In this document: in pieces, positions 1 to 64,000 of the stretch
Layout: every line of letters begins with the position of its first letter
How positions within the stretch are numbered: position 1 is the stretch's first letter
NCBI GenBank assembly: GCA_913061265.1
Contig: CAJXVS010000008.1
Span: 124,001-188,000, forward strand
Length of the DNA stretch: 64,000 nucleotides
Direction: 5' to 3'
Source of the DNA: an uncultured Halobacteriovorax sp.
Lineage (GTDB): Bacteria; Bdellovibrionota; Bacteriovoracia; Bacteriovoracales; Bacteriovoracaceae
Program-made: the position numbers and the translations under genes
Notes under the pieces: model-generated
The model's input: the letters and a program-made list of their open reading frames with translations, nothing else
Databases searched by the model: none
Told to the model about the DNA's origin: nothing

Positions 1-87
1 CATAGTGGAAAGTAAATCAATAAAAGGTGTCAGGTTAAGCTGAGCATCAAGCTCTTTCTTTGTACCGAGTCCAATCTTCTTACGCAT
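1..87 (-). CDS. ExbD/TolR-family protein, N-terminal 29 residues (cut by window edge)
   Basis: Only the N-terminus lies in the window. It reads from an ATG at 87-85 leftwards and shows a short basic, charged start followed by LNLTPFIDLLSTM. This is the conserved ExbD/TolR entry into the single transmembrane helix, where the Asp of PFID corresponds to the proton-path Asp. The protein should pair with the ExbB-type protein encoded immediately upstream (45 bp gap, same strand) in a proton-driven inner-membrane motor of the ExbBD/TolQR/MotAB type. The family call is seen in sequence. Which motor it serves cannot be decided, although a TonB-like gene at 2970 makes ExbD slightly more likely than TolR. 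Confidence 0.85.
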   Translation of the reverse strand, partial: MRKKIGLGTKKELDAQLNLTPFIDLLSTM

Positions 88-131
88 AATAATCCTAGTC
101 CTTAGATATTATCGTTCTTAAAAAATGCCTT

Positions 132-836
132 CTAGTTTCTCGTCATATCCGTTTGAGATTCTGTAGAAGACTTAAGAGGAGTCATCGTTTTCTCTTCTGA
201 ATGACTTTCAGTATAAAAAAGAAGGTCGTGATAGATCTCGCTAGCACCTTCAGTAAGCTCACTGACAATCTTCTCAGTTCTATTTTGATAAATAGCGTAG
301 GCCACAAGAGCAGGAATCGCTGCTACAAGTCCGAAGGCCGTCGAGTTTAGGGCTTCAGAAATACCTTGAGATAAAAGGTTCGCTCTCTCAACAGGAGATG
401 CCGCGGCAACACCAGCAAATGAGCTGATCAAACCAGTAACGGTTCCGAGTAGTCCAAAAAGTGTTGAGACGTTACCAAACATGGCAAGAAAACCAGTTCT
501 TTTGTCATAGCTAGAAATTTCTTTTGATAATTGCTCATCCATACGGGCCTGAAGAGCATCGTCTCCTGCACCTAATGAGCGCATCTTGATTCCAACAGCT
601 GCAACTCTACTTAAGCTAGACTTATTCTTGTCTGCTTCAGCATAATCTTTTGCTGATTTATAATCACCTTGTCCAATAAAGGTTAAGAGACTATTTCTGA
701 ATCCTTTTGGGGCTGCTTTGTACGTAGCGTAGAGGGCATAAAATCTTTCGAAGATAAATACCACGGTTAGTACGAGAAATAACAAGATGAAATACATAAA
801 GAATCCACCGGCCTGAAACTGTTCCACGATATTCAT
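132..836 (-). CDS. ExbB/TolQ/MotA-type proton channel protein
   Basis: 234 residues, the usual length for ExbB/TolQ. Three hydrophobic segments lie at about residues 13-33, 115-142 and 165-186, with a large cytoplasmic loop between the first and second. The conserved family signature is present (LFGLLGTVTG near 125 and STAFGLVAAIPA near 167). A strong Shine-Dalgarno (AAGGAGG on the minus strand) sits 7 nt before the ATG. It is followed on the same strand by the ExbD/TolR gene at the window edge, so the two form an operon encoding the stator of an energised envelope complex. The short Ser/Thr-rich C-terminal tail is not a family feature. The substrate system (TonB import, Tol envelope stability or gliding-type motor) is not determinable. 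Confidence 0.9.
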   Translation of the reverse strand: MNIVEQFQAGGFFMYFILLFLVLTVVFIFERFYALYATYKAAPKGFRNSLLTFIGQGDYKSAKDYAEADKNKSSLSRVAAVGIKMRSLGAGDDALQARMDEQLSKEISSYDKRTGFLAMFGNVSTLFGLLGTVTGLISSFAGVAAASPVERANLLSQGISEALNSTAFGLVAAIPALVAYAIYQNRTEKIVSELTEGASEIYHDLLFYTESHSEEKTMTPLKSSTESQTDMTRN

Positions 837-1208
837 AGACTTTCCTCCTTAAAAGCTAATCAATAATTTGAATTTTACCTATAAACTTTTTCCTCTATGA
901 GTGATTCTGTCAATTAAAAGTCTGCCTCTGTAAGGATAAGCTCCATTCTTTCTTCGTCATGCTATTGGCGCTAACGTGATTACCAGTAATTCACTGCCTT
1001 ATCCGACACAGAGACTCAAGTACCACTTCTTTAAAGAATCTAGATTCATGAGCATTTGTAAGAAGATGCAAGAATGGTTTTGAATATTCAAGTCCTTAGA
1101 TTCGTCACCACTCTAACTTCATCCACCGTGACGGGCCCTCATTACAGGCTCTCCCGCTCCTAAAGCCTCCCATGGTAAGAATAGATCATTCAAAATCAGG
1201 GAGATCTC
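837..1208. other. 372-bp intergenic region containing a nested inverted repeat
   Basis: This stretch between the divergent exbB-like and zincin-like genes has no convincing ORF. It does hold ordered dyad symmetry. CTCTGT at 926-931 plus GGATAAG at 934-940 pair with CTTATCC at 998-1004 plus ACAGAG at 1008-1013. Inside the loop, GTGATTAC at 976-983 pairs with GTAA.TCAC at 986-994. The folding could belong to a transcript from either strand. I could not match it to a named riboswitch, 6S RNA, tmRNA or RNase P signature. A purine-rich ribosome site for the downstream gene lies at about 1199-1205. Confidence 0.5.
921..1017. ncRNA. possible structured RNA, strand unknown
   Basis: A 13-bp interrupted stem (6 bp and 7 bp separated by a 2/3-nt internal loop) closes a 57-nt loop that itself contains an 8-bp hairpin at 976-994. 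Such nesting in a non-coding gap is unusual here. There is no T-run terminator directly after it on either strand, so a processed leader of the exbB-like mRNA is as plausible as a separate small RNA. The call rests only on base complementarity visible by eye. Confidence 0.3.
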
Positions 1209-2498
1209 ATGCTTAAGTCAGCCATTCTAGCCACGACCATCTTAGTTTCTACAAGTTCAGCCTTAGCAAAGACTGAGATGAGTAAACTCGTAGAGTATGT
1301 CCAAGATAAATACGCTACACCCAATGAGTCACCAATCTTGATCTTTGATAAAGACGAAATTAACTGGCGCTTTGCCAAGGCTAAAGTCTTTGGAAAAGAG
1401 AATGAGTCAGCGAGAATCCCTGTGATTCAAGCTTATGTAAAAGAATTTACCGGAGTGGACCTTACTACTAATCATGCAAGTAACTTTGATACTTATCTAA
1501 GTATTCTCAAAAACTCAGCCGTGGCCCTTCCCTTAACAGAGGGATATTCTAGCAATAAAGCCTATAAAATCTGCGGAGTCTTTCACGCCGACGCTAATTC
1601 TAATCAAAGGCTTGAAAGTGAAAGACTGCTTGGCCTCAATATAAAGGGCGCCTACGGTGACCTTGAGTACCATCACTTAAAAGAAGGCTTAGAGTTTGAA
1701 GAGATGAAGAAGTTCTCTCTTTATCACGAACTAGGTCATTGCCTTGATAAGCGCTTTCTTCCTGAAGCTCAATCTGCTTATAACGATGCTCATAGTATTC
1801 ATGAAAGTGAATCCTTTGCAGAGACCACCGGACTTCTCTTACTTGCCAGAGAAGGAATAGATAATGTGGCACAGAGAAGAATTACCATGAGAAATATCTA
1901 CTCTCGTAAGATTGGCCAATACCTAATAGACACTCCAGGCCTTAGCTATGGTAATCCTAATGCAAAGTACGGTGGCCTCATCTATTATATGCAGCCCGTC
2001 CTAAGCGCCGGCGCGGCTTTAATTGAAGAAGACTTTGCATTTGTTCAAGATAGTAGCATGGAGGAACTTCTCAAAGCCTCTGAGAGAATCGTCGATGAGA
2101 GCTCACTTAAATCTAGGTCTTTCAACGCTATCTACTCCTACCTTACTGATGGAGCAGAAGTTGCTTTAGAGAGATACAGAGAATATGAAGAATCTATGCC
2201 AGAATACTTTACAGGAATCATCGCCACCATAATGAGCTATATCAATAAAACAGATCAAACCGTAGAAGATAGCTTTGATCAAGACCGTGAAGAGATTCCT
2301 TTTAAGTTATCACTTAAGGATTTTACTGTTGAAGAATTTTGCCCAAGCTTTGAATCATATGACCGAGAGGCCTTTAACGAATTGCTAGATGAATTTCGTG
2401 AAGATCTAAAGAATGAAAATGGAACGGCGGCTGAGCAGAGACAAAGACAGCAGGACCTAATGGATTTACCTGAGAGCTTATCTAGAATCTGTGATTAA
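1209..2498 (+). CDS. exported zincin-like protein with HELGH motif
   Basis: 429 residues beginning with a signal peptide (about 1-20, ending SALA). The body contains HELGH at H173-E174-H177, the HExxH zinc-site pattern of gluzincin/metzincin peptidases, followed about 30 residues on by ESFAETTG, which supplies candidate Glu ligands. That arrangement (HExxH then a helix with E) suggests a secreted or periplasmic zinc metalloprotease. The rest of the chain matches no family I recognise and is rich in charged helical segments. The gene stands alone: it diverges from exbB and converges on the csp gene. No membrane anchor or lipobox is seen. Whether it is active on proteins cannot be told; the zinc-binding prediction is moderate, the family name is not assigned. 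Confidence 0.65.
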   Translation: MLKSAILATTILVSTSSALAKTEMSKLVEYVQDKYATPNESPILIFDKDEINWRFAKAKVFGKENESARIPVIQAYVKEFTGVDLTTNHASNFDTYLSILKNSAVALPLTEGYSSNKAYKICGVFHADANSNQRLESERLLGLNIKGAYGDLEYHHLKEGLEFEEMKKFSLYHELGHCLDKRFLPEAQSAYNDAHSIHESESFAETTGLLLLAREGIDNVAQRRITMRNIYSRKIGQYLIDTPGLSYGNPNAKYGGLIYYMQPVLSAGAALIEEDFAFVQDSSMEELLKASERIVDESSLKSRSFNAIYSYLTDGAEVALERYREYEESMPEYFTGIIATIMSYINKTDQTVEDSFDQDREEIPFKLSLKDFTVEEFCPSFESYDREAFNELLDEFREDLKNENGTAAEQRQRQQDLMDLPESLSRICD

Positions 2499-2508
2499 AG
2501 ACCAAAAA

Positions 2509-2530
2509 AAAGGGAGCTGACGCTCCCTTT
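2509..2530 (-). terminator. rho-independent terminator of the cold-shock gene
   Basis: AAAGGGAGC (2509-2517) pairs perfectly with GCTCCCTTT (2522-2530) around a 4-nt loop. Read on the minus strand the hairpin is followed by a run of seven or more T residues, the classic intrinsic terminator for the csp transcript. The plus-strand gene ending at 2498 may share it, but lacks the downstream T-run on its own strand. Confidence 0.8.
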
Positions 2531-2556
2531 AAAATCTATATATATTTATTCAAATA

Positions 2557-2754
2557 TTATATTTTTTTAACTTGAACAGCACATGGTCCTTTTTGACCTT
2601 CGCCTACTTCATACTCAACTTTGTCATTTTCGTTAAGGTAAGAAATACCGTCAAGACCTGTTGCGTGTACGAATAGATCAGCTCCACCATCTTCTGGAGT
2701 GATAAAACCAAAACCTTTTGCTTCATTAAAAAACTTTACTGTACCTGTACTCAT
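2557..2754 (-). CDS. cold-shock domain protein (CspA family)
   Basis: 65 residues, exactly the size of a single cold-shock domain. It carries both RNA-binding motifs: KGFGFI (RNP1) near residues 14-19 and LFVHATGL (RNP2) near 27-34. It binds single-stranded RNA/DNA and acts as an RNA chaperone in the cytoplasm. The gene is monocistronic, with its own intrinsic terminator at 2509-2530 and a leader with paired segments upstream (2775-2820). Whether this copy is cold-induced or constitutive cannot be read from the sequence. Confidence 0.95.
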   Translation of the reverse strand: MSTGTVKFFNEAKGFGFITPEDGGADLFVHATGLDGISYLNENDKVEYEVGEGQKGPCAVQVKKI

Positions 2755-2774
2755 AATAATAATCCTAAAAAAAT

Positions 2775-2820
2775 AGACGGCGAAAGTGCCATCAGTGTTA
2801 TAGGCAAAGTACCCCCGTCT
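2775..2820 (-). promoter_or_regulatory. folded 5' leader of the cold-shock gene
   Basis: AGACGG (2775-2780) and CCGTCT (2815-2820) are complementary and enclose a second short GCC/GGC pairing. On the minus strand this places a stem-loop about 20-65 nt before the csp start codon. Long foldable leaders that control translation are known for csp mRNAs; here the role is inferred from position only. Confidence 0.4.
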
Positions 2821-2955
2821 GATTAAAATTGCAAATGGTTTTTATTGCCCCACGTTACCGGTCTTTAACGTACTGAATTCACGTTATTAGTTAGGTGCTT
2901 AACTCTTAAAATGGCGACAAAATACAGAGTAAATGACCAGTTCTGAATCTTGGGC

Positions 2956-2969
2956 TACACTGAAAAACG
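2956..2969 (+). promoter_or_regulatory. -10 box directly before the tonB-like start
   Basis: TACACT at 2956-2961 lies 8 nt before the ATG at 2970. A -35-like ATGACC stands 17 bp upstream. The expected transcription start falls within 1-2 nt of the ATG, and no Shine-Dalgarno is present, so the mRNA may be leaderless. Confidence 0.4.
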
Positions 2970-3521
2970 ATGTTTTTTACAAAGCCAAGAATCATATTTA
3001 ACAAGGCCTGGGTTCTCTCATTCCTTCTTCATGGGTTGATCCTTTTCTTCGTCTTTCCAAAGTCGCAAGGAATCAAAGAGATCACAGCAAAACTTGGCTT
3101 TAACCCAAGTCGATTCACCATTAGCAGCATCCTAAATACTAAGACTAAACCTAAGCTTGCGCCTTCAGTAAAACCAATAAAAAAGGCTCTTCCAAAAGAG
3201 TCAAAGACCGTAGATAAAACTCTCCCCATAGAGCCGAGTAAAGATGCCTCTCAAGTAAAGACCTTTGAGGAGTCTATCATTAAGAACACTCCTCCAAACT
3301 ACCCAAGGATTGCGAGAAAGCGTGGATGGCAAGGGGATGTAGAATTGCTTATTCATGTCTCATCTAAAGGACTAGTTAAAAATATTGATGTCCTTAGCTC
3401 AAATGCTCATCAGGTCTTAACCAAAAGCGCAGTTGAATCAGCAAAGTCCTGGGCCTTTGTCCCTTCTCAAGATCAACTTGATTACAAGGTTAGAAAGGTC
3501 ATCAAGTACCAGTTAAAGTAA
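2970..3521 (+). CDS. TonB-family energy transducer
   Basis: 183 residues: a short cytoplasmic start, one N-terminal membrane helix (about 13-31), a Lys/Pro/Ser-rich spacer (about 50-100) for crossing the periplasm, and a C-terminal TonB domain (about 103-183). The C-terminal domain carries the typical YPRIARKRGWQGDV entry and a closing W-F-P element (SWAFVPS). It should couple the ExbB/ExbD motor to outer-membrane receptors; genes for such a pair start 2 kb away on the other strand. The spacer is short compared with E. coli TonB (239 residues in total). The gene is single and ends flush against the convergent histidine kinase gene (adjacent bases). Confidence 0.85.
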   Translation: MFFTKPRIIFNKAWVLSFLLHGLILFFVFPKSQGIKEITAKLGFNPSRFTISSILNTKTKPKLAPSVKPIKKALPKESKTVDKTLPIEPSKDASQVKTFEESIIKNTPPNYPRIARKRGWQGDVELLIHVSSKGLVKNIDVLSSNAHQVLTKSAVESAKSWAFVPSQDQLDYKVRKVIKYQLK

Positions 3522-5006
3522 TTATTCAGATTCGCTTTTAGTATATTTATTAAAATGAATGATAAACTGAGTATTAGGGCAAGAGCGGTTGACCTTAATA
3601 ATAGCGTTATGCTGATTTAAAATACTGGCCGTAATTGAAAGACCAAGACCGGTCCCTTCACCTACAACTTTTGAAGTATAAAAGGGATCGAACATCTTTG
3701 ATGCCTGATCTTCAGGAATCCCCTTACCGGAATCAGTTATGCTTAGGCTTAAAAGAGACTTCTTTTCAGTTAGCTCAATCTTTACCCATCTCTCTTCTAA
3801 TTCTTTAACGGCATCGCAAGAATTATTCACAAGGTTGATAAGGACTTGCTCCATTTCAACTTCATCACATAAGACTAGGGCCTCTGATTCAATCGAGCAG
3901 GTCAATTCAACATCATGCCTCTTAGCTTTAATCTCAGTTAAGATTAAGGATTCTTTAACAATAGAAGAGAGCTTATGCGGCGTGTATTCCTGCTTATCTC
4001 CAAACCTAGAGAATTTTTTTAAGCTAGCTACAATTCTTGCAATTCTATCTGAAGACTTTCTAATAGACTCAATCTTACTTTCGACTTGCTCTGGGGTCTG
4101 TGCTCTATTTTGAAGAATTGTTATGCTTCCAGAGATAATAGCAAGGGGGTTGTTAATTTCATGAGCTATCCCAGCAGACATCTCCCCTAGAGAGGCCAAT
4201 TTAGAGGAATGAACATTCTTGATTCTTTCTTCTTCGTATCTTAACTCTGCTGTTTTTTTATCGTTAATATCTTGGATAGTTCCAGAGAGGCTAACGACCT
4301 TTCCATCTTTGTAGTTTGCTTTGCCATTTGTATAGACCCAAATAATATTCCCTTTTGCGGTTTTCGCCTGTAGCTCTAAAGAATAAGGTGTACCATTATT
4401 TATTGCTTCGTTCACAGCTTCTTCAATAACAGGTCGAGAGTCCTCAGTGTATAAGCTTAATCCATCAGTTAAGACTGGGCAGCTTAATTCTCTTTTATTT
4501 ACTTCAAAGATTCTAAAGGCTTCGTCCGACCAATGTAGCTCTCCAGTTTGAACAATTAACTCCCAGCCTCCTACTTTAGAAATCTTATTAGTCTCATTTA
4601 GCATTCTTACAGTTTTCTTTAAGTCCTTTCTAATTATTACTTCTTTAGTGACATCATTTCGAACTGAGATATAGCCTGTAATTTTATTACTTGAATCAAA
4701 GTAGGGGGAGATTATGGCCTTTACAAAATAAGGCTTTCCCGCTTTAGTTTTATTTTCAATAATTCCTTTCCAGACTTCACCTGAGGAGATGACGTCCCAC
4801 ATCTTTTGATAAAACTGTTCTGTGTGCTTCCCGGATTTTACTTTACGGTGGTTCTCCCCGATCAACTCTTCTCTTGAGTAACCACTTAATTCACAGAACT
4901 TATCATTGACTTCAATGATGACTCCCTTCACATTTGTTTTAGAGAAAATGAGTTCATTGTGAACAAGGTCGCAAATATGTTTATCTAGTAAGTCGTTATC
5001 AGACAT
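3522..5006 (-). CDS. PAS-domain sensor histidine kinase (copy 1)
   Basis: 494 residues, cytoplasmic: no membrane helices. Two PAS/PAC modules come first (about 10-125, with FCELSGYSREELIGENHR; and about 140-250), then a dimerisation/phosphoacceptor helix with HEINNP and the phosphorylated His at residue 282. The ATPase domain follows, with N-box (LVNNSCDAV), G1 (DSGKGIP) and G2 (GEGTGLGLSI) motifs. An SD (TGAGGA) precedes the ATG. It autophosphorylates and passes phosphate to an unknown response regulator; none is encoded nearby. It is a close paralogue of the gene just upstream (5094-6758), so the pair arose by tandem duplication. The signal is unknown; PAS pairs like these often bind haem, flavin or small ligands. 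Confidence 0.93.
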   Translation of the reverse strand: MSDNDLLDKHICDLVHNELIFSKTNVKGVIIEVNDKFCELSGYSREELIGENHRKVKSGKHTEQFYQKMWDVISSGEVWKGIIENKTKAGKPYFVKAIISPYFDSSNKITGYISVRNDVTKEVIIRKDLKKTVRMLNETNKISKVGGWELIVQTGELHWSDEAFRIFEVNKRELSCPVLTDGLSLYTEDSRPVIEEAVNEAINNGTPYSLELQAKTAKGNIIWVYTNGKANYKDGKVVSLSGTIQDINDKKTAELRYEEERIKNVHSSKLASLGEMSAGIAHEINNPLAIISGSITILQNRAQTPEQVESKIESIRKSSDRIARIVASLKKFSRFGDKQEYTPHKLSSIVKESLILTEIKAKRHDVELTCSIESEALVLCDEVEMEQVLINLVNNSCDAVKELEERWVKIELTEKKSLLSLSITDSGKGIPEDQASKMFDPFYTSKVVGEGTGLGLSITASILNQHNAIIKVNRSCPNTQFIIHFNKYTKSESE

Positions 5007-5093
5007 TGAATCCTCAAAATTTGTTTAGTGTTACTATAAACTAATTCCGAGTAATATCTTAATTTTTTTTTCTTTTACTTTAAGAAAAACACT

Positions 5094-6758
5094 TTAGTCG
5101 GATATACTGGCATCACTTTCAACAATCTTATTGAAGATAATAATAAACTGAGTATTAGGATGTTTGTGATTCACCCGAATTAAAGCGTTATGCTGATTTA
5201 AGATACTGGCCGTAATTGAAAGACCAAGACCAGTTCCCTCACCTATATCTTTAGTCGTAAAAAAAGGATCGAACATTCGGCTGGCCTTTTCAGGGGGTAT
5301 TCCATTTCCTGAGTCAGTTACTTTTAATGAAACATGGGACTTCTCTTCACTAAGCTCGATCTTAATCCATCTTTCATCAAGGTCTTTAATAGCGTCTGCT
5401 GCATTATTGATAAGATTGATTAAGACTTGTTCTATCTCGATGTCATTACATAAGACCATGGCCTCTGATTGGATGTCTGAAGTAAGTTCAATATTACTTC
5501 CCTTTGCCTTAATACTGGTTAGGATCATTGACTCATCAACAATAGTAGAAAGTTTATGAGGGCCATAGTCTTGAATATCACTAAAGCGTGAGAATTTTTT
5601 AAGACTTCCTACAATCTTTCCTATTCTTTCAGTAGATTTTCTAATGGTCTCTACTCTTTTTTTAGTCTGCTCTAAGGTTTGCTCTCTAGTTTGAAGAAGA
5701 GAAACTGTTCCAGCTATTATAGTAAGGGGATTATTTATTTCATGGGCTATCCCTGCAGACATTTCTCCAAGGGAGGCCAACTTTGCTGAGTGCAGGTTCT
5801 TAATCCTTTCTTCTTCGTAATTTTGTTCCGCTATTTTTCTGTTATTTATATCTTGGATAGTTCCAGACAAGCTTATGACTTTGCCATCTTTATAATTTGG
5901 CTTTCCATTTGTATAAATCCATAAAAGCTTTCCAGAGACAGTCTTGACTTGTAACTCAAGAGAATAAGGAACGCCCTCTTCAATTGCCTTATTGATGGCA
6001 TCGGTGATGACTGGTCTGGATTCTTCAGTATAAACACTTAAGCCTTCTTTTAACTCAGGTTTTTTATTTTTATCTTTTTTAAATTCAAGGATATTATAAG
6101 TCTCGTCAGTCCAAGTTAGGTATCCTGACTCAACATTTAAATCCCAACCTCCGACTTTTGCAATCTTACTTGTCTCGTTTAAGATATCTAAAGTCTTCTT
6201 GAGGTTCTTTCTCATCATGACTTCTTTAGTCACATCGCTTCTAATGGAAAGATAGCCAGAGAGTTTTTTATCAATATCATAAAAGGGAGAAATAACTGCT
6301 TTAACAAAATAGGGACTACCATCCTTTGCCTTATTCTCCACGATCCCGCGCCAGGTCTCTCCCGCAGAGATGACCTCCCACATATTGGCATAGAATTTCT
6401 CTGAATGTTTACCGGATTTAACAACCCGGTGGTTCTCTCCTATTAATTCTTTTTTTGTATAACCACTTAGCTCACAGAACTTTCCATTTACTTCCGTTAT
6501 ATTCCCTGCTTTATCTGTACGGGAGTAGATCAACTCATTATGAATAAGCTCATTGAGCTGAAGCTCTGATTGTAAAAGCTTACTTCCTTTTGTGACTGAT
6601 TCAGTGTTTTTAAAGTTCTTATAAAAAGAATCTAAGATCTTATTTAGGTTTTTATCTAATATCGTCTCATCTATTCCATCTTTGAGCTGAGAGATTGATT
6701 TTATAAATCGATCAAAGTCTGATTTCCTTATGACAATATCTTCTTCAGCTGCGCTCAC
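5094..6758 (-). CDS. PAS-domain sensor histidine kinase (copy 2)
   Basis: 554 residues with the same architecture as the downstream paralogue: two PAS/PAC modules, HisKA helix with phosphoacceptor His339 in HEINNP, and a HATPase domain with LINNAADAI, DSGNGIP and GEGTGLGLSI. The extra length is an N-terminal helical segment of about 60 residues not present in copy 1. Start is a GTG preceded by GAGAGGA on the minus strand. An 87-bp gap separates it from copy 1, so cotranscription is plausible. No receiver-domain gene lies beside it. The long shared stretches between the copies, down to identical motif wording, argue for recent duplication followed by divergence of the sensor halves. Confidence 0.93.
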   Translation of the reverse strand: MSAAEEDIVIRKSDFDRFIKSISQLKDGIDETILDKNLNKILDSFYKNFKNTESVTKGSKLLQSELQLNELIHNELIYSRTDKAGNITEVNGKFCELSGYTKKELIGENHRVVKSGKHSEKFYANMWEVISAGETWRGIVENKAKDGSPYFVKAVISPFYDIDKKLSGYLSIRSDVTKEVMMRKNLKKTLDILNETSKIAKVGGWDLNVESGYLTWTDETYNILEFKKDKNKKPELKEGLSVYTEESRPVITDAINKAIEEGVPYSLELQVKTVSGKLLWIYTNGKPNYKDGKVISLSGTIQDINNRKIAEQNYEEERIKNLHSAKLASLGEMSAGIAHEINNPLTIIAGTVSLLQTREQTLEQTKKRVETIRKSTERIGKIVGSLKKFSRFSDIQDYGPHKLSTIVDESMILTSIKAKGSNIELTSDIQSEAMVLCNDIEIEQVLINLINNAADAIKDLDERWIKIELSEEKSHVSLKVTDSGNGIPPEKASRMFDPFFTTKDIGEGTGLGLSITASILNQHNALIRVNHKHPNTQFIIIFNKIVESDASISD

Positions 6759-6852
6759 TCGATCCTCTCAATCTTTAGTTAGTCTAAGGTTAAGGGCAAT
6801 TCTGAATTGGGAAAACAATAAAATTTATAAAACGGTAAACTTCCTTAAAAGC

Positions 6853-6885
6853 TTGTTTTAGATCAGGTTTTTCTATAATCTTTAG
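6853..6885 (+). promoter_or_regulatory. promoter of the marC-like gene
   Basis: A perfect -10 box TATAAT at 6874-6879 is followed by 6 nt and the GTG at 6886. A TTGTTT at 6853-6858 gives a short 15-bp spacer. Transcription should begin at or next to the GTG, giving a leaderless message unless an internal start is used. Confidence 0.5.
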
Positions 6886-7533
6886 GTGTATCTTCTCTTA
6901 CTCGGGGAAAATGTTTTGATAGATATTGAAAGTTTGGTGAGCAGTTTTATTGTTTTATGGGCCGTCATCGACCCTGTTGGAACTATCCCAGTCTTTATCG
7001 CTGTGACTAAGAACTATGGTGAAGAAGAGAAAAAAAGAATCGCCCTCGTCTCTTCGGTTGTGGCCTTTTTAATCCTTCTTTTCTTTCTCGTTATTGGGGA
7101 GATCTTACTCAGAAGAATGGGCGTGCCTCTTCCTGCCTTTCAAGTCTCGGGCGGGGTTGTTCTTTTGATCTTCGCGCTTGATATGATCTTTGGTAATAGT
7201 AAGCCTGAAGGCGAAATACAACTTCTTAAAAGCGCTCAAGAAACGGCCGTCTTCCCCCTAGCGATTCCCTCAATTGCAGGACCAGGGGCTATCTTAGCGG
7301 TGATCTTATTAACAGATAATTCAAGACATTCCCTTGTGGATCAAGGGATCACAGCGGCTCTTATGGCACTGATGATCCTCATCACATATTTCTTTATGAG
7401 GATAGCAGGGCCTATCAATAGAAAGATTGGAAACTCTGGTGCCATTGTTATTAGTAAAGTCATGGGGCTTATCTTGGCCTCAATCGCTGCGACTAATATC
7501 TTGATAGGTATTAAGGAATTCTTTAAACTTTAA
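6886..7533 (+). CDS. MarC-family integral membrane protein
   Basis: 215 residues with about six hydrophobic helices. The family signature starts at LWAVIDPVGTIPVF and continues with VSGGVVLLIFALDM and PLAIPSIAGPGAI, all characteristic of MarC/SNARE-associated-like membrane proteins (UPF0056). Physiological role is unclear; the name comes from the E. coli mar locus and not from a proven resistance function. Two starts are possible: GTG 6886, six nt after a perfect -10 box, or TTG 6916 preceded by GGGGAA. The conserved region begins after both. It converges on and slightly overlaps the 3' end of the next gene. Confidence 0.88.
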   Translation: MYLLLLGENVLIDIESLVSSFIVLWAVIDPVGTIPVFIAVTKNYGEEEKKRIALVSSVVAFLILLFFLVIGEILLRRMGVPLPAFQVSGGVVLLIFALDMIFGNSKPEGEIQLLKSAQETAVFPLAIPSIAGPGAILAVILLTDNSRHSLVDQGITAALMALMILITYFFMRIAGPINRKIGNSGAIVISKVMGLILASIAATNILIGIKEFFKL

Positions 7534-8012
7534 GACTTTAGGCCCTTACAGATCTTCTTGATAGCGATTCCCGCTTTAAGAGTACGGATACGCCAAAGGC
7601 CAGGCCAAATCGTTTTATAGACTTCTTTTCTATCACTCTTAGAAAGCTCGCAAAAGCCACTATCGACATAACAAGAAAGATGTTCTTTAAAAGACTCTTT
7701 TTTTATAGAGCGGCAGCTTCTTGCATCAATATTATCTTCTAACTTTTTTATCAGACAATTTCTAGTCTTAGAAACCCAAAGCTCACCAGCTATTGAAAAC
7801 TGTGGGGCCCTTTTTTCAAAGCGAAGACAGTACTTTTTTCCAAAGCCTCTAGAGTAACCAAAACGCCCACACTTTCTGTTTGCTTCAAAGCAGGAGTAAT
7901 ACTCGCAGCTTTCTCTTAACTCTTCACAGTTAACAGCGCCCTCTGAAGCATTGACCTTGATTTGAGTCAGGCTCAACAAAATGAATGAGAGAAAGAAGAG
8001 TGATTTAAACAT
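7530..8012 (-). CDS. small exported cysteine-rich protein
   Basis: About 160 residues from the preferred ATG (8012), which starts directly at the signal peptide (FKSLFFLSFILLSL); a further ATG five codons earlier (8027) is possible. The mature part has ten Cys, even in number and spread over the chain, which fits a disulfide-bonded periplasmic or secreted protein. It is basic (many Lys/Arg). No family is recognised. It sits tail-to-tail with marC and 78 bp downstream of the sphingolipid-type operon on the same strand, so read-through from that operon is possible but not shown. Confidence 0.7.
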   Translation of the reverse strand: MFKSLFFLSFILLSLTQIKVNASEGAVNCEELRESCEYYSCFEANRKCGRFGYSRGFGKKYCLRFEKRAPQFSIAGELWVSKTRNCLIKKLEDNIDARSCRSIKKESFKEHLSCYVDSGFCELSKSDRKEVYKTIWPGLWRIRTLKAGIAIKKICKGLKS

Positions 8013-8105
8013 GCCGGACTCTAACATAAGCCAGGATTTTGGTTAATAAGGTGTGAAGAGCTTACATTGTTAAAAATTCACTTCAAACGGCTGAAAAGAC
8101 AGGAA

Positions 8106-8870
8106 CTAGTTGGCCAAGATCGGCGCTTCTTTATAATTCCAATTAATAAGGCTTAAGATGGTTAAGTTCTTACTCCCTGTGCGGGTCTCAAAGAGCCCAG
8201 GTCCCACCGTAAGCTTCCATCTTTTATTGAATTGATACTGGGACAAGAACATATGCATCTTTGTCTCTAAAGCAGTATTTCTCATCCTACTAAACTGACC
8301 AAGATAGGCCAGAAGAAGCTTTGAGTTAAGCTGATAGCCAGCTAAGAAAGTCTTTTGTATCAAAAGGTCTTCTCCTGGGGAAGCAATGGTTGAAGAGAGT
8401 TCATCAGCAAAGCTTAAGAGGCTCTTCTCAACTAACTTCACTCTAGTCCATTTAACCCCGCCCATAAAAAGAATCTTTTTGAAAGTTAGAGCTAACCTTG
8501 CACCATAGAAAGTCCTTGATAGAGATCCACGGCAAATAACTTGAGCGCAATCAAAGTTTGAGATCTTGGCGATATTTCTTTTGGTATAGGCCTTACCAAA
8601 GTTTAGATTAATAAAACTAATGGGATTAAAGTCAACATGCGCTTTTCCTACATTCACAAGCCCACTTGTCTGTAGAGTTATAGCAGGCCTTATATAACCG
8701 TATAGAAAAGGCTGATCCCCTTGCCAAAACTTCTTTGAATAACCAGCAGTCGACTTTAGATAAAGCCCTGTAGGAAAGGTTCTTAGAAGTTGCTCAGCGC
8801 TTAAGTCCCATGAGGCCATAGCGCTCATAGGAAGAAAGAAAAGAAGAAGCAGTTTAAGCGCCATATTCAT
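8106..8870 (-). CDS. exported, probable outer-membrane protein at operon end
   Basis: About 255 residues from the ATG at 8870 (MNMALK); a second ATG two codons later is equally possible. A signal peptide ends near SAMA. The mature protein has alternating hydrophobic/polar stretches, many Tyr/Phe/Gly and few charges, as in small outer-membrane barrels, and ends in a short tail. Its start lies inside the 3' end of the ceramidase-like gene (about 17 bp overlap), so it is translationally coupled to it and is the last gene of the operon 13860-8106. It might form a pore or lipid-transfer barrel for the pathway; that is a guess from context. Confidence 0.6.
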   Translation of the reverse strand: MNMALKLLLLFFLPMSAMASWDLSAEQLLRTFPTGLYLKSTAGYSKKFWQGDQPFLYGYIRPAITLQTSGLVNVGKAHVDFNPISFINLNFGKAYTKRNIAKISNFDCAQVICRGSLSRTFYGARLALTFKKILFMGGVKWTRVKLVEKSLLSFADELSSTIASPGEDLLIQKTFLAGYQLNSKLLLAYLGQFSRMRNTALETKMHMFLSQYQFNKRWKLTVGPGLFETRTGSKNLTILSLINWNYKEAPILAN

Positions 8871-9576
8871 ACTTGAACTGAGAATAGAACTTAAAAGCAA
8901 AACCAAGAGAGAGTGCGCTAAAGCAATGCCAGATGGCATGTCCCTGTACTAAGTGATTATGCGGATCACACATGGTTCTTGTCACATCTAAAACTGAGAA
9001 TGTTACTGCTATGAGAATAAGCCCGACACTTATTAAAAAGGGCTTGTATTCACTAAAACTAATCTTCTTTCTCATCCCAATCTCACTTCCTACTAAGAAG
9101 AGTGCTTGAACAGCGACTAAGATCTGAAGAGGAATATAAGTTAAATAAAAAATAACAGTGAGAAGTCCAAAGAGAAGTGTCGAACCTAGATAGAATTTTA
9201 GGATGTTCTTCTTTTTTAGAATCTTTAACCTGTTAAAGTTCAGTGAGATAAAAAGACCTGTCATCATGAACATGCCTAGGAAATCGAACCACTGGGTAAA
9301 GAAATTATAAGAAGCGTGATAGATAAAACTAAAAGCCCCCATAAAAGCGATGGCCGGAACAAAGTACATAAAAAGCTTTTCATCTTGGTGGTACTTCTTA
9401 ACTCTTTTATAGATCCAATAAGCTAAAACAAAATAGACAATATTCGACCAGGTATTGGCCGGCTCACTGATAATTCCACAAGTAGGAGCTTCACACCACT
9501 TTACATTAGTAGGTGCGTATTTAGCGACTTCGTACCAAGGGCAGGATTCTCCAAGGAGAGGTACATTATACTTCAC
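8854..9576 (-). CDS. ceramidase-like (CREST superfamily) membrane protein
   Basis: 240 residues with about seven membrane helices. The N-terminal hydrophilic part has CEAPTCGIISEPANTWSN, matching the alkaline-ceramidase pattern of Cys-rich start followed by EPxNTWSN. Candidate zinc/catalytic residues of the CREST fold are present: Ser and His in FSFIYHASY, Asp in WFDFLGM, and HxxxH in GHAIWHC near the C-terminus. Alkaline ceramidases split ceramide to sphingoid base and fatty acid. In this operon, next to a sphingosine-1-phosphate-lyase-like gene, that role is credible. It overlaps both neighbours by 4 bp and about 17 bp. A related CREST function (other amide hydrolase) remains possible. Confidence 0.75.
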   Translation of the reverse strand: MKYNVPLLGESCPWYEVAKYAPTNVKWCEAPTCGIISEPANTWSNIVYFVLAYWIYKRVKKYHQDEKLFMYFVPAIAFMGAFSFIYHASYNFFTQWFDFLGMFMMTGLFISLNFNRLKILKKKNILKFYLGSTLLFGLLTVIFYLTYIPLQILVAVQALFLVGSEIGMRKKISFSEYKPFLISVGLILIAVTFSVLDVTRTMCDPHNHLVQGHAIWHCFSALSLGFAFKFYSQFKYEYGA

Positions 9577-10247
9577 TGCTTCCTCACTTCTTTAAGGGAT
9601 AATTCAATCGTCTTTAACGCTTGCTGAGTCCCGCTTATTATATTCTCTTTAATCTTATTTTCTAAGAAATCTTTAGTCAAAAACCAATGATCTGTTTTTG
9701 ACTCATAGATATAATCAACCTTTATTTTTCCATTTTTCATCTGTGAGACTTTGTAGGTGCCTCGAATATTATCAAAAGCCGAATTTATCTTCTCAGGTTT
9801 ATCTATAATATTTTTTACTTCTTTAACACTTAGCATTTCATGGGTAATGATGACTTCTTCTTTTATCTTATTCTTCGTCACCACATCATAGTGAGAGTAT
9901 TTTCCACTATTATAGATATTCCTCCAAACGAGGTATTGGAACCCATTATACTTCTTTAGCTTTTGCTCCATAGGCTTGAAGATCTTTACAGCTTCAACAA
10001 GGTTTTCATTATGAAAGCGGCATTTGGTCTCCCACTTTATGAATTTTCTTTTAGATCGTTTTTCATTATTACATTTTTCATCAAAGTTCTCGATTCCCTC
10101 GATAACTTCTTCTAAGCTTCCCTCAAACTCTCCAGAAGTTATGGCCTTAAAAGTCTTGAAGTCTCCTTTCCTTGAGACCTCTACTTTAGATTCATAAGCG
10201 TAGAGGTTAGAGGTGATAAGACAAAGAATGATAACCGATAATTTCAT
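9573..10247 (-). CDS. exported START/SRPBCC-like protein
   Basis: 224 residues. A signal peptide covers about 1-18 (ending LYAYE). The rest has alternating strands and a long C-terminal amphipathic helix after a VDYIYESKTDHWFLTKDF segment. This order (curved sheet, then closing helix) and the DHWF..NKIKENI type ending resemble START-like lipid-binding proteins such as bacterial periplasmic SRPBCC proteins. Such a protein could carry a lipid substrate. It overlaps the ceramidase-like gene by 4 bp and follows the lyase gene after 2 bp, so it is certainly part of the operon. The fold call is by pattern only and is moderate. Confidence 0.55.
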   Translation of the reverse strand: MKLSVIILCLITSNLYAYESKVEVSRKGDFKTFKAITSGEFEGSLEEVIEGIENFDEKCNNEKRSKRKFIKWETKCRFHNENLVEAVKIFKPMEQKLKKYNGFQYLVWRNIYNSGKYSHYDVVTKNKIKEEVIITHEMLSVKEVKNIIDKPEKINSAFDNIRGTYKVSQMKNGKIKVDYIYESKTDHWFLTKDFLENKIKENIISGTQQALKTIELSLKEVRKQ

Positions 10248-10249
10248 TA

Positions 10250-11683
10250 TTAAAGTCTCGGTGAAAAAAGATTGTCTAAGGCATCTTTAACTAAGGTTTC
10301 TCTATCACTATTGTCAGTTATGGCCGCCATCATTCCATACATAGGGGCCATCTTCTCTGGTCTCTTATCACTTACGCCAACATTTTGACCTTCCTTCTTA
10401 ATCATCTTACTCACCATATTCTTAGGCATAGTCTTTAAGAGACCCTTGGCCATGGTGGTCTTTATTCCTGAGATCTTATTTCCAATTCCCTTAACTTCAA
10501 TGGCAGCTTCTGCCAGATCTTTAAAGAACTCATCAATAGTATCTTTATGAGCTGCTGAAACTGTTAGGTGCAGGCTATTAGGAGCTTGTTGCATATCAAG
10601 ATGCCAGCCTCTCGCGGCCATACAATCTCCTACTTGAAAGATATCTACAGTATTTGAGATTAAACAAAGAACAGACATATCAGGGTTACCGGCCAGTTCT
10701 ATCTCTGGGGTTAAAGCAATTCGCCTTTTAAACTCCATAGTGGTCTCTCTAATCTGTCCAATCAACTTTAAGTAACCTTCTTCTCCTAAGTAATTCATAA
10801 TGGCCCAGGCAGCTGCAATAGCTCCTCCTGGTCTTGTACCTAAAACGCTCGGAGATCCATACATTCCCCCCGGCCAATCAGTTGTCACGAAGAATTGATG
10901 GCGTCTTAATTCTTTAGTCTTATAAAGCACAACACTAGCGCCCTTAGCGGCATAGCCATACTTATGGAGATCAACTGACATACTCGTAACTCCCTCAAGC
11001 TCAAAATCAAACTTTGGAAGCTCGATACCAAGCTTTCTATAAAAAGGAAGAACAATCCCGCCTACACAAGCATCAACATGCATAAGAATCTTATTATCTA
11101 GGGCCAATAATGATAGCTCTTCAATTGGGTCAATCACCCCTTGAGGATAGGAAGGGGCAGAGCCTACAAGTAAGATTGTATTGTCTGTTATAGCTTCTTT
11201 CATGGCCGTAACGTCTGCTCTATAGTCATCTCTAGTCGGAACCGCGATAACCTTAACGCCAAAGTAATGACCACCTTTATTAAAGGCCGGATGGGCAGAG
11301 ATTGGCATAACGAGTTCTGGTTCTTTAATATGTGGCTTGTTAACTTTTGCCCATTCTCTTGCGGTCTTAATCGCCATAAGAATGGATTCAGTTCCGCCGC
11401 TGGTCATAGAGCCTGCTGCATTTTCGCCACCAGATAATAAAGAAGCTGTCATACCGACAACTTCGTTTTCGAATTTTTTAAGGCTTGGAAAAGCTGATGG
11501 ATTTAGACCATTTTCAGAGAAGAACATGCAATAAGCATCTTTAATAACGTCACTTAACTCCTGACCACCATTGAAGACAAGGCTAAAGGCCTTACCCTCT
11601 TTCCATTTGATATCATGCTCTTTAACTTTTTCCATCTCTAAAAAAAGTTCTTCTTTTGATCGACCTGCTTGACCTAACTTCAT
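10250..11683 (-). CDS. sphingosine-1-phosphate-lyase-like PLP enzyme
   Basis: 477 residues from the ATG at 11683, which has GGAG six nt upstream; an overlapping GTG at 11695 is less likely. It belongs to the PLP group II decarboxylase fold and carries the wording typical of S1P lyases: SMTSGGTESILMAIKTARE, SAHPAFNKGGHYFGVKV, LMHVDACVGGIVLPF, the Schiff-base Lys in SVDLHKYGYAAKG (Lys241), and FFVTTDWPGGMYGSP. S1P lyases cleave phosphorylated sphingoid bases into phosphoethanolamine and a fatty aldehyde. Eukaryotic S1P lyase has an N-terminal membrane anchor; here it is absent, so the enzyme is probably soluble. Gene neighbours (ceramidase-like, START-like) support sphingolipid turnover. A glutamate-decarboxylase role is less likely. 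Confidence 0.88.
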   Translation of the reverse strand: MKLGQAGRSKEELFLEMEKVKEHDIKWKEGKAFSLVFNGGQELSDVIKDAYCMFFSENGLNPSAFPSLKKFENEVVGMTASLLSGGENAAGSMTSGGTESILMAIKTAREWAKVNKPHIKEPELVMPISAHPAFNKGGHYFGVKVIAVPTRDDYRADVTAMKEAITDNTILLVGSAPSYPQGVIDPIEELSLLALDNKILMHVDACVGGIVLPFYRKLGIELPKFDFELEGVTSMSVDLHKYGYAAKGASVVLYKTKELRRHQFFVTTDWPGGMYGSPSVLGTRPGGAIAAAWAIMNYLGEEGYLKLIGQIRETTMEFKRRIALTPEIELAGNPDMSVLCLISNTVDIFQVGDCMAARGWHLDMQQAPNSLHLTVSAAHKDTIDEFFKDLAEAAIEVKGIGNKISGIKTTMAKGLLKTMPKNMVSKMIKKEGQNVGVSDKRPEKMAPMYGMMAAITDNSDRETLVKDALDNLFSPRL

Positions 11684-11694
11684 GTGATTCTCCA

Positions 11695-13860
11695 CTATTT
11701 TTTTTTGTTTCCGAACATTCTTAAAACTCCTGCAATAGTATTTCTATCAGCAGTTATATTTTTCTTCTTACCAAAGACATGAAACCATAAAAGAGCGCCG
11801 GCAGAGGGCTCTTTTTGTTTTTTAACGATGTAGAGGAAAACCGACTTTAATAACTTACTGGTCGGTTTTAGTTTTGCCTCAACAGCTAAGGTCTGTTTTA
11901 GAACCTTAAAGATCTTATCTAATTCATTAGGATCTAGTATTCCACTTTCATTTTCATCAAACTTTAAAAAGAGAACTTCAGCATTAGACATACTGGTCAC
12001 TAATCTTGAAAGATCTACCTTTGTAACAGGAACTTTAGGATCAGCATCAATTCTCGCCATCTGCTCCGCATCCTGGAGATACTTTTGAGTCCTCTCCCAT
12101 GGAACTTCTGAATAATATTTAAAGAAGTTGGGATAATTCTCAATTAAGTCAAAATCAAAGAAGAGGATAGGAAAGAAGTTATCTCTATAACACTGAACCT
12201 CATAATGTAAATTAGGATCAGGCAGGCAGTAGACTTCAAGCCTCTCATAAAGGTCTTTTCCAATAGAGTTCGCAGCAATAACAGTAGGCAGGTATTGAAC
12301 GAGTTCAGACTTTTGAAGTAAGAGGTCTCCATTAGAAGTGAATTGAAAGACATCACTCCCTGTAAGAAGCTCACTGACGAGACGTTCTAAATCTTTAGGC
12401 CAAAGTTCAAACTCTTTTAGGGCGTCTTGATAATCTAAGACAATATTTCTAATTTGCTCTTTATCAATAGTTTGATTACCTTCAGGGTCTATCCCCGTAT
12501 GGTAAACGTCGTACAACATATCACCGGCATAGTTTAAAAGAGTAAACAGGAGAAAGCCCCATCTACTTCTCTTATAACGGTAATTGAACTTGATAAGTTT
12601 ATTTTCCCCCGCAAAGGTTCTTTGATTATAAGCGAGTTCTTGAAAGTCTGCCCAAAGAGCTGGTATTCGTTCTTGATTAACAATTGAATAATCACTTGAA
12701 TCAGGAAAATCTAACTTTGTAATTGCTTCCTCTTTTTCTAATATCTCCTCTAGTGCTTCATAAGTATGAGCAGAGAAAAAGAGTGATTCGATAATCTCCG
12801 TTCCATAAGTAAAGATCTTTTGAATATCTTCTTTATCGTAGAAGTTAGCGTCGCCGCCAATGATATCCGCTTTGAAGACTTGAAAGCTAACCCCAACCTT
12901 TCTCCAGTCCTTTCCACCAAAGAAAACAGTTAGAGTATCGATAAGGTTAGTATCAAAGAAGTAGACCTCTTCCTCTCCCTTTTCTAAGATAATCTTCTTA
13001 AGATCTAAAAGAGCTGAGAGCAGAAAACGGTAGTACTTTGATTTCTTGATAAAACTTCTTTTATTCACTTCTACTATGTCAAAATAAATACTCGCTAAAG
13101 TTGGAGCTATCTTTATGAGTTCTTCAAACCCTCTAGTGTCCATCTCATCATGCTTACCGCCTAGGATAATTCTTTTAAGAAAAAGAAGCTCCTCAATGGT
13201 TTTAATATCTAAGTCCTCTTCATGTATTTCTCCCGCTTCTTTTATCTCAGTTGCTAAATCGAGGAGGTTAACCTGAAATGAAGTCGGAGCATCAACAGAG
13301 ATGGTTTTAAGAAGAGCATCTGAGAAGGCCTTAAAGGAGTTATTTAATTGCTCTCTAATTTGAAGGTAGTTCTCACCATTTAAGAGATCGAGGTCTTTTT
13401 TGATCTCTTTGCCATAAGTATTAGTATGCCTAAGGAGCATGATAAAGTCGCTGATACGATTTACATCCATCACATCAGGTCTCTGTTTTAGGGCCAAGCT
13501 ATTCACCTTAAAAACCAAGTCTAAGTAAAGGGCAACATGATCTGAGTCTGAAGAGAGAAACTTGTTAACAAACTTTGCTAGTTCTTCTTTTCTGATTTCT
13601 TTTTGATTATTTCTTTTAACGAAGTCCGCGAACTTAAAGATATTAGTTTCAAGGCAATCGATTTCGACTTTAAGATCCTCATCAAGAATCTTTGCTAAAC
13701 GCTGAGTGTCGATTGGGCATGCGGGAGTTAGGGCCTCAAGGTCATAGACTGAGTTGTCTAGACTTTCATCCTTGACCATGCCGCAGCTGATAAAGAAGCA
13801 AACCGAGCTTACGCAGAGGTACTTTATAAGCAAACGTAAGCTATTTTTGTTTTCGTCCAA
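11695..13860 (-). CDS. large lipoprotein with EF-hand-like loops
   Basis: 721 residues. The N-terminus has basic residues, a hydrophobic stretch and a lipobox-like FISCG, so it is a predicted lipoprotein. Near residue 636 lies a textbook EF-hand loop (DENESGILDPNE: acidic residues at 1, 3, 5, 9 and 12). Weaker loops occur near 457 (DPEGNQTIDKEQ) and near 512 (SNGDLLLQKSEL), and the rest is helical, suggesting a multi-EF-hand calcium-binding protein. It is the first gene of the operon running to 8106 and abuts the lyase gene. Start is probably TTG with AAGGGA upstream; no ATG fits. Function is unknown; a calcium-responsive envelope role is inference. Confidence 0.65.
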   Translation of the reverse strand: MDENKNSLRLLIKYLCVSSVCFFISCGMVKDESLDNSVYDLEALTPACPIDTQRLAKILDEDLKVEIDCLETNIFKFADFVKRNNQKEIRKEELAKFVNKFLSSDSDHVALYLDLVFKVNSLALKQRPDVMDVNRISDFIMLLRHTNTYGKEIKKDLDLLNGENYLQIREQLNNSFKAFSDALLKTISVDAPTSFQVNLLDLATEIKEAGEIHEEDLDIKTIEELLFLKRIILGGKHDEMDTRGFEELIKIAPTLASIYFDIVEVNKRSFIKKSKYYRFLLSALLDLKKIILEKGEEEVYFFDTNLIDTLTVFFGGKDWRKVGVSFQVFKADIIGGDANFYDKEDIQKIFTYGTEIIESLFFSAHTYEALEEILEKEEAITKLDFPDSSDYSIVNQERIPALWADFQELAYNQRTFAGENKLIKFNYRYKRSRWGFLLFTLLNYAGDMLYDVYHTGIDPEGNQTIDKEQIRNIVLDYQDALKEFELWPKDLERLVSELLTGSDVFQFTSNGDLLLQKSELVQYLPTVIAANSIGKDLYERLEVYCLPDPNLHYEVQCYRDNFFPILFFDFDLIENYPNFFKYYSEVPWERTQKYLQDAEQMARIDADPKVPVTKVDLSRLVTSMSNAEVLFLKFDENESGILDPNELDKIFKVLKQTLAVEAKLKPTSKLLKSVFLYIVKKQKEPSAGALLWFHVFGKKKNITADRNTIAGVLRMFGNKKK

Positions 13861-13919
13861 ATGGGTTCCCTTTTCTAATTCCTTGAATTAATACAATTTT
13901 ACTGACTATTTGCATAATA

Positions 13920-13936
13920 TTTCAACTAAGTTGAAA
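13920..13936. promoter_or_regulatory. 17-bp palindrome, probable TetR operator
   Basis: TTTCAACT and AGTTGAAA are perfect 8-bp arms around a single A. The palindrome overlaps a TTGAAA -35-like box (13931-13936), with TACCTT 17 bp downstream, ahead of the tetR-like gene. It also lies in front of the divergent lipoprotein/sphingolipid-type operon. TetR proteins bind such dyads, so this single site could control both directions. Confidence 0.5.
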
Positions 13937-13982
13937 ATCTCTTCAAAATGAGATACCTTATCAGTAACTTACAGGGGCTCTT

Positions 13983-14636
13983 ATGGATCAATTTTCTCAC
14001 TATCGCCGTGAATTTCTAGAACAAATCATTCTTTCGGAGAAACAGATCTTAATCGTAGAAGGTTTTTTGAAACTGGCCGAAACCCATGGGGTTCCCAATG
14101 TGACCATGCAGAAGTTGGCGGATGAGTTAAAGATAAGTTTAGGCAGCATTCATTATCACTTTGGAAACAAAGATGGGCCTAGCCTTCTTGATTGCGCCAT
14201 CCTTCATGTTTCTCAAGAATCAATTAAGTATATTAATTTCTATATAGAGAGGGCCCTTTCAAATGGAAGCTTTGAAGGCATCTCTTCTTACATACAAGTG
14301 CTCTATGATTTCTGTAGAAACTACCCTCATCATGGAAGGCTATGGCTTTATTTTTACTACCTCTCAATCTTTGAATCTAAAGAGCGCGAGAACAATCAAA
14401 ACTATATTCCTTTAATGAGAAATAGGATTGAGCAAGTCCTCACTCTATCAGTGGGAAAAGGCATCTATCCAAAGCTTAAGAACTTAACTCAACTAAGCCA
14501 AAAGATTCATTACACAATCATTGGCGCTCTCATCTTAGCCGGCGGTGATAAGAAAGATCCTCTTTTTAAAGAGGCTCAAATAAACGCTATCGAAAGCTCA
14601 ATTGCCTTAATCAAAGATCATGAGGAAGAAGCTTGA
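13983..14636 (+). CDS. TetR/AcrR-family transcriptional regulator
   Basis: 217 residues, typical for the family. The N-terminal helix-turn-helix is clear at about residues 20-65 (VTMQKLADELKISLGSIHYHFGNKDG); the remainder is the helical ligand-binding/dimerisation part. A ribosome site (AGGGGC) stands before the ATG. The stop overlaps the start of the DUF819-type membrane protein gene (TGATG), so the two are translationally coupled. A 17-bp palindrome in the upstream gap is the likely operator for autoregulation, and possibly for the divergent sphingolipid-type operon. The ligand is unknown. Confidence 0.9.
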   Translation: MDQFSHYRREFLEQIILSEKQILIVEGFLKLAETHGVPNVTMQKLADELKISLGSIHYHFGNKDGPSLLDCAILHVSQESIKYINFYIERALSNGSFEGISSYIQVLYDFCRNYPHHGRLWLYFYYLSIFESKERENNQNYIPLMRNRIEQVLTLSVGKGIYPKLKNLTQLSQKIHYTIIGALILAGGDKKDPLFKEAQINAIESSIALIKDHEEEA

Positions 14637-15745
14637 TGGCAGCCCAATTAATAATCTTTCTCATCTTGCCTTATCTTTTTAAAAAAGGGGAAGAGCGCTT
14701 TAAGTGGATGTCATTCTTTGGAACAGTTGTGTGGTGTTATCTTTTTGGTATTATCATTGGTAATACGGCCTCGTCCTATATTGATTTAAAGTTAACTAAT
14801 AGCTTAATAGAAGTATCAGTTCTTCTGGCCGTCCCCCTTCTTCTGTTCTCTCTTGATATAAAGGCCTGGCTTAAAAATACAAGATCTACCATTATTAGCT
14901 TTATCATAAGCTTAGTTAGTATAAGCCTTGCCACCCTCAGTGTTTCTTTAGCCTTCCCTAAAGGAAACCTAGAAACTTGGAAGCTCGGAGGAATGCTTGT
15001 TGGGGTCTATTCAGGAGGCACTGTTAATATGAGCGCCATCGGAAAGTCCTTAGAAGTTCCTAACGAGACTTTCTTAATGGTGAACGCCGCAGATATACTA
15101 ATCTCATCAATCTATATGTTGATAGTTCTTATGGGAGCAAAAAAGATCTTAAGTCGGTTCCTACCTGCCTATAAATACCAAGATATAAAAGATCAGGATA
15201 TAAGCGATGGCGATGCTTTTCAGTTTAAAGCCGCGGGGATTGCCATTGCCCTTGCCCTCTTAGTTGTTGCTGTAAGCCTAGGCCTCTCTACTCTTTTCTA
15301 TGGTGAACTCTTCGCTCCTTTTATCCTCTTGATATGCACCAGCCTCGGTATCCTCTTTTCTCTAATTAAAAAGATACAAGCAAACCCAAGCTCTTTTAAA
15401 TCCGGCGAGTATATTCTTTATATTTTTTGTATAGCACTTGGAAGTCTTTGCAACTTTAACAACCTAAGCACCAATGCTCCTGAGATCCTACTCTTTGTCA
15501 GCTTGGTTTTAGTCATGGCAATCCTCTTACATTTTATTGGTGCCCGCTTCTTTAAGATTGATGCTGATACCGCTCTGATCACAAATGTGGCTGCGGTCTT
15601 TGGTCCGGCTTTTGTAGCTCCCGTGGCCCGCTCCCTTGGCAATAAGCAAGTTATCGTCTCTGGCCTTACTTCTGGTCTTATGGGCTATGCCTTTGGAAAC
15701 TATCTTGGTCTGGCCATGGCCCATCTTATCAAGGCCCTTCTTTAG
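14636..15745 (+). CDS. DUF819-family polytopic membrane protein
   Basis: 369 residues from the ATG at 14636, whose A is the last base of the tetR stop. About ten membrane helices are evident, with conserved family stretches GGMLVGVYSGGTVNMSAIGK and the C-terminal VAAVFGPAFVAPVARSLGN. DUF819 (YjcL-like) proteins resemble anion/organic-acid carriers in layout, but the substrate is not established. Being coupled to a TetR regulator suggests the regulator's ligand is a substrate of this carrier. No terminator with a T-run follows; the next gene has its own promoter. Confidence 0.8.
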   Translation: MAAQLIIFLILPYLFKKGEERFKWMSFFGTVVWCYLFGIIIGNTASSYIDLKLTNSLIEVSVLLAVPLLLFSLDIKAWLKNTRSTIISFIISLVSISLATLSVSLAFPKGNLETWKLGGMLVGVYSGGTVNMSAIGKSLEVPNETFLMVNAADILISSIYMLIVLMGAKKILSRFLPAYKYQDIKDQDISDGDAFQFKAAGIAIALALLVVAVSLGLSTLFYGELFAPFILLICTSLGILFSLIKKIQANPSSFKSGEYILYIFCIALGSLCNFNNLSTNAPEILLFVSLVLVMAILLHFIGARFFKIDADTALITNVAAVFGPAFVAPVARSLGNKQVIVSGLTSGLMGYAFGNYLGLAMAHLIKALL

Positions 15746-15752
15746 AGAGGGC

Positions 15753-15787
15753 TTGACTTACTTGCATATTTGTGCAAATATACATCT
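15753..15787 (+). promoter_or_regulatory. arsR promoter with operator dyad
   Basis: TTGACT (15753-15758) and AAATAT (15776-15781) are spaced 17 bp. The perfect dyad ATATTTG-tg-CAAATAT (15766-15772 / 15775-15781) lies over the spacer and -10 box, the usual layout for an ArsR-type autorepressor. The -10 box ends 6 nt before the ATG at 15788. Confidence 0.65.
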
Positions 15788-16090
15788 ATGAAGATAGATC
15801 TTACAAAATTGACCACTCTTTTTAAGGCCCTTTCAGACGAGAATCGCCTCAAGATGCTTGCCCATGTTTGTAACTGCAAAGAAACAAATGTGAATGTAGG
15901 TAGCTTTGCTAGCTGTTGCGATATTGATTTTTCGGTAGTCAGTCGACACCTATCGAAATTGAAATCGGCTGGAGTGCTACGATCAGTTAAAAAGGGTAAA
16001 GAAGTTTTCTATGATCTTGAAGGCAAAGAACTTGCCAAGCAGTTGCGCGCGCTTGCTGATTTTATTGAAAGTTCTAACAAATGTTGTTAA
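15788..16090 (+). CDS. ArsR/SmtB-family metal-responsive repressor
   Basis: 100 residues from ATG 15788 (a longer reading would start inside the promoter). Winged-helix layout: LFKALSDENRLKMLAHV, then recognition helix DFSVVSRHLSKLKSAGVL and wing VKKGKEVFYDL. Cys residues are plentiful: CNC near 29-31, CC near 43-44 and a C-terminal CC, all plausible metal ligands. It likely binds the dyad in its own promoter and leaves it when metal or metalloid binds. The tiny Cys-rich gene 11 bp downstream is presumably cotranscribed. The inducing metal is unknown. Confidence 0.9.
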   Translation: MKIDLTKLTTLFKALSDENRLKMLAHVCNCKETNVNVGSFASCCDIDFSVVSRHLSKLKSAGVLRSVKKGKEVFYDLEGKELAKQLRALADFIESSNKCC

Positions 16091-16101
16091 CTGGAGGAAT
16101 T

Positions 16102-16221
16102 ATGAGTGAGCAAGTAGAGAAGAATACGGATTGTAAATGTGGTTGTTGTGGGTGTTCTTGCAGCAAGGCAGATCTATCCGCTTTTTTAAAACACTTAGCA
16201 GACTTCTTTGATAAGAAGTAA
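16102..16221 (+). CDS. 39-residue cysteine-rich peptide (metallothionein-like)
   Basis: An ATG preceded by a strong GGAGGAA at 16093-16099 opens a 39-codon frame ending TAA at 16219-16221. The peptide has six Cys in ten residues (CKCGCCGCSC, positions 11-20) and then a helix-forming tail (ADLSAFLKHLADFFDKK). It follows the ArsR-type gene by 11 bp and precedes a strong terminator, so the two form a two-gene unit. Dense CxC/CC packing is typical of metal-binding peptides such as metallothioneins, but the sequence is not one I recognise. A metal buffer or metallochaperone controlled by the repressor is the simplest reading. Confidence 0.8.
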   Translation: MSEQVEKNTDCKCGCCGCSCSKADLSAFLKHLADFFDKK

Positions 16222-16227
16222 TTATCA

Positions 16228-16260
16228 GGCCATGCACCAAAACTTTGGTGCATGGCCTTT
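16228..16260 (+). terminator. terminator after the arsR/peptide unit
   Basis: GGCCATGCACCAAA (16228-16241) pairs base for base with TTTGGTGCATGGCC (16244-16257), followed by TTT. It separates the unit from the convergent CxxCH gene ending at 16259 and can act in both directions, though T-runs are short. Confidence 0.75.
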
Positions 16261-17431
16261 AATGATTTGCTCCAAAGGCACGGAAGAAGTCTTCCGCTTC
16301 TCGCTTTGTATAACCTCTATCAATAAGATCATCGACATCCTTTACGAGAGGTTTTTGCGGAAGAGGTGAAAACTTTCCGTTGTTACCTTTATGGCATTTT
16401 ATGCAAGCGTCTTTAACTTTTACTTGCCTGCTTCCAAGCTTGAATGTCTCTCTCGCCACCCAATCGCCGTCGACTTTCTCATAATAAAAAGGCTCAAACT
16501 CTCCGGTCTTTCTATTCAATGAAATCACTTCAATGGAGCGCTCTTCTTTAATCACCCTACCATCAGGAAGCTTTGTTTTACTTGAATTAATAGCAATTCT
16601 CATGTCGTCCATGGCAGCGTCCCTCGTCGAGCTGCCCGTTGGAGAATCGGCGGCTTCAACTTGTCTCTTAGGCCACCAAACTTCTCTAGAGGCGCCCTCG
16701 CCATATTCTTTTGTAATGGGAGACTTACTCTTTGCCCCATCGATACGCGCTCTCTCCCACCAAAGATCAACCCCTCCTTGATAGAGGCTCTTATCTCTAA
16801 AAGAATTAGTTTTCACCATCTCATCAACTGAGCCAGCGAACCGAGTGGCAAAGAGATCTGATGCACTGGTGGCCTGGGCCAAGATTTCACGTTCATGAGT
16901 AGCTGGTTTAGTAAAAAGCGTCCTATAATTATCTAGGATTCCTTGTCTTGGAGGAAAACCAAAGAGCCCACTCTTCATGGCGACCACTTGCACGTCAGGG
17001 TCTACAATTCCTGCCTTTCTCATGGCCTCAACCTGGAGCTTAAAGTTCTCCATTGGTAAACTCTCAACAACAGTGGGCTTACTTCCCCAGCTCTTCGCTC
17101 GGTCAACTTCTGCTTTCGTGCCTTTACTTTTAATTCTTGAGAGAGCAAATTTTTGCCTTAGGGAAAGTTTTAACTCTATGCCAAGTTCTTTTTTAACAGC
17201 TTCTTCAAGCTTAGTGCCTCGGCTTAACTTCGAGCTTAAAACATTCTCTACCACTTCATCTTTTGTAAAACGAGCTTGTCTAGCCTGAAGGGAGGCCTCA
17301 GACTTTACCACTTTCCCTGAACTAACAGAGCTAGAGACGACACTCTCTAGCGCCTTAACACCATCACTACAAGTAGAGTTTGCCTTAGGCAAAAACAAGG
17401 TGAAAATGAATAGAAAAAGCAGAGTTTTCAT
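16259..17431 (-). CDS. exported protein with C-terminal CxxCH haem motif
   Basis: 390 residues with an N-terminal signal peptide (about 1-19). Near residue 350 it has ACIKCHKG, the CxxCH motif for covalent c-type haem attachment, followed by a short tail. The preceding region (WWPKRQVEAADSP, ERSIEVISLNRKTGEFEPFYYE) recalls cytochrome-P460-like or perioxidase-associated domains in wording, but I cannot assign a family. A long N-terminal helical, Lys/Ser-rich part (about 20-130) has no known counterpart. It probably acts in the periplasm. No cytochrome biogenesis genes lie nearby. A lone CxxCH could also occur by chance, so haem binding is probable, not certain. Confidence 0.6.
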   Translation of the reverse strand: MKTLLFLFIFTLFLPKANSTCSDGVKALESVVSSSVSSGKVVKSEASLQARQARFTKDEVVENVLSSKLSRGTKLEEAVKKELGIELKLSLRQKFALSRIKSKGTKAEVDRAKSWGSKPTVVESLPMENFKLQVEAMRKAGIVDPDVQVVAMKSGLFGFPPRQGILDNYRTLFTKPATHEREILAQATSASDLFATRFAGSVDEMVKTNSFRDKSLYQGGVDLWWERARIDGAKSKSPITKEYGEGASREVWWPKRQVEAADSPTGSSTRDAAMDDMRIAINSSKTKLPDGRVIKEERSIEVISLNRKTGEFEPFYYEKVDGDWVARETFKLGSRQVKVKDACIKCHKGNNGKFSPLPQKPLVKDVDDLIDRGYTKREAEDFFRAFGANH

Positions 17432-17552
17432 CAGCTTCTTTTCGGTATTTTAAAGTGAGATTCTTACTAAAGTTGAGTGATTCATTTTAAAACTGTCTAA
17501 AGTTTAGACGATCCGATTTGAATCCGAGATATAAACAGGAACTTAATATTAA

Positions 17553-17575
17553 GAGGAGGCTAACCTCCCCTTTTT
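17553..17575. terminator. terminator-like hairpin
   Basis: GAGGAGG (17553-17559) and CCTCCCC (17564-17570) pair with one mismatch around CTAA; a TTTTT run follows on the plus strand. It lies just 3' of the minus-strand gene ending at 17578, where the trailing sequence on that strand is TTAATATT. It is better formed for plus-strand transcription although no plus-strand gene ends here. Confidence 0.45.
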
Positions 17576-17577
17576 CT

Positions 17578-18213
17578 CTAATTGGTTTTAATCTTATACT
17601 TACTAACTGACATTCTAGGAATGCTCGTTCCACCCATTGTTACAGAGAGACCAGTGATCTTCTTCTCGCCTCTGCTTGTTACCTTATTGACCTGAAACTT
17701 TCCATTAACTTTTTTAATCATGATTTTCTCTAGAGAATACTTAGAGCCATTCCAGATCTTAAGAGTCGCACTGCCACCATATTCATTCATATCAGCGCCA
17801 GGCTGAACAATTAAAACACCGCGCTCTGACCCTGCCATTTGAAACTTAAGCGGGTCACCTCTTTTAATTTGATAAAGAGAAATTCTTTGTTCAATCTTTT
17901 CTTTAACAAGCCCAACTACATTTATATCAGCGTCTACATTGAGATCAACGATCTTTCCTTCACTAGTATTTAAATAGATAGTTGCCTTCCCTACATTAAG
18001 GCCAATAAAACCATACTTAATATCGGCCTTCATAAGGCTCTCTTTCTTCTTTGCTGCTTGCACTACCTTTCGTAAACCTAGAGTTTGAAAGTCTATTTGT
18101 TGAAAGAGGTTTACCTGTCCTCTAACACAATCAAGCTCGGCAAAAGCTGGAAGAACGAGGAGGTTAAGGGCACTAAAGAGCGCTATAAAGCGTAATTTGA
18201 TAAGTATTTTCAT
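17578..18213 (-). CDS. exported protein of unknown function
   Basis: 211 residues with a signal peptide (about 1-25, ending LPAFA). The mature part is basic, has one early Cys, and alternates short strands, suggesting a beta-rich periplasmic domain. No family is recognised. It is followed by a hairpin at 17553-17575, and 147 bp further by the CxxCH gene on the same strand; cotranscription is therefore unlikely. The 170-bp gap upstream separates it from the divergent protease gene. Confidence 0.65.
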   Translation of the reverse strand: MKILIKLRFIALFSALNLLVLPAFAELDCVRGQVNLFQQIDFQTLGLRKVVQAAKKKESLMKADIKYGFIGLNVGKATIYLNTSEGKIVDLNVDADINVVGLVKEKIEQRISLYQIKRGDPLKFQMAGSERGVLIVQPGADMNEYGGSATLKIWNGSKYSLEKIMIKKVNGKFQVNKVTSRGEKKITGLSVTMGGTSIPRMSVSKYKIKTN

Positions 18214-18383
18214 ACTCTCTTTATTACAAGTTTGAGGCCAAGAAACTAATGAGATTTCAATCCCTTACCAAGGTCTTAGAAGGAAGATGACTGTAAGTTA
18301 GTCGATTAACGCCTAGATTTTATACAGATATGTAGTCCTTACACTTAAGTAAATGATGGATCAGTTCTATGGTTAAATAGCCC

Positions 18384-19235
18384 ATGCTTAGATCTCTCCT
18401 CATTTTTTTCATCCTAAACGGTGGCCTCGTCCACGGCACGATCTTTCATAGTGATGATAGGATTGATATAGATCTGATAAAAAATGAAGAGATTAAAGAA
18501 ATGGGAAAGTCCATTCCTGCCTTGGTTCAAAGAAAGTTCTTAAAATCTATAAGTGATGATCACTTTGAAGTTACCTATCGTAGTTATCAAGATGAACTAG
18601 GTTTTTGTGAGGACGAAAAGTTTGTAAAATCTCAAGGACTCCTAGCGAACTGTTCAGCATTTCTTGTTGGAAAAGATGTCATTGGTACGGCCGCTCACTG
18701 CATAGATCCCGGTTTAAAGATGGGCCTTAAAGATTATGCCGTTGTCTTTGATTATAAAGCTGACAAGAATGGAAATGCCCCGAAGACAATCCTCAAAAGG
18801 AACGTCTACTATTTTAAAGAGTTTATAAAAAATGAATTTGAATGGGTTACCTTTAAAGATTACGCTTTGATTAGACTGACTAAAGATGTTGAAGACAGAG
18901 CTCCATTAATCATGAGTCCTGGAACAAGAGTCGAAGTTGGTACTCCTCTCTTTATCTTAGGCTTTCCTTTAGGCCTTCCTTTAAAGTATCAACCTAATGG
19001 AGAGGTACTCTCTGTTGATAATAAAAGTAATTCCTTCCGCCATCAACTCGACACTTTCTCTGTTAACTCGGGCTCTGCTGTTTTTAACGCTACAACAAAA
19101 GAAATAGTTGGCATTCATGTCAGAGGCACGGGCCTAAATTACCAAGAAGACAAAGAGCTGCAGTGTAACCGTTGGGGAAAAGGTAATCCCAAGAAAGACT
19201 GGGGTGAAGCAAATTTTATTGATATCGCTTTTTAA
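18384..19235 (+). CDS. exported trypsin-like (V8-type) serine protease
   Basis: 283 residues: signal peptide (about 1-19), a short pro-region, then a chymotrypsin-fold domain. The triad is visible: His105 in GTAAHC, Asp159 in KDYALIRL and Ser229 in VNSGSAVF. The NSGSAV wording resembles glutamyl endopeptidase/V8-type enzymes more than trypsin (GDSGGP). Cys residues around His105 could form the usual loop disulfide. It likely cuts proteins in the periplasm or outside the cell, which suits a predatory or proteolytic lifestyle (inference). It is followed 42 bp later by a YceI-type gene on the same strand. Confidence 0.85.
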   Translation: MLRSLLIFFILNGGLVHGTIFHSDDRIDIDLIKNEEIKEMGKSIPALVQRKFLKSISDDHFEVTYRSYQDELGFCEDEKFVKSQGLLANCSAFLVGKDVIGTAAHCIDPGLKMGLKDYAVVFDYKADKNGNAPKTILKRNVYYFKEFIKNEFEWVTFKDYALIRLTKDVEDRAPLIMSPGTRVEVGTPLFILGFPLGLPLKYQPNGEVLSVDNKSNSFRHQLDTFSVNSGSAVFNATTKEIVGIHVRGTGLNYQEDKELQCNRWGKGNPKKDWGEANFIDIAF

Positions 19236-19277
19236 TCATCCATCGACGAAGAGCTCCACATAAGGTAGCCTCCTTTG

Positions 19278-20210
19278 ATGAAGCTTTTCTTATTACTCCT
19301 TATTTATTCAGGCGCAGTCTTCAGCGAAACTCATTTAATTTGGGATACTAATAAAGATCATTCCTCTCTTCGTTTTGAAGTAAGCTACCTAAGCTTCTCA
19401 AAGATAGACGGTCATTTTAAAAAATTTTGGGGCAGGATCTATTTCGAAGAAGACGGAGAACTTCCTAGAAAGATAGACCTCTCCATTGATACTTCCTCGG
19501 TGGATACAGGAAGCAGAATAAGAGATGGTCACCTAAGATCTGAGGATTTCTTTGCTAGTAAGAAGTTTCCGACTATAAGGTTTCAAAGTGAAAAGATACT
19601 CGCAGGAAAACCTAATCAATTCCTTGTTAAAGGATTTCTTCTTTTAAGAGAGAGAAGAGTTTCTCACGAAGTGCTCATTAGTTTTTCACCCTTAATTAAA
19701 GATTCTTGGGATTATACCAACCGCTTTGTTAGCTTTAAGACTTCATTATCAAGAAAACTCCTAGGGCTTGATTGGAATAGAAGTATCAAAGGTAATAGGC
19801 TCTTAGTAGGAGATATTGTTGAGCTTTCAGGGAGCCTTCAAGTGCAGCCCCTTAACAACTTAACGCCTCCATCAAAACATATGATCCCTGACCTTAATAA
19901 AGTCTATAGTGCTGATAATAAACAACTTGAAACAATGGATAAGAAGATAAATATACTTTTAAAGAAGGATATTTCTTTGAGACCCCAAAAAGAAGTAATC
20001 CAAGAAAGTCCTCCAGTCAGGACAAAGAAGAATTACTCCTATATTCTCGCCCTTATTATTCTTGTCCAATTAAGTTACCTAGGACTTCAAAACCTAAGCG
20101 CCCTGGTCTCTAAAAGACCAAGCTTAATCCCGTATAAGACTTTAATAAACTTAATCGTAGCCCTATCTGCTATAGGCGCCTCAGTCTATTTGGCCAGTTT
20201 TACTCTTTAG
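19278..20210 (+). CDS. YceI-like protein with C-terminal membrane extension
   Basis: 310 residues from ATG 19278 (a TTG one codon earlier is the alternative). A signal peptide is followed by a YceI-type lipocalin-like domain (about 18-190): LIWDTNKDHSSLRFEV, HFKKFWGRIYFE, DTSSVDTGSRIRDGHLRSEDF and KKFPTIRF are all signature wording. YceI proteins bind polyisoprenoid or other lipids in the periplasm. Unusually, about 120 extra residues follow: a Lys-rich linker and two hydrophobic helices (about 250-272 and 287-307), which would tether the domain to the membrane. The last codons form a perfect hairpin with the downstream bases. Confidence 0.82.
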   Translation: MKLFLLLLIYSGAVFSETHLIWDTNKDHSSLRFEVSYLSFSKIDGHFKKFWGRIYFEEDGELPRKIDLSIDTSSVDTGSRIRDGHLRSEDFFASKKFPTIRFQSEKILAGKPNQFLVKGFLLLRERRVSHEVLISFSPLIKDSWDYTNRFVSFKTSLSRKLLGLDWNRSIKGNRLLVGDIVELSGSLQVQPLNNLTPPSKHMIPDLNKVYSADNKQLETMDKKINILLKKDISLRPQKEVIQESPPVRTKKNYSYILALIILVQLSYLGLQNLSALVSKRPSLIPYKTLINLIVALSAIGASVYLASFTL

Positions 20211-20217
20211 TAAAACT
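20196..20217. terminator. bidirectional terminator-like hairpin
   Basis: AGTTTTACT (20196-20204) and AGTAAAACT (20209-20217) pair perfectly around CTTT. It includes the stop codon of the YceI-like gene and separates it from the convergent mscS-type gene (ends 20237). A long T-run is missing, so strength is uncertain. Confidence 0.5.
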
Positions 20218-20236
20218 TGGCTCCTTTTAAATGTCA

Positions 20237-21061
20237 CTAAGAATTTATCTCAACAGGAACCGGACAGCTCGAAGGGCGCCCAATATTATTCTCTAGAAGT
20301 ATCTTATTACCTCTTGCGATTAAGTCACTTAGGAAAGCCTTTTCAAACTTCACATCAAGGACATAGGCCTTAACACTAACCCTAATAACAAAGGTATTAG
20401 AAATAGGCACTTCATCAAAGGTTATGATGACTGACTTTTCTAGGAAGACAAAACGGCTAGTGATGACCACTTCATGAAGTAAGGTCTTTATACGCTCTAA
20501 GTTTTCATAGATTGAAACATGAAAGTTTGCTTCAATCATCATATCAAGAGCGCCACTATTTCCACTTGCGACAACGTCGGTTAGGAATTTTGAGTTTGGA
20601 ATAGTGACTAAGTTATCATCTAGTGTTTGAAGTCTTACTGATCTAAGCCCAATACTTTTAATCTCGCCATACACGTCAGCGAAACTAACTCTATCACCTA
20701 CTTGAAAGGGGCGGTCAAAGAGAAGGATAAACCCTGCGATGACAGAGCCCACAAGGTCTTTTAAGGCAAAACCAATGGCCACAGCGGCTGAGCCACCAAT
20801 AGTGACAAGAACTTCCTTAGAAGGTCTAAAGACCATATAGAATGAGCCTAGAAAGCCGCAGAGATAGAGGAAGAACGAGAAGATGGTGGCCACTTGAAGG
20901 ATGACCAGTCTTTTTCCTGAGAACTTAACTTGAAGCTTTTCGCTCCAGATATTGATGATCTTAACCAGAAAAACAATACAACCAATAAGAAAGATAAATA
21001 AGACGATCTTATCGAGTTTTAAAAAGTCTAAAATATAAAGCGTCGTTGCGTTAGCTTCCAT
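20237..21061 (-). CDS. MscS-family small-conductance channel
   Basis: 274 residues. About three membrane helices are followed by the pore helix (GGSAAVAIGFALKDLVGSVIAG) and the cytoplasmic beta domain beginning FDRPFQVGDRV and continuing TLDDNLVTIPNSKF, all MscS hallmarks. It would release osmolytes on membrane tension. The start lies 11 bp inside the 3' end of the 1014-residue AAA+ membrane protein gene, so the two are translationally coupled, an unusual partner for an MscS channel. The C-terminal vestibule is complete though short. Confidence 0.92.
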   Translation of the reverse strand: MEANATTLYILDFLKLDKIVLFIFLIGCIVFLVKIINIWSEKLQVKFSGKRLVILQVATIFSFFLYLCGFLGSFYMVFRPSKEVLVTIGGSAAVAIGFALKDLVGSVIAGFILLFDRPFQVGDRVSFADVYGEIKSIGLRSVRLQTLDDNLVTIPNSKFLTDVVASGNSGALDMMIEANFHVSIYENLERIKTLLHEVVITSRFVFLEKSVIITFDEVPISNTFVIRVSVKAYVLDVKFEKAFLSDLIARGNKILLENNIGRPSSCPVPVEINS

Positions 21062-24000
21062 AAATAAAGTTCTTTAAAGTTAAGAATTTAATAAGACCGA
21101 ACTGACTAGCAATCTCGATCATATAGCGACCTCTTTGGTCTCGGTAGAGAAAGTCTTTTTCTAATCCTACTTTGATAGCGTTTCTTACTATTCCTGATGG
21201 TAAATCAGTTGTTCCTTCTATCTCTTTTCCTGTTAAATTTTCATGCTTAAGTATATGGGCCAAAACAAACATTAGGTCATCAGGCAATTTCTCAAGTCCA
21301 ACCAGTTCCACTTCTTTTGGTATATTAACATTGAGCACTTTTGTTCGTTTTTGAGAAAGAGCTGTAATCCATAGAACAATAGCGGCTCTAGGGTTACCTC
21401 TAGAAAGCTCCCAAAGTAATTTAAAGAATTTTGATTCAACAGAGGCATAACGGTCAATTTCATCTTGAGAGCGTGTTGCATTAATAAGGAGGTCAAAAGA
21501 AAGCCGATAATCCGTTTTCTTATGACGGCTCATGATAAGCTCTTTAATCTTAGTATCACTCCAGCCTTTAACCTCAAATACATTTCTAAAGAACTGGTTT
21601 CTACCAAAAGCACGATCGAGGAACAGCCAACTGTACTTATTAAAAGAGAGAACCCAATAAATATTCTCAGTACTAAAATTGATCATATTTGCTAAGGCAT
21701 CATAAGCTCCAAATCCACCAGTCTTTGAAAGAAATATATTTTGAGCCTCATCTAAATAAATAACCGTCTTCTTCGCAATTTTCTTATCTATATGATAAAG
21801 GTCAAAATTGTTATCACTAGCTTCTTCTTTTCCTAGTAAAAGTTCTTTGAGAAAGTTTTGTAAAGTGCTTTTTTCAAAAGTTTTAGCCGGAATTTTTGTT
21901 CTGATAATATTAAGATCTTCCTTACGCTGCTCTTCAATAGTATTGAGACAGAATTTTACTAAAGTCGTTTTACCGACTCCTTTATCTCCAAAAACCACTA
22001 ATGAATGTTCATCACTTTTACCATCGCACCAATCGTCTATTTCAATCTTTATATTTTTTTCTAGGTCTTCACTTACGCAAACATAATCATCTTTGCTTTC
22101 TAAGGACTGCAATTGAAAATGCGTGCAATATTCCTCAGGAATCTCTTTATCAGTACCATCGCCAACTTCAACTTTCTCAATTTGTTTTTTAAAGATATTG
22201 GCAGATATCTTTTTAGAAATTTCAAAATTCTCAGTGGCCCTAATAAAAGTATTAAGAATAGAAAAGACAATGATGATAAAGAAGTAAATGGTGGCTTTTA
22301 CTTTAGAGGGAACTATTTTGAACATTCCCTCTAATCTAGTGACGATAAAGCCTGAAAAGTTTCGCTCTATATAGGTCCAAAACTCTTTTTCCCAAGTCGC
22401 GGACATCATCACGATTCTATAGACAGCGTAGAATGCGACAGTGATATTCACAATCGAAAAGATATAAGTCCTTCCTATTGTAGCGTCGGCAACAACAAGA
22501 GAGAGGGCGTAGAATAAATAAATATTAGAAATATGATTTGCAGAGGCCTGGGCCTTTTTCTTAAACTGAGCAAAGCTCTTGATATCAATTCTTGAAACAG
22601 ATCCAAAGAAAAGGATCACAAAAGACTTTAAGATATGGCTAACAAGAATGACCTGGACCACAATTATAAGTAAACGAATGTCTGAGAAGGTCTCTTTATC
22701 TATTAAAAAGGATGTTAGAACTAACCATAAAATTTCTTCAAGATTATCTTTTACTTTGTTCCAAAGAGATAAAAAAATCTTCACCAACTTAAATGATCTA
22801 TAATTTCTTAGTACTTGGCTGACTCTTTTATCCACCCAATTTTGAGAATTAGAAAAGAGCGTTTTCAATATAAAAAAAAGAACCGCCAAAAAGCTAAGAT
22901 AAAGAGCATCATAGGCCAATATTGTGACCCCAGGTTTACCTTTAGATAGCTGCTCTCTTATATAAAGAAGTTTACTGTAAAAATAACTAATGACTCTAAA
23001 AGGAGATGAGGTTAATTCATTAGCTATGCCTTTATAGTAATCAAGACTTAAAACCTTTTTAAAGACGAAACCAGCCGGCAACTGTCTATAGAGGACTCCC
23101 CTTACATTATTGACCTGAAGAAGCAGGTCATTATGAAGCTTTAATTCTTGATTCTTTTTTAGGGTCAATTCTTTTAGAGTCTTAAGCCTAAGTTCACTTA
23201 ATTGAAGCTTAACTGTTTCGAGTTCTTCTAAGTCAGCTCGTAAGTCATCTCTTCCATAACTCTTTATACTTCCACTTGGAATACTAGGTAGGGTAAAGGT
23301 CTTATCTGTCTTAAAGAGATCATAGTTCTTAGAAGATATCTCTTTCCAGATACTCTCAACTGTTTGGTAACTCTCTATAACTTGATCTGAAGACTCTGCG
23401 TTTGAAGCGCCTGCTAGAATGGAAAGCTTTGATGAATGTTTTTCAAAGTAACTTAGCTTTTCTTCTAGGGCCCTATTGTATTCAAGCTTTTTATTGATCA
23501 ACTCAATTTTAATTTTTTTAAATTCTGATATCTTTGAAGAAATCTCTTTCTTCTTAGCATCATTGATGGTGTTGACTTTTATCTCTGCTTCTAGGACTTC
23601 AAAGGCCAGGCTCTTTTTCTCTTTTTCAGAGGCGAGGTTTTCTTTTTCGATATCTTCTTTTATTCCGGGAACTTCTTTTTCCCCAATTATTTTCTCGTAT
23701 ATGGCGTTATTAAGAGACTTATTTTTTATAAGAAGTTCAATTCTTAGTTTGGTCAACTCTATTGAGAGATCAACGAGCTTCTGCTGTTTTTTTACACTTT
23801 TTGTCTCTAGGAGACAGCCCGCTAATGTTTCATGTTCCGGCAGAATCCCTCGTTTATTAATTAATCTTAATTTTTCTTTTTGAACGAGTTCGTCTGTCTT
23901 TTGTAAAACAAAAGCTTCACCAAAAACCAAGGCAGGTCCAGACTCTCTAGAGCCTCCCTCTAAGAAAGATTTGATATTCGCGGCCTGAGCCGAGATTAAA

Positions 24001-24095
24001 GAGAAAACTCGATCAGAATGGCAATCCAATGCAAAAACCGGCGATGTATTAAAGAAAAGAAGGAGCACTAAAGTACTTTTGACACAATTTATCAT
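21051..24095 (-). CDS. coiled-coil/membrane/AAA+ ATPase fusion protein
   Basis: 1014 residues in three blocks. A signal peptide (about 1-22) leads to a charged helical region (about 60-345), likely periplasmic coiled coil, resembling in layout the N-terminal halves of MscK/MscM. About six hydrophobic segments follow between 390 and 625. The C-terminal third is a cytosolic P-loop ATPase: Walker A FGDKGVGKTT near 700-708, Walker B VIYLDEAQNIF near 780, then a winged-helix-like end (about 950-1005). The ATPase resembles ORC/ExeA-type AAA+ modules. It lacks any MscS pore domain; that is supplied by the overlapping next gene. I know of no described protein of this make-up. ATP-gated or ATP-regulated channel control is an inference. 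Confidence 0.8.
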   Translation of the reverse strand: MINCVKSTLVLLLFFNTSPVFALDCHSDRVFSLISAQAANIKSFLEGGSRESGPALVFGEAFVLQKTDELVQKEKLRLINKRGILPEHETLAGCLLETKSVKKQQKLVDLSIELTKLRIELLIKNKSLNNAIYEKIIGEKEVPGIKEDIEKENLASEKEKKSLAFEVLEAEIKVNTINDAKKKEISSKISEFKKIKIELINKKLEYNRALEEKLSYFEKHSSKLSILAGASNAESSDQVIESYQTVESIWKEISSKNYDLFKTDKTFTLPSIPSGSIKSYGRDDLRADLEELETVKLQLSELRLKTLKELTLKKNQELKLHNDLLLQVNNVRGVLYRQLPAGFVFKKVLSLDYYKGIANELTSSPFRVISYFYSKLLYIREQLSKGKPGVTILAYDALYLSFLAVLFFILKTLFSNSQNWVDKRVSQVLRNYRSFKLVKIFLSLWNKVKDNLEEILWLVLTSFLIDKETFSDIRLLIIVVQVILVSHILKSFVILFFGSVSRIDIKSFAQFKKKAQASANHISNIYLFYALSLVVADATIGRTYIFSIVNITVAFYAVYRIVMMSATWEKEFWTYIERNFSGFIVTRLEGMFKIVPSKVKATIYFFIIIVFSILNTFIRATENFEISKKISANIFKKQIEKVEVGDGTDKEIPEEYCTHFQLQSLESKDDYVCVSEDLEKNIKIEIDDWCDGKSDEHSLVVFGDKGVGKTTLVKFCLNTIEEQRKEDLNIIRTKIPAKTFEKSTLQNFLKELLLGKEEASDNNFDLYHIDKKIAKKTVIYLDEAQNIFLSKTGGFGAYDALANMINFSTENIYWVLSFNKYSWLFLDRAFGRNQFFRNVFEVKGWSDTKIKELIMSRHKKTDYRLSFDLLINATRSQDEIDRYASVESKFFKLLWELSRGNPRAAIVLWITALSQKRTKVLNVNIPKEVELVGLEKLPDDLMFVLAHILKHENLTGKEIEGTTDLPSGIVRNAIKVGLEKDFLYRDQRGRYMIEIASQFGLIKFLTLKNFIYGS

Positions 24096-24105
24096 TCTCT
24101 AAATT

Positions 24106-25098
24106 CTAGTCCACCGAATCCATAAGTCTATCTTTTTTATAGTTCCCTTCACGGGTTGTCGCTATATGTACTAGGGCTTCACCTTGAGTCACCAAAGGCA
24201 ATTTATTAATGCCTAGTATATAACCACTATTGTGAACACGGATCAATTCCACGTCTGTTCCTAAAGGATCAGTGACCTCACCAATAACTTGATTCTTTTT
24301 CACCATCTGACCATTCTTCACTTTTAACTTAAAGGTTCCACCCTTAGGTGACCTAATCCAATAACTTCCCAAGGCCATGATGGGCTTTGGTCTATTTGAG
24401 ACTAGCTTTAACTTAGGAAGAACACCAATCTCTCTTAGAGCAGAGATACAACCTTTAACCCCCGCAGTGATAACATCATCTTCAAACCTTAGGGCCTCAC
24501 CACCTTCGAAGACAAGAGTGATAACGCCTTTTCTTCTCGCCATTTCTCGAAGAGAGCCATCCCTTGTTTGAGAATCAACAATGATAGGGGCCCTAAAACT
24601 CTTAGCGAACTTCTTCGTCTCTTTACAGCTAAGATCGGCTCTAATTTGAGGATGGTTAGAACGGTGAATGGCACCTGTATGAAAATCTATTCCGTGAGTA
24701 CATTTTGAAATGATCTCATTCATAAAGATCTTTGCCATCCTTGAGGCTAAAGATCCATTTTCTGATCCAGGAAAAGAGCGGTTTAAGTCTCTTCTATCCG
24801 GAAGGTAGCGAGACTTATTGTTAAAGCCAAATACATTAACAATAGGAACGGCGATGATAGTTCCCTTTATCTTCTTTCTCTCTATGATCTTTAAGACTTC
24901 TCTAATGATCTCGACGCCATTGATCTCATCGCCGTGAATAGCCGCTGATAAAAAAACAATTGGGCCTTCTTTTTCCCCGCGGATGATCTTTACGGGCATA
25001 GTTAAGTCAGTAGAGTCATAAAGCTTGGCCACCTCGGCTTCAAGGTTTATGGTTTCTCCAGGTAGAATTGTTCTTCCTAATATCTTAAGCTTCTTCAC
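24106..25098 (-). CDS. M14-type succinylglutamate desuccinylase/aspartoacylase-like enzyme
   Basis: 330 residues. Zinc ligands appear in SAAIHGDEING (His55, Glu58) and in the later GIDFHTGAIHR; a catalytic Glu is offered by VFEGGEALRFE. Arg-rich DRRDLNRSFPG is typical of the AstE/ASPA branch of M14 carboxypeptidases, which cut N-acyl or C-terminal acidic amino acids. It lies 2 bp after a RimK-type ligase gene. A reasonable job is removing or editing the glutamate-type tails that RimK adds, or recycling their products; this is inference from context. Confidence 0.88.
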   Translation of the reverse strand: MKKLKILGRTILPGETINLEAEVAKLYDSTDLTMPVKIIRGEKEGPIVFLSAAIHGDEINGVEIIREVLKIIERKKIKGTIIAVPIVNVFGFNNKSRYLPDRRDLNRSFPGSENGSLASRMAKIFMNEIISKCTHGIDFHTGAIHRSNHPQIRADLSCKETKKFAKSFRAPIIVDSQTRDGSLREMARRKGVITLVFEGGEALRFEDDVITAGVKGCISALREIGVLPKLKLVSNRPKPIMALGSYWIRSPKGGTFKLKVKNGQMVKKNQVIGEVTDPLGTDVELIRVHNSGYILGINKLPLVTQGEALVHIATTREGNYKKDRLMDSVD

Positions 25099-25100
25099 TA

Positions 25101-26009
25101 TTACCCCTGACCTCTGGTCTTATTAGACTTCTTACTAGCGATCGCTTTTTCTATATGAGTCACGATCATTCCGGCAACATCTTTTCCTGTTGCACTCTCT
25201 ATTCCCTCAAGTCCTGGGGAGGAATTTACCTCTAGAACAAGGGGACCATTATGAGATCTTAATATATCAACCCCAGCGACATTAAGGCCCATGGCCTTAG
25301 CGGCTTTTACAGCAGAGGCTCTTTCATCTTTAGAGATCTTAACAATCTCAGCGGTTCCACCACGGTGGAGATTTGAGCGAAAGTCTCCTTCCGCTCCAGT
25401 TCTTTTCATGGCGGCTACGACTTTATCGGCCACAACAAAGCAGCGGATATCTGAGCCACCTGATTCCTTGATAAACTCTTGAACAAGATAGTTTGATTTG
25501 GTTCCAGAGATTAACTCCATAACGCTTTCTGCGGCTTTCTTACTCTCTGCTAGAACAACGCCTTTTCCCTGAGTTCCCTCTAGGAGTTTTATCACACAAG
25601 GAGCTCCTCCAACCTGATCAAGGAGCTTATCCGTCATCTGAGTAGAGTTTCCAAAGCCAGTAACAGGAAGACCTATGCCCACCTTGGCCATGATCTGAAG
25701 GCTTCTTAATTTATCTCTAGAGCGGGCAATGGCGACTGATTCGTTAACCGCATAAACGCCGCCCATTTCAAACTGTCTAAGGACAGCTGTTCCATAGAAG
25801 GTTACGCTTGCACCGATCCTAGGGATGACAGCATCAAAATAATCTAAGACTTTTTCTTTATAGAGAACGGTAGGCTTTTTGGTCGTGATATTCATATAGC
25901 ATTGAAGTGGATTGATAACTTCTACTTCATGCCCTCTTGCCTTACAAGCATTGACTAAACTCTGAGTTGAGTAAAGCTTTGGGCCTCTTGAGAGAATGGC
26001 TATCTTCAC
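25101..26009 (-). CDS. rimK: RimK-type ATP-grasp ligase
   Basis: 302 residues, near the E. coli RimK length (300). The N-terminal domain starts [15 protein letters not shown]; the ATP-grasp core shows [41 protein letters not shown] and magnesium-binding [14 protein letters not shown]. RimK adds glutamate residues to the C-terminus of ribosomal protein S6. Start overlaps the 3' end of the RimB-like gene by 4 bp, and the M14-type gene follows 2 bp later, so all three are one operon. A different peptide substrate cannot be excluded. Confidence 0.92.
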
Positions 26010-26449
26010 CTTTTAACCTTTTTCAAAAGATATGACTTACTTGGGTTAACTAAAAAGGTATCTCTCATGGCGGCCCTTCCGAGGAGCATGCGAAAACCCA
26101 TCATATCTCTATTAACTAGAGTGATCTCAATTTCTTTATCCATACCACCAAATTTAACCATGGCATCTATGACTGGCCTCTTTTGGCTAATACCATTAGA
26201 ACTTTTAATGCTTTTGAAGCACTTAACCTCAACAATATTCTTAAAACGGGGCCGACTAGATTCTTGATTTGGATGAATATAGAATTCAGCTAAATGCTTC
26301 CTTCCTTTCTTATGGTAAGTAAGATCTGTTACATGAAGAGCAGAGGTTCTTGCCCCGGTATCAACCTTAACTTTAATTTCTTTGATCTTTAATTCTGGGA
26401 TAGAGATAAACTCTCTCCAACCAATATGAACTAATTCTTTCTTCTTCAT
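26006..26449 (-). CDS. RimB/RimK-associated retropepsin-like protease
   Basis: 147 residues with [14 protein letters not shown] near the start (Asp30), the retropepsin-like motif of the 'putative ATP-dependent zinc protease' family often found beside RimK, known as RimB in pseudomonads. A second family block, [17 protein letters not shown], is near the C-terminus. It is the first gene of the operon, with GAGGCAG upstream of the ATG. In Pseudomonas RimB acts on polyglutamylated S6; the same is assumed here. Confidence 0.85.
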
Positions 26450-26503
26450 TTCTGCCTCGAGTAAGCGCCTATTCTAACCTTTTAAAAAGGCTTTCCTATA
26501 GCA

Positions 26504-28249
26504 TTATATTTGTATATCTAGTGAGCCGGTCCCTTTGGCTTCCAAGCTCTTTGGGGCCCCACAAAAAACAATTTGTTTTTCAACACCGGGCGACAATGAC
26601 TTCACCAGCCTTAAGACTGAATCCATTCTTTTTATGTTTAGTTTAAGGCCCTCAATTAGACTAACTTTAGATTCCTTCTCTTCAAGATAAGTTTGAGGAC
26701 AAAAGCTTAAAGAAACTTCAGGTTGGCCTTTCAAAAAAGAGACGACTCTCTCTAGAGTTTTTAGCTCTCTTCCTTTAATTAAAGCTGAGTGAGGAGCAAA
26801 CTTTAGATCATTAAAACGTGGTTTAACCGCAAACTTATAACCCGCCTTTATTAGAGTTAAAGCATTTAAGGGGTTGATAGGAATGCTGCTTAATAATAAG
26901 GGGGCAACTCTCTTAGCCGCTTCAACAGCGATCAAGGAGTAAAATTTATCTGCGATAATGCTACCGATCCCTTTAGAGAGGTAACCAATAATATCAAATT
27001 CAGGGTCAGACTTCTTGCCTTCAATCTTAGAATCAAGCTTAACCTTGCCATTCTCATCCTTAACGATACCTACTGCTTTAGTTATAGACATAAAAGAGCC
27101 AATTGAGCTGGCTCCATCTTTTTCTTTGAAGTTCAGCTGTGAGAGGCTTACATTCAATTTACCGTCAATATTTTCTTCAGAGTCTATCTTGCTATTATAG
27201 GTGGCGAAGAGTTTCCCTGAGTCGATATTATTATTTGAATCAATGATCAGAAAATCTGAATAATTCTTTAAATCGAGGTTATCAATGGCCAAGTTTAAAA
27301 ATCCTGGACCTGAATCCATGGCCACTGTGGCGTCTCTATTGAGGTTAATCTTAAGGTTATGACCTGCAGTCTTCTTATAATTTAGGGAATTAAGAGAAAG
27401 AACTTCTATCACTTGGGGCAGACCATCTTTTGTTTTTTGCTTAATCCCTTTAAATAGAAAATCCTTAAGACTAATGTCAAAGACTTTAGAAGTTCCTTTT
27501 AGGCTCCCTTCTTTTAGATCCCACTCAGAAATTAAATATTCTGCAGACTCTTTTGTCTTATATGAGAAATTCTTTACTAATGAGTTCAGACTAAGCTCTA
27601 TCTCCTCTCCGTGAAGCTTCAAGGCGATTTCACTTGTTAACTTGCCTTTGATTCCAGATATCGGTTTAAAAATATTCTCTGAAGCAATAATTTTAAGGTC
27701 TATCTCTTTTAAGTTGATCTTTAAATTAGCCTTTAACAACTTATTCTTCTCAACATTACCGTTGATAAAGATCTTTGAGTCTTTAAAAGAAAACCTTCCT
27801 TCTCTAGCTATAAATGAAAAAGATCCTCCACCAGCTTCAATATTTTCAACCTCAAGTTTATCAATTTGAAAGGTATCATTCTTAAGGACTACTGATTTAT
27901 CAAAACTAAAATCCTTGATGAAAATAGAGTTAACTGGCAAAGTCGTTTTACTCTCTGTTTTCTTGGTCTCTTTTTTTTCATTCTCTTTTTTCGGTAAAAC
28001 AGGCATTTTCCAAAGATTACCTCCTTCAATACTTAAACCATTAAGACCAAGAGTGACCTTCTTTAAATCTAAGATCCGTCCTTTTTTATCTGACAAGGAA
28101 ATTCCAAAAACCTCTATCCTAGGAGGAAGAAGCCCAAGTCCATAATTATCAATAAGAGTCTTAATCTTAAATTCAACCTGTGTAGTCTTGTTAACCTGAT
28201 CTTTGACTAGGCCCTTCGTTAAAAAGAAACTAACAATAATCAGGGCCAC
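26504..28249 (-). CDS. AsmA-like (DUF748-type) envelope protein
   Basis: 581 residues. A short N-terminal hydrophobic segment is followed by long stretches of alternating beta strands rich in Lys, Ser and Asn. The C-terminal third (KPRFNDLKFAPHSALIKGRE, then an OmpA-like FLKGQPEVSLSFCPQTY) matches AsmA/DUF748 proteins. These span the periplasm as hydrophobic grooves and move phospholipids toward the outer membrane. At 581 residues it is a shorter member. It lies 38 bp downstream of an mscS-type gene on the same strand and is the last gene of that operon. Family call is moderate. Confidence 0.7.
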   Translation of the reverse strand: MALIIVSFFLTKGLVKDQVNKTTQVEFKIKTLIDNYGLGLLPPRIEVFGISLSDKKGRILDLKKVTLGLNGLSIEGGNLWKMPVLPKKENEKKETKKTESKTTLPVNSIFIKDFSFDKSVVLKNDTFQIDKLEVENIEAGGGSFSFIAREGRFSFKDSKIFINGNVEKNKLLKANLKINLKEIDLKIIASENIFKPISGIKGKLTSEIALKLHGEEIELSLNSLVKNFSYKTKESAEYLISEWDLKEGSLKGTSKVFDISLKDFLFKGIKQKTKDGLPQVIEVLSLNSLNYKKTAGHNLKINLNRDATVAMDSGPGFLNLAIDNLDLKNYSDFLIIDSNNNIDSGKLFATYNSKIDSEENIDGKLNVSLSQLNFKEKDGASSIGSFMSITKAVGIVKDENGKVKLDSKIEGKKSDPEFDIIGYLSKGIGSIIADKFYSLIAVEAAKRVAPLLLSSIPINPLNALTLIKAGYKFAVKPRFNDLKFAPHSALIKGRELKTLERVVSFLKGQPEVSLSFCPQTYLEEKESKVSLIEGLKLNIKRMDSVLRLVKSLSPGVEKQIVFCGAPKSLEAKGTGSLDIQI

Positions 28250-28287
28250 AAGGGCTATAAATATAAGAGAGGTTTTCTTTAGAAAGC

Positions 28288-29154
28288 TTATTTTTCTGTC
28301 CCTTCCAAATCTGGCTTCTCATGAAGAACTAACCAATCGATATAAAGACGATTAAAATTTTGCTCGATATTGGCAATTTCAGTGTTTAAAACAGGCAATT
28401 TAACTAAAACTGATATCTTATCATCTTCAACAATTACTTTAGTTCGAGGCTCTATTGAAGGAATGATAAAGCCTTCTTTTTGACAAAACCTACTAATGCT
28501 TTTCTTGGCCTCTTCAAGGTAGGATTCGGATTCCTCTATGGCCTTGTTTAGGAGTACTTTTTCAAGGTCTTCTATATGGGCCGCTGCTTTTACTCTATAG
28601 TGAAATGATTTTATAGAATAGCCTTTAAAATAAGATTCATTCTTAACCGCTTGAGAGAGCATTAAAGAATTAGGAATAGTAACCACATCCCCAGTTGTTT
28701 GCTGAGAGTTACTTTCAGGTCCAATCTCAAGAACTTTAGTCGTCAAAAGGTTTCTCTCTAAAACATATCCTCTAAGCTTTTGAAGTTCTATTCGATGACC
28801 AACACTAAAAGTTTTAGAGCTTCTTACTAAGACTCCACCTGTCACGCACATAATCAGTTCTTTAAAGGCCAGAACCAGAGCGGCAGCAATGGCAAAGATA
28901 GAGACAAAGAAGACCTGAAGCTGAGCAAACCAAAGCAAAAAGAGAACTAAAAAGAAAAAGTAACGAAGGTATTGTTCTACCTTCTTTTTATAAAAAACTT
29001 TTTCTGTTTTATTAATCTCGCGCTTGTTTATATTTGAATAGAAAAGAAACCGCGAGATATAGTAAAAGCCAAAGAGACCTAAGGAATAAATCGCAGTCTT
29101 TGAATAAGGATAACGAACCATGAGTTCATTTAATTTGCTTAAGAATTCTTCCAT
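28288..29154 (-). CDS. MscS-family channel-like protein
   Basis: 288 residues. Two to three membrane helices (about 18-37, 68-90, 90-115) precede a channel domain with ALVLAFKELIMCVTGGVLV, FSVGHRIELQKLRG and GDVVTIPNSLM, the MscS pore-plus-beta layout. Conserved Gly/Ala of the pore helix are partly replaced and an insertion (EIGPESNSQQTTG) interrupts the beta domain, so conductance may differ. Its ATG follows the stop of a 49-codon UspA-like gene after 2 nt, and the AsmA-like gene comes 38 bp later. Confidence 0.82.
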   Translation of the reverse strand: MEEFLSKLNELMVRYPYSKTAIYSLGLFGFYYISRFLFYSNINKREINKTEKVFYKKKVEQYLRYFFFLVLFLLWFAQLQVFFVSIFAIAAALVLAFKELIMCVTGGVLVRSSKTFSVGHRIELQKLRGYVLERNLLTTKVLEIGPESNSQQTTGDVVTIPNSLMLSQAVKNESYFKGYSIKSFHYRVKAAAHIEDLEKVLLNKAIEESESYLEEAKKSISRFCQKEGFIIPSIEPRTKVIVEDDKISVLVKLPVLNTEIANIEQNFNRLYIDWLVLHEKPDLEGTEK

Positions 29155-29156
29155 AA

Positions 29157-29306
29157 TTACCTGATTAATTTTGCTACAAAAACAGAAGAGTCCGTTAGCT
29201 TAAGGATAGCTTCAGTCATACTTCCAAGATAGAGGCGTTCAAGGTCTTTATTACCACGGGTGGCCAGAACTGTTAGGTCTGTTTCTATGTGGACTTTGCT
29301 TTTCAT
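29157..29306 (-). CDS. 49-residue UspA C-terminal-half protein
   Basis: An ATG at 29306 with AGGA 7 nt upstream opens a 49-codon frame. It reads DLTVLATRGNKDLERLYLGS and ends VFVAKLIR, which matches the last third of universal stress proteins, including the nucleotide-loop pattern G-x(9)-GS (Gly18, Gly28-Ser29). The second Gly of the usual GxxG is Asp here. The first two thirds of the UspA fold are absent and the upstream gene (CorA-like) leaves no room for it. It may be a remnant, or a small stand-alone regulator of the channel genes, given its good ribosome site and 2-nt spacing to mscS. Confidence 0.7.
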   Translation of the reverse strand: MKSKVHIETDLTVLATRGNKDLERLYLGSMTEAILKLTDSSVFVAKLIR

Positions 29307-29313
29307 ATAATTC

Positions 29314-30222
29314 CTAGTTATCTAAACCCAGCCTATTCTCAAGCTTTTCCATTTGACTTGAGATCCCTTTATAAATAGTGGTCCTTCCAAGAAGAAATCG
29401 TAAAATAAATCGATCAATTAGCTTGATTAAAGTTAAGCCAGTCACACTTAGGACTAAGATACTTAACAAAATGAAGAGAACATATTGAGTGGCATTGTTG
29501 TACTGATCAAGAAAGAGTCCTTTAGTATTCATGCCAAAGAAACCTACGATAAGGTTTAAAGGAAGGAAGACACCAGAAACGAGGGTTAACATATAAATAT
29601 TTTTGTTAAGCTTATCGTTCTTGATTGAACTATAGTAATGATGTAGGCCATCTAAACGTATGATTGCGCCTTTAACATTAGAGATAGAGTATTCAGTGTT
29701 TTTAATCAACTCTGCAATATCAAGACTAACAAAGAACTCTTCTTTTCTATTCCATTTATCTATTCCCGTTAGGGCTGTAATATGCCTATCATAGAATCTT
29801 TCAATCCTAGAGAGTTCCTTTTTTAAATCGAACCAATTATCCATAAAGACTGAAGAATGTTTTCTATCGTAGAGATCGTCTTCTAGAGAATCCACCTGAC
29901 GTAAAAAGTGATTAACAATTGTTTCATTCTCTAAGAAATAATTCTCGAGTTCTTCAATCAGAGGGTCGCCATTATCTCCAAAGGGAGTAAAGCAATCGGA
30001 GTCCCAATCAAATTGATAAACTTGTTTATTTAAAAGTAGGTACTTTAAGTTTCCATATTCAAGTTTATCATCGATGACATTTAGGTATCTAAACCAAAAT
30101 GAGAACCCCCCTTTAAAAGGAGAGAAGTATGACTTTTGCTCTACTTGGGATAAAGAGTCCGTAAGAGACACTGCAACGCTTTCATCAACATGATCTTGAA
30201 TATCTTTTAATGAGATTTCCAT
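29314..30222 (-). CDS. CorA-family divalent-cation transporter
   Basis: 302 residues. A large N-terminal cytoplasmic domain (about 1-235) is followed by two membrane helices joined by the signature FFGMNT (about 240-245), which forms the outer pore mouth in CorA/ZntB proteins. The loop after GMN is short and has acidic residues missing (KGLFLDQYNN). A C-terminal basic tail follows the second helix. Magnesium, cobalt or zinc could be the ion; the sequence alone does not say. It starts the channel operon ahead of the mini-Usp, mscS and asmA-like genes. Confidence 0.85.
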   Translation of the reverse strand: MEISLKDIQDHVDESVAVSLTDSLSQVEQKSYFSPFKGGFSFWFRYLNVIDDKLEYGNLKYLLLNKQVYQFDWDSDCFTPFGDNGDPLIEELENYFLENETIVNHFLRQVDSLEDDLYDRKHSSVFMDNWFDLKKELSRIERFYDRHITALTGIDKWNRKEEFFVSLDIAELIKNTEYSISNVKGAIIRLDGLHHYYSSIKNDKLNKNIYMLTLVSGVFLPLNLIVGFFGMNTKGLFLDQYNNATQYVLFILLSILVLSVTGLTLIKLIDRFILRFLLGRTTIYKGISSQMEKLENRLGLDN

Positions 30223-30270
30223 ATCCTATTTTTCCTAATTTAGAGGTCTTAGGCAAGAAACATTCCTCTA

Positions 30271-30537
30271 TTAGATCTTAAAAAGAATAAGGGAATTATC
30301 ATCTGAATAATACTTATCCGGATCTGCCTCAGCTTTCTCTACATAAGCCGCCACTCTCTCTTCAAATGACCCCGTCGTGACCAGTTTGACGATCTCTTCC
30401 GTTGTAAAATGACCTGATACGCCATCGCTCATAAGAGCGACGAGGTCCCCTTCACTTACTTCAATTCTTTGAGAAAGCTCTATGCGCTCTGTTTCAAAAC
30501 CGATTCTTTTAGAGACAATATTATCTTCGAATGAACA
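30271..30537 (-). pseudogene. PP2C-type phosphatase, C-terminal fragment
   Basis: An open frame without any start codon reads NIVSKRIGFE, then EGDLVALMSDGVSGHFTTEEI, and ends SDDNSLILFKI with a stop at 30273-30271. These are the last motifs of PPM/PP2C Ser/Thr phosphatases: the metal-binding DG and the final DDNS. The catalytic first half (GxxDGHGG region) is missing. Upstream the frame stays open but turns into Ser/Thr-rich sequence that is clearly the complement of an acidic coding strand, so the true gene breaks off near 30537. Either a rearrangement truncated it or the contig is joined here. Confidence 0.65.
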
Positions 30538-30540
30538 AGG

Positions 30541-30676
30541 AACGAGCCTAGCTTCAAATGACGATGACAGCTTTGTTGATGATGAAGCTTCATCAGAAGT
30601 TGTTCCAGCTCCAGCTTTTATTACACCAGAAAACGAGGACTCTACTTCAGAAGACGAAACTTTTGTAGAAGAGTAA
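30541..30676 (+). pseudogene. acidic C-terminal gene fragment on plus strand
   Basis: From about 30541 the plus strand reads an acidic tail (SNDDDSFVDDEASSEV, then PAPAFITPENEDSTSEDETF) to a TAA at 30674-30676, followed 20 bp later by a strong intrinsic terminator. This looks like the authentic 3' end of a protein gene with an acidic tail. No suitable start or SD exists; upstream the frame runs into the antisense of the PP2C fragment. The body of the gene is thus missing. Product unknown. Confidence 0.45.
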
Positions 30677-30696
30677 CAAACTCGCTCATTATCTTC

Positions 30697-30730
30697 GGAG
30701 GGGGTTCCCGCCCCCTCCTTTTAAATTAAT
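30697..30730 (+). terminator. strong intrinsic terminator
   Basis: GGAGGGGG (30697-30704) pairs with CCCCCTCC (30711-30718) around TTCCCG, followed by TTTTAAATTAATTTTTTTT. It serves the plus-strand fragment ending at 30676. The minus-strand gene ending at 30740 may also use it through the hairpin. Confidence 0.85.
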
Positions 30731-30739
30731 TTTTTTTTC

Positions 30740-31108
30740 TTATCTTTTACCAGGCATATAAGCTTCAATCTCTTTCATTAAATGCTTAATTCGTAGGTTG
30801 GTTTCGTTTAGGTAGGCCAGTTGCTTTGAGACTGTTTCTTTAAGCTCATCTTCAGCAAGTAAGGCCATATTTTGAATATCTTGGCTTTTCTTATATTTCT
30901 CAAGGTTCTCACGGGCTATCTCTTCTAGTTCAGCTTCTAAGTCCTCATCATGATCTTCGTCGAGAACATCACTAAATTCATTAAGAAGGGCCTCTAAGGG
31001 GTCGTCATGGAGGTCTATAGAGTCTACCGTTGGGGGGAAATTCTTAGATGCTGGAAACATAACAACATTTGCATCAAAGACTCTGTTTTTATTAATTGTA
31101 TCAGACAT
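30740..31108 (-). CDS. acidic coiled-coil cytoplasmic protein, unknown function
   Basis: 122 residues, no signal peptide. The N-terminal half is acidic (FSDVLDEDHDEDLEAELEEI) and the C-terminal half is a predicted long helix with heptad-like Leu/Ile spacing ending MKEIEAYMPGKR. No family is recognised. AAGGTGA precedes the ATG. Upstream lies a good match to a sigma-54 promoter (31152-31167), which would put this gene under RpoN and an enhancer-binding activator. Confidence 0.65.
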   Translation of the reverse strand: MSDTINKNRVFDANVVMFPASKNFPPTVDSIDLHDDPLEALLNEFSDVLDEDHDEDLEAELEEIARENLEKYKKSQDIQNMALLAEDELKETVSKQLAYLNETNLRIKHLMKEIEAYMPGKR

Positions 31109-31151
31109 TTGTATTCACCTTTTATGGCCATCGTAAGCCTACTTATATCTT

Positions 31152-31167
31152 TGCGAATATTGTGCCA
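31152..31167 (-). promoter_or_regulatory. candidate sigma-54 promoter
   Basis: On the minus strand TGGCAC is followed by AATAT and TCGCA. The GG and GC elements are spaced as in the -24/-12 consensus (TGGCACG-N4-TTGCA), with a C for the first-T-of-TTGC mismatch. The expected start is about 33 nt before the ATG at 31108, leaving room for the ribosome site. Confidence 0.45.
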
Positions 31168-31237
31168 AGTTTAGTGGGCAGGGAAAGAGTAATTTCAACG
31201 ACTTACCACCTTAAACAAGGCTCCTTTCTAGCCAATA

Positions 31238-31254
31238 TTTAGACACTGCCTAAA
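31238..31254. promoter_or_regulatory. dyad TTTAG-N7-CTAAA
   Basis: Two 5-bp arms (31238-31242, 31250-31254) with a 7-bp centre lie between the sigma-54-like site and the -10 box of the divergent gene. It could be an activator or repressor site; short arms make chance plausible. Confidence 0.25.
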
Positions 31255-31290
31255 CATTGTTCCCCTTTTCGCGATGGCCAAATATTTTGC

Positions 31291-31302
31291 TATAATCTTT
31301 AC
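31291..31302 (+). promoter_or_regulatory. -10 box of the zinc-ribbon gene
   Basis: TATAAT at 31291-31296 lies exactly 6 nt before the ATG at 31303, with no Shine-Dalgarno between, implying a leaderless mRNA. A good -35 is not evident. Confidence 0.5.
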
Positions 31303-31512
31303 ATGGATGAACCACGATGCATGAAATGCGTTCATTATTTTGTGACCTACGACCCTCAGAGACCGAGAGGCTGCAGAAAATTTTCCTTTCAAAGCCATAA
31401 GATGCCTTCGATGCTGGTAAAAGATGAAACGGGTAGGTCTTGTATGGCCTTTGAAGAAAAAGGACCTAGGAAGAAAAAGGAACTTGATCTAAACGATCCT
31501 TCCCTTTGGTAA
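31303..31512 (+). CDS. small zinc-ribbon-like conserved protein
   Basis: 69 residues. CMKCVHYFVTYDP with later GCRKFSF, PSMLV and SCMAF matches a family of short bacterial proteins with four Cys (here Cys6, Cys9, Cys24, Cys47) that could bind one zinc. The C-terminal tail is Lys-rich and then acidic. The function of this family is not known to me. Its 3' end overlaps the convergent mnmA gene by 24 bp, so antisense effects are possible. A -10 box six nt before the ATG supports the start. Confidence 0.75.
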   Translation: MDEPRCMKCVHYFVTYDPQRPRGCRKFSFQSHKMPSMLVKDETGRSCMAFEEKGPRKKKELDLNDPSLW

Positions 31513-32664
31513 CTCAAGATTTCTTTCAAAGTATGAGGGCCCTGGGTCTTTAATCAAAGCTCCCCCTAAACAAACATGATGCCCTTCCATTTCAATATAA
31601 AAGACAATGCTTTGCCTCGGAGTCACGGCCCTTTGGGGATTCTTGAAGCTAACCTTAAGCTCCCCATCATTGATAGATTCAATGGTGCACTCTTGATCTT
31701 TTTGACGGTAACGAACTTTTGCAGAACACTTTAGAGGTAACTCATAAGGAAAGCTTCCACTGACCCAAGAGGGCTCGGTCGCTGTGAGATCATCACAATA
31801 CATAGCAGGATGAAACTCTCCTCTTTCAACGATGACTCTATTTTGCTTATTATCTTTTTGAACCACATACCATGGCTCTCCAGGACCACCAAGGCCTAGG
31901 CCCTTTCTTTGCCCTAGAGTATAAAAGGAAAGTCCTGAGTGACTGCCTACGACTTCGCCATCAAGAGTGACAAAGTCCCCCTCTTCAAAATCGATATAGT
32001 TTGAAAGAAAGTTCTTAAAGTTCCTCTCTCCGATAAAACAAATACCGGTGGAATCTTTCTTAGCCGCTGTTGAAAGGTCATACTTAGTAGCAACGTCTCT
32101 CACTTCAGATTTTTCCATTCCCCCAATTGGGAAAAGGACTTTTTCTAGGATCTTATCTTTATTCGTATAAAGGAAATAACTCTGATCTTTATTAGTATCA
32201 AGCCCCTTGATCAACCTATTTTCACCTTGAACAAAGGCGCTCTGACAATAATGACCCGTGGCCATAAAATCAGCGCCAAGCTCCATGGCCTTATCAAAGA
32301 AGACTTTAAACTTGATCTCTCTATTACAAAGGATATCAGGGTTTGGTGTATGACCAGCTTTGTACTCTTCTACAAAATGAGAGAAGACATTATCGCGGTA
32401 CTCTTTAATAAACTCTACTGAGTAATAAGGAATATCTAATTTTTCACAGACAGAGATGACATCTTCATATTCTAGAGAAGCTTGGCATACGCCATTTTCA
32501 TCCTCTTCTTCCCAGTTCTTCATGAAAAGACCAATGACATTAAAGCCCCATTCTTTGAGAAGAGCCGCCGTGACTGAAGAGTCCACGCCACCGCTCATTC
32601 CCACTACAATAGTGAGATCTTCAGGGTTTCTTCCCCCAATTTTGGCTTTGGTTAGCTTGTCCAT
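31489..32664 (-). CDS. mnmA: tRNA 2-thiouridylase MnmA
   Basis: 391 residues from ATG 32664, chosen because the conserved P-loop follows 20 residues later; longer readings run into the upstream peptidase gene. Motifs: pyrophosphatase loop VVGMSGGVDSSV, first catalytic Cys in PDILCNREIKF, second Cys in STGICFIGER, and LSFYTLGQRKGLGLGG. MnmA adds sulfur to U34 of Lys, Glu and Gln tRNAs using ATP and sulfur relayed from IscS/Tus proteins. It lies 22 bp after the M28 peptidase gene; a degenerate paralogue is the first gene of the same cluster. Confidence 0.95.
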   Translation of the reverse strand: MDKLTKAKIGGRNPEDLTIVVGMSGGVDSSVTAALLKEWGFNVIGLFMKNWEEEDENGVCQASLEYEDVISVCEKLDIPYYSVEFIKEYRDNVFSHFVEEYKAGHTPNPDILCNREIKFKVFFDKAMELGADFMATGHYCQSAFVQGENRLIKGLDTNKDQSYFLYTNKDKILEKVLFPIGGMEKSEVRDVATKYDLSTAAKKDSTGICFIGERNFKNFLSNYIDFEEGDFVTLDGEVVGSHSGLSFYTLGQRKGLGLGGPGEPWYVVQKDNKQNRVIVERGEFHPAMYCDDLTATEPSWVSGSFPYELPLKCSAKVRYRQKDQECTIESINDGELKVSFKNPQRAVTPRQSIVFYIEMEGHHVCLGGALIKDPGPSYFERNLELPKGRIV

Positions 32665-32686
32665 TAAGCTTGATGTACCTGAATTT

Positions 32687-33871
32687 TTAGAGAATGTCGA
32701 AGGCCCAAGAAAGAACTGCCCCAGTAATATACTGATAAGAAGCAAACCAAGTCTTTAAGTTTAGGGTTTCAACGAAGTCATTTTTCGTGTGATAGCGGGG
32801 GTTTAAATCCTCTTCCCAGTTCTGAGTAAAGGTTACAGCGGCATGTCCCTCTGCCCAAAAATTAATATGATCTGAGGAATCAAAGCCATTTGGATCTAGT
32901 TCAAACTTAACCTTAGCGGTCATCTCTGATCCCCCTTGATCTAGCCTCTTATAAAAGCTTTTATCCAAGGAGTGCCCGTTATTATCTTCTTTCCTGATAT
33001 AGGCCTTGAAGTTACCAAGGCGCTTCTTTTTATCAAGCCTCTTTGAATCATGGCCCAGCATCTCAAGATTGATATAGCCCGCAAATTTTTGCTTCTTCAT
33101 CTGATCTTTGTATTTCTTCATATAAGCGCGGCTTCCGAGAAATCCCATTTCTTCGTAGTCAAAGAAAACCACTCTTACTGTCTTTGGAAGGTCCACTTCT
33201 GATAAGACTTCAATAAGTCCAAGTAAGATGGCCACACCAGTTCCATTATCATCAGCCCCTGGTTGATGACTTGTTTTAAGGATCTTCTTAGTCTTTTTAT
33301 CATGAGAGATGGTATCAAAGTGAGCGCCAATAGTGATGACAGAGTTAGGGTCTATATAGCCCTTTTTCTCCCAGATAATATTTTTACCAAAGACATTTTG
33401 ATTTTCACTTAAGGCCTTCACCATTGAATCTGTGAAGTCCTTCCATTTTTTGTACTGTGGATCATTTGGGGGATACTTTCCTACAATCTCACGCTTAAAG
33501 TCTTCTTGATACAACTCCATTGCATGAAGAACATCTGGCTTGAACTGATCAACAATCAAAATCCCCTTGTTCTTACTATCAGCTTTTTTAACTTGGTTGA
33601 TCAGAAAAGGAACGACGTCTTTATGGCCGCTTGAGCCCACTATCCTTGAAGGCCTACAGCATTTAACAAAGTCGCGAAGCTTTGTTTCCATCTCTTTTTT
33701 CTTCATCCTTCTGAGGATCATCTTTAAATGTGATTTCGTTTTAGGTGTTTGCAGATTCTTAGGCAGCTCAATCGCTTCAGCGCTAAAGATAAAAAGAAAA
33801 AGAAGGGCGCTTATTCCTTTCACTTTAAAACCTAAACACTTTCTTAGAAACTGGTAAGTCATTATCTTCAT
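32687..33871 (-). CDS. exported M28-family metallo-aminopeptidase
   Basis: 394 residues with a hydrophobic export segment at about 20-33. The co-catalytic zinc site shows GAHFDT, PGADDNGTGVA, FFDYEEMGFLGS, GYINLEMLGHDS and the last His in NPRYHTKND, as in M28 (aminopeptidase/glutaminyl cyclase-like) enzymes. It should act outside the cytoplasm on peptides. The start overlaps the 3' end of the MnmA-like gene by up to 47 bp; ATG 33862 is an alternative. Placing a secreted peptidase between two mnmA-type genes is odd and probably reflects overlap-driven gene packing rather than shared function. Confidence 0.9.
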   Translation of the reverse strand: MKIMTYQFLRKCLGFKVKGISALLFLFIFSAEAIELPKNLQTPKTKSHLKMILRRMKKKEMETKLRDFVKCCRPSRIVGSSGHKDVVPFLINQVKKADSKNKGILIVDQFKPDVLHAMELYQEDFKREIVGKYPPNDPQYKKWKDFTDSMVKALSENQNVFGKNIIWEKKGYIDPNSVITIGAHFDTISHDKKTKKILKTSHQPGADDNGTGVAILLGLIEVLSEVDLPKTVRVVFFDYEEMGFLGSRAYMKKYKDQMKKQKFAGYINLEMLGHDSKRLDKKKRLGNFKAYIRKEDNNGHSLDKSFYKRLDQGGSEMTAKVKFELDPNGFDSSDHINFWAEGHAAVTFTQNWEEDLNPRYHTKNDFVETLNLKTWFASYQYITGAVLSWAFDIL

Positions 33872-35096
33872 TTTCCGTCTTTTCTTCTCTAGTTATAGGA
33901 AGCTCTCGTTGAACTCCCAGCTCATCATAGAAACCGCTTCGGTTTACTATCCCAGCTCCAATTACTTTTGCGCCTTCACCGTCACGATCATAGATCACAA
34001 TATATTGACCTTGAACGAGCTGCCCATTTTGCTCAGTTTTAAATTCAATTCGGGCTGATTCATTATTTCCTAAGTAAATATCGCAAGGAACCTTCTTTAG
34101 GTCAGGCCTGAACTTAACATAGGCGTCCAGAGGAATTGAATAGTCCCTATCCTTTCCGGTAGCAAAACTCTTAACCTCGCAAAAGCTAAACTTAAGATTT
34201 TCACTTGACCCTATATAGACGTTACCTCTAGTAGGATCAATTTTTATAACTTGTAGTTTTTGATCGATGGCCGCAGCATTCTTTGTCTTAAGTTTCTTTT
34301 GTCCAATATAGAAGCGGTGGATTCCTTCGTGCTCACAAATAGTTGTGTCTTCAATATAGTTAATAAGAGAGCCTTCTCTTCTTAAATCCTCGGAACTATT
34401 TTTAACCACGACATCTTCAAGTCTTAAATCTTCCATAAGAAGAAACTCAGAAGCCTTGTCTCCTTTTAATTCAGAAGCCAGGACATGGTTGGTTAAATGA
34501 AGTGAATCATAGATCTTAACCACTTCTTTTCTTCTCATCTCAGATAGGGGAAGGATTAATGTAGCCGCGTTACGTGGACTAATCTTAGCCAGTTGAAAAC
34601 TTTCATCATTGTCTAAATCATTACTTTGAGAAATGCCAATCGCCCCTGTGCTGGGGTTAATACTAACCTTGGCATAATTTCCAGTTGCTATTCGCGAGGC
34701 CCCTAAGGCCGCCATCTTCTCTCCTAAGATCTCTAAGATTAATTTATTAGAAAAGATAAACGGGGAAAAGGTGATACCACCAAGACGGGCCGCTACGATA
34801 TTATCTAGGACTGCTGCTTTATAACGATCAACTGCATGGACTGCGTAAAAAGGTATATCCAATTCATCACAAACCCCCTTTACTCTTTGAAGGTCATTAA
34901 TAAAGTGAACACCAAAGGGCTTTATGAATTCCCCTGTTTTAGGATCCTTTGGAGGGTTCTCATCAATTTCGTTAAAGAGAATCCCTATTCCAATAACATT
35001 CAAACCCTGCTTCTTAAGAAGGTAGGCAGCAACAGTGGAGTCTATTCTTCCAGTCATGCCTACAAGTATTGTTTCTTGTTTGAGGGTTTTGGTCAT
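33825..35096 (-). CDS. catalytically degenerate MnmA paralogue
   Basis: 423 residues, alignable with MnmA along the whole chain (GLNVIGIGILFNEID, VCDELDIPFYAVH, ASRIATGNYAKV, FYIGQKK, QYIVIYDRDG...GAGIV). The key residues are altered: the P-loop SGGVDSS reads TGRIDST, the first Cys motif LCNREIKF reads IFSNKLIL, and the second Cys motif (GICFIGER) has no counterpart. It therefore should not thiolate tRNA. It may bind tRNA or MnmA and act as a regulator, or have a new activity. The C-terminus carries an acidic/basic extension of about 30 residues. The -10-like TATAAT at 35136-35141 (minus strand) precedes it. Confidence 0.8.
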   Translation of the reverse strand: MTKTLKQETILVGMTGRIDSTVAAYLLKKQGLNVIGIGILFNEIDENPPKDPKTGEFIKPFGVHFINDLQRVKGVCDELDIPFYAVHAVDRYKAAVLDNIVAARLGGITFSPFIFSNKLILEILGEKMAALGASRIATGNYAKVSINPSTGAIGISQSNDLDNDESFQLAKISPRNAATLILPLSEMRRKEVVKIYDSLHLTNHVLASELKGDKASEFLLMEDLRLEDVVVKNSSEDLRREGSLINYIEDTTICEHEGIHRFYIGQKKLKTKNAAAIDQKLQVIKIDPTRGNVYIGSSENLKFSFCEVKSFATGKDRDYSIPLDAYVKFRPDLKKVPCDIYLGNNESARIEFKTEQNGQLVQGQYIVIYDRDGEGAKVIGAGIVNRSGFYDELGVQRELPITREEKTENEDNDLPVSKKVFRF

Positions 35097-35135
35097 ATTT
35101 TACTTCGATATTCCTTTCTCGCTGGTCTTAGAGTT

Positions 35136-35141
35136 ATTATA
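35136..35141 (-). promoter_or_regulatory. -10 box of the MnmA-like gene
   Basis: The plus-strand ATTATA reads TATAAT on the minus strand, 40 nt before the ATG at 35096. The CTGCAA 17 bp upstream is a poor -35. The same bases also look like a TATAAC on the plus strand toward the 35247 gene. Confidence 0.4.
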
Positions 35142-35246
35142 ACAGGCAAGCCCCCCTTTGCAGGCTCCTCCCATGGGGCAGATTTTACCTCATTATTTCA
35201 GCTATTTAGCCCTTAATATTCTTTATTCAGCATCCGATAAGTCTGT

Positions 35247-35951
35247 ATGAAAAAGAAGTTACCCTTGGAAAAAATGGACCTTGCCCTCTTTGATAATGGA
35301 CAGGGACATTCATGTAAATTCAGTCAGCTTAAGGACTTTATTGGTTTCTTAGGCCACTTTGGATACCCAAGGCCGTTTCGCTTTTCTCATGTTGAAGCCG
35401 GTGGGCCTTTGATTGAAAATCTTAGTTTAGAGGATAACCTCCTCTTACACGTCGATTGTAACGAGACCTTTGAGCGTGAAAAACAACTTGAGATCGTTTT
35501 AGAAAAGAGCGGAAACCCCCATTTGAAGAGACTTTGCGACATCATTCGTTTAAAAGCCTCAATGCCAAAAGACGTCGATGATGAAACTCGAAAACTGGCC
35601 GCCCTTGTAAAGGCCTTACTTCAAAAGAGTGATTTCCTTTTCCTAGAAGACCCCGAAAAGTTCTTAGGCAAAGAAAGCTTAGCGCTTTTTATCTCAGCCT
35701 TAGTTTATAAGTCAGCAACTTCAGGTCAAATTGTTGTGGTCAACACTCGCTTCAAAGCCAGTTGGTCAGCTCACTTTACGAAGACAATATTTAGAGATGA
35801 GCTCAATTCTTTTCAAGTGAATCATTTTAATAATGGATTCCAAAGTACCATGATTAAGATGCCATCAAGCCAAACTCCCGAAGAGGAAGGCTTCTTGAAG
35901 ATTGTCAACGCTAATTACGATGAAACTGATCAAAATAAAAAAGCGTCATAA
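35247..35951 (+). CDS. ABC-ATPase-like protein lacking the P-loop
   Basis: 234 residues, cytoplasmic. The middle and C-terminal half follow the ABC ATPase order: Q-loop region PLIENLSLEDNLLLHV, signature-helix position RKLAALVKALLQKSDF, Walker-B-like FLFLEDPEKFL and switch-strand IVVVNTR. The Walker A motif expected near residues 30-45 is absent (GQGHSCKFSQLKDF), and the LSGGQ signature is not present. ATP hydrolysis is thus unlikely. It lies just before a DNA methyltransferase gene (47-bp gap), with no evident partner permease. Alternative: an unrelated fold that resembles ABC by chance; the Walker-B/H-switch order argues for ancestry. Confidence 0.55.
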   Translation: MKKKLPLEKMDLALFDNGQGHSCKFSQLKDFIGFLGHFGYPRPFRFSHVEAGGPLIENLSLEDNLLLHVDCNETFEREKQLEIVLEKSGNPHLKRLCDIIRLKASMPKDVDDETRKLAALVKALLQKSDFLFLEDPEKFLGKESLALFISALVYKSATSGQIVVVNTRFKASWSAHFTKTIFRDELNSFQVNHFNNGFQSTMIKMPSSQTPEEEGFLKIVNANYDETDQNKKAS

Positions 35952-35963
35952 AGTCATTAAAAA

Positions 35964-35998
35964 TTGACAATTTTACTTTGAAAAATTGATAATTAAGC
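35964..35998 (+). promoter_or_regulatory. promoter of the DNA methyltransferase
   Basis: TTGACA (35964-35969) is perfect; GATAAT (35988-35993) follows after 18 bp and is 5 nt before the ATG at 35999. There is no ribosome site, so a leaderless transcript is expected. Confidence 0.6.
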
Positions 35999-37192
35999 AT
36001 GCCAACAAATAAAAAAATTAAACTTAATTTCATAGACGTTTTCGCAGGTGCTGGAGGCTTTTCATGTGGAATGGAAATGGCCGGACACCGTTGCCTTCTT
36101 GGTGTTGATTTCAATCAACATGCCATGAACACTTTCGAGAAGAACCATAAGCACGCCAAGGTTTTCTGCGGTGATATCCATAAGCTAAAAAAGAAACAGC
36201 TCTTAGAGATGCTTGATGGAAATAATATTGATGTTGTTGTTGGTGGTCCACCTTGCCAAGGTTTTTCAACAGTTGGAACAGGAAATCCTGATGACGATAG
36301 GAACTCACTCTTCTTACAGTTTGTAAGAGTTGTTAGGTTAACTTCTCCTTCCTTTGTTGTGATGGAAAATGTAACAGGCCTTCTTGCAAAGAAAAACGAA
36401 GATACCTTAAAAGCCGTTTTTAATAAGTTTGAATCCATGGGTTATAATATGGGTGTTCAAGTCCTCTCTGCCGAACAGCATGGAGCTCCTGAAAAAAGAC
36501 GAAGAACTATTATTATTGGAAGCAAATTAAACTCGAGCATCTCTTTTCCAAAGCCAAGCCATAATACAATTGTTGGCCGTAGTTTTATCCCTGCAGTCAC
36601 TGTTGGAGACGCTTTAAAGAAGCTTAAAACAAAGTCTGGTAAGTTCTTAAACCATGATATCGATCTAGCCCAAGTAAGTAATAAGTTAGATCTCGCTCGT
36701 CTTAAGCGTATTCCTGAAGGAAAAGGAATTCGTTATGAAAGAGATGAGAAGGCCTACTTAACTCCAAGATTAAAACTAGGAGTTAATTGGCAAACAATAA
36801 GAGAAGGCCGCTTTAGACAAACAAAGTATCAAAGGCTTGATCGTAAATTACCTTCACCTACAATCATGACTCATAGACATAGTTATTATCACCCAGTTGA
36901 AAATAGATACCTAACTCAAAGAGAAGCGGCTGCTCTTCAAAGCTTTCCGAATAATTTTGAATTCACTGGACCGGTTTCTGCTCAGTGGAGGCAGATTGGT
37001 AATGCTGTTCCACCTCTTTTAGGAAAGGCCATTGGCCGTGCCCTTAGCGCTATGGTGAAAGAAGCAGGTGCTTCTAAATCAGTCTCGCGTAAGAAGACAA
37101 CAGTTCAAGCGATCAAAACAATTAGAGAGCGGGCTTTTGTCTATAGGGATCTAAAAAAAAGTGAAATTAGGACTCAAGAGGCAACTCAATAG
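35999..37192 (+). CDS. DNA (cytosine-5)-methyltransferase, orphan
   Basis: 397 residues with the C5-MTase motifs in order: I FIDVFAGAGGFSCG, IV GGPPCQGFS (catalytic Cys), VI VVMENVTGL, VIII EKRRRTIIIG, IX/X QREAAALQSFP and IGNAVPP. It methylates cytosine in a short DNA site, which cannot be predicted. No restriction endonuclease gene is adjacent, so this is probably a solitary regulatory or protective methylase; a PD-(D/E)XK-like gene lies 17 kb away but is not linked. The C-terminal 40 residues are Lys/Arg-rich, perhaps aiding DNA binding. The stop overlaps the end of the convergent histidine kinase gene. Confidence 0.93.
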   Translation: MPTNKKIKLNFIDVFAGAGGFSCGMEMAGHRCLLGVDFNQHAMNTFEKNHKHAKVFCGDIHKLKKKQLLEMLDGNNIDVVVGGPPCQGFSTVGTGNPDDDRNSLFLQFVRVVRLTSPSFVVMENVTGLLAKKNEDTLKAVFNKFESMGYNMGVQVLSAEQHGAPEKRRRTIIIGSKLNSSISFPKPSHNTIVGRSFIPAVTVGDALKKLKTKSGKFLNHDIDLAQVSNKLDLARLKRIPEGKGIRYERDEKAYLTPRLKLGVNWQTIREGRFRQTKYQRLDRKLPSPTIMTHRHSYYHPVENRYLTQREAAALQSFPNNFEFTGPVSAQWRQIGNAVPPLLGKAIGRALSAMVKEAGASKSVSRKKTTVQAIKTIRERAFVYRDLKKSEIRTQEATQ

Positions 37193-38348
37193 TAAACCTA
37201 GTATTAGGGCATGAGTTGTCGACGTAGATCTTCCCGTTATGGTCATTAATAATCTTTGCACAAAGACTTAGTCCAAGACCAGTTCCTTTGCCAATACCTT
37301 TCGTCGTAAAGAATGAATCCCACATACCCTTTTGAACAGATTCAGGAATCCCCTCTCCAGAGTCAGTAAAATTGATCTTTATCTTATCTTCTAAGACTTC
37401 CCAATCAACGTTCATCCACTTTTCATCACGGTCTTCAATGGCATCAGCCCCATTTGTAATGAGGTTCACGATGACTTGAAAGATTTGAGTAACGTTAATA
37501 TTAACTTTTACATCGAGGCATTCTTTAACTTCAATTGATACTTGTTGTTCTTTTAATTTGCCTTCACATATTACTATAGCGTCAGCGAGAACTTCTTTAA
37601 GCCCTACCATCTGCTTAGGATCTTGCTCACCACCACGAACATAAGACTTAACACCCCTTATAATTTGAGAGATCTTATCTGAAGTTTCCACAATCTTTTT
37701 TGAAGCAGCGATGATTTTATCACTCTCCCCTTTTTCAACTAGGGATTCAAGTCTTTGACCCTGCATACGGATCATGGTTAATGGGTTATTTACTTCATGG
37801 ATAATACTCGCCACCATCTCACCGAGTTGCGAGAGCTTATCGTTGAAAGAGACATGCTCTCTCATATTATTAAGTTCCGTAATATCAATACCAATGACAA
37901 CCCCTTGGTTGCCATTATCAAACTTACTTCCGGTTACCCAGAATTCTTTTTGCTCTCCATCAATATCTGTTTTTAATTCTTGATAAATTGAAGGGGCCTT
38001 GCTTTGAAACATAGTATCTGCAAAATTATAAAAGTATTTATTTTCAGTATAAAAACCAATAGTCTTACCATTAAAAGCGTCCGTCTTAAGCTCTGTTAAG
38101 TCAGCTAAGGCCTTATTAACGCCCCCATAAGTCATGTCTTTATTAAGCCAAGAAATAGTACAGGGAGTTGTGTCGAGAATAACTTTTAGTTTTTCCATCT
38201 CGGCCTTTAAAGTATCAAACTCTTTTTCCCGAGAATCTAAGGCCTTACCAATACAATCAAAGATATGATCACCATCATCAGAAGTGATATTCCCACTACT
38301 ATCGATGAGATTGTTCTTAACCAATATGGATCTTAGAAATTTATTCAT
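37167..38348 (-). CDS. PAS-domain sensor histidine kinase (copy 3)
   Basis: 393 residues, cytoplasmic. A short N-terminal helix leads to one PAS-type module (about 60-165: TTPCTISWLNKDMTYGGVN), then HisKA with VNNPL motif and phosphoacceptor His184 in ASIIHEVNNPL, and a HATPase domain with LITNGADAI, DSGEGIP and GKGTGLGLSL. It shares the C-terminal style and the final NxHNG..V..xxCPNTRFxI ending with the pair at 3522-6758, so all three belong to one expanded family. No response regulator is adjacent. The gene overlaps the DNA methyltransferase 3' end by 26 bp. Confidence 0.92.
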   Translation of the reverse strand: MNKFLRSILVKNNLIDSSGNITSDDGDHIFDCIGKALDSREKEFDTLKAEMEKLKVILDTTPCTISWLNKDMTYGGVNKALADLTELKTDAFNGKTIGFYTENKYFYNFADTMFQSKAPSIYQELKTDIDGEQKEFWVTGSKFDNGNQGVVIGIDITELNNMREHVSFNDKLSQLGEMVASIIHEVNNPLTMIRMQGQRLESLVEKGESDKIIAASKKIVETSDKISQIIRGVKSYVRGGEQDPKQMVGLKEVLADAIVICEGKLKEQQVSIEVKECLDVKVNINVTQIFQVIVNLITNGADAIEDRDEKWMNVDWEVLEDKIKINFTDSGEGIPESVQKGMWDSFFTTKGIGKGTGLGLSLCAKIINDHNGKIYVDNSCPNTRFTIELPLES

Positions 38349-38404
38349 TAATAACTTATCGACATAGAAAAGTTATTAATAAAGTTAATTTTTAAATTAA
38401 CCTT

Positions 38405-40228
38405 CTATACTTGATGATTTTGATCTGCATTCTGCAGGCGATAGAAATGGCCCTTCTGCGCTTGTAGGTCGGCTTCCGCGCCTTCTTCTACAAGTCTTCC
38501 CTTATCAAAGACAAAGATACGATCACAAGATTTTAAAGTATCTAACCTATGAGCAATAATAAGACAGGTTCTTTTGTCCATGGCCTTCTCAACAGCGTTA
38601 TGAATAATCTCTTCATAACCAGGGTCAATATTGGCAGTGGCCTCATCTAAAACTAAGATGCTTGGGTTTCTTACTAACACTCTTGTGAGGGCCACTAACT
38701 GGCGCTCCCCAATTGAGAGGTTAGAGCCACCTTCTAAGATCTCGCTTTCTAAGTTAATCCCAGTGTCTTTCATCACTTGATAAAGTCCTGTGTTCTTGCA
38801 GCAATCAATAATCACTTCGTCACTAAGAGCATCATCTGTAGTTAGGTTTTGTTTTAATGAACCACGAAAAATTATGACATCTTGAGAGACAAATCCAATT
38901 TGCTCTCTTAGAAAACTTCTTTCATAGCCACGGATAGACCTTGAGTCTAGGAGGATCTCTCCTTTTTGAAACTCGTAGAGCCTAGATAGGAGAGAGACTG
39001 TCGTCGTTTTACCGCAACCTGTGGTCCCTACAAGACCAATTTTCTCTCCGGCCTTAATATCAAAGCTTAAATCTTCTAAGACCCATTGATCAGGGTTATA
39101 GAACATCCCTACGTCTTTAAATTCTACCTTTCCAGCAATAGACCCTGGAGCTCCCCTATACTCTCCATCAATACCAAGTTCTTTAATTTCTGTTTCGTGA
39201 TTAATAAAAGTCGCCACTCTTTCAGCTGAAGTAAAGGCCTGCTGAATAACATGAATCTCTCGAGCAAGAGTCATGATAGGCATAAAGAATCTTTCACAGT
39301 ATCTAATATAAGCGACAAAAATACCTACGGTAATGCTTCCACTTATAAGAGCATTACCTCCAAACCAAACAAGGCCAACAAGTGGAAGAGTGCATAAGAA
39401 ACTAATCAAAGGCCTAGACCAAGAAAAGAGTTTATTCGCTGCTAGTTGAGATACTTCGTGTTCATTAACGGCGTCGGCATATTTTTGATTGGCCCACTTC
39501 TCCATTCCAAAGGCCCTAATAACCTCCATTCCATTTAAGTATTCACTTAACTTTGAATTACACTGAGATGACTTAGAGCTCATCTTTCGATTGGTTTTTC
39601 TAACAAGCTCTCTCGTGAAGAAGATAAAAAGAATTGCCGGTGCCATTGAAGCGATCAGAATTCCCCCAAGTTTAGGGTAAGTCAGTAGCATGGCCATCAT
39701 GGCAATACCTGCTGTCGCGGCAGATTGAATAAGGCGACCTAAACTATTTGAAAAGAATTGTTCCACTCCTTCTACGTCATGAGTAACGCGAGTGACGATA
39801 CGTCCCTGTGGTTGCCTATCATAAAAACTAAGGGGTAACTTTTGAAGGTGGTCAAAGAGCTTGGTTCTAATATTAAAGATTGTTTTTGAAGTAGAAAAAG
39901 AAATAAGCTTTCTTCCCTGCCAAGCTATGAAAATAGGAACGATCTCACAAAGAATAATATAACTGGCAAACTTAATGGCAAGGTCCATATTCCGGGCTTT
40001 AAGACCATCGTCAACAAGAAAACCTGTAAGTCTTGCAGAGACAATAGCAGTAGCGGCTCCTATAAAAATAAGACCAAGACCAATAGAGATCTTTAGGTAA
40101 TGCCCTTTTGCAAACTTAAATAGCGACAGAAAAGCTGCGGCATCTCCAATCCTATGCTTATCAATGACTGATTCATCTTGTTCATCAGCATGAAGGAAGC
40201 TGGCTTTTTTCTTCTTTTTATCACTCAT
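38405..40228 (-). CDS. ABC exporter half-transporter with canonical ATP site
   Basis: 607 residues: an acidic/basic N-terminal tail, six membrane helices (about 40-340), and an ATPase domain with Walker A VGTTGCGKTT, signature LSIGERQL and Walker B ILVLDEATANID with the catalytic Glu. Type IV (LmrA/MsbA-like) exporter layout. The signature in LSxGE form is common in heterodimeric multidrug-type exporters. It overlaps the preceding half-transporter gene by 4 bp, so a heterodimer is nearly certain. Substrate unknown: drug, lipid or peptide. Confidence 0.92.
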   Translation of the reverse strand: MSDKKKKKASFLHADEQDESVIDKHRIGDAAAFLSLFKFAKGHYLKISIGLGLIFIGAATAIVSARLTGFLVDDGLKARNMDLAIKFASYIILCEIVPIFIAWQGRKLISFSTSKTIFNIRTKLFDHLQKLPLSFYDRQPQGRIVTRVTHDVEGVEQFFSNSLGRLIQSAATAGIAMMAMLLTYPKLGGILIASMAPAILFIFFTRELVRKTNRKMSSKSSQCNSKLSEYLNGMEVIRAFGMEKWANQKYADAVNEHEVSQLAANKLFSWSRPLISFLCTLPLVGLVWFGGNALISGSITVGIFVAYIRYCERFFMPIMTLAREIHVIQQAFTSAERVATFINHETEIKELGIDGEYRGAPGSIAGKVEFKDVGMFYNPDQWVLEDLSFDIKAGEKIGLVGTTGCGKTTTVSLLSRLYEFQKGEILLDSRSIRGYERSFLREQIGFVSQDVIIFRGSLKQNLTTDDALSDEVIIDCCKNTGLYQVMKDTGINLESEILEGGSNLSIGERQLVALTRVLVRNPSILVLDEATANIDPGYEEIIHNAVEKAMDKRTCLIIAHRLDTLKSCDRIFVFDKGRLVEEGAEADLQAQKGHFYRLQNADQNHQV

Positions 40229-41922
40229 TGCAGAACCTCCCCTTGAATTTCGATGACTCTATCGCAGTATTTTAAGGTTGAGTCCCTATGGGCGACCCAA
40301 ATAATGGTAGTGTCTTTTAATTCTCTATCAAGACCTTTTAAGATCTTCTCTTCAGTGACGGTATCAACGGCTGATAGGCAATCATCTAAAAAGAGTAAAT
40401 GAGGTTTTCTAGCTAGTGCACGGGCCAAGGTTAGTCTTTGCTTTTGACCACCAGAGAGATTGATACCCCATTCACCAAGAGGCGTATCGAGTCCATCAGG
40501 AAAAGTTCTGATGTCCATCTTCAGGCCAGAGACTTCAAGAGCATGCCAAACTTCTTCTTCGCTAAAGTCTCTATCCATACAAATGTTTTCTTTAATAGAA
40601 GCAGCAAATAGGAATGGCTTTTGAGGAACAAAGCAAACGGACTTTCTTATCTCATGATGATCGTACTGATTGTATTCTTTTCCACAAAAGAGAACTTCCC
40701 CTTCATTATCCCTCTCAAGCCCGGCCAAGATGGTGACCAAGGTACTTTTTCCAGTTCCGATAGGTCCCTTAATACCAAGGCGCTCCCCTTGTTTTAAACT
40801 TAAATTAAAGTCTTTAACTATAGGGCGTCCTTCTTCGTAGGAAAAGCTCAAGTTCTTTGCACTTAAGACTTCATCTTGAGGTTTGACAGCGGCTCCATCC
40901 TTAGGAAGAAGCCATTTCTCTTTACTATGAATAAAGACTTCGCTTAAACGCTCTAAACTCTTCTTCCCTTTTTGCCAGTCACTAATAATAAACCCTAGTT
41001 CAAATAAGGGGTCTTGAATTAAAAAGATCAACCCTTGCATGGCCATAAAACCGCCAATAGTCATGCTTCCTTCAAAGACTAACTTAATCCCCATGATGAA
41101 GATGACAAGATAACTAACAAAGTAAACCGCTCCCATGAGAGGAGAATAAAGAAGAGAAGTATAAACAGCGCTTAACCTTTGCTTTCTATACTCTTCAGCC
41201 GTATCTTCAAGTCTCAAACGCCAGAACTCACCGGTTTGGGTTTGTCTTTGAAGACGAATCGTGGCGATAACTTGTGAAGCTAAGTCATTAAAGACTGTTA
41301 AGAATTCTTGCGCTCCAGTGTACTTATCAATTTCAATAGCACTTAGTTTTTTTACAAAGTAAGGCAGAAAGAGAAGAACCCCTAAAGACCAAAGAGTCAT
41401 GGCGGTATGAATGGAGAGCATGGCCCAAATAGTAAAGATACCTAGAAAGACAACATCAACCACGGCGACTAAGGTAAAACCAAAGATAAAGCGAGCAGCG
41501 TTCACGTCACTTGTTGAGGCGTTCATAAGAAGCCCTTTAGTGAATTTCTTATCTAAGTCACGTCTTGGAAAGAAGCGTGAATTCTTAAAGATATCTCGCC
41601 TAAGATTTGCTGAAGCAAAATGCGTTTGCCGGGCAAGAGTCACTCGCCATCCCCAGCGCCCAATAAAGAGAAAGATCCTGCTTACAAAGAGGATGATAAA
41701 GAGCTTTTGAAAATTCTCAGTCTTAGTACCCACTTGGAAAAAATCAGGGTAAGGATCTCCCGAGAAAAAATCAATGATCCAACCAAGACCTCTAGTCCAA
41801 AGAACTTGAGTGATATTAGTTGTGATAACCGCCAAGGTACCAAGGGCGTAAGAGCTCCAATTAGCTTTTAGGTGATTGATCCAAATTGAATGAGCTTTTT
41901 CGGTAGTATTAGGGGCTGACAT
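40225..41922 (-). CDS. ABC exporter half-transporter with degenerate ATP site
   Basis: 565 residues: six membrane helices (about 20-310) and an ATPase domain with Walker A GPIGTGKST and signature LSGGQKQRL. Walker B reads LLFLDDCLSAVD, with Asp in place of the catalytic Glu. In heterodimeric exporters such as TM287/288 one site is degenerate in exactly this way, matched by a normal Glu in the partner encoded immediately downstream. The two genes form an operon. There is no regulator nearby. Confidence 0.92.
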   Translation of the reverse strand: MSAPNTTEKAHSIWINHLKANWSSYALGTLAVITTNITQVLWTRGLGWIIDFFSGDPYPDFFQVGTKTENFQKLFIILFVSRIFLFIGRWGWRVTLARQTHFASANLRRDIFKNSRFFPRRDLDKKFTKGLLMNASTSDVNAARFIFGFTLVAVVDVVFLGIFTIWAMLSIHTAMTLWSLGVLLFLPYFVKKLSAIEIDKYTGAQEFLTVFNDLASQVIATIRLQRQTQTGEFWRLRLEDTAEEYRKQRLSAVYTSLLYSPLMGAVYFVSYLVIFIMGIKLVFEGSMTIGGFMAMQGLIFLIQDPLFELGFIISDWQKGKKSLERLSEVFIHSKEKWLLPKDGAAVKPQDEVLSAKNLSFSYEEGRPIVKDFNLSLKQGERLGIKGPIGTGKSTLVTILAGLERDNEGEVLFCGKEYNQYDHHEIRKSVCFVPQKPFLFAASIKENICMDRDFSEEEVWHALEVSGLKMDIRTFPDGLDTPLGEWGINLSGGQKQRLTLARALARKPHLLFLDDCLSAVDTVTEEKILKGLDRELKDTTIIWVAHRDSTLKYCDRVIEIQGEVLQ

Positions 41923-41937
41923 GGGCGAAATTCTAAC

Positions 41938-42774
41938 TCAAATTTCTCTTTCTGAGAAATCTCTTTCTCTTACCTCTACTCCATCTTCTAGGACTACTTG
42001 ACCACGCCTAACGGTTAACTCTTTTTCGTTTTGACGCAGGATAAATTCCGGAGTCTTCTTAAGGACGATTTCAGGTCCTGCTAAGAGGTGAGCCTTCTCT
42101 AAGATGTATTTGTGAATAGCGCCAAAGTCTACATCTAGAGTAAGAAGCTCGTGAAAAGACTGAAACTCTTGATAAAAACTAAGTGGAGTCAGGCCCTCTA
42201 TTACTTCAGATAGGTTTCCCACTCTATGCGGGTTTGATGCAATAGCCTTAGTCTTTATCTGAGGAAGAGCAGGTCTTAGGTACTTTTCAAGAAGATCTAA
42301 CTGACTCTTAATAAGAAGTGTTCCGTGGTGAAAGCTTCTTTGTTTTGTTTGCTTAAAGGCCTCTCCTGAGAATTTATGCAAAACTCCGTCTTTAAGAAAA
42401 ACCATTCCACTCTTAGAAAGTTTTTCCGTTACCACTCCCCTCTGACGAAGAAATGACTGGATAAGTTCTAGATGATCGGTCTTATCAATATCCGTTAACA
42501 ATGGCTTATTACGAAAGATGCAAAAATTAAGGTTTCCTTCATCGTGAAAGACTGTTCCTCCCCCACTTTGCCTACGGGCCAAGGCCACTTCGTTTTCACT
42601 TAAGGCCAAAGGGCTAGTTTCTTTCCATGGGTTTTGAAAATTTCCCAACACCACGCAAGGCGTGTTGATATAAAACAAGATGAACTCTTCTTCTGTCTCT
42701 CTAAGAAAGTAGTCTTCTAAGCAGAGATTCTGGAAGATATTCTGGAAGGCTGAAAAGTAAGTCTTCGTAATCAT
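41938..42774 (-). CDS. lplA: lipoate-protein ligase A
   Basis: 278 residues from ATG 42774; a longer reading would run through the divergent promoter. LplA motifs: CVVLGNFQNPWKE, ARRQSGGGTVFHDEGNLNF, and FSGEAFKQTKQRSFHHGTLL, which hold the lipoyl-AMP and Lys target. It transfers lipoate (free or AMP-activated) to E2 subunits of 2-oxoacid dehydrogenases and to GcvH. The C-terminal domain looks short but present. The region upstream (42775-42859) is a shared promoter gap with the pectinacetylesterase-like gene. Confidence 0.9.
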   Translation of the reverse strand: MITKTYFSAFQNIFQNLCLEDYFLRETEEEFILFYINTPCVVLGNFQNPWKETSPLALSENEVALARRQSGGGTVFHDEGNLNFCIFRNKPLLTDIDKTDHLELIQSFLRQRGVVTEKLSKSGMVFLKDGVLHKFSGEAFKQTKQRSFHHGTLLIKSQLDLLEKYLRPALPQIKTKAIASNPHRVGNLSEVIEGLTPLSFYQEFQSFHELLTLDVDFGAIHKYILEKAHLLAGPEIVLKKTPEFILRQNEKELTVRRGQVVLEDGVEVRERDFSEREI

Positions 42775-42859
42775 GTCCAGTAACCCTTTGCGTCTTTTCC
42801 TATCAATTATGCTCCACGTAAAATACCCTACACTATCTAAAATAAAGGGAGTCATCCAA

Positions 42860-43867
42860 ATGATCAAGTATTCAGCATGTCTAATGCTAGTTCTCTTACC
42901 ATTCATTTCTCTACAAGCTAGAGATTTTAAGACCTATACCATTCCCGGTGCGGTTTGTGGAAATGGGATGCCTTATAAGGTTTGGGTAGACACTGAAAAT
43001 GTTGATTCAGAAAAACTGGCCGTTGAATTCATGGGCGGCGGAGCATGTTGGTCTGTTAGCACTTGTTATGGTCCTAATCTGCGCGCTTGGGTTCATCCAC
43101 TTCCAAAACTAGTTAGTAAGATGAATATCATGGTTAAAAAAGGCTCACCACTTGAGAATCATAGTGTGCTTTATTTTCCTTATTGTACGGCAGATGTTTT
43201 TGCAGGAAATCATAAGGCCCGCTACCGTTTAAAATCAAAGGTTCATCATAAGGGTTATAGCAATATTCAAAAGACTATCAATTATCTGCAAAAGAAGAAG
43301 GTTATCAATTTTAAGAGCCTGAATGATATTGTCCTTTACGGATCATCAGCCGGCGGGATTGGATCCCTACTTCATTCAGTAACCTTTGATAAAATTGTTC
43401 CAATGGAGGCTAAAAGAACCATTATCTCTGATTCTCCAGGTCTTCATTTTGGTATTCGCTTTTGGAATAAATTTACTCCTAGGACATTAAAAGATTTTAA
43501 GTCTGCCTTTTTAAAGGTTGGTCTTAATTTAAGTGACGAAAATGGAATGATCGCTCCGCAAATGCCAAAGGTTTGTAAGAGATTATCTCATTGGAATATC
43601 GGTGTTCTTCAAGGGGCAAGAGATTTCGTCATGAGTACCATTTTTGGAAATATTTCAGCAAAAGATCACCGAGCCTTGGTTTACTCAAGAAGAGGAATCC
43701 TTAATGTTACGAGTGAAGTAAGAAATTGTTCTGCATGGGCTCCTGATAGCCGTCTTCATGCCTTTATGCTTTTTCCTGAGACTGCGGCGACACAAGCCGC
43801 TGGGGTTAGCGCTCTTGATTACGCTACTGAGATCTACGAAGGTAGAACTGATATTAATTACCGTTAA
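42860..43867 (+). CDS. exported pectinacetylesterase-like hydrolase
   Basis: 335 residues from ATG 42860 with GGGA upstream; earlier codons overlap the lplA promoter. A signal peptide covers about 1-19. The alpha/beta-hydrolase features of the PAE/NOTUM family follow: VEFMGGGACWSVSTCYG (oxyanion GGGxCW), YGSSAGGIG nucleophile elbow, and a late Asp/His pair (APDSRLHAF). Such enzymes remove acyl groups from polysaccharides or proteins. In a probably predatory bacterium it could deacetylate prey surface glycans; the substrate is not known. Confidence 0.8.
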   Translation: MIKYSACLMLVLLPFISLQARDFKTYTIPGAVCGNGMPYKVWVDTENVDSEKLAVEFMGGGACWSVSTCYGPNLRAWVHPLPKLVSKMNIMVKKGSPLENHSVLYFPYCTADVFAGNHKARYRLKSKVHHKGYSNIQKTINYLQKKKVINFKSLNDIVLYGSSAGGIGSLLHSVTFDKIVPMEAKRTIISDSPGLHFGIRFWNKFTPRTLKDFKSAFLKVGLNLSDENGMIAPQMPKVCKRLSHWNIGVLQGARDFVMSTIFGNISAKDHRALVYSRRGILNVTSEVRNCSAWAPDSRLHAFMLFPETAATQAAGVSALDYATEIYEGRTDINYR

Positions 43868-44392
43868 TTAAAAGACAACGCCTAATTGGAGCTTGATGGG
43901 AAGAAAGCTTACGGCCTTGCCGACTTTACTTCCTTCTACTCCAGCACCTGCAAATAAAGACTTGGCGTAAAAGCGGTAACTAGCTGCGATTCTGCCACCA
44001 GTTCTAGATTCTCCGCTTTTAATTTCTTCCTTACCTTCATAAATAACTATTTGATGAATTGAGCTTTCTTCAAGCTTAGTTATATGAATACCGGCCGTTA
44101 AAACTAGGCCTGTTTTAAACTTCGATGCATTAGATCCAATAAAGTGCTCGTAATTTAAACCATAGTTTGAAAGCCCTTTAACCAAGAAGTTTGTATTGCT
44201 TGATTTTTGTTCACTAAATTGCATCTGATAATGAAGTCCGAGAGTTGAAACTCTAGAGACTCCAACATCTAAATTATAAGATGAGGTCTCAGGCCCTAAT
44301 TGCCAGCTTACACTCAACTTTTGATCTTCAGAGGCGAAGGCCTTAGAGAAAGTAAGTGTTATAAGAAACGTAATTAAGAGTAACTTTTTCAT
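43868..44392 (-). CDS. exported beta-barrel-like protein
   Basis: 174 residues with a signal peptide (about 1-20). The mature chain has repeated amphipathic strands with aromatic residues and ends in a hydrophobic LQLGVVF pattern with terminal Phe, as in outer-membrane barrels of about eight strands. It is the last gene of the three-gene envelope operon (48804-43868) and starts one base inside the stop of the previous gene. No known family is recognised. Confidence 0.55.
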   Translation of the reverse strand: MKKLLLITFLITLTFSKAFASEDQKLSVSWQLGPETSSYNLDVGVSRVSTLGLHYQMQFSEQKSSNTNFLVKGLSNYGLNYEHFIGSNASKFKTGLVLTAGIHITKLEESSIHQIVIYEGKEEIKSGESRTGGRIAASYRFYAKSLFAGAGVEGSKVGKAVSFLPIKLQLGVVF

Positions 44393-45288
44393 TATTGATC
44401 TATCGATGTTTTAACTTTCACAAGCTTTGCTCCAAGTCTCAAAAGAAAACTTGGTATTGGTTTCTCACCTTTTCGGTAACCAGGAAGAACATAGCCATCT
44501 TTAAATTTTAAATCCATATCTTTAAAGAAAGTATCAGTTCCCACTTTTACTACAATGTCTTTATATTCGATTTTCATGGCATTAGCCGGCGTCTCTAAGT
44601 CAAAATAAGACTCAATGTATTTTGGGATATCAGGGTGAAACATATACTTACCGAAGGTTTTTATTCGGTATTCCTTTTTAACCCATTTAACCATTTCAAC
44701 TCTTTCTTCTTTTGTATCCACTTCATTAAAGTACATTTCTGCGCCATTTTTAATAGTCACAAATTTAATCTCTTTTAATGAACTTCCTTCTTCTTCGTTC
44801 TTTGTATCAATATTGTAGATGATGCCTTCTTCGGATTTAGAAAAGAATTTTACGAAAAGTTTTCCTTTTCTTGTCCCAAACTGAAGTTTTCTAATTTGCT
44901 CCAAGATAAGGTAGATATTCTCATCATAAGGCTGATCTTGAAGTTTCTCAAACGCCTTAACGAGGGCCATCATATCTTTATAAACAAGTTCATACTCTCC
45001 GATCTCTGCCATATACCTAAGGATATAAGTAGCAAGTGATAAACCATCAGAGATATAAAACTCTTCAGAGATAGACTTCGTTAAGTTAAAGATATTCTCA
45101 GCAATGACTCTAAGTTCAGCATCCGAGAGATCAAGAACACCAAAGGCCGTGCTAACATCATCTTCAGTCTCAGTAGGTTGTTCAATTTCAACATCAGTTG
45201 AAGTTCCACCAACGTTTACGTCTTGCGCTGTAATAGCGCTTGAACCTAAACAAAGTAATGTCAAAATAAGCAGTAATTTCTTAAGCAT
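44392..45288 (-). CDS. exported protein, unknown function
   Basis: 298 residues with a signal peptide (about 1-21). A Thr/Glu-rich linker (about 22-50) precedes a helical domain, then a mixed domain from about 150 with many Lys/Glu. No family is recognised. It lies 9 bp after the 1168-residue exported protein gene and shares the operon. The absence of a lipobox suggests a soluble periplasmic or surface protein. Confidence 0.65.
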   Translation of the reverse strand: MLKKLLLILTLLCLGSSAITAQDVNVGGTSTDVEIEQPTETEDDVSTAFGVLDLSDAELRVIAENIFNLTKSISEEFYISDGLSLATYILRYMAEIGEYELVYKDMMALVKAFEKLQDQPYDENIYLILEQIRKLQFGTRKGKLFVKFFSKSEEGIIYNIDTKNEEEGSSLKEIKFVTIKNGAEMYFNEVDTKEERVEMVKWVKKEYRIKTFGKYMFHPDIPKYIESYFDLETPANAMKIEYKDIVVKVGTDTFFKDMDLKFKDGYVLPGYRKGEKPIPSFLLRLGAKLVKVKTSIDQ

Positions 45289-45297
45289 TTTTTATCC

Positions 45298-48200
45298 CTA
45301 TCTAAAAAACTTGTTAATTCTCTCGAATACTTCATTACTATAACGAGCATCTGGAAAGTAAGTATGATTCCAGTCAGTCGGTCCTTTCTTAATGATTTTC
45401 TTATTATGTTTATCAAATTTCTCTGCGTACAAAGACACAAGAGAATCAATATAGTTCTTATCTAATTTATCGCGAAGAGCAACAAGTTCATCAGCATAAC
45501 CATGGTCCATCAACTCAAAGGCCTCTAGCTTTTGAATCAATTTAACCAACTGTCTTTGAATCACTATGGCAGTAGACAAGAAGTACATGATCTCAACGCC
45601 ACTATTAGTTATAGAACGGCTATTAAAGGTTCCGTTCTCTACTGTGAAGTTAGAGTTTAAGTTTCTGTTGATCTGATCAACCACGTCTGTATCAAGGCCT
45701 ATGATATCAATCATCCCATTGTACTGAGAAAGGATCCTTTTAAACCTGTGCAGAAGACTAGCTTTGGCGTAGTCACTATTATAGAAGACCTTATCGAAGA
45801 GTGAATTATCTTTAAGGAGTTCCTTTAATTCTTCAGCACTAGAGGCTTCGTTATAGGGCTTGAAGATCTTAATCGCTGATTCGATGATTTGAGTCAACTC
45901 ACCTTTATCTACACTTGCCATGCTACCTGTAGTCGAGAAATCAAAGGCAATAGAGTTATCTTTTTTCTTAACCACAAGACCGAGTTCAGTTCCGTTAAAT
46001 TTTTGATTAGGAATTAATTTCACGTCAAAAGCGTTTGCCATAGCATGTGGGTTTAGTTGAAGGAGGATCTCTTCTTTATGAGTGAACATCTTAACGAATT
46101 TATTGATTTTAACGCCACCTAATTCTAGATTTCCGTTCTTTTTAGGGTCTGATTCATTCATGAACTTTCCTGCAAACTTAAGCAAGAAGACCTTTAACTT
46201 CTTAGCTAGTCCTGATCTCTTAAAATCGATGTCTTTAGCGACAAGGCCTATGATCTTATCTAAAACAGAAGTATCACCATCAAATTTTAGGCCTACCTTT
46301 GAGATGTCTAGTTTTAGAAGTTCGTCTCCTAAAAAGATCTCATTATCAGCATGCTTAAGGCTTTCTTTGTACTTTGATAATTCTTCAACACTTAATTGTA
46401 GGTTCATCGATGCCGTAATAGTCTTAACAGCGGGGTCTTTATATGAACTTGACCACATTCTTGAAGGGTTCAAAAAGAACTTCTTACCTTTCTTAATATG
46501 ACTAAGAACCATATTAACTCGAAGTTCCCCATCTCTAATAACATTTAAGTTAATATTCTTTACAAGGTACTGCTCTACTTCCTGGTCTTTCTTAAGCGCT
46601 TTTTCTACAGCAGCGTTTTGAACAAGGAAGGCGTCCTTGAAGATTTGATTGATAAGGTTTTCAAAGTGCTTAAGGTTCATCTTAACATTAAGATCTCTTG
46701 GAGATTGTTTCTTAGTCTCATCAACTCCTACAAAACGTTGAGAGTCTTTATTCTCTGGGCGAAGCTTAAGTTGGTTCTCATATTTCTTAGACCTTCTTTT
46801 ATTACCAACAGCAAGCTCTAGGTAGGTCTTATTCATGACCTTGTCATAAAGAGGCTCAAGATTCCAAACCTGAATATTATTATCAGAGTTCATGATCTTC
46901 TCTGAGGCAATTCTAGGGTCAAGGTTGATCTTAAGAAGCTTATCATTCTCATCGTAACGGATAAGTTTCTTAAAGAAGAGTTCAGTCTTACCTGCGACAT
47001 ACTTCTTCCCTTCTAAGATAAAAGGGTTGTTTTCAATATCAATTTTAGCGATTTGAAGGATTGAGTCTAAGGCATCAGAACCGGCAGTATCATAAACACC
47101 ATTTTGTCTTTTAATATTAGAGATGATCTCTTTATAAGAGTCATAAGCTTCTACTTCTTCTCCGTTAACAGGAGCGTCAGCGATAGGCTGCTCTATAAGA
47201 GTTGTGACAAGAGTTTGAGTAATGGCCATTTTCATATAATTGATCACAATAGAGCCGTGATCGCTGTCATTATACATATGTATAGATTGAGTCCCATCAA
47301 AGAGTCTTAGATGATGAACATCAAGACCTAGGACACTATCTTTAAGCATATTGATTCTAAGACCAAGTTGAAAAGGAATACCAGTTCCCCACTGATCTTC
47401 TGCCACTCTTAAAGGAATCTTACTAAATTCTATTCCTGAACCTTCCATTCCCATGGCCATAAGCATATTGATATCAATCGCTACTCGCCCACGAAGAATC
47501 AACCCACCATTTTTAGGGTCAAGCACGACGGCAAGCTCAGGAAACATTTGGTCTCCTTCAAATTCAAACTCTCTAAAGAAGCGAGAAGCTTCATCAAGAG
47601 TCTTTTGGGAAAGTCTTTTTTCAAGAAAAGGAAGAGTATTTGTGTCAGATCCACCTGAGTACATGGCCTCTTCTATTAATTCTCTTCTTTTCAAATCACT
47701 TAGTGAGGCAGCAACCATTTCTTTAGCGCTTTCTTTAAAAAGCTCATAAGTAAGTTCAGGGTCAGCTACGAAGCTAGCGTCTTTCTTGCTTAAGATAGCT
47801 CTCGCTCTAGTTTGAATCTTTCCAGATATTGAGTTGTATTCGGCCCCGCGGCGGATATTAAATTTGGAAAGACCAAGAGTCTTCGCCATTTCACTTATAT
47901 AATGATCAAGGTCTTTCATAAGAACATCTGTTCTTGAGTATTCAGCGTAGAGCTCTTCTCTTGCGCTCATTAGACTTTCTTCATCTTCATTATGCCTTTT
48001 ATCAGATTGCTTAATCCAAGCTGAGTTTGGCTTCCCTATTCCTGCTTCAATACGAAGGGCCATCATCCCTTGTGTACCTCTTAGAACTGTTGGCGTTACT
48101 CCCCAAACTCTAAGACCTTCTAAGTCTTTATAGGCAGCAAGCTGAGGGATCATGGTTAGGTCTAATTTAAAAGCAATTGTATTACCTCTAAAACGAAGCC

Positions 48201-48804
48201 CCTTGTTTTCAATCAATTGCTTGATCATGAGGGAAGGGTTCTCATCAGTCACTTGAACCTCTGGCTTAACTTCAAGCATATAATCCATAAAGCTAGTGTT
48301 AAGCATAAGCCCTACAGCAAATTGACCTAGAACATGAGTCGCATTTGTATAGTCTTGTCCGCCAATCTTTAGGCTTCTGATTGTGATTTGAAAGTAACGA
48401 GTTAAGGCCAATTTCTTAGCTGACGGAAGTTCAAAGTGAATTGAGAATTTATGACGAGAAAGTCTAACGTCAGAGGCATCAATCCCACCAATCTCATTCA
48501 TATCAGCGAGAACGTCAGCTGGTAGTTCAGTTATACCTTCAAAGATAACGAGCCTATTAGTAGGATCAAAATCTAAACGGTGAACTTCAACTATAGTTGT
48601 CCCCTCAGCGAGAATAGCTTTTTTGGCTTCTTCTAAGATTAATGCTTTTGGAACATTGGCCAAAACAATAGGGTCACTTGGGCCTTGATTTAATTCCGTG
48701 AAAGCAGCTTTTACGTCAAAGCTTCCAGGATCTGTAAAACCGGCAAACGACGGATTAACCGAGATCAGAAGAAGAAGTAAGCTAGTCCAAATAATGGATT
48801 TCAT
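45298..48804 (-). CDS. large exported protein (1168 residues), unknown family
   Basis: A signal peptide (about 1-21, ending SFAG) is followed by a very long chain with no visible membrane span. It alternates beta-rich stretches, repeated phrase-like segments (ELPADVLADM; LDVHHLRLFDG; LKLRPENK) and helical blocks. I see no catalytic motif or known repeat. It heads a tight operon with two further exported proteins, the last barrel-like, so the three could form one envelope complex, for example a chaperone/assembly or prey-contact system. The gene's size makes it a good subject for structure prediction. Confidence 0.75.
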   Translation of the reverse strand: MKSIIWTSLLLLLISVNPSFAGFTDPGSFDVKAAFTELNQGPSDPIVLANVPKALILEEAKKAILAEGTTIVEVHRLDFDPTNRLVIFEGITELPADVLADMNEIGGIDASDVRLSRHKFSIHFELPSAKKLALTRYFQITIRSLKIGGQDYTNATHVLGQFAVGLMLNTSFMDYMLEVKPEVQVTDENPSLMIKQLIENKGLRFRGNTIAFKLDLTMIPQLAAYKDLEGLRVWGVTPTVLRGTQGMMALRIEAGIGKPNSAWIKQSDKRHNEDEESLMSAREELYAEYSRTDVLMKDLDHYISEMAKTLGLSKFNIRRGAEYNSISGKIQTRARAILSKKDASFVADPELTYELFKESAKEMVAASLSDLKRRELIEEAMYSGGSDTNTLPFLEKRLSQKTLDEASRFFREFEFEGDQMFPELAVVLDPKNGGLILRGRVAIDINMLMAMGMEGSGIEFSKIPLRVAEDQWGTGIPFQLGLRINMLKDSVLGLDVHHLRLFDGTQSIHMYNDSDHGSIVINYMKMAITQTLVTTLIEQPIADAPVNGEEVEAYDSYKEIISNIKRQNGVYDTAGSDALDSILQIAKIDIENNPFILEGKKYVAGKTELFFKKLIRYDENDKLLKINLDPRIASEKIMNSDNNIQVWNLEPLYDKVMNKTYLELAVGNKRRSKKYENQLKLRPENKDSQRFVGVDETKKQSPRDLNVKMNLKHFENLINQIFKDAFLVQNAAVEKALKKDQEVEQYLVKNINLNVIRDGELRVNMVLSHIKKGKKFFLNPSRMWSSSYKDPAVKTITASMNLQLSVEELSKYKESLKHADNEIFLGDELLKLDISKVGLKFDGDTSVLDKIIGLVAKDIDFKRSGLAKKLKVFLLKFAGKFMNESDPKKNGNLELGGVKINKFVKMFTHKEEILLQLNPHAMANAFDVKLIPNQKFNGTELGLVVKKKDNSIAFDFSTTGSMASVDKGELTQIIESAIKIFKPYNEASSAEELKELLKDNSLFDKVFYNSDYAKASLLHRFKRILSQYNGMIDIIGLDTDVVDQINRNLNSNFTVENGTFNSRSITNSGVEIMYFLSTAIVIQRQLVKLIQKLEAFELMDHGYADELVALRDKLDKNYIDSLVSLYAEKFDKHNKKIIKKGPTDWNHTYFPDARYSNEVFERINKFFR

Positions 48805-48941
48805 AAGATGCCCTTTTCAGCAGATATTAGTGTAAGTAGAGATATAGTTACAAGAATCGTGCCGAGAATAAGGCTCTAAACCATTGAAATAATGAACATC
48901 ATTTAAGGGAAATTGTCTAAATTCTATACGGCCGTTTTTAT

Positions 48942-49943
48942 TTACTCGAGGGAGAATTCCTCTTCTAAGCCTGAGTTATCTTCAATAATGGCGTCATCAT
49001 CAAAAGAAGGTTCGTCAGAGACTTCAATACTTGAATCCCTAGCGTACTGATCTTCTTCTCTATTTTTCTTACGCCTCTTACTCTTTGATTTTCGTCCTGA
49101 AGCAGCCCGTACTTTATCTTCAATTTCAGTTTGCTTTAACTCTAAAACATCAGTTTTCGTGTCTTCTTCAGGTGCTGTTCTTTTGGTTTTTTCCCAATTA
49201 AAACTACGCGCTTTCTCAAGAGGAGCCTGTTCTTTTTTAATATAGTTAGCTCTAGCTAGTTTATCGATGATCGAATCCACAACCTTTGAAGCAAAGGGAG
49301 TTAGATCCTTTTCTTTAAAGCTCTGGGCGTGCCTCTTAGGACTCGGAAGAAGCATGGCCAAGAAAGCCCCTTCTCTAGCCGTTAAATTCTTAGGAGACTT
49401 ATTAAAGTACTTCTTAGAGGCATTATTAATACCATAAAGCCCTTCACCGTATTCAATAATATTTAAATAGATCTCTAAGATCTTCTCTTTGCTTAGGCTT
49501 CTTTCCATGTACATAGAATAGCTAAGCTCTTTTAATTTTCTAACGTATGAGCGTTCATTAGTTAAGAAGAGGTTCTTCACCACTTGCTGAGAAATAGTCG
49601 AAGCTCCGCGAAGCTTCTTTCCATCTTCAACAGTATCTTCCACTGCTTCTTTCATTTGCGAGAGGTCGTAGCCATTATGTTGATAAAAGCCCCAGTCCTC
49701 ACTGACCACAATGGCGTGAGCTGCGACGTAGCTTATTTCTTTAAGGGTCTTCCAGTTCGCTGGTTTTTTAGAGACAATCTTATATTGCGGTTGGTTCTTA
49801 ACAACTTTTACATCTACGAAGTTCTCAACTAGCCCGTCTATTTCAGACCTTGGGATAACGAGGAAATAAAACAAGACTGGAATTAAGATAATTACGTCTA
49901 GGATAAGGGAGGCAATGATGAGGTTCTTCTTAGTTTTTGTCAT
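48942..49943 (-). CDS. mtgA: monofunctional peptidoglycan glycosyltransferase
   Basis: 333 residues with an N-terminal membrane helix (about 7-28). The GT51 domain shows catalytic Glu in VVSEDWGFYQHNGYD, GASTISQQVVKNLF, RKLKELSYSMYMERSLSKEKILEIYLN (family blocks) and YFNKSPKNLTAREGAFLA. It polymerises lipid II into glycan strands without transpeptidation. The C-terminal about 100 residues (RKSKSKRRKKNREEDQ, then acidic) are an extra charged tail not present in E. coli MtgA (242 residues). A TATAAT ends 6 nt before the ATG (49950-49955). Confidence 0.92.
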   Translation of the reverse strand: MTKTKKNLIIASLILDVIILIPVLFYFLVIPRSEIDGLVENFVDVKVVKNQPQYKIVSKKPANWKTLKEISYVAAHAIVVSEDWGFYQHNGYDLSQMKEAVEDTVEDGKKLRGASTISQQVVKNLFLTNERSYVRKLKELSYSMYMERSLSKEKILEIYLNIIEYGEGLYGINNASKKYFNKSPKNLTAREGAFLAMLLPSPKRHAQSFKEKDLTPFASKVVDSIIDKLARANYIKKEQAPLEKARSFNWEKTKRTAPEEDTKTDVLELKQTEIEDKVRAASGRKSKSKRRKKNREEDQYARDSSIEVSDEPSFDDDAIIEDNSGLEEEFSLE

Positions 49944-49949
49944 GGAGTT

Positions 49950-49977
49950 ATTATAGTCAAAAAGAAGGCGGGTTCAA
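49950..49977 (-). promoter_or_regulatory. mtgA promoter inside the upstream terminator
   Basis: The -10 TATAAT (plus-strand 49950-49955) lies 6 nt before the ATG. A -35 TTGAAC (plus-strand 49972-49977) is 16 bp away and falls in the loop of the terminator hairpin of the preceding gene. No ribosome site is present. Confidence 0.6.
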
Positions 49978-49984
49978 ACCCGCC
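49967..49984 (-). terminator. terminator of the coiled-coil protein gene
   Basis: GGCGGGTT and AACCCGCC are perfect 8-bp arms with a 2-nt (effectively 4-nt) loop. On the minus strand the hairpin is followed by TTCTTTTTG, fitting an intrinsic terminator for the gene ending at 50012. It overlaps the mtgA -35 box. Confidence 0.75.
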
Positions 49985-50011
49985 AACGCACTCCATTATA
50001 GACATTCTTGA

Positions 50012-52012
50012 TTATTCTTCAGTTGTTACTTTAGAGCAGTTAAAGCGCTCTATAAGCTCTTGTAGGAGGATGGCCTTCTTTTTAGAACGGTTAACCTCAA
50101 GCATTACCATACCTAAATAACGCTTATGTCCTCCTCTTTTCTTAAGGTATTTCTCTTTATCCTTAGAAGAGACCTCTTCTTTATTGATCAATTTCTTAGC
50201 AAACATGGCCGATTTATAGTGAAACTGGATTCTTTCAAAATCACTTCTTTTTAGGTGAATCCCAGACATTAAGGATTCCGCCGTGTCTGAATGAAAGAGG
50301 TCTTTGTTCGTGGCCAGGAAGTCATAACCGTTTTGACTAAGCCCATTAGCAAGCTTCCAGGCCCTTCTAAAAGGCTCGGCATCTTGGCAGGCATAGAGAG
50401 TTCTAAGATCACTTGTCTCACTTACTTTCGGAACGCTTAGTGCGCCTTCTTTTTCAACTAAGTGAGCTTTTGCAAAGCTTGCAAACTTTTCTTCAAAGAT
50501 TTTATTCTTCTCATAAGAGCTCTCAGTTGTGTAGCGAAGAAACTTCTCTCCCCACTCACCGTAGACCTGCTCTGTAACTTCATTATAACTTGAAAGGATG
50601 CTGACAATATTATCCTCTCCATCATCAGCGCTTGAATAAGACTGATCTTTTGTGATGCGGGCCAATCTTAACTCAATGATTTTTAATTTTTTGTGGGTAG
50701 AGCCAATGCTTGCCGTAAGTGTAGCCACTTCTTTTTCTAAGGCCTTGATATACTCAGGAACTTTTAGTCCTTCAATCAATGTCTCATCATTAAACTTTTT
50801 CTTTAACTCATCCCCGCTTCCTTTGATATCACTAGAGATTCTATCAAAGTGAAAAAGAAGGTTGGCCCTAAAACCATTATTAAAAGTATTAACATCTTCT
50901 TTTACTAACTTCATATAAGCTTCGAGATTCTCACCGGTAAAGTCTAACTTCTTTAACTCTTCAGCAAGCATCATATCCATTGGAGGAATCTTACTCATTC
51001 CACTATTCGTATAAGAGCTTAAAAGAGAGCTTAACTCAACTCTTAAGAGAGTTAACTCTTGAATCACCTGAAGCTTCTTTGTATTTGCCGGAACTCCAGC
51101 ATTATCTTGAACCTTCTCGCTAACGATTAGGTTGGCCTTATTGATCAGCTTTGAAAGAGCATCTAAAGTGCCTAGCTTTGTCTTAACATAAGCCACTTCA
51201 TCTTTAGAAATCTTAGTGAGGATAGTATTCTTTTCCTTATCAATGGCCTTAAGTTTTTTCTCAAGATCACTAACAATAGTTTTTACTTCTTCAAGGTCTT
51301 CTTTGTGATGATCTGAAGAGACATCCATAAAGCCTGATGCTTCAATATCTCTTCTAATATCGTAAAATGAACAGTTCAATTTAATAAAAGTCTGACGCTC
51401 ACTTGTTTTAGTAAAATCAAACAAAGGAGTAAAAAGACTATGCATAATTCTTAAGATTGAAGACAAAGCGAGTCCACCAGCAGATATCACAAGCCCATTT
51501 GAATTAGGAACAAGAAGCCCCATTTGAGAGAAACTAGTTATAACGTCAGCTGTATTTTCTAGAAAGCTTCCATCTTTAAACTTACACTGCCCAGTACTTA
51601 AGATGCCGTTGATATTATTAACAACAGAGCTAATAGATTGCCCGTTAACTTCTGTAGGAACACTAGTTGTTTGATCACTACCTGTTTGTGTTTGAGCAGA
51701 GTTGATCTCTGTTTGAATTGATGTTGCCCCAGAGAGAAGCTCATCTAAACGAGCAGGATCAGTATTGGTGCAATTATCTTTAAAAAGATTCTTAATGTTT
51801 TCGATCTTACCTAGGATGTCCTTATGCTTATTACTTTGCATGGGACAAGATTCAGGACGAACAGAAGTCGGCTTATGGCGGTTAAGTAAATAGTCTATCC
51901 GTTCTTGCTTCTTAGGCCCAATTCCGTTGATAGGACCTTCAAAACCGCTTGCCTGATTGGTCAAAAGACCGAGAAAAAGTAGGTAGGATAATAGAATACG
52001 CATACTTAGCAC
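50012..52012 (-). CDS. large exported coiled-coil protein, unknown function
   Basis: 666 residues. A signal peptide (about 1-23) leads to an alternating Thr/Ser/Asn-rich linker (about 90-120) and then long helical segments with heptad spacing (about 210-470; for example DLEKKLKAIDKEKNTILTKI). A hydrophobic segment at about 150-190 (LLVPNSNGLVISAGGLALSS) could be a membrane or buried helix. Cysteines number about five. No family is recognised. It has its own terminator at 49967-49984. Its layout resembles surface or periplasmic scaffolding proteins. Confidence 0.65.
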   Translation of the reverse strand: MLSMRILLSYLLFLGLLTNQASGFEGPINGIGPKKQERIDYLLNRHKPTSVRPESCPMQSNKHKDILGKIENIKNLFKDNCTNTDPARLDELLSGATSIQTEINSAQTQTGSDQTTSVPTEVNGQSISSVVNNINGILSTGQCKFKDGSFLENTADVITSFSQMGLLVPNSNGLVISAGGLALSSILRIMHSLFTPLFDFTKTSERQTFIKLNCSFYDIRRDIEASGFMDVSSDHHKEDLEEVKTIVSDLEKKLKAIDKEKNTILTKISKDEVAYVKTKLGTLDALSKLINKANLIVSEKVQDNAGVPANTKKLQVIQELTLLRVELSSLLSSYTNSGMSKIPPMDMMLAEELKKLDFTGENLEAYMKLVKEDVNTFNNGFRANLLFHFDRISSDIKGSGDELKKKFNDETLIEGLKVPEYIKALEKEVATLTASIGSTHKKLKIIELRLARITKDQSYSSADDGEDNIVSILSSYNEVTEQVYGEWGEKFLRYTTESSYEKNKIFEEKFASFAKAHLVEKEGALSVPKVSETSDLRTLYACQDAEPFRRAWKLANGLSQNGYDFLATNKDLFHSDTAESLMSGIHLKRSDFERIQFHYKSAMFAKKLINKEEVSSKDKEKYLKKRGGHKRYLGMVMLEVNRSKKKAILLQELIERFNCSKVTTEE

Positions 52013-52087
52013 CTTTATAGAATGAGTTTTAGCAAATTCTAACGTACTAAGCCGGCTTTGTTAACGCGCCGTGTAATAAATACTGAT

Positions 52088-52432
52088 CTAGTGGTTCTGA
52101 CCTATATAAAGATGAGTCAATCCTAGAGTGCCCTTTTCACAAGTATTCATCAAAGGGACTAAAGATTTACTTTGATCTTTAAAGTCATCTTCTTGCTTTT
52201 CGATATGGCGGACTAAGATATTAACCGGATCGCAAGCACGACGAAGGGCCAAGAAGCCGATATAGTCGCGCATTGAAAGGTCTGTCTTGATTATCTTATT
52301 ATCCATATAGGATTTTATTTCACTAGATTTTTGAAGGCCCAAAAGCACTCCTCTTTCAGAAAAGGTAAGCTCTCTTGAGCGAACAGTTAAAGAAAGAAAA
52401 AAGAGACCTAGTATAATGAGAGCTAACTTCAT
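52088..52432 (-). CDS. small exported protein, unknown function
   Basis: About 114 residues from ATG 52432, preferred because GGAG lies 7 nt upstream and the signal peptide starts there (KLALIILGLFFLSL). The mature part is helical with two Cys. No family is recognised. It is 75 bp upstream of the 666-residue exported gene in the same direction, so cotranscription is possible. Confidence 0.6.
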   Translation of the reverse strand: MKLALIILGLFFLSLTVRSRELTFSERGVLLGLQKSSEIKSYMDNKIIKTDLSMRDYIGFLALRRACDPVNILVRHIEKQEDDFKDQSKSLVPLMNTCEKGTLGLTHLYIGQNH

Positions 52433-52510
52433 TGGTATCTCCATTGGTAGCAAACAATTACTTACTATCTTATTTTTTTCTTTTCTACGCGCTTTGGCAA
52501 GTGCTTATTT

Positions 52511-53503
52511 TTAAACAATCTTGCCTTGAATATAATCTTGAATCTTTGAAAATGAATCGAAGCAAAAAGAGTTCGCTTCGTTGTAGGGATACTTCCCTTT
52601 TACCTGGAGAAAGTTAAGCCCTTTGATGAGAATATTATCTGATTCCTTATCACCAATCATAAAACTTTTTTCAACGTCAATGGCGTGTTTCTCTAAGAGA
52701 GAAAGCGCCATGCCAGCGCCAGGTTTTCTTGTAAAACTATGCCTCTTAAAGTCACCCTGACCTTTTTCAAAATGATAAGGACAATAGACCCACTCTTTAA
52801 TAACTAAGTTTCTTTTGAAGAGGTCAACTTCCATTTTTTTATGAAGGGAGATCACATCTTCTTCAGAGTACATGCCTTGAGCAACCCCTGATTGATTCGT
52901 GATCACAAAGACAGGCCAGTTTCTTTTATTAAAGAGCTCTATGATAGGAAAGATGCTCTCAAGATATTCAATCTCTTCATGTTTATGGACATAACCTACG
53001 TCTCTATTGATGACACCATCTCGGTCAAGAAATAAAGCAGGCCGCTTTTTCCTATAGTCTAAATTCAACTTTGAAAATGCGATAGGAAGTCCGTAGTTTC
53101 CAACAGGAATTGAAACTCCAGTATCAGTTATAAAGTCTAGTGCCGCGATCTTTGATAGATAATAAAGAGGAACTCTTTCAAGCCCATCTCTATAAATATC
53201 TTGAGAGTGAGCTTCATCATTAAGCATCTTAAAGTCACTACCAAGAGTCACAAGAGGCTCTCCCCTATTAATCTTGAAGGCCAATCCTTGAACGGCTGAG
53301 AACTCTGAAGCTTGAGACAAGAAAAGCTCCTTATCAAAATCAAAGCCATGATCAACTTTACTATAATCAATAATAAAGCAATCCCTGGGCCTTGCTATCA
53401 AGTTGGCCTTCAGCTCATAGGTAGTGCTTATCCAAGTAAACTTAAAGCCCGGATCATTGATCGGCTTTTGAGGAGAGATAAGAATCGTGGTGATGTCGTT
53501 CAT
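52511..53503 (-). CDS. HAD phosphatase (GmhB-like) with extra N-terminal domain
   Basis: 330 residues. The C-terminal half (about 158-330) is an HAD-IIIA phosphatase: FLDRDGVINRD (nucleophile Asp), FVITNQSG, FTRKPGAG and MIGDKESDN; these are the words of histidinol-phosphate/D-glycero-manno-heptose-1,7-bisphosphate phosphatases. The N-terminal 155 residues have mixed strands and helices (ILISPQKPINDPGFKF; VTLGSDFKMLNDEAHS) and match no family I know. Canonical GmhB is about 190 residues. Heptose-LPS precursor synthesis is the likely setting. It starts 10 bp after the neighbouring nuclease-like gene. Confidence 0.8.
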   Translation of the reverse strand: MNDITTILISPQKPINDPGFKFTWISTTYELKANLIARPRDCFIIDYSKVDHGFDFDKELFLSQASEFSAVQGLAFKINRGEPLVTLGSDFKMLNDEAHSQDIYRDGLERVPLYYLSKIAALDFITDTGVSIPVGNYGLPIAFSKLNLDYRKKRPALFLDRDGVINRDVGYVHKHEEIEYLESIFPIIELFNKRNWPVFVITNQSGVAQGMYSEEDVISLHKKMEVDLFKRNLVIKEWVYCPYHFEKGQGDFKRHSFTRKPGAGMALSLLEKHAIDVEKSFMIGDKESDNILIKGLNFLQVKGKYPYNEANSFCFDSFSKIQDYIQGKIV

Positions 53504-53513
53504 TTATTTAAAC

Positions 53514-54536
53514 CTAATTCTCTTTATGCAGTTTTAGTGAGCAATTAACTTTTAGCCCAGGAACTGTGAACTTATTCATAGGTTTTAGCCTAATTTGAAA
53601 GCTACAGTCCTCCATCTTCATCTCAAAAGAGCTTAAACCTTCTTTTGGCGGGATTAAAACAGAGTCATCTAATCTTAAGCGGTAGGGCCCAGCTTTTTTT
53701 AAGTTATTAAAGCTTAATTGATAATCACCTGAATAAAAACAAGAAAGCTGAATCAGGTCACTATGACCAAAGCCTAACAAAGGCATCATACAATCTTTAA
53801 ACTTCTTATTATCTTTCTTATAAAGATTTTCCCAGACTTCGAAGAATGACTGAATCATATAATAATAATGCTCTTTTAATCTTTTATTCATCGAGGTATT
53901 AAGCTGACCCGGAAGAAGAGGAAGCCCTGCCTCTTTCCATGCGGCTCCGAAGCTCTCTTCGGGAGGAAGCCCTGCCATTTCATGCAGGGCCAAGCTTACT
54001 TCTTTATAATCTTCTTCAAGTTTATGATTTAAATTATCTTGAGCGCTTCTGGCACTTGGGAACTGCTTAGAGAAATACTTAGGATAGAAGCTCCTGGCCC
54101 CGGCACTCTTAGTATTAACAAAAGAGTTTTCCTTACAAAGCTTTAAGCTTAAAGAGCTTACGGAGTCTTTTTTCTTTAAAAGAAGATCGGCTTCCTTGGC
54201 CCTTTGATCGCTACTGCCACCTAGGACTTTTCCCACTAAGAGGATAGCGTCAATATTATCAACTTCATTCTTCTTGAAGAATTCAGCGCTAGTCTTTGCT
54301 AAAAGGGGTAGTTTTTCTAGAAGTCCTGGAGAATTCTCCCGAAGCCAAAGTTCATAGGTTTGAAGCCGGTCCGTAAATTCTGGGGAAATGGAGCCTAAAT
54401 ACTCCCCTTCAAGCCCATAAGAATTAGCCAGACATTGCCCAACTAGGAATTCAAATAAGTTTCCCTTAAGTTCATTGATTAAGGCTTCTTTTTGAATCGA
54501 CGTGTCATAAACATTTAACTCTTTCATTCTTTCCAA
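53514..54536 (-). CDS. predicted PD-(D/E)XK-type nuclease-like protein
   Basis: 340 residues, no signal peptide. A helix with Glu (ELKGNLFEFLVGQCLA) is followed by EADLLLKKKDSVSSLSLKLCKEN, which places Asp and Lys as in the D-x(n)-xxK core of this fold, and then KSAGARSF. The C-terminal half is beta-rich, with a Cys/His-poor surface. Taken together this suggests a restriction-endonuclease-like fold, for example a DNA repair or self/non-self enzyme. The lysine line (SLKLCK) replaces the common E-x-K by L-x-K, so activity is uncertain. Start is ATG 54536. Confidence 0.45.
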   Translation of the reverse strand: MERMKELNVYDTSIQKEALINELKGNLFEFLVGQCLANSYGLEGEYLGSISPEFTDRLQTYELWLRENSPGLLEKLPLLAKTSAEFFKKNEVDNIDAILLVGKVLGGSSDQRAKEADLLLKKKDSVSSLSLKLCKENSFVNTKSAGARSFYPKYFSKQFPSARSAQDNLNHKLEEDYKEVSLALHEMAGLPPEESFGAAWKEAGLPLLPGQLNTSMNKRLKEHYYYMIQSFFEVWENLYKKDNKKFKDCMMPLLGFGHSDLIQLSCFYSGDYQLSFNNLKKAGPYRLRLDDSVLIPPKEGLSSFEMKMEDCSFQIRLKPMNKFTVPGLKVNCSLKLHKEN

Positions 54537-54552
54537 ATTAAGTCGGGTATCT

Positions 54553-54629
54553 TAGACTTACTAACGAAGTCTACCACCGCTTTTGTGTTGAAACAAACAC
54601 ACGAGTTCTATTGCAGGTTTAAATACCTG
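54553..54629 (+). promoter_or_regulatory. pyr operon leader with three inverted repeats
   Basis: TAGACTT (54553-54559)/AAGTCTA (54567-54573), TGTGTT (54584-54589)/AACACA (54596-54601) and CAGGT (54614-54618)/ACCTG (54625-54629) form three successive hairpins. The last ends just before the ribosome site AAGGAAG, so it could affect pyrB translation. No PyrR or other regulator signature is recognised. Confidence 0.35.
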
Positions 54630-54639
54630 AAAGGAAGTG

Positions 54640-55629
54640 ATGAAAGGGTTTCCAGCGGTTCTAGAAAATATCAGCGACCTAAGTCTAATCCAGATCAAGG
54701 CTTTGCTATCCCTTACATCAGATTATAAGAAAAAAGATAAAGACCTCGTAGAGAGCTTCTACACTGGTTTTAGAACACCCGTTATCGCAACCAGCTTCTT
54801 AGAGAACTCAACCAGAACAAAACACAGCTTTGCCATCGCTATTCAAAAGCTTGGCGGCATGTATATTGATTTCAATGCAGATACTTCTTCCCTTAAAAAA
54901 GGTGAAACCTTAGAAGAGACTCTTTTGACTCTTCATCATCAAGGTGTCGATTGTTGCATTATCAGAACCTCAGTCAGCAATGAGCTAGCTCAGTTCAAAG
55001 AAAACCCTCCTTTAAAGATCATCAATGGCGGCGACGGAAGTAATCAGCATCCTACTCAAGCGCTTCTCGATCTCTTTACCATGATCGGTGATCTAGGTGA
55101 TTTAAACGGAAAGACCATGGCCATCATTGGAGATTGTGTTCACTCAAGAGTGACTCACTCGCTAGTTGAACTTCTTCCTCAGTTTGGAATGAAGCTTATC
55201 CTCTGTGGACCAGAAGGTTATATACCAAATTCAAGTGAGAGTGATTCTATTACTCATACAGACAATAGAGATGAGGCCATTAAGCAATCTGATTGTATCT
55301 ACCTACTAAGGATACAAAAAGAGCGCCATCAAGGCACAGAAGATAAGCACTTTGCTACCTATCATGAAAAATTTGGTGTCAGCTTAGACACCTTAGGAAA
55401 GCTAGATAAAGAAGTCTTCGTCTATCATCCAGGGCCTGCGAATATTGGAGTTGAGATTAGTGAAGATCTTATTCACTCTCCTTTATATAGAGGCTACAAA
55501 CAAGTTGAAAACAGCACATACATGAGGATGGCCATCATCACGGCTATCTTAACCAATAGAAATATCAGCTCTCAGTTAGAGCTCAATGGCGACGATGCAA
55601 AAATTAAGACAGGGCCTAAAGCCCTCTAA
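54640..55629 (+). CDS. pyrB: aspartate carbamoyltransferase catalytic subunit
   Basis: 329 residues from ATG 54640, with AAGGAAG upstream (a GTG one codon earlier is the alternative). Carbamoyl-phosphate-binding FLENSTRTKHSF, DTSSLKKGETLEET, HPTQALLDLF and the C-terminal HPGPANIGVEI are the ATCase motifs. It joins carbamoyl phosphate and aspartate, the first committed step of pyrimidine synthesis. No regulatory subunit (pyrI) gene is seen. It leads the operon pyrB-carAB-pyrF-phhB-like, placing both substrate supply and use together. Confidence 0.95.
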   Translation: MKGFPAVLENISDLSLIQIKALLSLTSDYKKKDKDLVESFYTGFRTPVIATSFLENSTRTKHSFAIAIQKLGGMYIDFNADTSSLKKGETLEETLLTLHHQGVDCCIIRTSVSNELAQFKENPPLKIINGGDGSNQHPTQALLDLFTMIGDLGDLNGKTMAIIGDCVHSRVTHSLVELLPQFGMKLILCGPEGYIPNSSESDSITHTDNRDEAIKQSDCIYLLRIQKERHQGTEDKHFATYHEKFGVSLDTLGKLDKEVFVYHPGPANIGVEISEDLIHSPLYRGYKQVENSTYMRMAIITAILTNRNISSQLELNGDDAKIKTGPKAL

Positions 55630-55704
55630 TATTTTTTTTACCCTATCAAGCGAATCCGCATCGAAGCTATTCCCTATTATTTATTTAACATTAAGGAGAC
55701 ATAC

Positions 55705-58700
55705 GTGACCCCTAGCGAGTTTAGAAAAAGCCTAAAGCAATCAAAAGTTTACCTGCACTTTGAAGATGGAAGATCTTTTAAAGGTTATATCAACCGAAAG
55801 AAAGATGACCCTGAAATTGAAGGTGGCCTCTGGGGCGAAGCCGCCTTTACGACGGGGATGAGTGGTTATCAAGAAACGGGGAGTGATCCAAGTTTTCTGG
55901 GTCAGCATATTATCTTCTCAACCGCCCATGTGGGTAATTATGCATCTGATAAACGAGTCGATCAAAGTGAGAAATCTCACGCAACCGCATTGATCGCTAG
56001 GAACTTCTCCCCTAACGAATTCCTACTTAAGACTGAGAGACCCTTAGTTTCTGGGATGGATACAAGAAGCCTTGTTAAGTACCTTGTGAATTCAAAAAAG
56101 AGTCATAAGTCAGTCTTAAGTTTTAAGCACCAATCACCAAGCGCAAAAGAATTCACTGATGCAAAACTTATCTGTAATGAGCTAAGCCTTGTTAGCCAAA
56201 ATGAGCCGAAACTAGAGATTAAGGGAGACAATCCCATCGTCCTTATTAACTACGGAGTTAAAGACGCCATTGTTAAGAACCTAGCCGCTATGAAGATGCC
56301 TTTAATCACTCTGCCTTTTAATGCTACGGCGGAACAGGTAGCGAGTTATAAGCCAAGCATGATCTTCTTAAGTAATGGTCCAGGAGACCCTAGAGAGTAT
56401 AAAGATCAGATTGAAGAAGTGAAAAAGTTCTTTAAGCTTGGTATTCCCATGAGAGGAATCTGTCTTGGTCATCAGCTTATCTCCTTGGCCCTTGGGGCTG
56501 AAGTTATTAAGCTTCCCTTCGGGCAACGTGGTGTGAATCACCCTGTTCTTGATAGGATCACTGGGGAGATTCTTATCACCAGTCAAAACCATGGTTACGC
56601 CACAGACGAGGAAAGCCTTCTCAAGATTGCCAAGGCCAATCCTATTGATAGAGAAATCTTTATTCATCATAAGAGCCTCTTTGATAAATCAATCGAAGGC
56701 ATTGGCTCTACAGATAACTTTTTAAGATCAGTTCAGTTTCACCCTGAGGCCAACCCAGGCCCTAGTGATGCCGCTATCTTCTTTAAAGAAGTAGAAGAGT
56801 TCTTAAAAGGAAAGAGTGAGCCCGTTAATATTGATTCACTTCACCCTCTGATTGATGTTTCTCAGCCTATTAAAAAAGAGATGAAGTATAAAAGAGTCCT
56901 GTTAGTAGGATCAGGTCCTATTAAGATTGGTCAGGCCAGTGAGTTTGATTATTCTGGAACTCAGGCCTGTAAGTCTATGAAGGCGCTAGGGATAGAAGTT
57001 GTTCTTTTAAACTCTAATCCTGCCACTATCATGACAGATCCAGATATGGCCTATAAGACTTATATTGAGCCTATCAACAAAGAGACGATTAAGAAGATCA
57101 TTGAGATAGAAAATGTCGATGCGGTTCTTTCAACCATGGGTGGGCAGACCGCTCTTAATATCTGCGTAGAACTTGAAGAGGAGAATTACCTAAGTAATCA
57201 CAACGTCGCTCTCCTTGGAGCAAAAGTTGATACTATTAATAAAACTGAAGACAGAGACCTCTTTGCTAAAGAGTTAAAGACTCTAGGTTATGAGACTGGA
57301 AAACGTTTTAAAGGAAAGAGTGAAGAAGACGCCCTTATGATGGCGACATCAAAAGTTGGCTACCCTCTTATTATAAGACGTGACTTCGCTCTAGGCGGAA
57401 AAGGCGCGGCACTTGTTCATAACGCCGAAGAATTAAAAGAAGTCTTCACTAGTGACCTTAAGTTTCCCATCACCATGGAGAAATCCCTACTGGGCTGGAA
57501 GGAAGTAGAACTTGAAGTCATGGTCGATTGTGAAAAAAATGGCGTGATCATCTGTTCCATTGAAAATATCGATCCTTGCGGAATTCATACGGGAGATTCA
57601 ATCACTGTGGCCCCGGCCCAAACCATAAGCGACCGCTGTTATCAACAGCTTCGAACTATGTCCTTAACTATTGCTAAGCATATGGGAGTCGTCGCTGGTG
57701 GCGCCAATGTTCAGTTTGCCATTAACCCAAATGATGAAGATGATATTGTCGTCATCGAGATGAACCCTAGAGTTAGCCGCTCCTCGGCCCTTGCCTCTAA
57801 GGCCACAGGTTATCCTATTGCCAAGATCTCTGCCCAGCTGGCCCTTGGTTTTACCCTTAAAGAAATCTTAAATGATATCACTCAAGCATCCCCGGTTGCC
57901 TTTGAGCCTAGCCTTGATTATGTGGCCGTTAAGATTCCTATCTTTCCTTTTAACAAGTTTCCTACGAGTTCAAGAAAGCTCGGTCCACAGATGAGATCTG
58001 TTGGTGAAGTATTGGCCCTTGGAGGCTCTTTTAACGAAGCCTTCCTTAAGGCCCTTCGCAGCTTAGAACTTGGACTTGAGATTCCTGAACTGGCACAACT
58101 CAAGACCACTCCTTATGACGTCACCATGAGTTACTTAAAAGATCGTCTTCTTGATCAACAAGAACTCTGCCTCTTAACCGTCATGGAGGCCATGCGCCAA
58201 GGAATGAGCCAAACAGAGATTCATGAGCATTCAAAGATCACTCCATGGTTTCTTGATCAAGTCAGTGAGTTGATTGAAATTGAAAGAGACCTAAAGAAAA
58301 CACCAGAGCTCCTCTATGAGAACTTTAGTTTTTATAAATCAGTAGGTTTCTCCGATAAGCACTTGGCCTTCTTAACGAATAAGGCGCAAAAAGACATCCT
58401 AACCTACCGTCATGAAAATAATATCTTCCCTGTCTTTAAGGCCGTGGATACTTGCTCTGGTGAATTCAACGCAGAGACTCCCTACTTTTATTCTACCTAT
58501 GCCGAAGAAAATGAAGCGATCTCTCTTGGAGCGAACGGTAGAGCTATAGCCATCATGGGATCAGGTCCCAATAGGATTGGCCAAGGAATTGAGTTTGATT
58601 ATTCCTGTGTTAAAAGTTGCCGCCACTTAAAAACAAAGGGCATCAAGTCCATCATGATCAATTCAAACCCTGAAACGGTTTCAACTGATTATGATAGCTC

Positions 58701-60102
58701 TGATCGCCTCTACCTCTCTGCTCTCTACTCTGAAGACCTCTTTGATATTGCTCGCAATGAAAAGGTAGAAGGCATGATCACAAGTTTCAGCGGTCAAACA
58801 GGGATCAAGATTAGAAATCACTTGGAGAAGAATTTTAGAAAGGATTTTCTTGATATCAACTTTCTAGGGGCCACTCTAGAGGTTCTCGATCTAACAGAAG
58901 ATAGAAAGCTCTTTAGTGAGGTGACCTTGAAGTGTGGTCTGGCCCAGACAACGGCCAAAGAAGTAAAAGGCTTTAAACAATTAAGAAACGCCATGATTGA
59001 AATTGGTTTGCCTGTTATCATCAGACCAAGTTATGTGATTGGCGGCGAATCAATGTATATCTTTCATAGCTTTGATGACCTTGAATCCTTGCCAGCTCAA
59101 CTTAAAGAACAGCTAAAGAGTTCTTCCACAGTCTTTCAAGTTGAGACCTATCTTGAAGGAGCGCTAGAATACGACGTGGATCTCATCCGTGATAAATCGG
59201 GTAATCATGTCTTCACAGTTTGTGAGCATATAGAACATGCCGGGGTTCATTCTGGTGATAGTGGGATGATCACACCACCTGTTGTTCTCACTGATAAGCT
59301 CTATAAGAAGATGAAAGAGATCTCAGTTCAACTAGCTAACCATCTCGATATTTTAGGTCCCATTAATATTCAATACGCCGTAAAAGATGGCGAGATCTTT
59401 TGTATCGAGGCCAACCCTAGAGGCTCTCGTACTATTCCTTTTCTTTCTAAAGCCTATGCCATGGACCTAGCAGGAATTGCGACAGACGCCATGCTCGGAG
59501 AAGAGATTAAGAACTGGGACCGAGAACTAGCTCCTTTTTTCTGTGTTAAGCAATCCACTTTTCCTTTTGACCGCTTCTTAGATGATAATATTATCCTAGG
59601 TCCAAAGATGAGGTCGACTGGGGAAACTCTCGGAATTGATTATGATAAGGAGATGGCGATTTTAAAGAGTTATCTTGGAAACTATCCGAATCTCAATAGA
59701 GTGGGAAAGGTACTCATCTCTTTAGCTGATAATAGAAAAGACTTTATCCTGCCCTACTTAAAGCAGCTTCATCAAAATGGTTATACCTTTTTAGCAACAG
59801 CGGGAACTTGCTCTTATATAAGAAAGCAAGGCCTTCCTTGTACAAAGGTAGCAAAGATTGGCGAAGAGGATGGGCTAAGTTTATTAGACGCTCTTAAAGA
59901 CGAAGATATCGTTATGGTCTTTAATACTCCTGAAAATATGGGAGTCTCTAAAAGTGATGGTGAAGTTATTCGAAATACCGCCATTAGTTATGGAGTTCCT
60001 ACCTTTACAAGAGAAGAAAATATCAAGGCCGTTACACAGGCTCTTCTTGGGACCTTCTCACAAGATTTAATCCCTGTAAGTGTTCAGGAGATTCAGCAGT
60101 GA
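55705..60102 (+). CDS. carAB: fused carbamoyl-phosphate synthase CarAB
   Basis: 1465 residues, about the sum of CarA (382) and CarB (1073). Residues 1-375 are the glutaminase part, with catalytic Cys253 in RGICLGHQL and His346 in FHPEANPG. A short linker (about 376-390) leads to the synthetase part from about Met393: VLLVGSGPIKIGQASEFDYSG, a first ATP-grasp half, and the repeat starting MGSGPNRIGQGIEFDYS near residue 950, then an allosteric MGS-like end. GTG start. A single polypeptide for both subunits is known in eukaryotic CAD and some bacteria but is uncommon. It overlaps pyrF by 4 bp. Confidence 0.97.
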   Translation: MTPSEFRKSLKQSKVYLHFEDGRSFKGYINRKKDDPEIEGGLWGEAAFTTGMSGYQETGSDPSFLGQHIIFSTAHVGNYASDKRVDQSEKSHATALIARNFSPNEFLLKTERPLVSGMDTRSLVKYLVNSKKSHKSVLSFKHQSPSAKEFTDAKLICNELSLVSQNEPKLEIKGDNPIVLINYGVKDAIVKNLAAMKMPLITLPFNATAEQVASYKPSMIFLSNGPGDPREYKDQIEEVKKFFKLGIPMRGICLGHQLISLALGAEVIKLPFGQRGVNHPVLDRITGEILITSQNHGYATDEESLLKIAKANPIDREIFIHHKSLFDKSIEGIGSTDNFLRSVQFHPEANPGPSDAAIFFKEVEEFLKGKSEPVNIDSLHPLIDVSQPIKKEMKYKRVLLVGSGPIKIGQASEFDYSGTQACKSMKALGIEVVLLNSNPATIMTDPDMAYKTYIEPINKETIKKIIEIENVDAVLSTMGGQTALNICVELEEENYLSNHNVALLGAKVDTINKTEDRDLFAKELKTLGYETGKRFKGKSEEDALMMATSKVGYPLIIRRDFALGGKGAALVHNAEELKEVFTSDLKFPITMEKSLLGWKEVELEVMVDCEKNGVIICSIENIDPCGIHTGDSITVAPAQTISDRCYQQLRTMSLTIAKHMGVVAGGANVQFAINPNDEDDIVVIEMNPRVSRSSALASKATGYPIAKISAQLALGFTLKEILNDITQASPVAFEPSLDYVAVKIPIFPFNKFPTSSRKLGPQMRSVGEVLALGGSFNEAFLKALRSLELGLEIPELAQLKTTPYDVTMSYLKDRLLDQQELCLLTVMEAMRQGMSQTEIHEHSKITPWFLDQVSELIEIERDLKKTPELLYENFSFYKSVGFSDKHLAFLTNKAQKDILTYRHENNIFPVFKAVDTCSGEFNAETPYFYSTYAEENEAISLGANGRAIAIMGSGPNRIGQGIEFDYSCVKSCRHLKTKGIKSIMINSNPETVSTDYDSSDRLYLSALYSEDLFDIARNEKVEGMITSFSGQTGIKIRNHLEKNFRKDFLDINFLGATLEVLDLTEDRKLFSEVTLKCGLAQTTAKEVKGFKQLRNAMIEIGLPVIIRPSYVIGGESMYIFHSFDDLESLPAQLKEQLKSSSTVFQVETYLEGALEYDVDLIRDKSGNHVFTVCEHIEHAGVHSGDSGMITPPVVLTDKLYKKMKEISVQLANHLDILGPINIQYAVKDGEIFCIEANPRGSRTIPFLSKAYAMDLAGIATDAMLGEEIKNWDRELAPFFCVKQSTFPFDRFLDDNIILGPKMRSTGETLGIDYDKEMAILKSYLGNYPNLNRVGKVLISLADNRKDFILPYLKQLHQNGYTFLATAGTCSYIRKQGLPCTKVAKIGEEDGLSLLDALKDEDIVMVFNTPENMGVSKSDGEVIRNTAISYGVPTFTREENIKAVTQALLGTFSQDLIPVSVQEIQQ

Positions 60103-60791
60103 GTAGAGTAGATAAAATTTTTGTTGCCATGGATAATATGGACGAATCTGCGAGAGATAAGTTCATGGATGATCTAGGCTCAGCCCCTGTAAATATAAAG
60201 CTCGGTCTAGAGTTCTTTACTGAATACGGAAGAGAAGGGCTTATCAACTTTAAGAAAAGATATCAAAAGAAGATCTTCTTTGATTATAAGCTTCACGATA
60301 TTCCTAACACTGTTTCTAAGGCCATTAAGGCCATGGAAGGATTACCTATTGATTATCTTACCATCCACTTAAGTGGTGGTAGAGAGATGATCAAAGCGGC
60401 TCTTCAAGCACGGGATAAATATATCCCAAACACCAAGATCTTAGGAGTTAGCTTTCTTACGTCTCTAGGTGAATCTGATTTTTCAGAACTATGGGACTTA
60501 AAAGGAGAAGCTATAGACTTTGAAAGGCTTTTTACTATAGGTCTTGAAGAGAAGATTGACGGCTTTATCCTCTCCCCTAATGAATTAACAGTAATTAAGC
60601 CTTTAGAGAAAAGATTAGGCCTAAGCGCTCTTAAAGTAACCCCAGGGATTCGTTTTGAAGGGCAAGATGCTGGAGACCAAAAGAGAGTCGCCACGCCTGA
60701 ATCTGCCTTTAATGAAGGAGCAGACTTTCTTGTTATGGGCCGCGCTCTGACGGCCGCTCCTAACCTTCAAGAAAGGCTTTTACAGTTATGA
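60099..60791 (+). CDS. pyrF: orotidine-5'-phosphate decarboxylase
   Basis: 230 residues, typical for PyrF. The catalytic block is FFDYKLHDIPNTV (Asp-Lys-x-Asp), with a phosphate-binding end VTPGIRFEGQDAGDQKRVATP and LVMGRAL. It releases CO2 from OMP to give UMP, the last pathway step. GTG start overlaps the carAB stop (GTGA); its own stop overlaps the start of the next gene (ATGA). Pathway steps pyrC/pyrD/pyrE are not in this operon. Confidence 0.95.
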   Translation: MSRVDKIFVAMDNMDESARDKFMDDLGSAPVNIKLGLEFFTEYGREGLINFKKRYQKKIFFDYKLHDIPNTVSKAIKAMEGLPIDYLTIHLSGGREMIKAALQARDKYIPNTKILGVSFLTSLGESDFSELWDLKGEAIDFERLFTIGLEEKIDGFILSPNELTVIKPLEKRLGLSALKVTPGIRFEGQDAGDQKRVATPESAFNEGADFLVMGRALTAAPNLQERLLQL

Positions 60792-61081
60792 GAGAAGCAG
60801 AAAAAAATGAACTCTTGAAAGCGCTTAATGCTGATTGGGACTTTAGTTTTAATAAGACAAGAATCAGAAGAAGCTATAGCCTACCTGATTATATAAGCGC
60901 TATTAAACTCCTAGAGAAGATCACTGCTCTAAGTGAAGAGTTGAACCACCATCCCGAGATTCATCTTGGATGGGGTCATTTAGAGATAGAGTTATGGACT
61001 CATACTAAAGATGATCTAAGCGTTCTTGATTTTGAATTGGCCAGAAGAATTGATCAGGCCTCTCTTACAACTTCAGTATGA
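60788..61081 (+). CDS. pterin-4a-carbinolamine dehydratase (PhhB/DCoH-type)
   Basis: 97 residues with the signature LNHHPEIHLGWGHLEIELWTH, whose HHPE and W/T pattern is diagnostic for PCD/DCoH. It dehydrates 4a-hydroxytetrahydropterin and helps recycle the cofactor of aromatic-amino-acid hydroxylases. Its start overlaps the pyrF stop by 4 bp. A role in pyrimidine synthesis is not expected; the linkage may be operon packing, or the protein may have a different function. The 3' end overlaps the convergent RDD gene by 28 bp. Confidence 0.88.
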   Translation: MREAEKNELLKALNADWDFSFNKTRIRRSYSLPDYISAIKLLEKITALSEELNHHPEIHLGWGHLEIELWTHTKDDLSVLDFELARRIDQASLTTSV

Positions 61082-61602
61082 CAAAGCTTATCATGCAGGA
61101 GGCTTTTCTTACCTCCAAGAAGGCCTAGAAAGTTCATGCCAAATAAAAGGCTTGAGAACATCCAAAGCCAATAGCGGTTATTCGCCTCAAGAAAACTAAG
61201 TTTAGTCCCCTCTTCCTTTTGAACCTTAATCCCAAGAACACTCATGCCAATAGTGGCGGCCTTAGAAGAGGATTCGCAAAGAGTAAAATAGAGCCAATGG
61301 GCACTAAAGAATGAAGCAACGCCGGAGCCCACACATAGGGCCCGCATGAAATCAGGGTGAAGACCGAGATCAGACAAAGCAGAGAAACAAATAAGGGTCA
61401 TGGTTGCGCTAAAGAAAAGACTTGGGATAATCAGAACAAATTGATCAATAAGGCAGGCAAAAGCCTTCATCTTAAAACTACTAAGCTCAAAGGGTCTTAA
61501 TGCTAAGACAGCTCCAGGCTCAGACTCTCTTACAGGGGATACTACAGCTTCTTCAATATGATACTGATCTGACCCGAATTCGGGCACCAATGCTTTTTCC
61601 AT
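61054..61602 (-). CDS. RDD-family membrane protein
   Basis: 182 residues. About three to four hydrophobic segments are preceded by a short acidic N-terminus (EEAVVSPVRESEPGA). The RDD hallmark block is present in modified form (FKMAFACLIDQFVLIIPSL), and the LGIKVQKEEGTKLSF motif closes the core. Function unknown; RDD proteins are often near transport or envelope genes. A SD (GGAG..AAGGA) precedes the ATG, and a TATAAT-like box lies about 40 bp upstream. Confidence 0.75.
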   Translation of the reverse strand: MEKALVPEFGSDQYHIEEAVVSPVRESEPGAVLALRPFELSSFKMKAFACLIDQFVLIIPSLFFSATMTLICFSALSDLGLHPDFMRALCVGSGVASFFSAHWLYFTLCESSSKAATIGMSVLGIKVQKEEGTKLSFLEANNRYWLWMFSSLLFGMNFLGLLGGKKSLLHDKLCHTEVVREA

Positions 61603-61753
61603 TCCTTAATCTCCGACGTGCAACATTTGAATGAAATGCCATTATAGAGCATTTTAAATATGGGTAAAATCTCAACTGAAAATCAGGGGTTAGACCAAAA
61701 TCACCTGACTTGAATCTTTGGCAATTGACCTAATATTTAGGCACCTGAATTAT

Positions 61754-62614
61754 CTAGTTATGTAAACTAACGTCAGTAGACTTGATATGAAGGTCTCGTT
61801 GAGGGAAAGGGATAGCGATATTTTCTTTTCTAAAAGCTTCGTCTATGGAGAACCTAATATCACTTTTCAATGATTCATTATCCCAAAGCTCTTTAGTCCA
61901 TACTCTTAACTCAAAGTTTAAAGAAGAGTCCCCAAAAGAGACAAAAATAACAGTTGGTCCTGGGTAATCTAGAACCTTAGCTTGGGCATTACCGACTTCT
62001 TTTAAAACAGATTCTACTTTTCGAGTATCTGTTCCATAGGCCACACCGACAGAGATATGGAGCCTAATTCTTTCTCCTGAAAAAGATTCATTAACGACTT
62101 GCTCAGCGATGAACTGTGAATTAGGAACGATGATAGTTATGTCATCTCTTGTATTAACCAAGGTTGACCTGGCGCCAATCTGTATGACTTTCCCAGAAAC
62201 ACCTTTTACTTCAACTAGGTCACCAAGCTTGATGGGTCTCTCAATTAAAATAATAAGTCCTGCAATAAAATTTTGAGTAATATTTTGTAGACCAAAACCA
62301 ATACCAACCATGAGGACAGCACCGAGAGCCGCCAATGAAGATAAAGAGACACCAACTGTGTCTAAAGTAATGAGGGTTCCTATGATGACAACCAAGTAGC
62401 GTGTAAAAGTTGATATGCTTCCCTTAACACCGGGGTCTATATCTTTTCCATCTAATAGATTCTTAATAAAACGCTCTGCCATTCGAGAAAGGATGACTGA
62501 GAGGTAAAAAACAATACAGGCCAAGATAAGGGACATAATAGAAAACTTGTTTCCACTTATCTCAAAAAGAGGTGTCCGAATTAAATTAAAAATCTTAGAT
62601 GCTGCTTCCCACAT
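61754..62614 (-). CDS. MscS-family channel protein
   Basis: 286 residues with three N-terminal membrane helices and the best-preserved MscS pore in the window: VLMVGIGFGLQNITQNFIAG, then ERPIKLGDLVEVKGVSGKV and DDITIIVPNSQF. The C-terminal vestibule domain is complete (about 175-286). It is a mechanosensitive valve guarding against hypo-osmotic shock. It follows a methyltransferase gene by 9 bp on the same strand. It is the third intact MscS homologue in 42 kb. Confidence 0.93.
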   Translation of the reverse strand: MWEAASKIFNLIRTPLFEISGNKFSIMSLILACIVFYLSVILSRMAERFIKNLLDGKDIDPGVKGSISTFTRYLVVIIGTLITLDTVGVSLSSLAALGAVLMVGIGFGLQNITQNFIAGLIILIERPIKLGDLVEVKGVSGKVIQIGARSTLVNTRDDITIIVPNSQFIAEQVVNESFSGERIRLHISVGVAYGTDTRKVESVLKEVGNAQAKVLDYPGPTVIFVSFGDSSLNFELRVWTKELWDNESLKSDIRFSIDEAFRKENIAIPFPQRDLHIKSTDVSLHN

Positions 62615-62623
62615 AGATATAGC

Positions 62624-63277
62624 TTAAAGGGAGATAGGCTTACTGGCAATTATTCTGAGGACCTGAGGATCCTCTAAAAGAGGTAATTCTCTATGATCGT
62701 GAGGGATCATACGAAGGTCCTCATGAACCCTAAGTTGTTCAATTCTAAAGCCGGCCAAGTTAAAGAGGTCTTCGATAAGCAGGCTTGGAAGGATCAAACG
62801 ACTGACCATATCACCTTTTCTAAGCTGGAAGGTCTTCTCATCAAAGCTAAATCCTTCTTCAAAGCTCATAGAAGAATGAGAGATCATGGTTTCTAAGAAG
62901 AAGAGTCCCCCCTCTTTTAGGGAAAGAAAACTATTTCTAAGGGCGCGCCTATACTCTTCGAAGTCATTCAAACAATGAAGAAGATGGGCGTCTAGTATAA
63001 AGGCGTATTTCTCCGGAGCTAGAAAGTCACAGATGCTTCCTTCATAAAAATCTGCAGAGACTTTAGAGTCTTTAAGTTCCCTAATCACAAGCGGATCAAT
63101 ATCTAGGCAATCAACAGGGCCTAAGGGACTAAAAAGATCTGGAAGGATGGGCTTTGATCCGCATCCAATTTCAAGATAGGGACCCTTTGGGTATTTAAAA
63201 AGACATGCTTCAAAGATAGGCCCTGTAAAGAAACTCTCTAGTCCAGGACCGTTATCATTACTTATATTATTCACCAT
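62624..63277 (-). CDS. class I SAM-dependent methyltransferase
   Basis: 217 residues. Motif I YLEIGCGSKPI, acidic end of strand 2 CLDIDPLVI, motif II-like EGSICDFL and a post-motif helix (ALRNSFLSLKEGGLFFLE) fit the Rossmann methyltransferase fold. The HD-like FILDAHLLHCL region is typical of small-molecule enzymes. Substrate unknown. It begins the two-gene unit with mscS downstream and follows the exported protein at 63303 on the same strand (25-bp gap). Confidence 0.85.
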   Translation of the reverse strand: MVNNISNDNGPGLESFFTGPIFEACLFKYPKGPYLEIGCGSKPILPDLFSPLGPVDCLDIDPLVIRELKDSKVSADFYEGSICDFLAPEKYAFILDAHLLHCLNDFEEYRRALRNSFLSLKEGGLFFLETMISHSSMSFEEGFSFDEKTFQLRKGDMVSRLILPSLLIEDLFNLAGFRIEQLRVHEDLRMIPHDHRELPLLEDPQVLRIIASKPISL

Positions 63278-63302
63278 TAATAAAAAGCCTTATAAAGGTG
63301 GC

Positions 63303-63929
63303 CTATTTCTTCTTCTTGGCAGACCAAGAGTCTGAAAGCAAGAAGCTAATAAACTCTGTGCTATTAGTAAGACCCTTCCATGCCCAGGTCTTAATTGAGT
63401 CCGGAACCGAGTAATTAGCATTAAGGGCCAAACGCCCATGACAAGAACTTAAAACAAATTGATAGAGTCCTTCGTGAGCATTCTTAAAAATATCATAAGG
63501 AACTGGCTTACTATTGTAATCATAAAAACTATGCTTATTTCCGTGGCTCGACCACATGATCAAACTGGTATCAACTGAATCAATGGCCGCTTCAAGATGA
63601 GCGACTTTCGCTTTAACATTCATCATCACTCTAAAACCAGAGTCTGAAAGGTAGTTCATGATGCCCCAGAGTTTTTGATACTCAGTTTGGGTCATAGATT
63701 GATCCTTCTTCCCTACGGCCAAGAGAATATAAAGGTCCCCAGCTGGATAAACGGACTTATTTCTAGAACCTTTGATATCCACTTGAATCAGCTCTTCAGG
63801 GAAATCAGTAGTGATCTTCTCTAGCTGAGATATAAAGGACTTAGAGTTACCGGCGGATAAATATTCAGTGGCAAATGCATTTGTATATAAAGATAGAAAG
63901 GCCAAAACAGCTAAGTGCTTAATAATCAT
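63303..63929 (-). CDS. exported clan-CD (caspase-like) protease candidate
   Basis: 208 residues with a signal peptide (about 1-20). Two paired motifs stand out: IMWSSHGNKHSF with His129, and VLSSCHGRLAL with Cys163, 34 residues later. A His-Gly then hydrophobic strand-SSC-x-G arrangement is the catalytic dyad pattern of clan CD peptidases (caspases, gingipains and related). The rest of the fold is not certain. AAAGGGGAA precedes the ATG. It would be a secreted or periplasmic enzyme; the catalytic identification is by pattern only. Confidence 0.5.
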   Translation of the reverse strand: MIIKHLAVLAFLSLYTNAFATEYLSAGNSKSFISQLEKITTDFPEELIQVDIKGSRNKSVYPAGDLYILLAVGKKDQSMTQTEYQKLWGIMNYLSDSGFRVMMNVKAKVAHLEAAIDSVDTSLIMWSSHGNKHSFYDYNSKPVPYDIFKNAHEGLYQFVLSSCHGRLALNANYSVPDSIKTWAWKGLTNSTEFISFLLSDSWSAKKKK

Positions 63930-64000
63930 ATAATTTCCCCTTTTGATTAGACCCAGAATCTATCAGCCACAGAAAAATACTCAATATTGATTGAAAAATT

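Follow-up and report, generated by a model that had tools for sequence, protein, structure and literature searches.

The ArsR-peptide gene pair

The window, meaning the whole 64,000-nucleotide stretch analysed here, contains a two-gene unit in which an ArsR/SmtB-family repressor gene is followed by a gene for a short cysteine-rich peptide. The unit recurs in related genomes, and the C-terminal tail of the peptide resembles the dimerisation helix α5 of ArsR. We consider it fairly probable that the pair constitutes a self-regulated sequestration operon, with As(III) or MAs(III) as the most likely ligand and with the α5-like tail pairing with ArsR or with itself. The locus lies on contig 8 of the 3.97-Mb host genome, and the named relatives are Bacteriovorax, Halobacteriovorax and Bacteriovoracaceae. 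Its parts are as follows.

15753–15784, + strand: promoter, with −35 TTGACT at 15753–15758 and −10-like AAATAT/TATACA within 15776–15784
15762–15777, unstranded: predicted operator TTGCATATTTGTGCAA (TTGC-N8-GCAA), one copy, conserved in relatives
15788 (ATG) to 16088–16090 (stop), + strand: ArsR/SmtB-family repressor gene, 100 aa (NF033788 score and ORF)
16093–16097, + strand: Shine-Dalgarno GGAGG of the peptide, read from the sequence
16102 (ATG) to 16219–16221 (stop), + strand: cysteine-rich peptide gene, 39 aa, MSEQVEKNTDCKCGCCGCSCSKADLSAFLKHLADFFDKK (ORF)
Within the peptide: Cys cluster, residues 11–20; ArsR-α5-like helix, residues 22–38
16227–16258, + strand: 14-bp hairpin 3′ of the operon, probably its terminator, with no good T run

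The open reading frames, coordinates and cysteine count bear out the sequence-only reading, which had described an ArsR repressor with a 39-residue CKCGCCGCSC peptide (six cysteines in ten residues) at 15753–16260. The ribosome site that it had called strong is present as GGAGG, and a Shine-Dalgarno sequence precedes the peptide in every relative. As read from the sequence, the operator is located between the −35 and −10-like elements, and the ArsR ATG stands directly 3′ of the promoter, making the gene almost leaderless. The hairpin (−26.4 kcal/mol, z −6.1) sits between convergent genes and is the probable terminator of the operon. A clear promoter/operator and terminator had also been claimed; the operator, promoter elements and 14-bp hairpin are found, but the hairpin, lacking a proper T run, is absent from the terminator scan, as is the promoter from the consensus promoter scan.

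Directly upstream on the same strand, a TetR-type regulator and then a DUF819 membrane protein occupy 13983–15745, outside the conserved unit. On the minus strand, convergent with the operon, 16259–17431 encodes a 390-aa protein without a Pfam match, whose C-terminal CIKCH motif is a possible haem site.

Conservation of the peptide and its linkage to ArsR

A profile of the peptide C-terminus (A3) yields 16 matches in 16 of the 368 genomes of the phylum, the window's own included, one each at E values up to 0.001. Each shares its contig with an independently located ArsR of the window's ArsR subfamily and lies 38–104 bp downstream of it. The frame is therefore kept in 15 other genomes, each time beside ArsR, in agreement with the expectation that relatives would carry the peptide next to ArsR genes; loss of the frame in relatives had been named beforehand as the result that would count against the idea. 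Within the family, ArsR relatives have short cysteine-rich ORFs directly 3′. Twenty genomes of the phylum have an ArsR match at E 1e-35 or better, and in all four of these without a tail match a cysteine-rich ORF still lies 3′ of ArsR. In three of the four (G017, G009, G262) this ORF is tail-less, and in the fourth (G095, locus L014) it carries a diverged tail, SISDALRKLAKSIENCC. In L014, an outlying relative, CC comes after the peptide helix (SIENCC), and directly downstream is a methyltransferase-like ORF (MSKQYFEEVAPQWDEMRK...).

As judged from substitution patterns, the frame is a real protein under purifying selection, since pS (0.51–0.89) is far above pN (0.03–0.34) in six pairs. Hairpins are found at the same place 3′ of the peptide in most relatives, several with T runs. 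An Rfam search of the locus gives no match. It is very improbable that the ORF is spurious and the conserved element a leader RNA or terminator region: the ORF is very short and no family model matches it, but pS exceeds pN in all six pairs, every relative has a Shine-Dalgarno sequence, and peptide length varies among relatives while the cysteine-rich pattern persists.

Searches of Pfam and NCBIfam with the window's peptide return noise only (SUZ12 Zn, GSU3529). Pfam metallothionein families give no hit up to E 1 with this peptide or up to E 10 with seven relatives, so that by sequence search it belongs to no metallothionein family known in Pfam.

The ArsR subfamily and its predicted operator

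The window's ArsR scores 63.1 bits against the NCBIfam metalloregulator model NF033788 (cut-off 55), and no NCBIfam equivalog model is passed. Its cysteines are Cys28, Cys30, Cys43, Cys44, Cys99 and Cys100. A scan of one genome per species over 84,980 species returned 80 ArsR loci, in which the residues of VDxSVVSRHL are invariant partly because this pattern was itself used in the scan. Cys43 and Cys44 are present in all 26 peptide-linked ArsRs and in 57/60 and 56/60, respectively, of the ArsRs not linked to a peptide. A C-terminal cysteine pair occurs in 14 of 17 tail-linked ArsRs. The conserved set comprises Cys30, Cys43 and Cys44 with a frequent C-terminal pair. In the ArsR tree the peptide-linked proteins group together (SH-aLRT 90, with few supporting columns), except that two arsM-linked rows fall inside the group and L014 falls outside. 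No ArsR relatives were found on plasmids at E 1e-8.

The motif TTGC-N8-GCAA stands upstream of ArsR in 16/17 tail loci, 6/9 loci with tail-less peptides and 35/60 other loci. Its density is 2.7–8.0 per kb upstream versus 0.015–0.048 per kb in the rest of these loci; because the loci were picked by protein, this enrichment is independent evidence. ArsRs of this subfamily are therefore predicted to have one common operator. The dyad noted earlier in the promoter is present, and what relatives conserve is specifically TTGC-N8-GCAA rather than any dyad. In the window's own genome, TTGCNNNNNNNNGCAANTAT (the operator pattern with the following NTAT) occurs once, at the ArsR promoter; from this search, restricted to sites with the trailing TAT, the regulon there is probably the ArsR-peptide operon alone.

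Most tail loci (for example L003, L004 and L011) have two operator copies about 31–41 bp apart; the window has a single copy, since the gene before it extends to 15745. In L004, L005, L006 and L009 the operator touches the ArsR start codon (ATGCAAATATGAAG), so the arsR mRNA in these loci is probably leaderless or nearly so.

Downstream genes and the likely ligand

What follows this ArsR type and operator varies with lineage: often arsM or acr3 in Planctomycetota, Myxococcota and others, and a cysteine-rich peptide in Bdellovibrionota, Emcibacteraceae, Alteromonas and Calditrichota. Judged by a strict motif, many of the 60 non-peptide loci carry arsM or acr3 shortly 3′ of ArsR, and none of those assigned to the tail or tail-less peptide groups does; a few non-peptide loci that a loose Cys-ORF rule picked out in high-GC DNA were left out of the peptide groups. 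NCBIfam confirms three of these downstream genes as arsenite methyltransferase (NF008823, 276–287 bits, cut-off 263) or ACR3 (TIGR00832, 372 bits, cut-off 283). The window's own genome has no ACR3, and arsenic handling there is otherwise undocumented.

Because arsM or acr3 follows sister ArsRs that have this operator, As(III) or MAs(III) is a likelier ligand than Cd, Zn or Cu, and the inducer is probably one of these two or another thiophile. The interpretation given in the sequence-only reading is partly borne out, this preference among ligands being absent from it. Its proposal of a minimal metal buffer controlled by a Cys-rich ArsR fits the conserved two-gene unit with its predicted operator, Shine-Dalgarno sequence and hairpin, and the peptide is likely a sequestering output that replaces methylation or efflux. 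In L036, L037 and L038, the ArsR-peptide pair has a gene for a cation diffusion facilitator upstream.

The helical tail and ArsR helix α5

The tail consensus, (V/I)A-x-F-L-R-H-(L/V/I)-A-(E/D)-F-F-(D/E)-K, aligns in register with the ArsR α5 consensus L-A-x-x-L-R-x-L-A-D-x-I-E (hhalign probability 90.8, E 1.2e-6). When scored with a PSSM built on the partner ArsRs, the tails are outranked by no more than two of 401,802 sequence windows, and 10 of 20,000 shuffles that preserve the hydrophobic pattern reach the observed tail score. With a PSSM from ArsRs without a tail peptide, 44/20,000 such shuffles reach it, and the tails fall in the top 0.04–0.55 percent of 40-residue chunks, the best-scoring of which are ArsR pieces. 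The ranks from both matrices serve as guides, much of the background being not real protein.

When the window's peptide is folded alone, residues 22–38 form a helix. The helical tail of the sequence-only reading is thus found in the model, and its profile points to an amphipathic helix resembling α5 rather than a generic one. A generic amphipathic helix is possible, since designed coiled coils are weakly matched by the tail profile as well; a PDB sequence search with this profile finds only such coiled coils, analogues of amylin and other helices that match by chance. Homology of the tail to α5 by duplication is possible, and convergence on an α5-like helix is equally allowed. Tail and α5 show no pairwise sign of coevolution (27.0 for same-genome versus 27.0 for different-genome pairs). 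Among the sampled ArsR loci, the tail is seen only in Bdellovibrionota.

In L032 the ArsR and peptide genes are in frame, and the two were folded by AF2 as one chain with the stop read as Ser. The model (mean pLDDT 79.1) contains the ArsR's own α5 at 87–104, a disordered linker at 109–129 and the tail helix at 133–147. Its best fold match is AfArsR (6j05, Z 13.1), and CzrA and SmtB also match. The VIA alignments of CzrA, SmtB, CadC, HlyU and others end at model positions 144–149, inside the peptide helix and not in the ArsR's own α5. This suggests that in this one, artificially tethered model, with VIA ranges giving first and last residues only, the tail is placed on or near the α5 site. The tail may dock on ArsR or drive self-association of the peptide.

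Proposed mechanism and alternative explanations

In the sequestration operon that we favour, a ligand-free ArsR dimer would occupy the TTGC-N8-GCAA site in its own promoter. ArsR would leave the DNA once its cysteines bind a thiophilic metal(loid), As(III) or MAs(III) being the most likely; Cys30, Cys43, Cys44 and perhaps the C-terminal pair are the candidates. ArsR and the peptide would then be synthesised, the clustered thiols of the peptide would capture the metalloid, and the drop in free ligand would restore repression. The tail helix probably pairs the peptide with ArsR or with itself, and may couple sequestration to sensor reset. Points that speak against this reading are the absence of ACR3 from the window's own genome, the C-terminal cysteine pair missing from some tail-linked ArsRs, the lack of pairwise coevolution and the weak match of the tail profile to coiled coils. 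We are doubtful of the stronger form, in which the peptide carries a copy or mimic of α5 and docks as a pseudo-subunit, coupling buffering to reset.

A less likely explanation is that the peptide is an ordinary tiny Zn, Cd or Cu metallothionein under a Zn/Cd-type ArsR, its tail merely stabilising or oligomerising it with no contact to ArsR. The Zn/Cd sensors CzrA, SmtB and CadC are the nearest solved sequence relatives, SmtB-SmtA offers a classic precedent, and three Emcibacteraceae-type loci have a cation diffusion facilitator gene some 0.4–1 kb upstream of ArsR. Against it, the same subfamily and operator elsewhere precede arsM/acr3, and the tail carries invariant residues of α5.

We are equally doubtful of a chiefly regulatory role, in which the peptide would act as an antirepressor or metallochaperone, docking on the ArsR dimer by its α5-like helix and loading or stripping sensor metal or breaking the dimer. 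The resemblance to α5, the strict adjacency to ArsR and the many ArsR structures whose aligned ranges end in the peptide helix of the L032 model would fit such a role. On the other side, the pLDDT of the helix is no better in the fused chain (about 80) than alone (75–83), and the same ArsR type also occurs with tail-less peptides.

Quite improbable is a membrane-binding amphipathic helix that holds the metal-binding peptide at the inner membrane. Nearly all family members have an amphipathic tail with a Phe-rich face, but the window's tail has a net charge near zero, and the α5-specific L-R/K-x-hydrophobic-A-D/E is kept beyond the hydrophobic pattern (10/20,000 and 44/20,000 shuffles).

Relation to known systems

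The ArsR/SmtB repressors of metallothioneins include those of SmtB-SmtA (Synechococcus), AzuR-NmtA and BxmR (PMC8790569). In its DNA anatomy the window's pair is of the SmtB-SmtA type, sharing with these systems an ArsR/SmtB-type repressor gene, an inverted repeat over the promoter and a small cysteine-rich protein (PMC8790569). It differs in being a co-directional two-gene operon with another operator, in its ArsR of the arsM/acr3-linked type, and in a 39-aa peptide that has no Pfam match and ends in a 17-residue α5-like helix. The pair thus appears to vary the ArsR/SmtB-metallothionein theme, the α5-like tail being new.

Like the As(III)-responsive R773, AfArsR, CgArsR, SpArsR and ArArsR, the window's ArsR is a winged-helix repressor with clustered cysteines, and its close relatives precede arsM/acr3; unlike theirs, the output of the pair is a peptide. 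Published As(III) triads are Cys32/34/37 in R773, Cys95/96/102 in AfArsR and Cys15/16/55 in CgArsR. By published descriptions of types 1–3, Cys30/Cys43/Cys44, near the DNA-binding helix, have no obvious match among these site types (PMC11868830). The Emcibacteraceae, Alteromonas and Calditrichota loci share the ArsR subfamily and mostly the operator; unlike the window's peptide, their adjoining cysteine-rich ORFs (30–34 aa) have no helical tail, and they are not described in the papers found. In the openly licensed literature searched, the ArsR-cysteine-rich-peptide pair is undescribed, and queries for metallothionein with Bdellovibrio and for ArsR with small Cys-rich proteins returned nothing relevant.

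Bacteria are known to handle arsenite mainly by efflux or methylation. Intracellular arsenite chelation is classed as eukaryotic (PMC11868830). If our reading is correct, one ArsR subfamily and operator would serve interchangeable outputs (arsM, acr3 or a cysteine-rich peptide), adding a bacterial sequestration route. We know of no metallothionein that contacts its own sensor; should the tail bind ArsR, this peptide would be the first. As a tiny and portable unit, the pair could be useful as a biosensor or buffer module. In L041, L057, L090 and other ArsRs of the Planctomycetota type, the C-terminus is extended by a cysteine-rich stretch (CCPDGACGEGRGKGGCCG is an example), reminiscent of a fusion of the peptide to the repressor.

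Follow-up and report, generated by a model that had tools for sequence, protein, structure and literature searches.

A modular AAA+ protein genetically paired with an MscS-type channel: a predicted trans-acting regulator in four bacterial phyla

Described channels and ATPases closest to the locus

MscS channels are usually seen as self-sufficient tension valves, or as pores with fused sensor domains. In the E. coli proteins MscK (KefA) and MscM (YjeP), a periplasmic helical domain and membrane helices are linked to the MscS pore in the same chain, while bCNG channels consist of MscS fused to a cyclic-nucleotide-binding domain. We analyzed a window of 64,000 nucleotides of DNA from an uncultured Halobacteriovorax sp., in which a 274-residue protein of the same superfamily as the small channels MscS and YnaI is encoded next to a 1014-residue AAA+ protein. 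The 274-residue protein differs from these small channels in falling into a clade of its own and in being coupled to the gene of the AAA+ protein.

A logic of sensor plus channel is plausible both for MscK/MscM and for this pair, but the E. coli chains contain the pore and no AAA+ domain, whereas the 1014-residue protein contains no MscS pore. The initial annotation had proposed that an MscK/MscM chain was split here, with an ATPase taking over the position of the pore. This was not borne out: hhalign of the 1014-residue protein against E. coli MscK gave a probability of 1.4%, i.e., no detectable homology, Pfam found no MscK/MscM region, and in other genomes the same AAA core occurs as a soluble protein alone, or attached to a transporter (CPA2 antiporter or amino-acid permease). 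The bCNG channels resemble the pair in placing a nucleotide-related input on an MscS pore; they differ in that their cNMP domain is fused, whereas the AAA+ protein is separate, and Pfam detected no cNMP-binding domain in either the 1014- or the 274-residue protein. Kef-type CPA2 antiporters share their PF00999 half with the antiporter-type AAA proteins, two of which (L127, L128) differ from Kef in showing no RCK/TrkA domain in Pfam and in having the AAA core and an adjacent mscS instead.

Among ATPases, the closest structural matches of the AAA core in Foldseek were ORC/Cdc6 initiators, TnsC, archaeal AAA+ ATPases and NLR resistosomes, all with modest TM-scores of about 0.4–0.5, although the ORC/Cdc6 match reached E = 6e-11. 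The likeness to ORC1/Cdc6, TnsC and the archaeal STAND-like ATPases 2fna and 2qen includes the winged helix; identity is, however, 9–18%, and the 1014-residue protein is membrane-bound, with no DNA-related context seen. For the P-loop part, the nearest sequence families are the ExeA/GspA and XrtA-associated AAA_22 ATPases (TIGR03015), although the TIGR03015 score of 19.4 bits lies far below the cut-off of 324.5, and two weak AAA-core matches of this ExeA/XrtA kind (L148, L180) are without mscS. The initial annotation knew of no described system with this arrangement, and our search of the open-access literature (PMC) likewise found no description of an AAA+/STAND protein paired with MscS. We rate the AAA+/MscS arrangement as new in kind, and we infer its function below.

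The AAA+ protein and its partner channel

The larger gene (21051..24095; all features given here lie on the minus strand) is an open reading frame with homologues in four phyla. Its AlphaFold2 model, built on 53 homologues, has a pLDDT of 88 and a pTM of 0.66 over the full chain. Hydropathy indicates a signal peptide at residues 1–22 (24030..24095), at an N-terminus that is of low confidence in the model. It is followed by a helical, coiled-coil and probably periplasmic domain (residues 25–392, 22920..24023), modeled with long helices at residues 131–176, 180–232 and 283–337 that lead into the helices of the membrane region. Cys25 and Cys94 co-occur in 32 of the 34 homologues possessing this domain, a pattern consistent with a predicted periplasmic disulfide. 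Together with the signal peptide, this conserved pair argues that the N-terminal domain of the window's type of protein is a periplasmic sensor; the alignment shows the domain to be missing from several homologues (L026, L029, L030). Beyond the signal peptide, hydropathy averaged over the 53 homologues reveals six hydrophobic segments (residues 393–617, 22245..22919). One of them is probably not a full membrane crossing, since a periplasmic N-terminal domain and a cytosolic ATPase require an odd number. Residues 627–641 (22173..22217) form a conserved juxtamembrane motif around KKISANIFKKQIE, in which K628 and E640 are nearly invariant in two homologue alignments.

The alpha/beta AAA+ core follows at residues 676–912 (21360..22070), and modeled separately it reached a pLDDT of 90.5 and a pTM of 0.88. 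The alignment shows Walker A (GDKGVGKT, residues 703–710, 21966..21989) and Walker B (VIYLDE, residues 778–783, 21747..21764) to be intact, so that this core can probably bind ATP, as judged from its motifs. The chain ends in a winged-helix-like domain (residues 939–1007, 21075..21281), recognized by DSSP of the model and by MarR_2 matches in homologues. The only above-threshold Pfam match of the protein is AAA_22 (residues 695–809, 35.8 bits, cut-off 27), with no MS_channel region; Pfam and NCBIfam offer no named family beyond AAA_22, and a PDB search with the single sequence returned one chance-level match (E = 0.14). With Walker A and B, the core fold and the C-terminal winged helix all present, the 1014-residue protein is an AAA+ protein of the ORC/Cdc6 initiator/STAND-like group without a named family. 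Hydropathy, Pfam and AlphaFold2 thus confirm the domain order first read from the sequence: signal peptide, long helical N-domain, about six hydrophobic helices, AAA+ core and winged helix.

The 274-residue partner (20237..21061) is a true member of the MscS superfamily. Its Pfam match to PF00924 (MS_channel_2nd) scores 74.9 bits against a cut-off of 20.2 and covers the beta-domain (residues 102–164, 20570..20758), and a profile of partner MscS sequences aligns over its full length (profile positions 13–269) with the solved MscS 3udc (E = 1.6e-22). Partner MscS proteins at other loci have three hydrophobic segments. The source genome (3.97 Mb in 12 contigs) holds 6 MscS genes, and the partner profile separates them clearly: the true partner scores 433 bits, and the other five 26–87 bits. 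The reported 11-bp gene overlap was also recovered (21051..21061), with the mscS ATG lying within Tyr-Gly codons of the AAA protein tail. Overlaps are found in 74 of 127 pairs, most commonly of −11 and −8 bp. The conserved [FIL]Y tail at the C-terminus is not put forward as an established docking motif, because its Tyr codon provides the mscS ATG in many pairs, although similar tails are also seen at loci without gene overlap (L063, L066).

Conservation and co-divergence of the pair

All homologue searches used the 1014-residue protein or its AAA core, never MscS. Close relatives of the whole protein are found in Halobacteriovorax, while searches with the core yielded 137 distinct relatives, spread over Bdellovibrionota, Myxococcota and Pseudomonadota, with rare cases in Spirochaetota. 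An mscS gene lies directly downstream, on the same strand and within 1.5 kb, for 131 of these 137 core proteins, whose loci are not all independent because many come from related species. Given that the 3.97-Mb source genome has 6 MscS genes, this pairing is far above chance, and the first suggestion of a genetic bond between the AAA protein and MscS is upheld. Homologues without an MscS neighbour had been named as the case to look for, and the outcome was favourable: the six non-adjacent cases have mscS nearby or divergent, or end with the contig. In L191 mscS lies at 1,502 bp, in L184 and L201 it lies 2.9 and 4.4 kb downstream, respectively, in L181 an overlapping divergent MscS-like ORF sits beside the AAA gene, in L179 the AAA gene reaches the contig end, and one further core protein is cut by a contig end. 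Four further spirochaete loci, outside this count, also have the pair.

Genome surveys gave the same picture. The AAA protein is present in 29 of 97 relatives, with mscS directly downstream at all 30 loci fetched, and among 84,980 species genomes scanned there were 60 loci, 59 of them with mscS downstream and the last stopping at a contig border. Sampled by phylum, the core profile matched 17 of 398 Pseudomonadota genomes (one through an ExeA-like match without mscS), 70 of 189 in Myxococcota and 5 of 198 in Spirochaetota. Named examples are WP_007014233.1 with WP_039857743.1 in Novosphingobium pentaromativorans US6-1, and WP_269717132.1 with two MscS in Caulobacter sp. NIBR2454. Apart from mscS, the neighbours of the pair are not conserved. 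Few relatives keep the RimK/AstE/RimB neighbourhood of the source window, and we rejected it as a functional unit. Two apparent AAA-MscS fusions in single ORFs (L160, L166) were not real, the two parts lying in separate frames of GC-rich DNA, and no natural fusion was found.

The relationship is reciprocal. At E≤1e-60, the partner-MscS profile identified the same 29 of 97 relatives as the AAA protein, with 30 copies of each, and the AAA protein is usually single-copy in these genomes. Among the 398 Pseudomonadota genomes, the best 16 partner-MscS matches fall in the 16 AAA-core genomes. Seven weaker MscS matches (147–174 bits) come from genomes without a core match at the threshold used, and all seven regions encode a protein of 307–405 residues, without hydrophobic segments, beside the MscS position. 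Five of these proteins match the core profile (E = 9e-12 to 2e-8), and those of L210 and L211 are homologous by BLASTP to the five; the pair at L216, where MscS was not recovered as an ORF of its own in the scan, is less certain. A tree of 139 MscS sequences groups the partners of the non-transporter-type AAA proteins in a single clade (support 0.956), made up of 109 sequences and the non-adjacent partner of L201; ten ordinary MscS proteins, E. coli MscK among them, fall outside it. The partners of the antiporter and permease types are grouped in another clade (support 0.90), which includes the non-adjacent MscS of L184. The distance matrices of AAA core and MscS correlate with r = 0.90, against a maximum of 0.09 in 500 permutations, a correlation that is partly due to shared species history and common ancestry.

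While AAA core and MscS are constant, the membrane module is variable: some proteins have none, some have transmembrane helices alone or a coiled coil with such helices, and in others a transporter takes its place (CPA2 antiporter or amino-acid permease). Soluble forms have about 415 residues (L197, L198), and forms with membrane helices and AAA core about 570–670 (L026, L029, L030, L196 and the spirochaete L206–L209); the coiled-coil forms, the type of the 1014-residue protein, span 750–1250. Proteins joining a CPA2 antiporter (PF00999) and a helical region to the core reach about 1400–2100 residues (L127, L128 and most of L182–L195; that of the antiporter-type locus L126 is cut at its start). 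An amino-acid permease (PF00324) with AAA core, of about 1700 residues, is identified by Pfam in L186, and L187 is similar in appearance only.

The nucleotide motifs vary as well. Walker A and B are kept by most coiled-coil types, but only about 39 of 136 homologues have the catalytic Glu as the second acidic residue of Walker B. Entire subfamilies carry another residue in place of the Walker A Lys (GERGIGTT-like in L136–L144, APFGAGLS-like in L146/L147), this Lys is lost across the Pseudomonadota groups of ~780 and ~415 residues, and in the most diverged soluble group (L210–L212, L214) the P-loop is not recognizable. Nucleotide input is thus not general across the family. Because the P-loop has been lost in several lineages that keep MscS, hydrolysis cannot be the universal function; nucleotide control may operate in the 1014-residue protein, where the motifs are intact. 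The initial proposal of an ATP-driven or nucleotide-sensing controller consequently fails for the family as a whole, and its nucleotide-sensing part may still apply to the protein from which it was drawn.

A predicted regulator and the alternatives

The pairing, reciprocity, co-divergence and modularity of AAA core and MscS lead us to regard it as likely that the two genes specify one complex or a tightly linked pair, in which an MscS-type channel is served by a dedicated trans-acting AAA+ regulator. In this model the channel would be a heptamer and the regulator a member of the ORC/Cdc6/STAND-like clade. The input module would signal its state to the AAA core in the cytosol. In the 1014-residue protein this module would be the periplasmic helical domain with its membrane helices; at other loci it would be an antiporter or a permease, or be lacking. 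The core would in turn touch the MscS body and bias the channel toward the open or the closed state, with ATP or nucleotide state as a likely second input in the 1014-residue protein. The output would be a controlled release of solutes or ions, most plausibly in turgor or ion homeostasis. Physical contact, gating control and its direction, and an osmotic role are thus predictions from the genomic pattern. The simplest common denominator would be a regulatory scaffold contacting MscS, to which ATP may have been added as an input in some lineages.

A conserved gene pair could also mean assembly or quality control, not gating. AAA+ proteins are often remodelers, and one that folds, inserts or remodels the MscS heptamer without controlling its gating would also fit the dedicated one-to-one pairing and the overlapping genes. 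To our knowledge, however, ordinary MscS channels require no dedicated assembly factor, variants lacking a P-loop persist beside their MscS, and the antiporter and permease fusions and the large periplasmic domain resemble sensory input; we regard such a chaperone as unlikely. We give little credence to a defence or programmed-death module, in which a STAND-like AAA sensor opens the MscS pore on phage infection. The Foldseek matches to NLR resistosomes and archaeal STAND-like ATPases would suit it, but PADLOC was negative for both proteins, similarity to an Avs-type P-loop is weak and confined to one homologue (E = 0.0025), and the few recurrent neighbours do not resemble defence genes. The usual single copy, the reciprocal occurrence and co-divergence with the channel, and the several members without a P-loop also stand against it. 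An ATP-driven channel or pump, in which an AAA ring uses hydrolysis to force the pore open or to power export, is similarly improbable: the intact Walker motifs of the 1014-residue protein and most coiled-coil types would permit it, and the heptamers of TnsC, whose fold is similar, show that AAA+ proteins can share the seven-fold symmetry of MscS, but the scarcity of the catalytic Glu and the loss of the Walker A Lys or the whole P-loop in the groups described above argue against it. That the genes are mere operon neighbours without joint function is very hard to believe, for although the pair terminates an operon-like RimB-RimK-AstE run in the source window, the two genes stay together across four phyla as everything else around them changes, and the reciprocal presence/absence profiles contradict such a view.

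Under the model of a dedicated regulator, the gating of the partner MscS should depend on the AAA protein, with control by ATP only in the lineages that keep the P-loop. We consider it reasonably probable that these proteins represent an undescribed, widespread class of trans-acting AAA+ or pseudo-AAA regulators dedicated to MscS, connecting interchangeable inputs to a co-evolved pore. This would suggest a possible function for an AAA+ family whose members, such as those of Novosphingobium and Caulobacter, are publicly labeled merely ‘AAA family ATPase’ or ‘ATP-binding protein’. If so, a separate AAA+ partner would add a new level to the regulation of channels and provide a modular way for mechanosensitive-type channels to respond to signals or to the state of a transporter, and the antiporter and permease fusions would tie active ion or osmolyte transport to an emergency valve.

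Membrane modules joined to the AAA core

The AAA core, the AAA+ domain of the large partner protein, also occurs fused to transporters. In an arrangement that recurs in Myxococcota, a single protein combines a Kef-like CPA2 antiporter, a long helical stretch and this core, and an mscS gene comes next (1229-5446 and 5421-6164 in locus L127; 3132-7382 and 2390-3220 in L128; also among L182-L195). The protein at L186 (3026-8146) instead joins an amino-acid permease to the core (PF00324, 1.9e-44), with mscS downstream; L187 (3327-8429) appears to share this layout, mscS included; the Pfam scan covered L186.

In the spirochaete loci (L206-L209 and L217), the AAA gene is preceded by a conserved small two-TM protein of 159-166 residues, which makes it look as though a portion of the membrane module had a gene of its own. 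In L217 (1137-1634) this small protein gives weak zinc-ribbon-like matches. A Na+/Ca2+ exchanger gene is found near the pair in L083 (6618-7610, PF01699), as well as in L093 and L095, with homologues at the Hahella loci.

Soluble homologues and tandem mscS genes

Homologues of about 370-405 residues, without hydrophobic segments, adjoin MscS of the partner type in L210 (2631-3827), L211 (2570-3679), L212 (2549-3706) and L213-L216. In the four whose full sequence was inspected the P-loop was not recognisable, and these four are, from their sequence, apparent pseudo-ATPases. Tandem MscS genes follow the partner protein in L210 (three, 3839-6700) and on a Caulobacter plasmid (two; L203, 7061-8904).

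Upstream genes and the overlap within the pair

Gene calls and domain matches outline an operon-like run upstream of the pair in the window (24106-30222, minus strand), comprising AstE-like, RimK, RimB-like protease, DUF748/AsmA-like, second MscS and CorA genes. The second MscS (28288-29154) is divergent; a gap of 10 bp separates the AstE-like gene from the AAA gene, and the RimB-RimK-AstE portion was found again near the pair in only a few relatives.

At the other end of the AAA gene, window positions 21051-21061 encode both its end and the start of mscS. In many pairs the mscS ATG is supplied by a conserved C-terminal Tyr codon of the AAA protein, and this overlap is dual coding across distant species.
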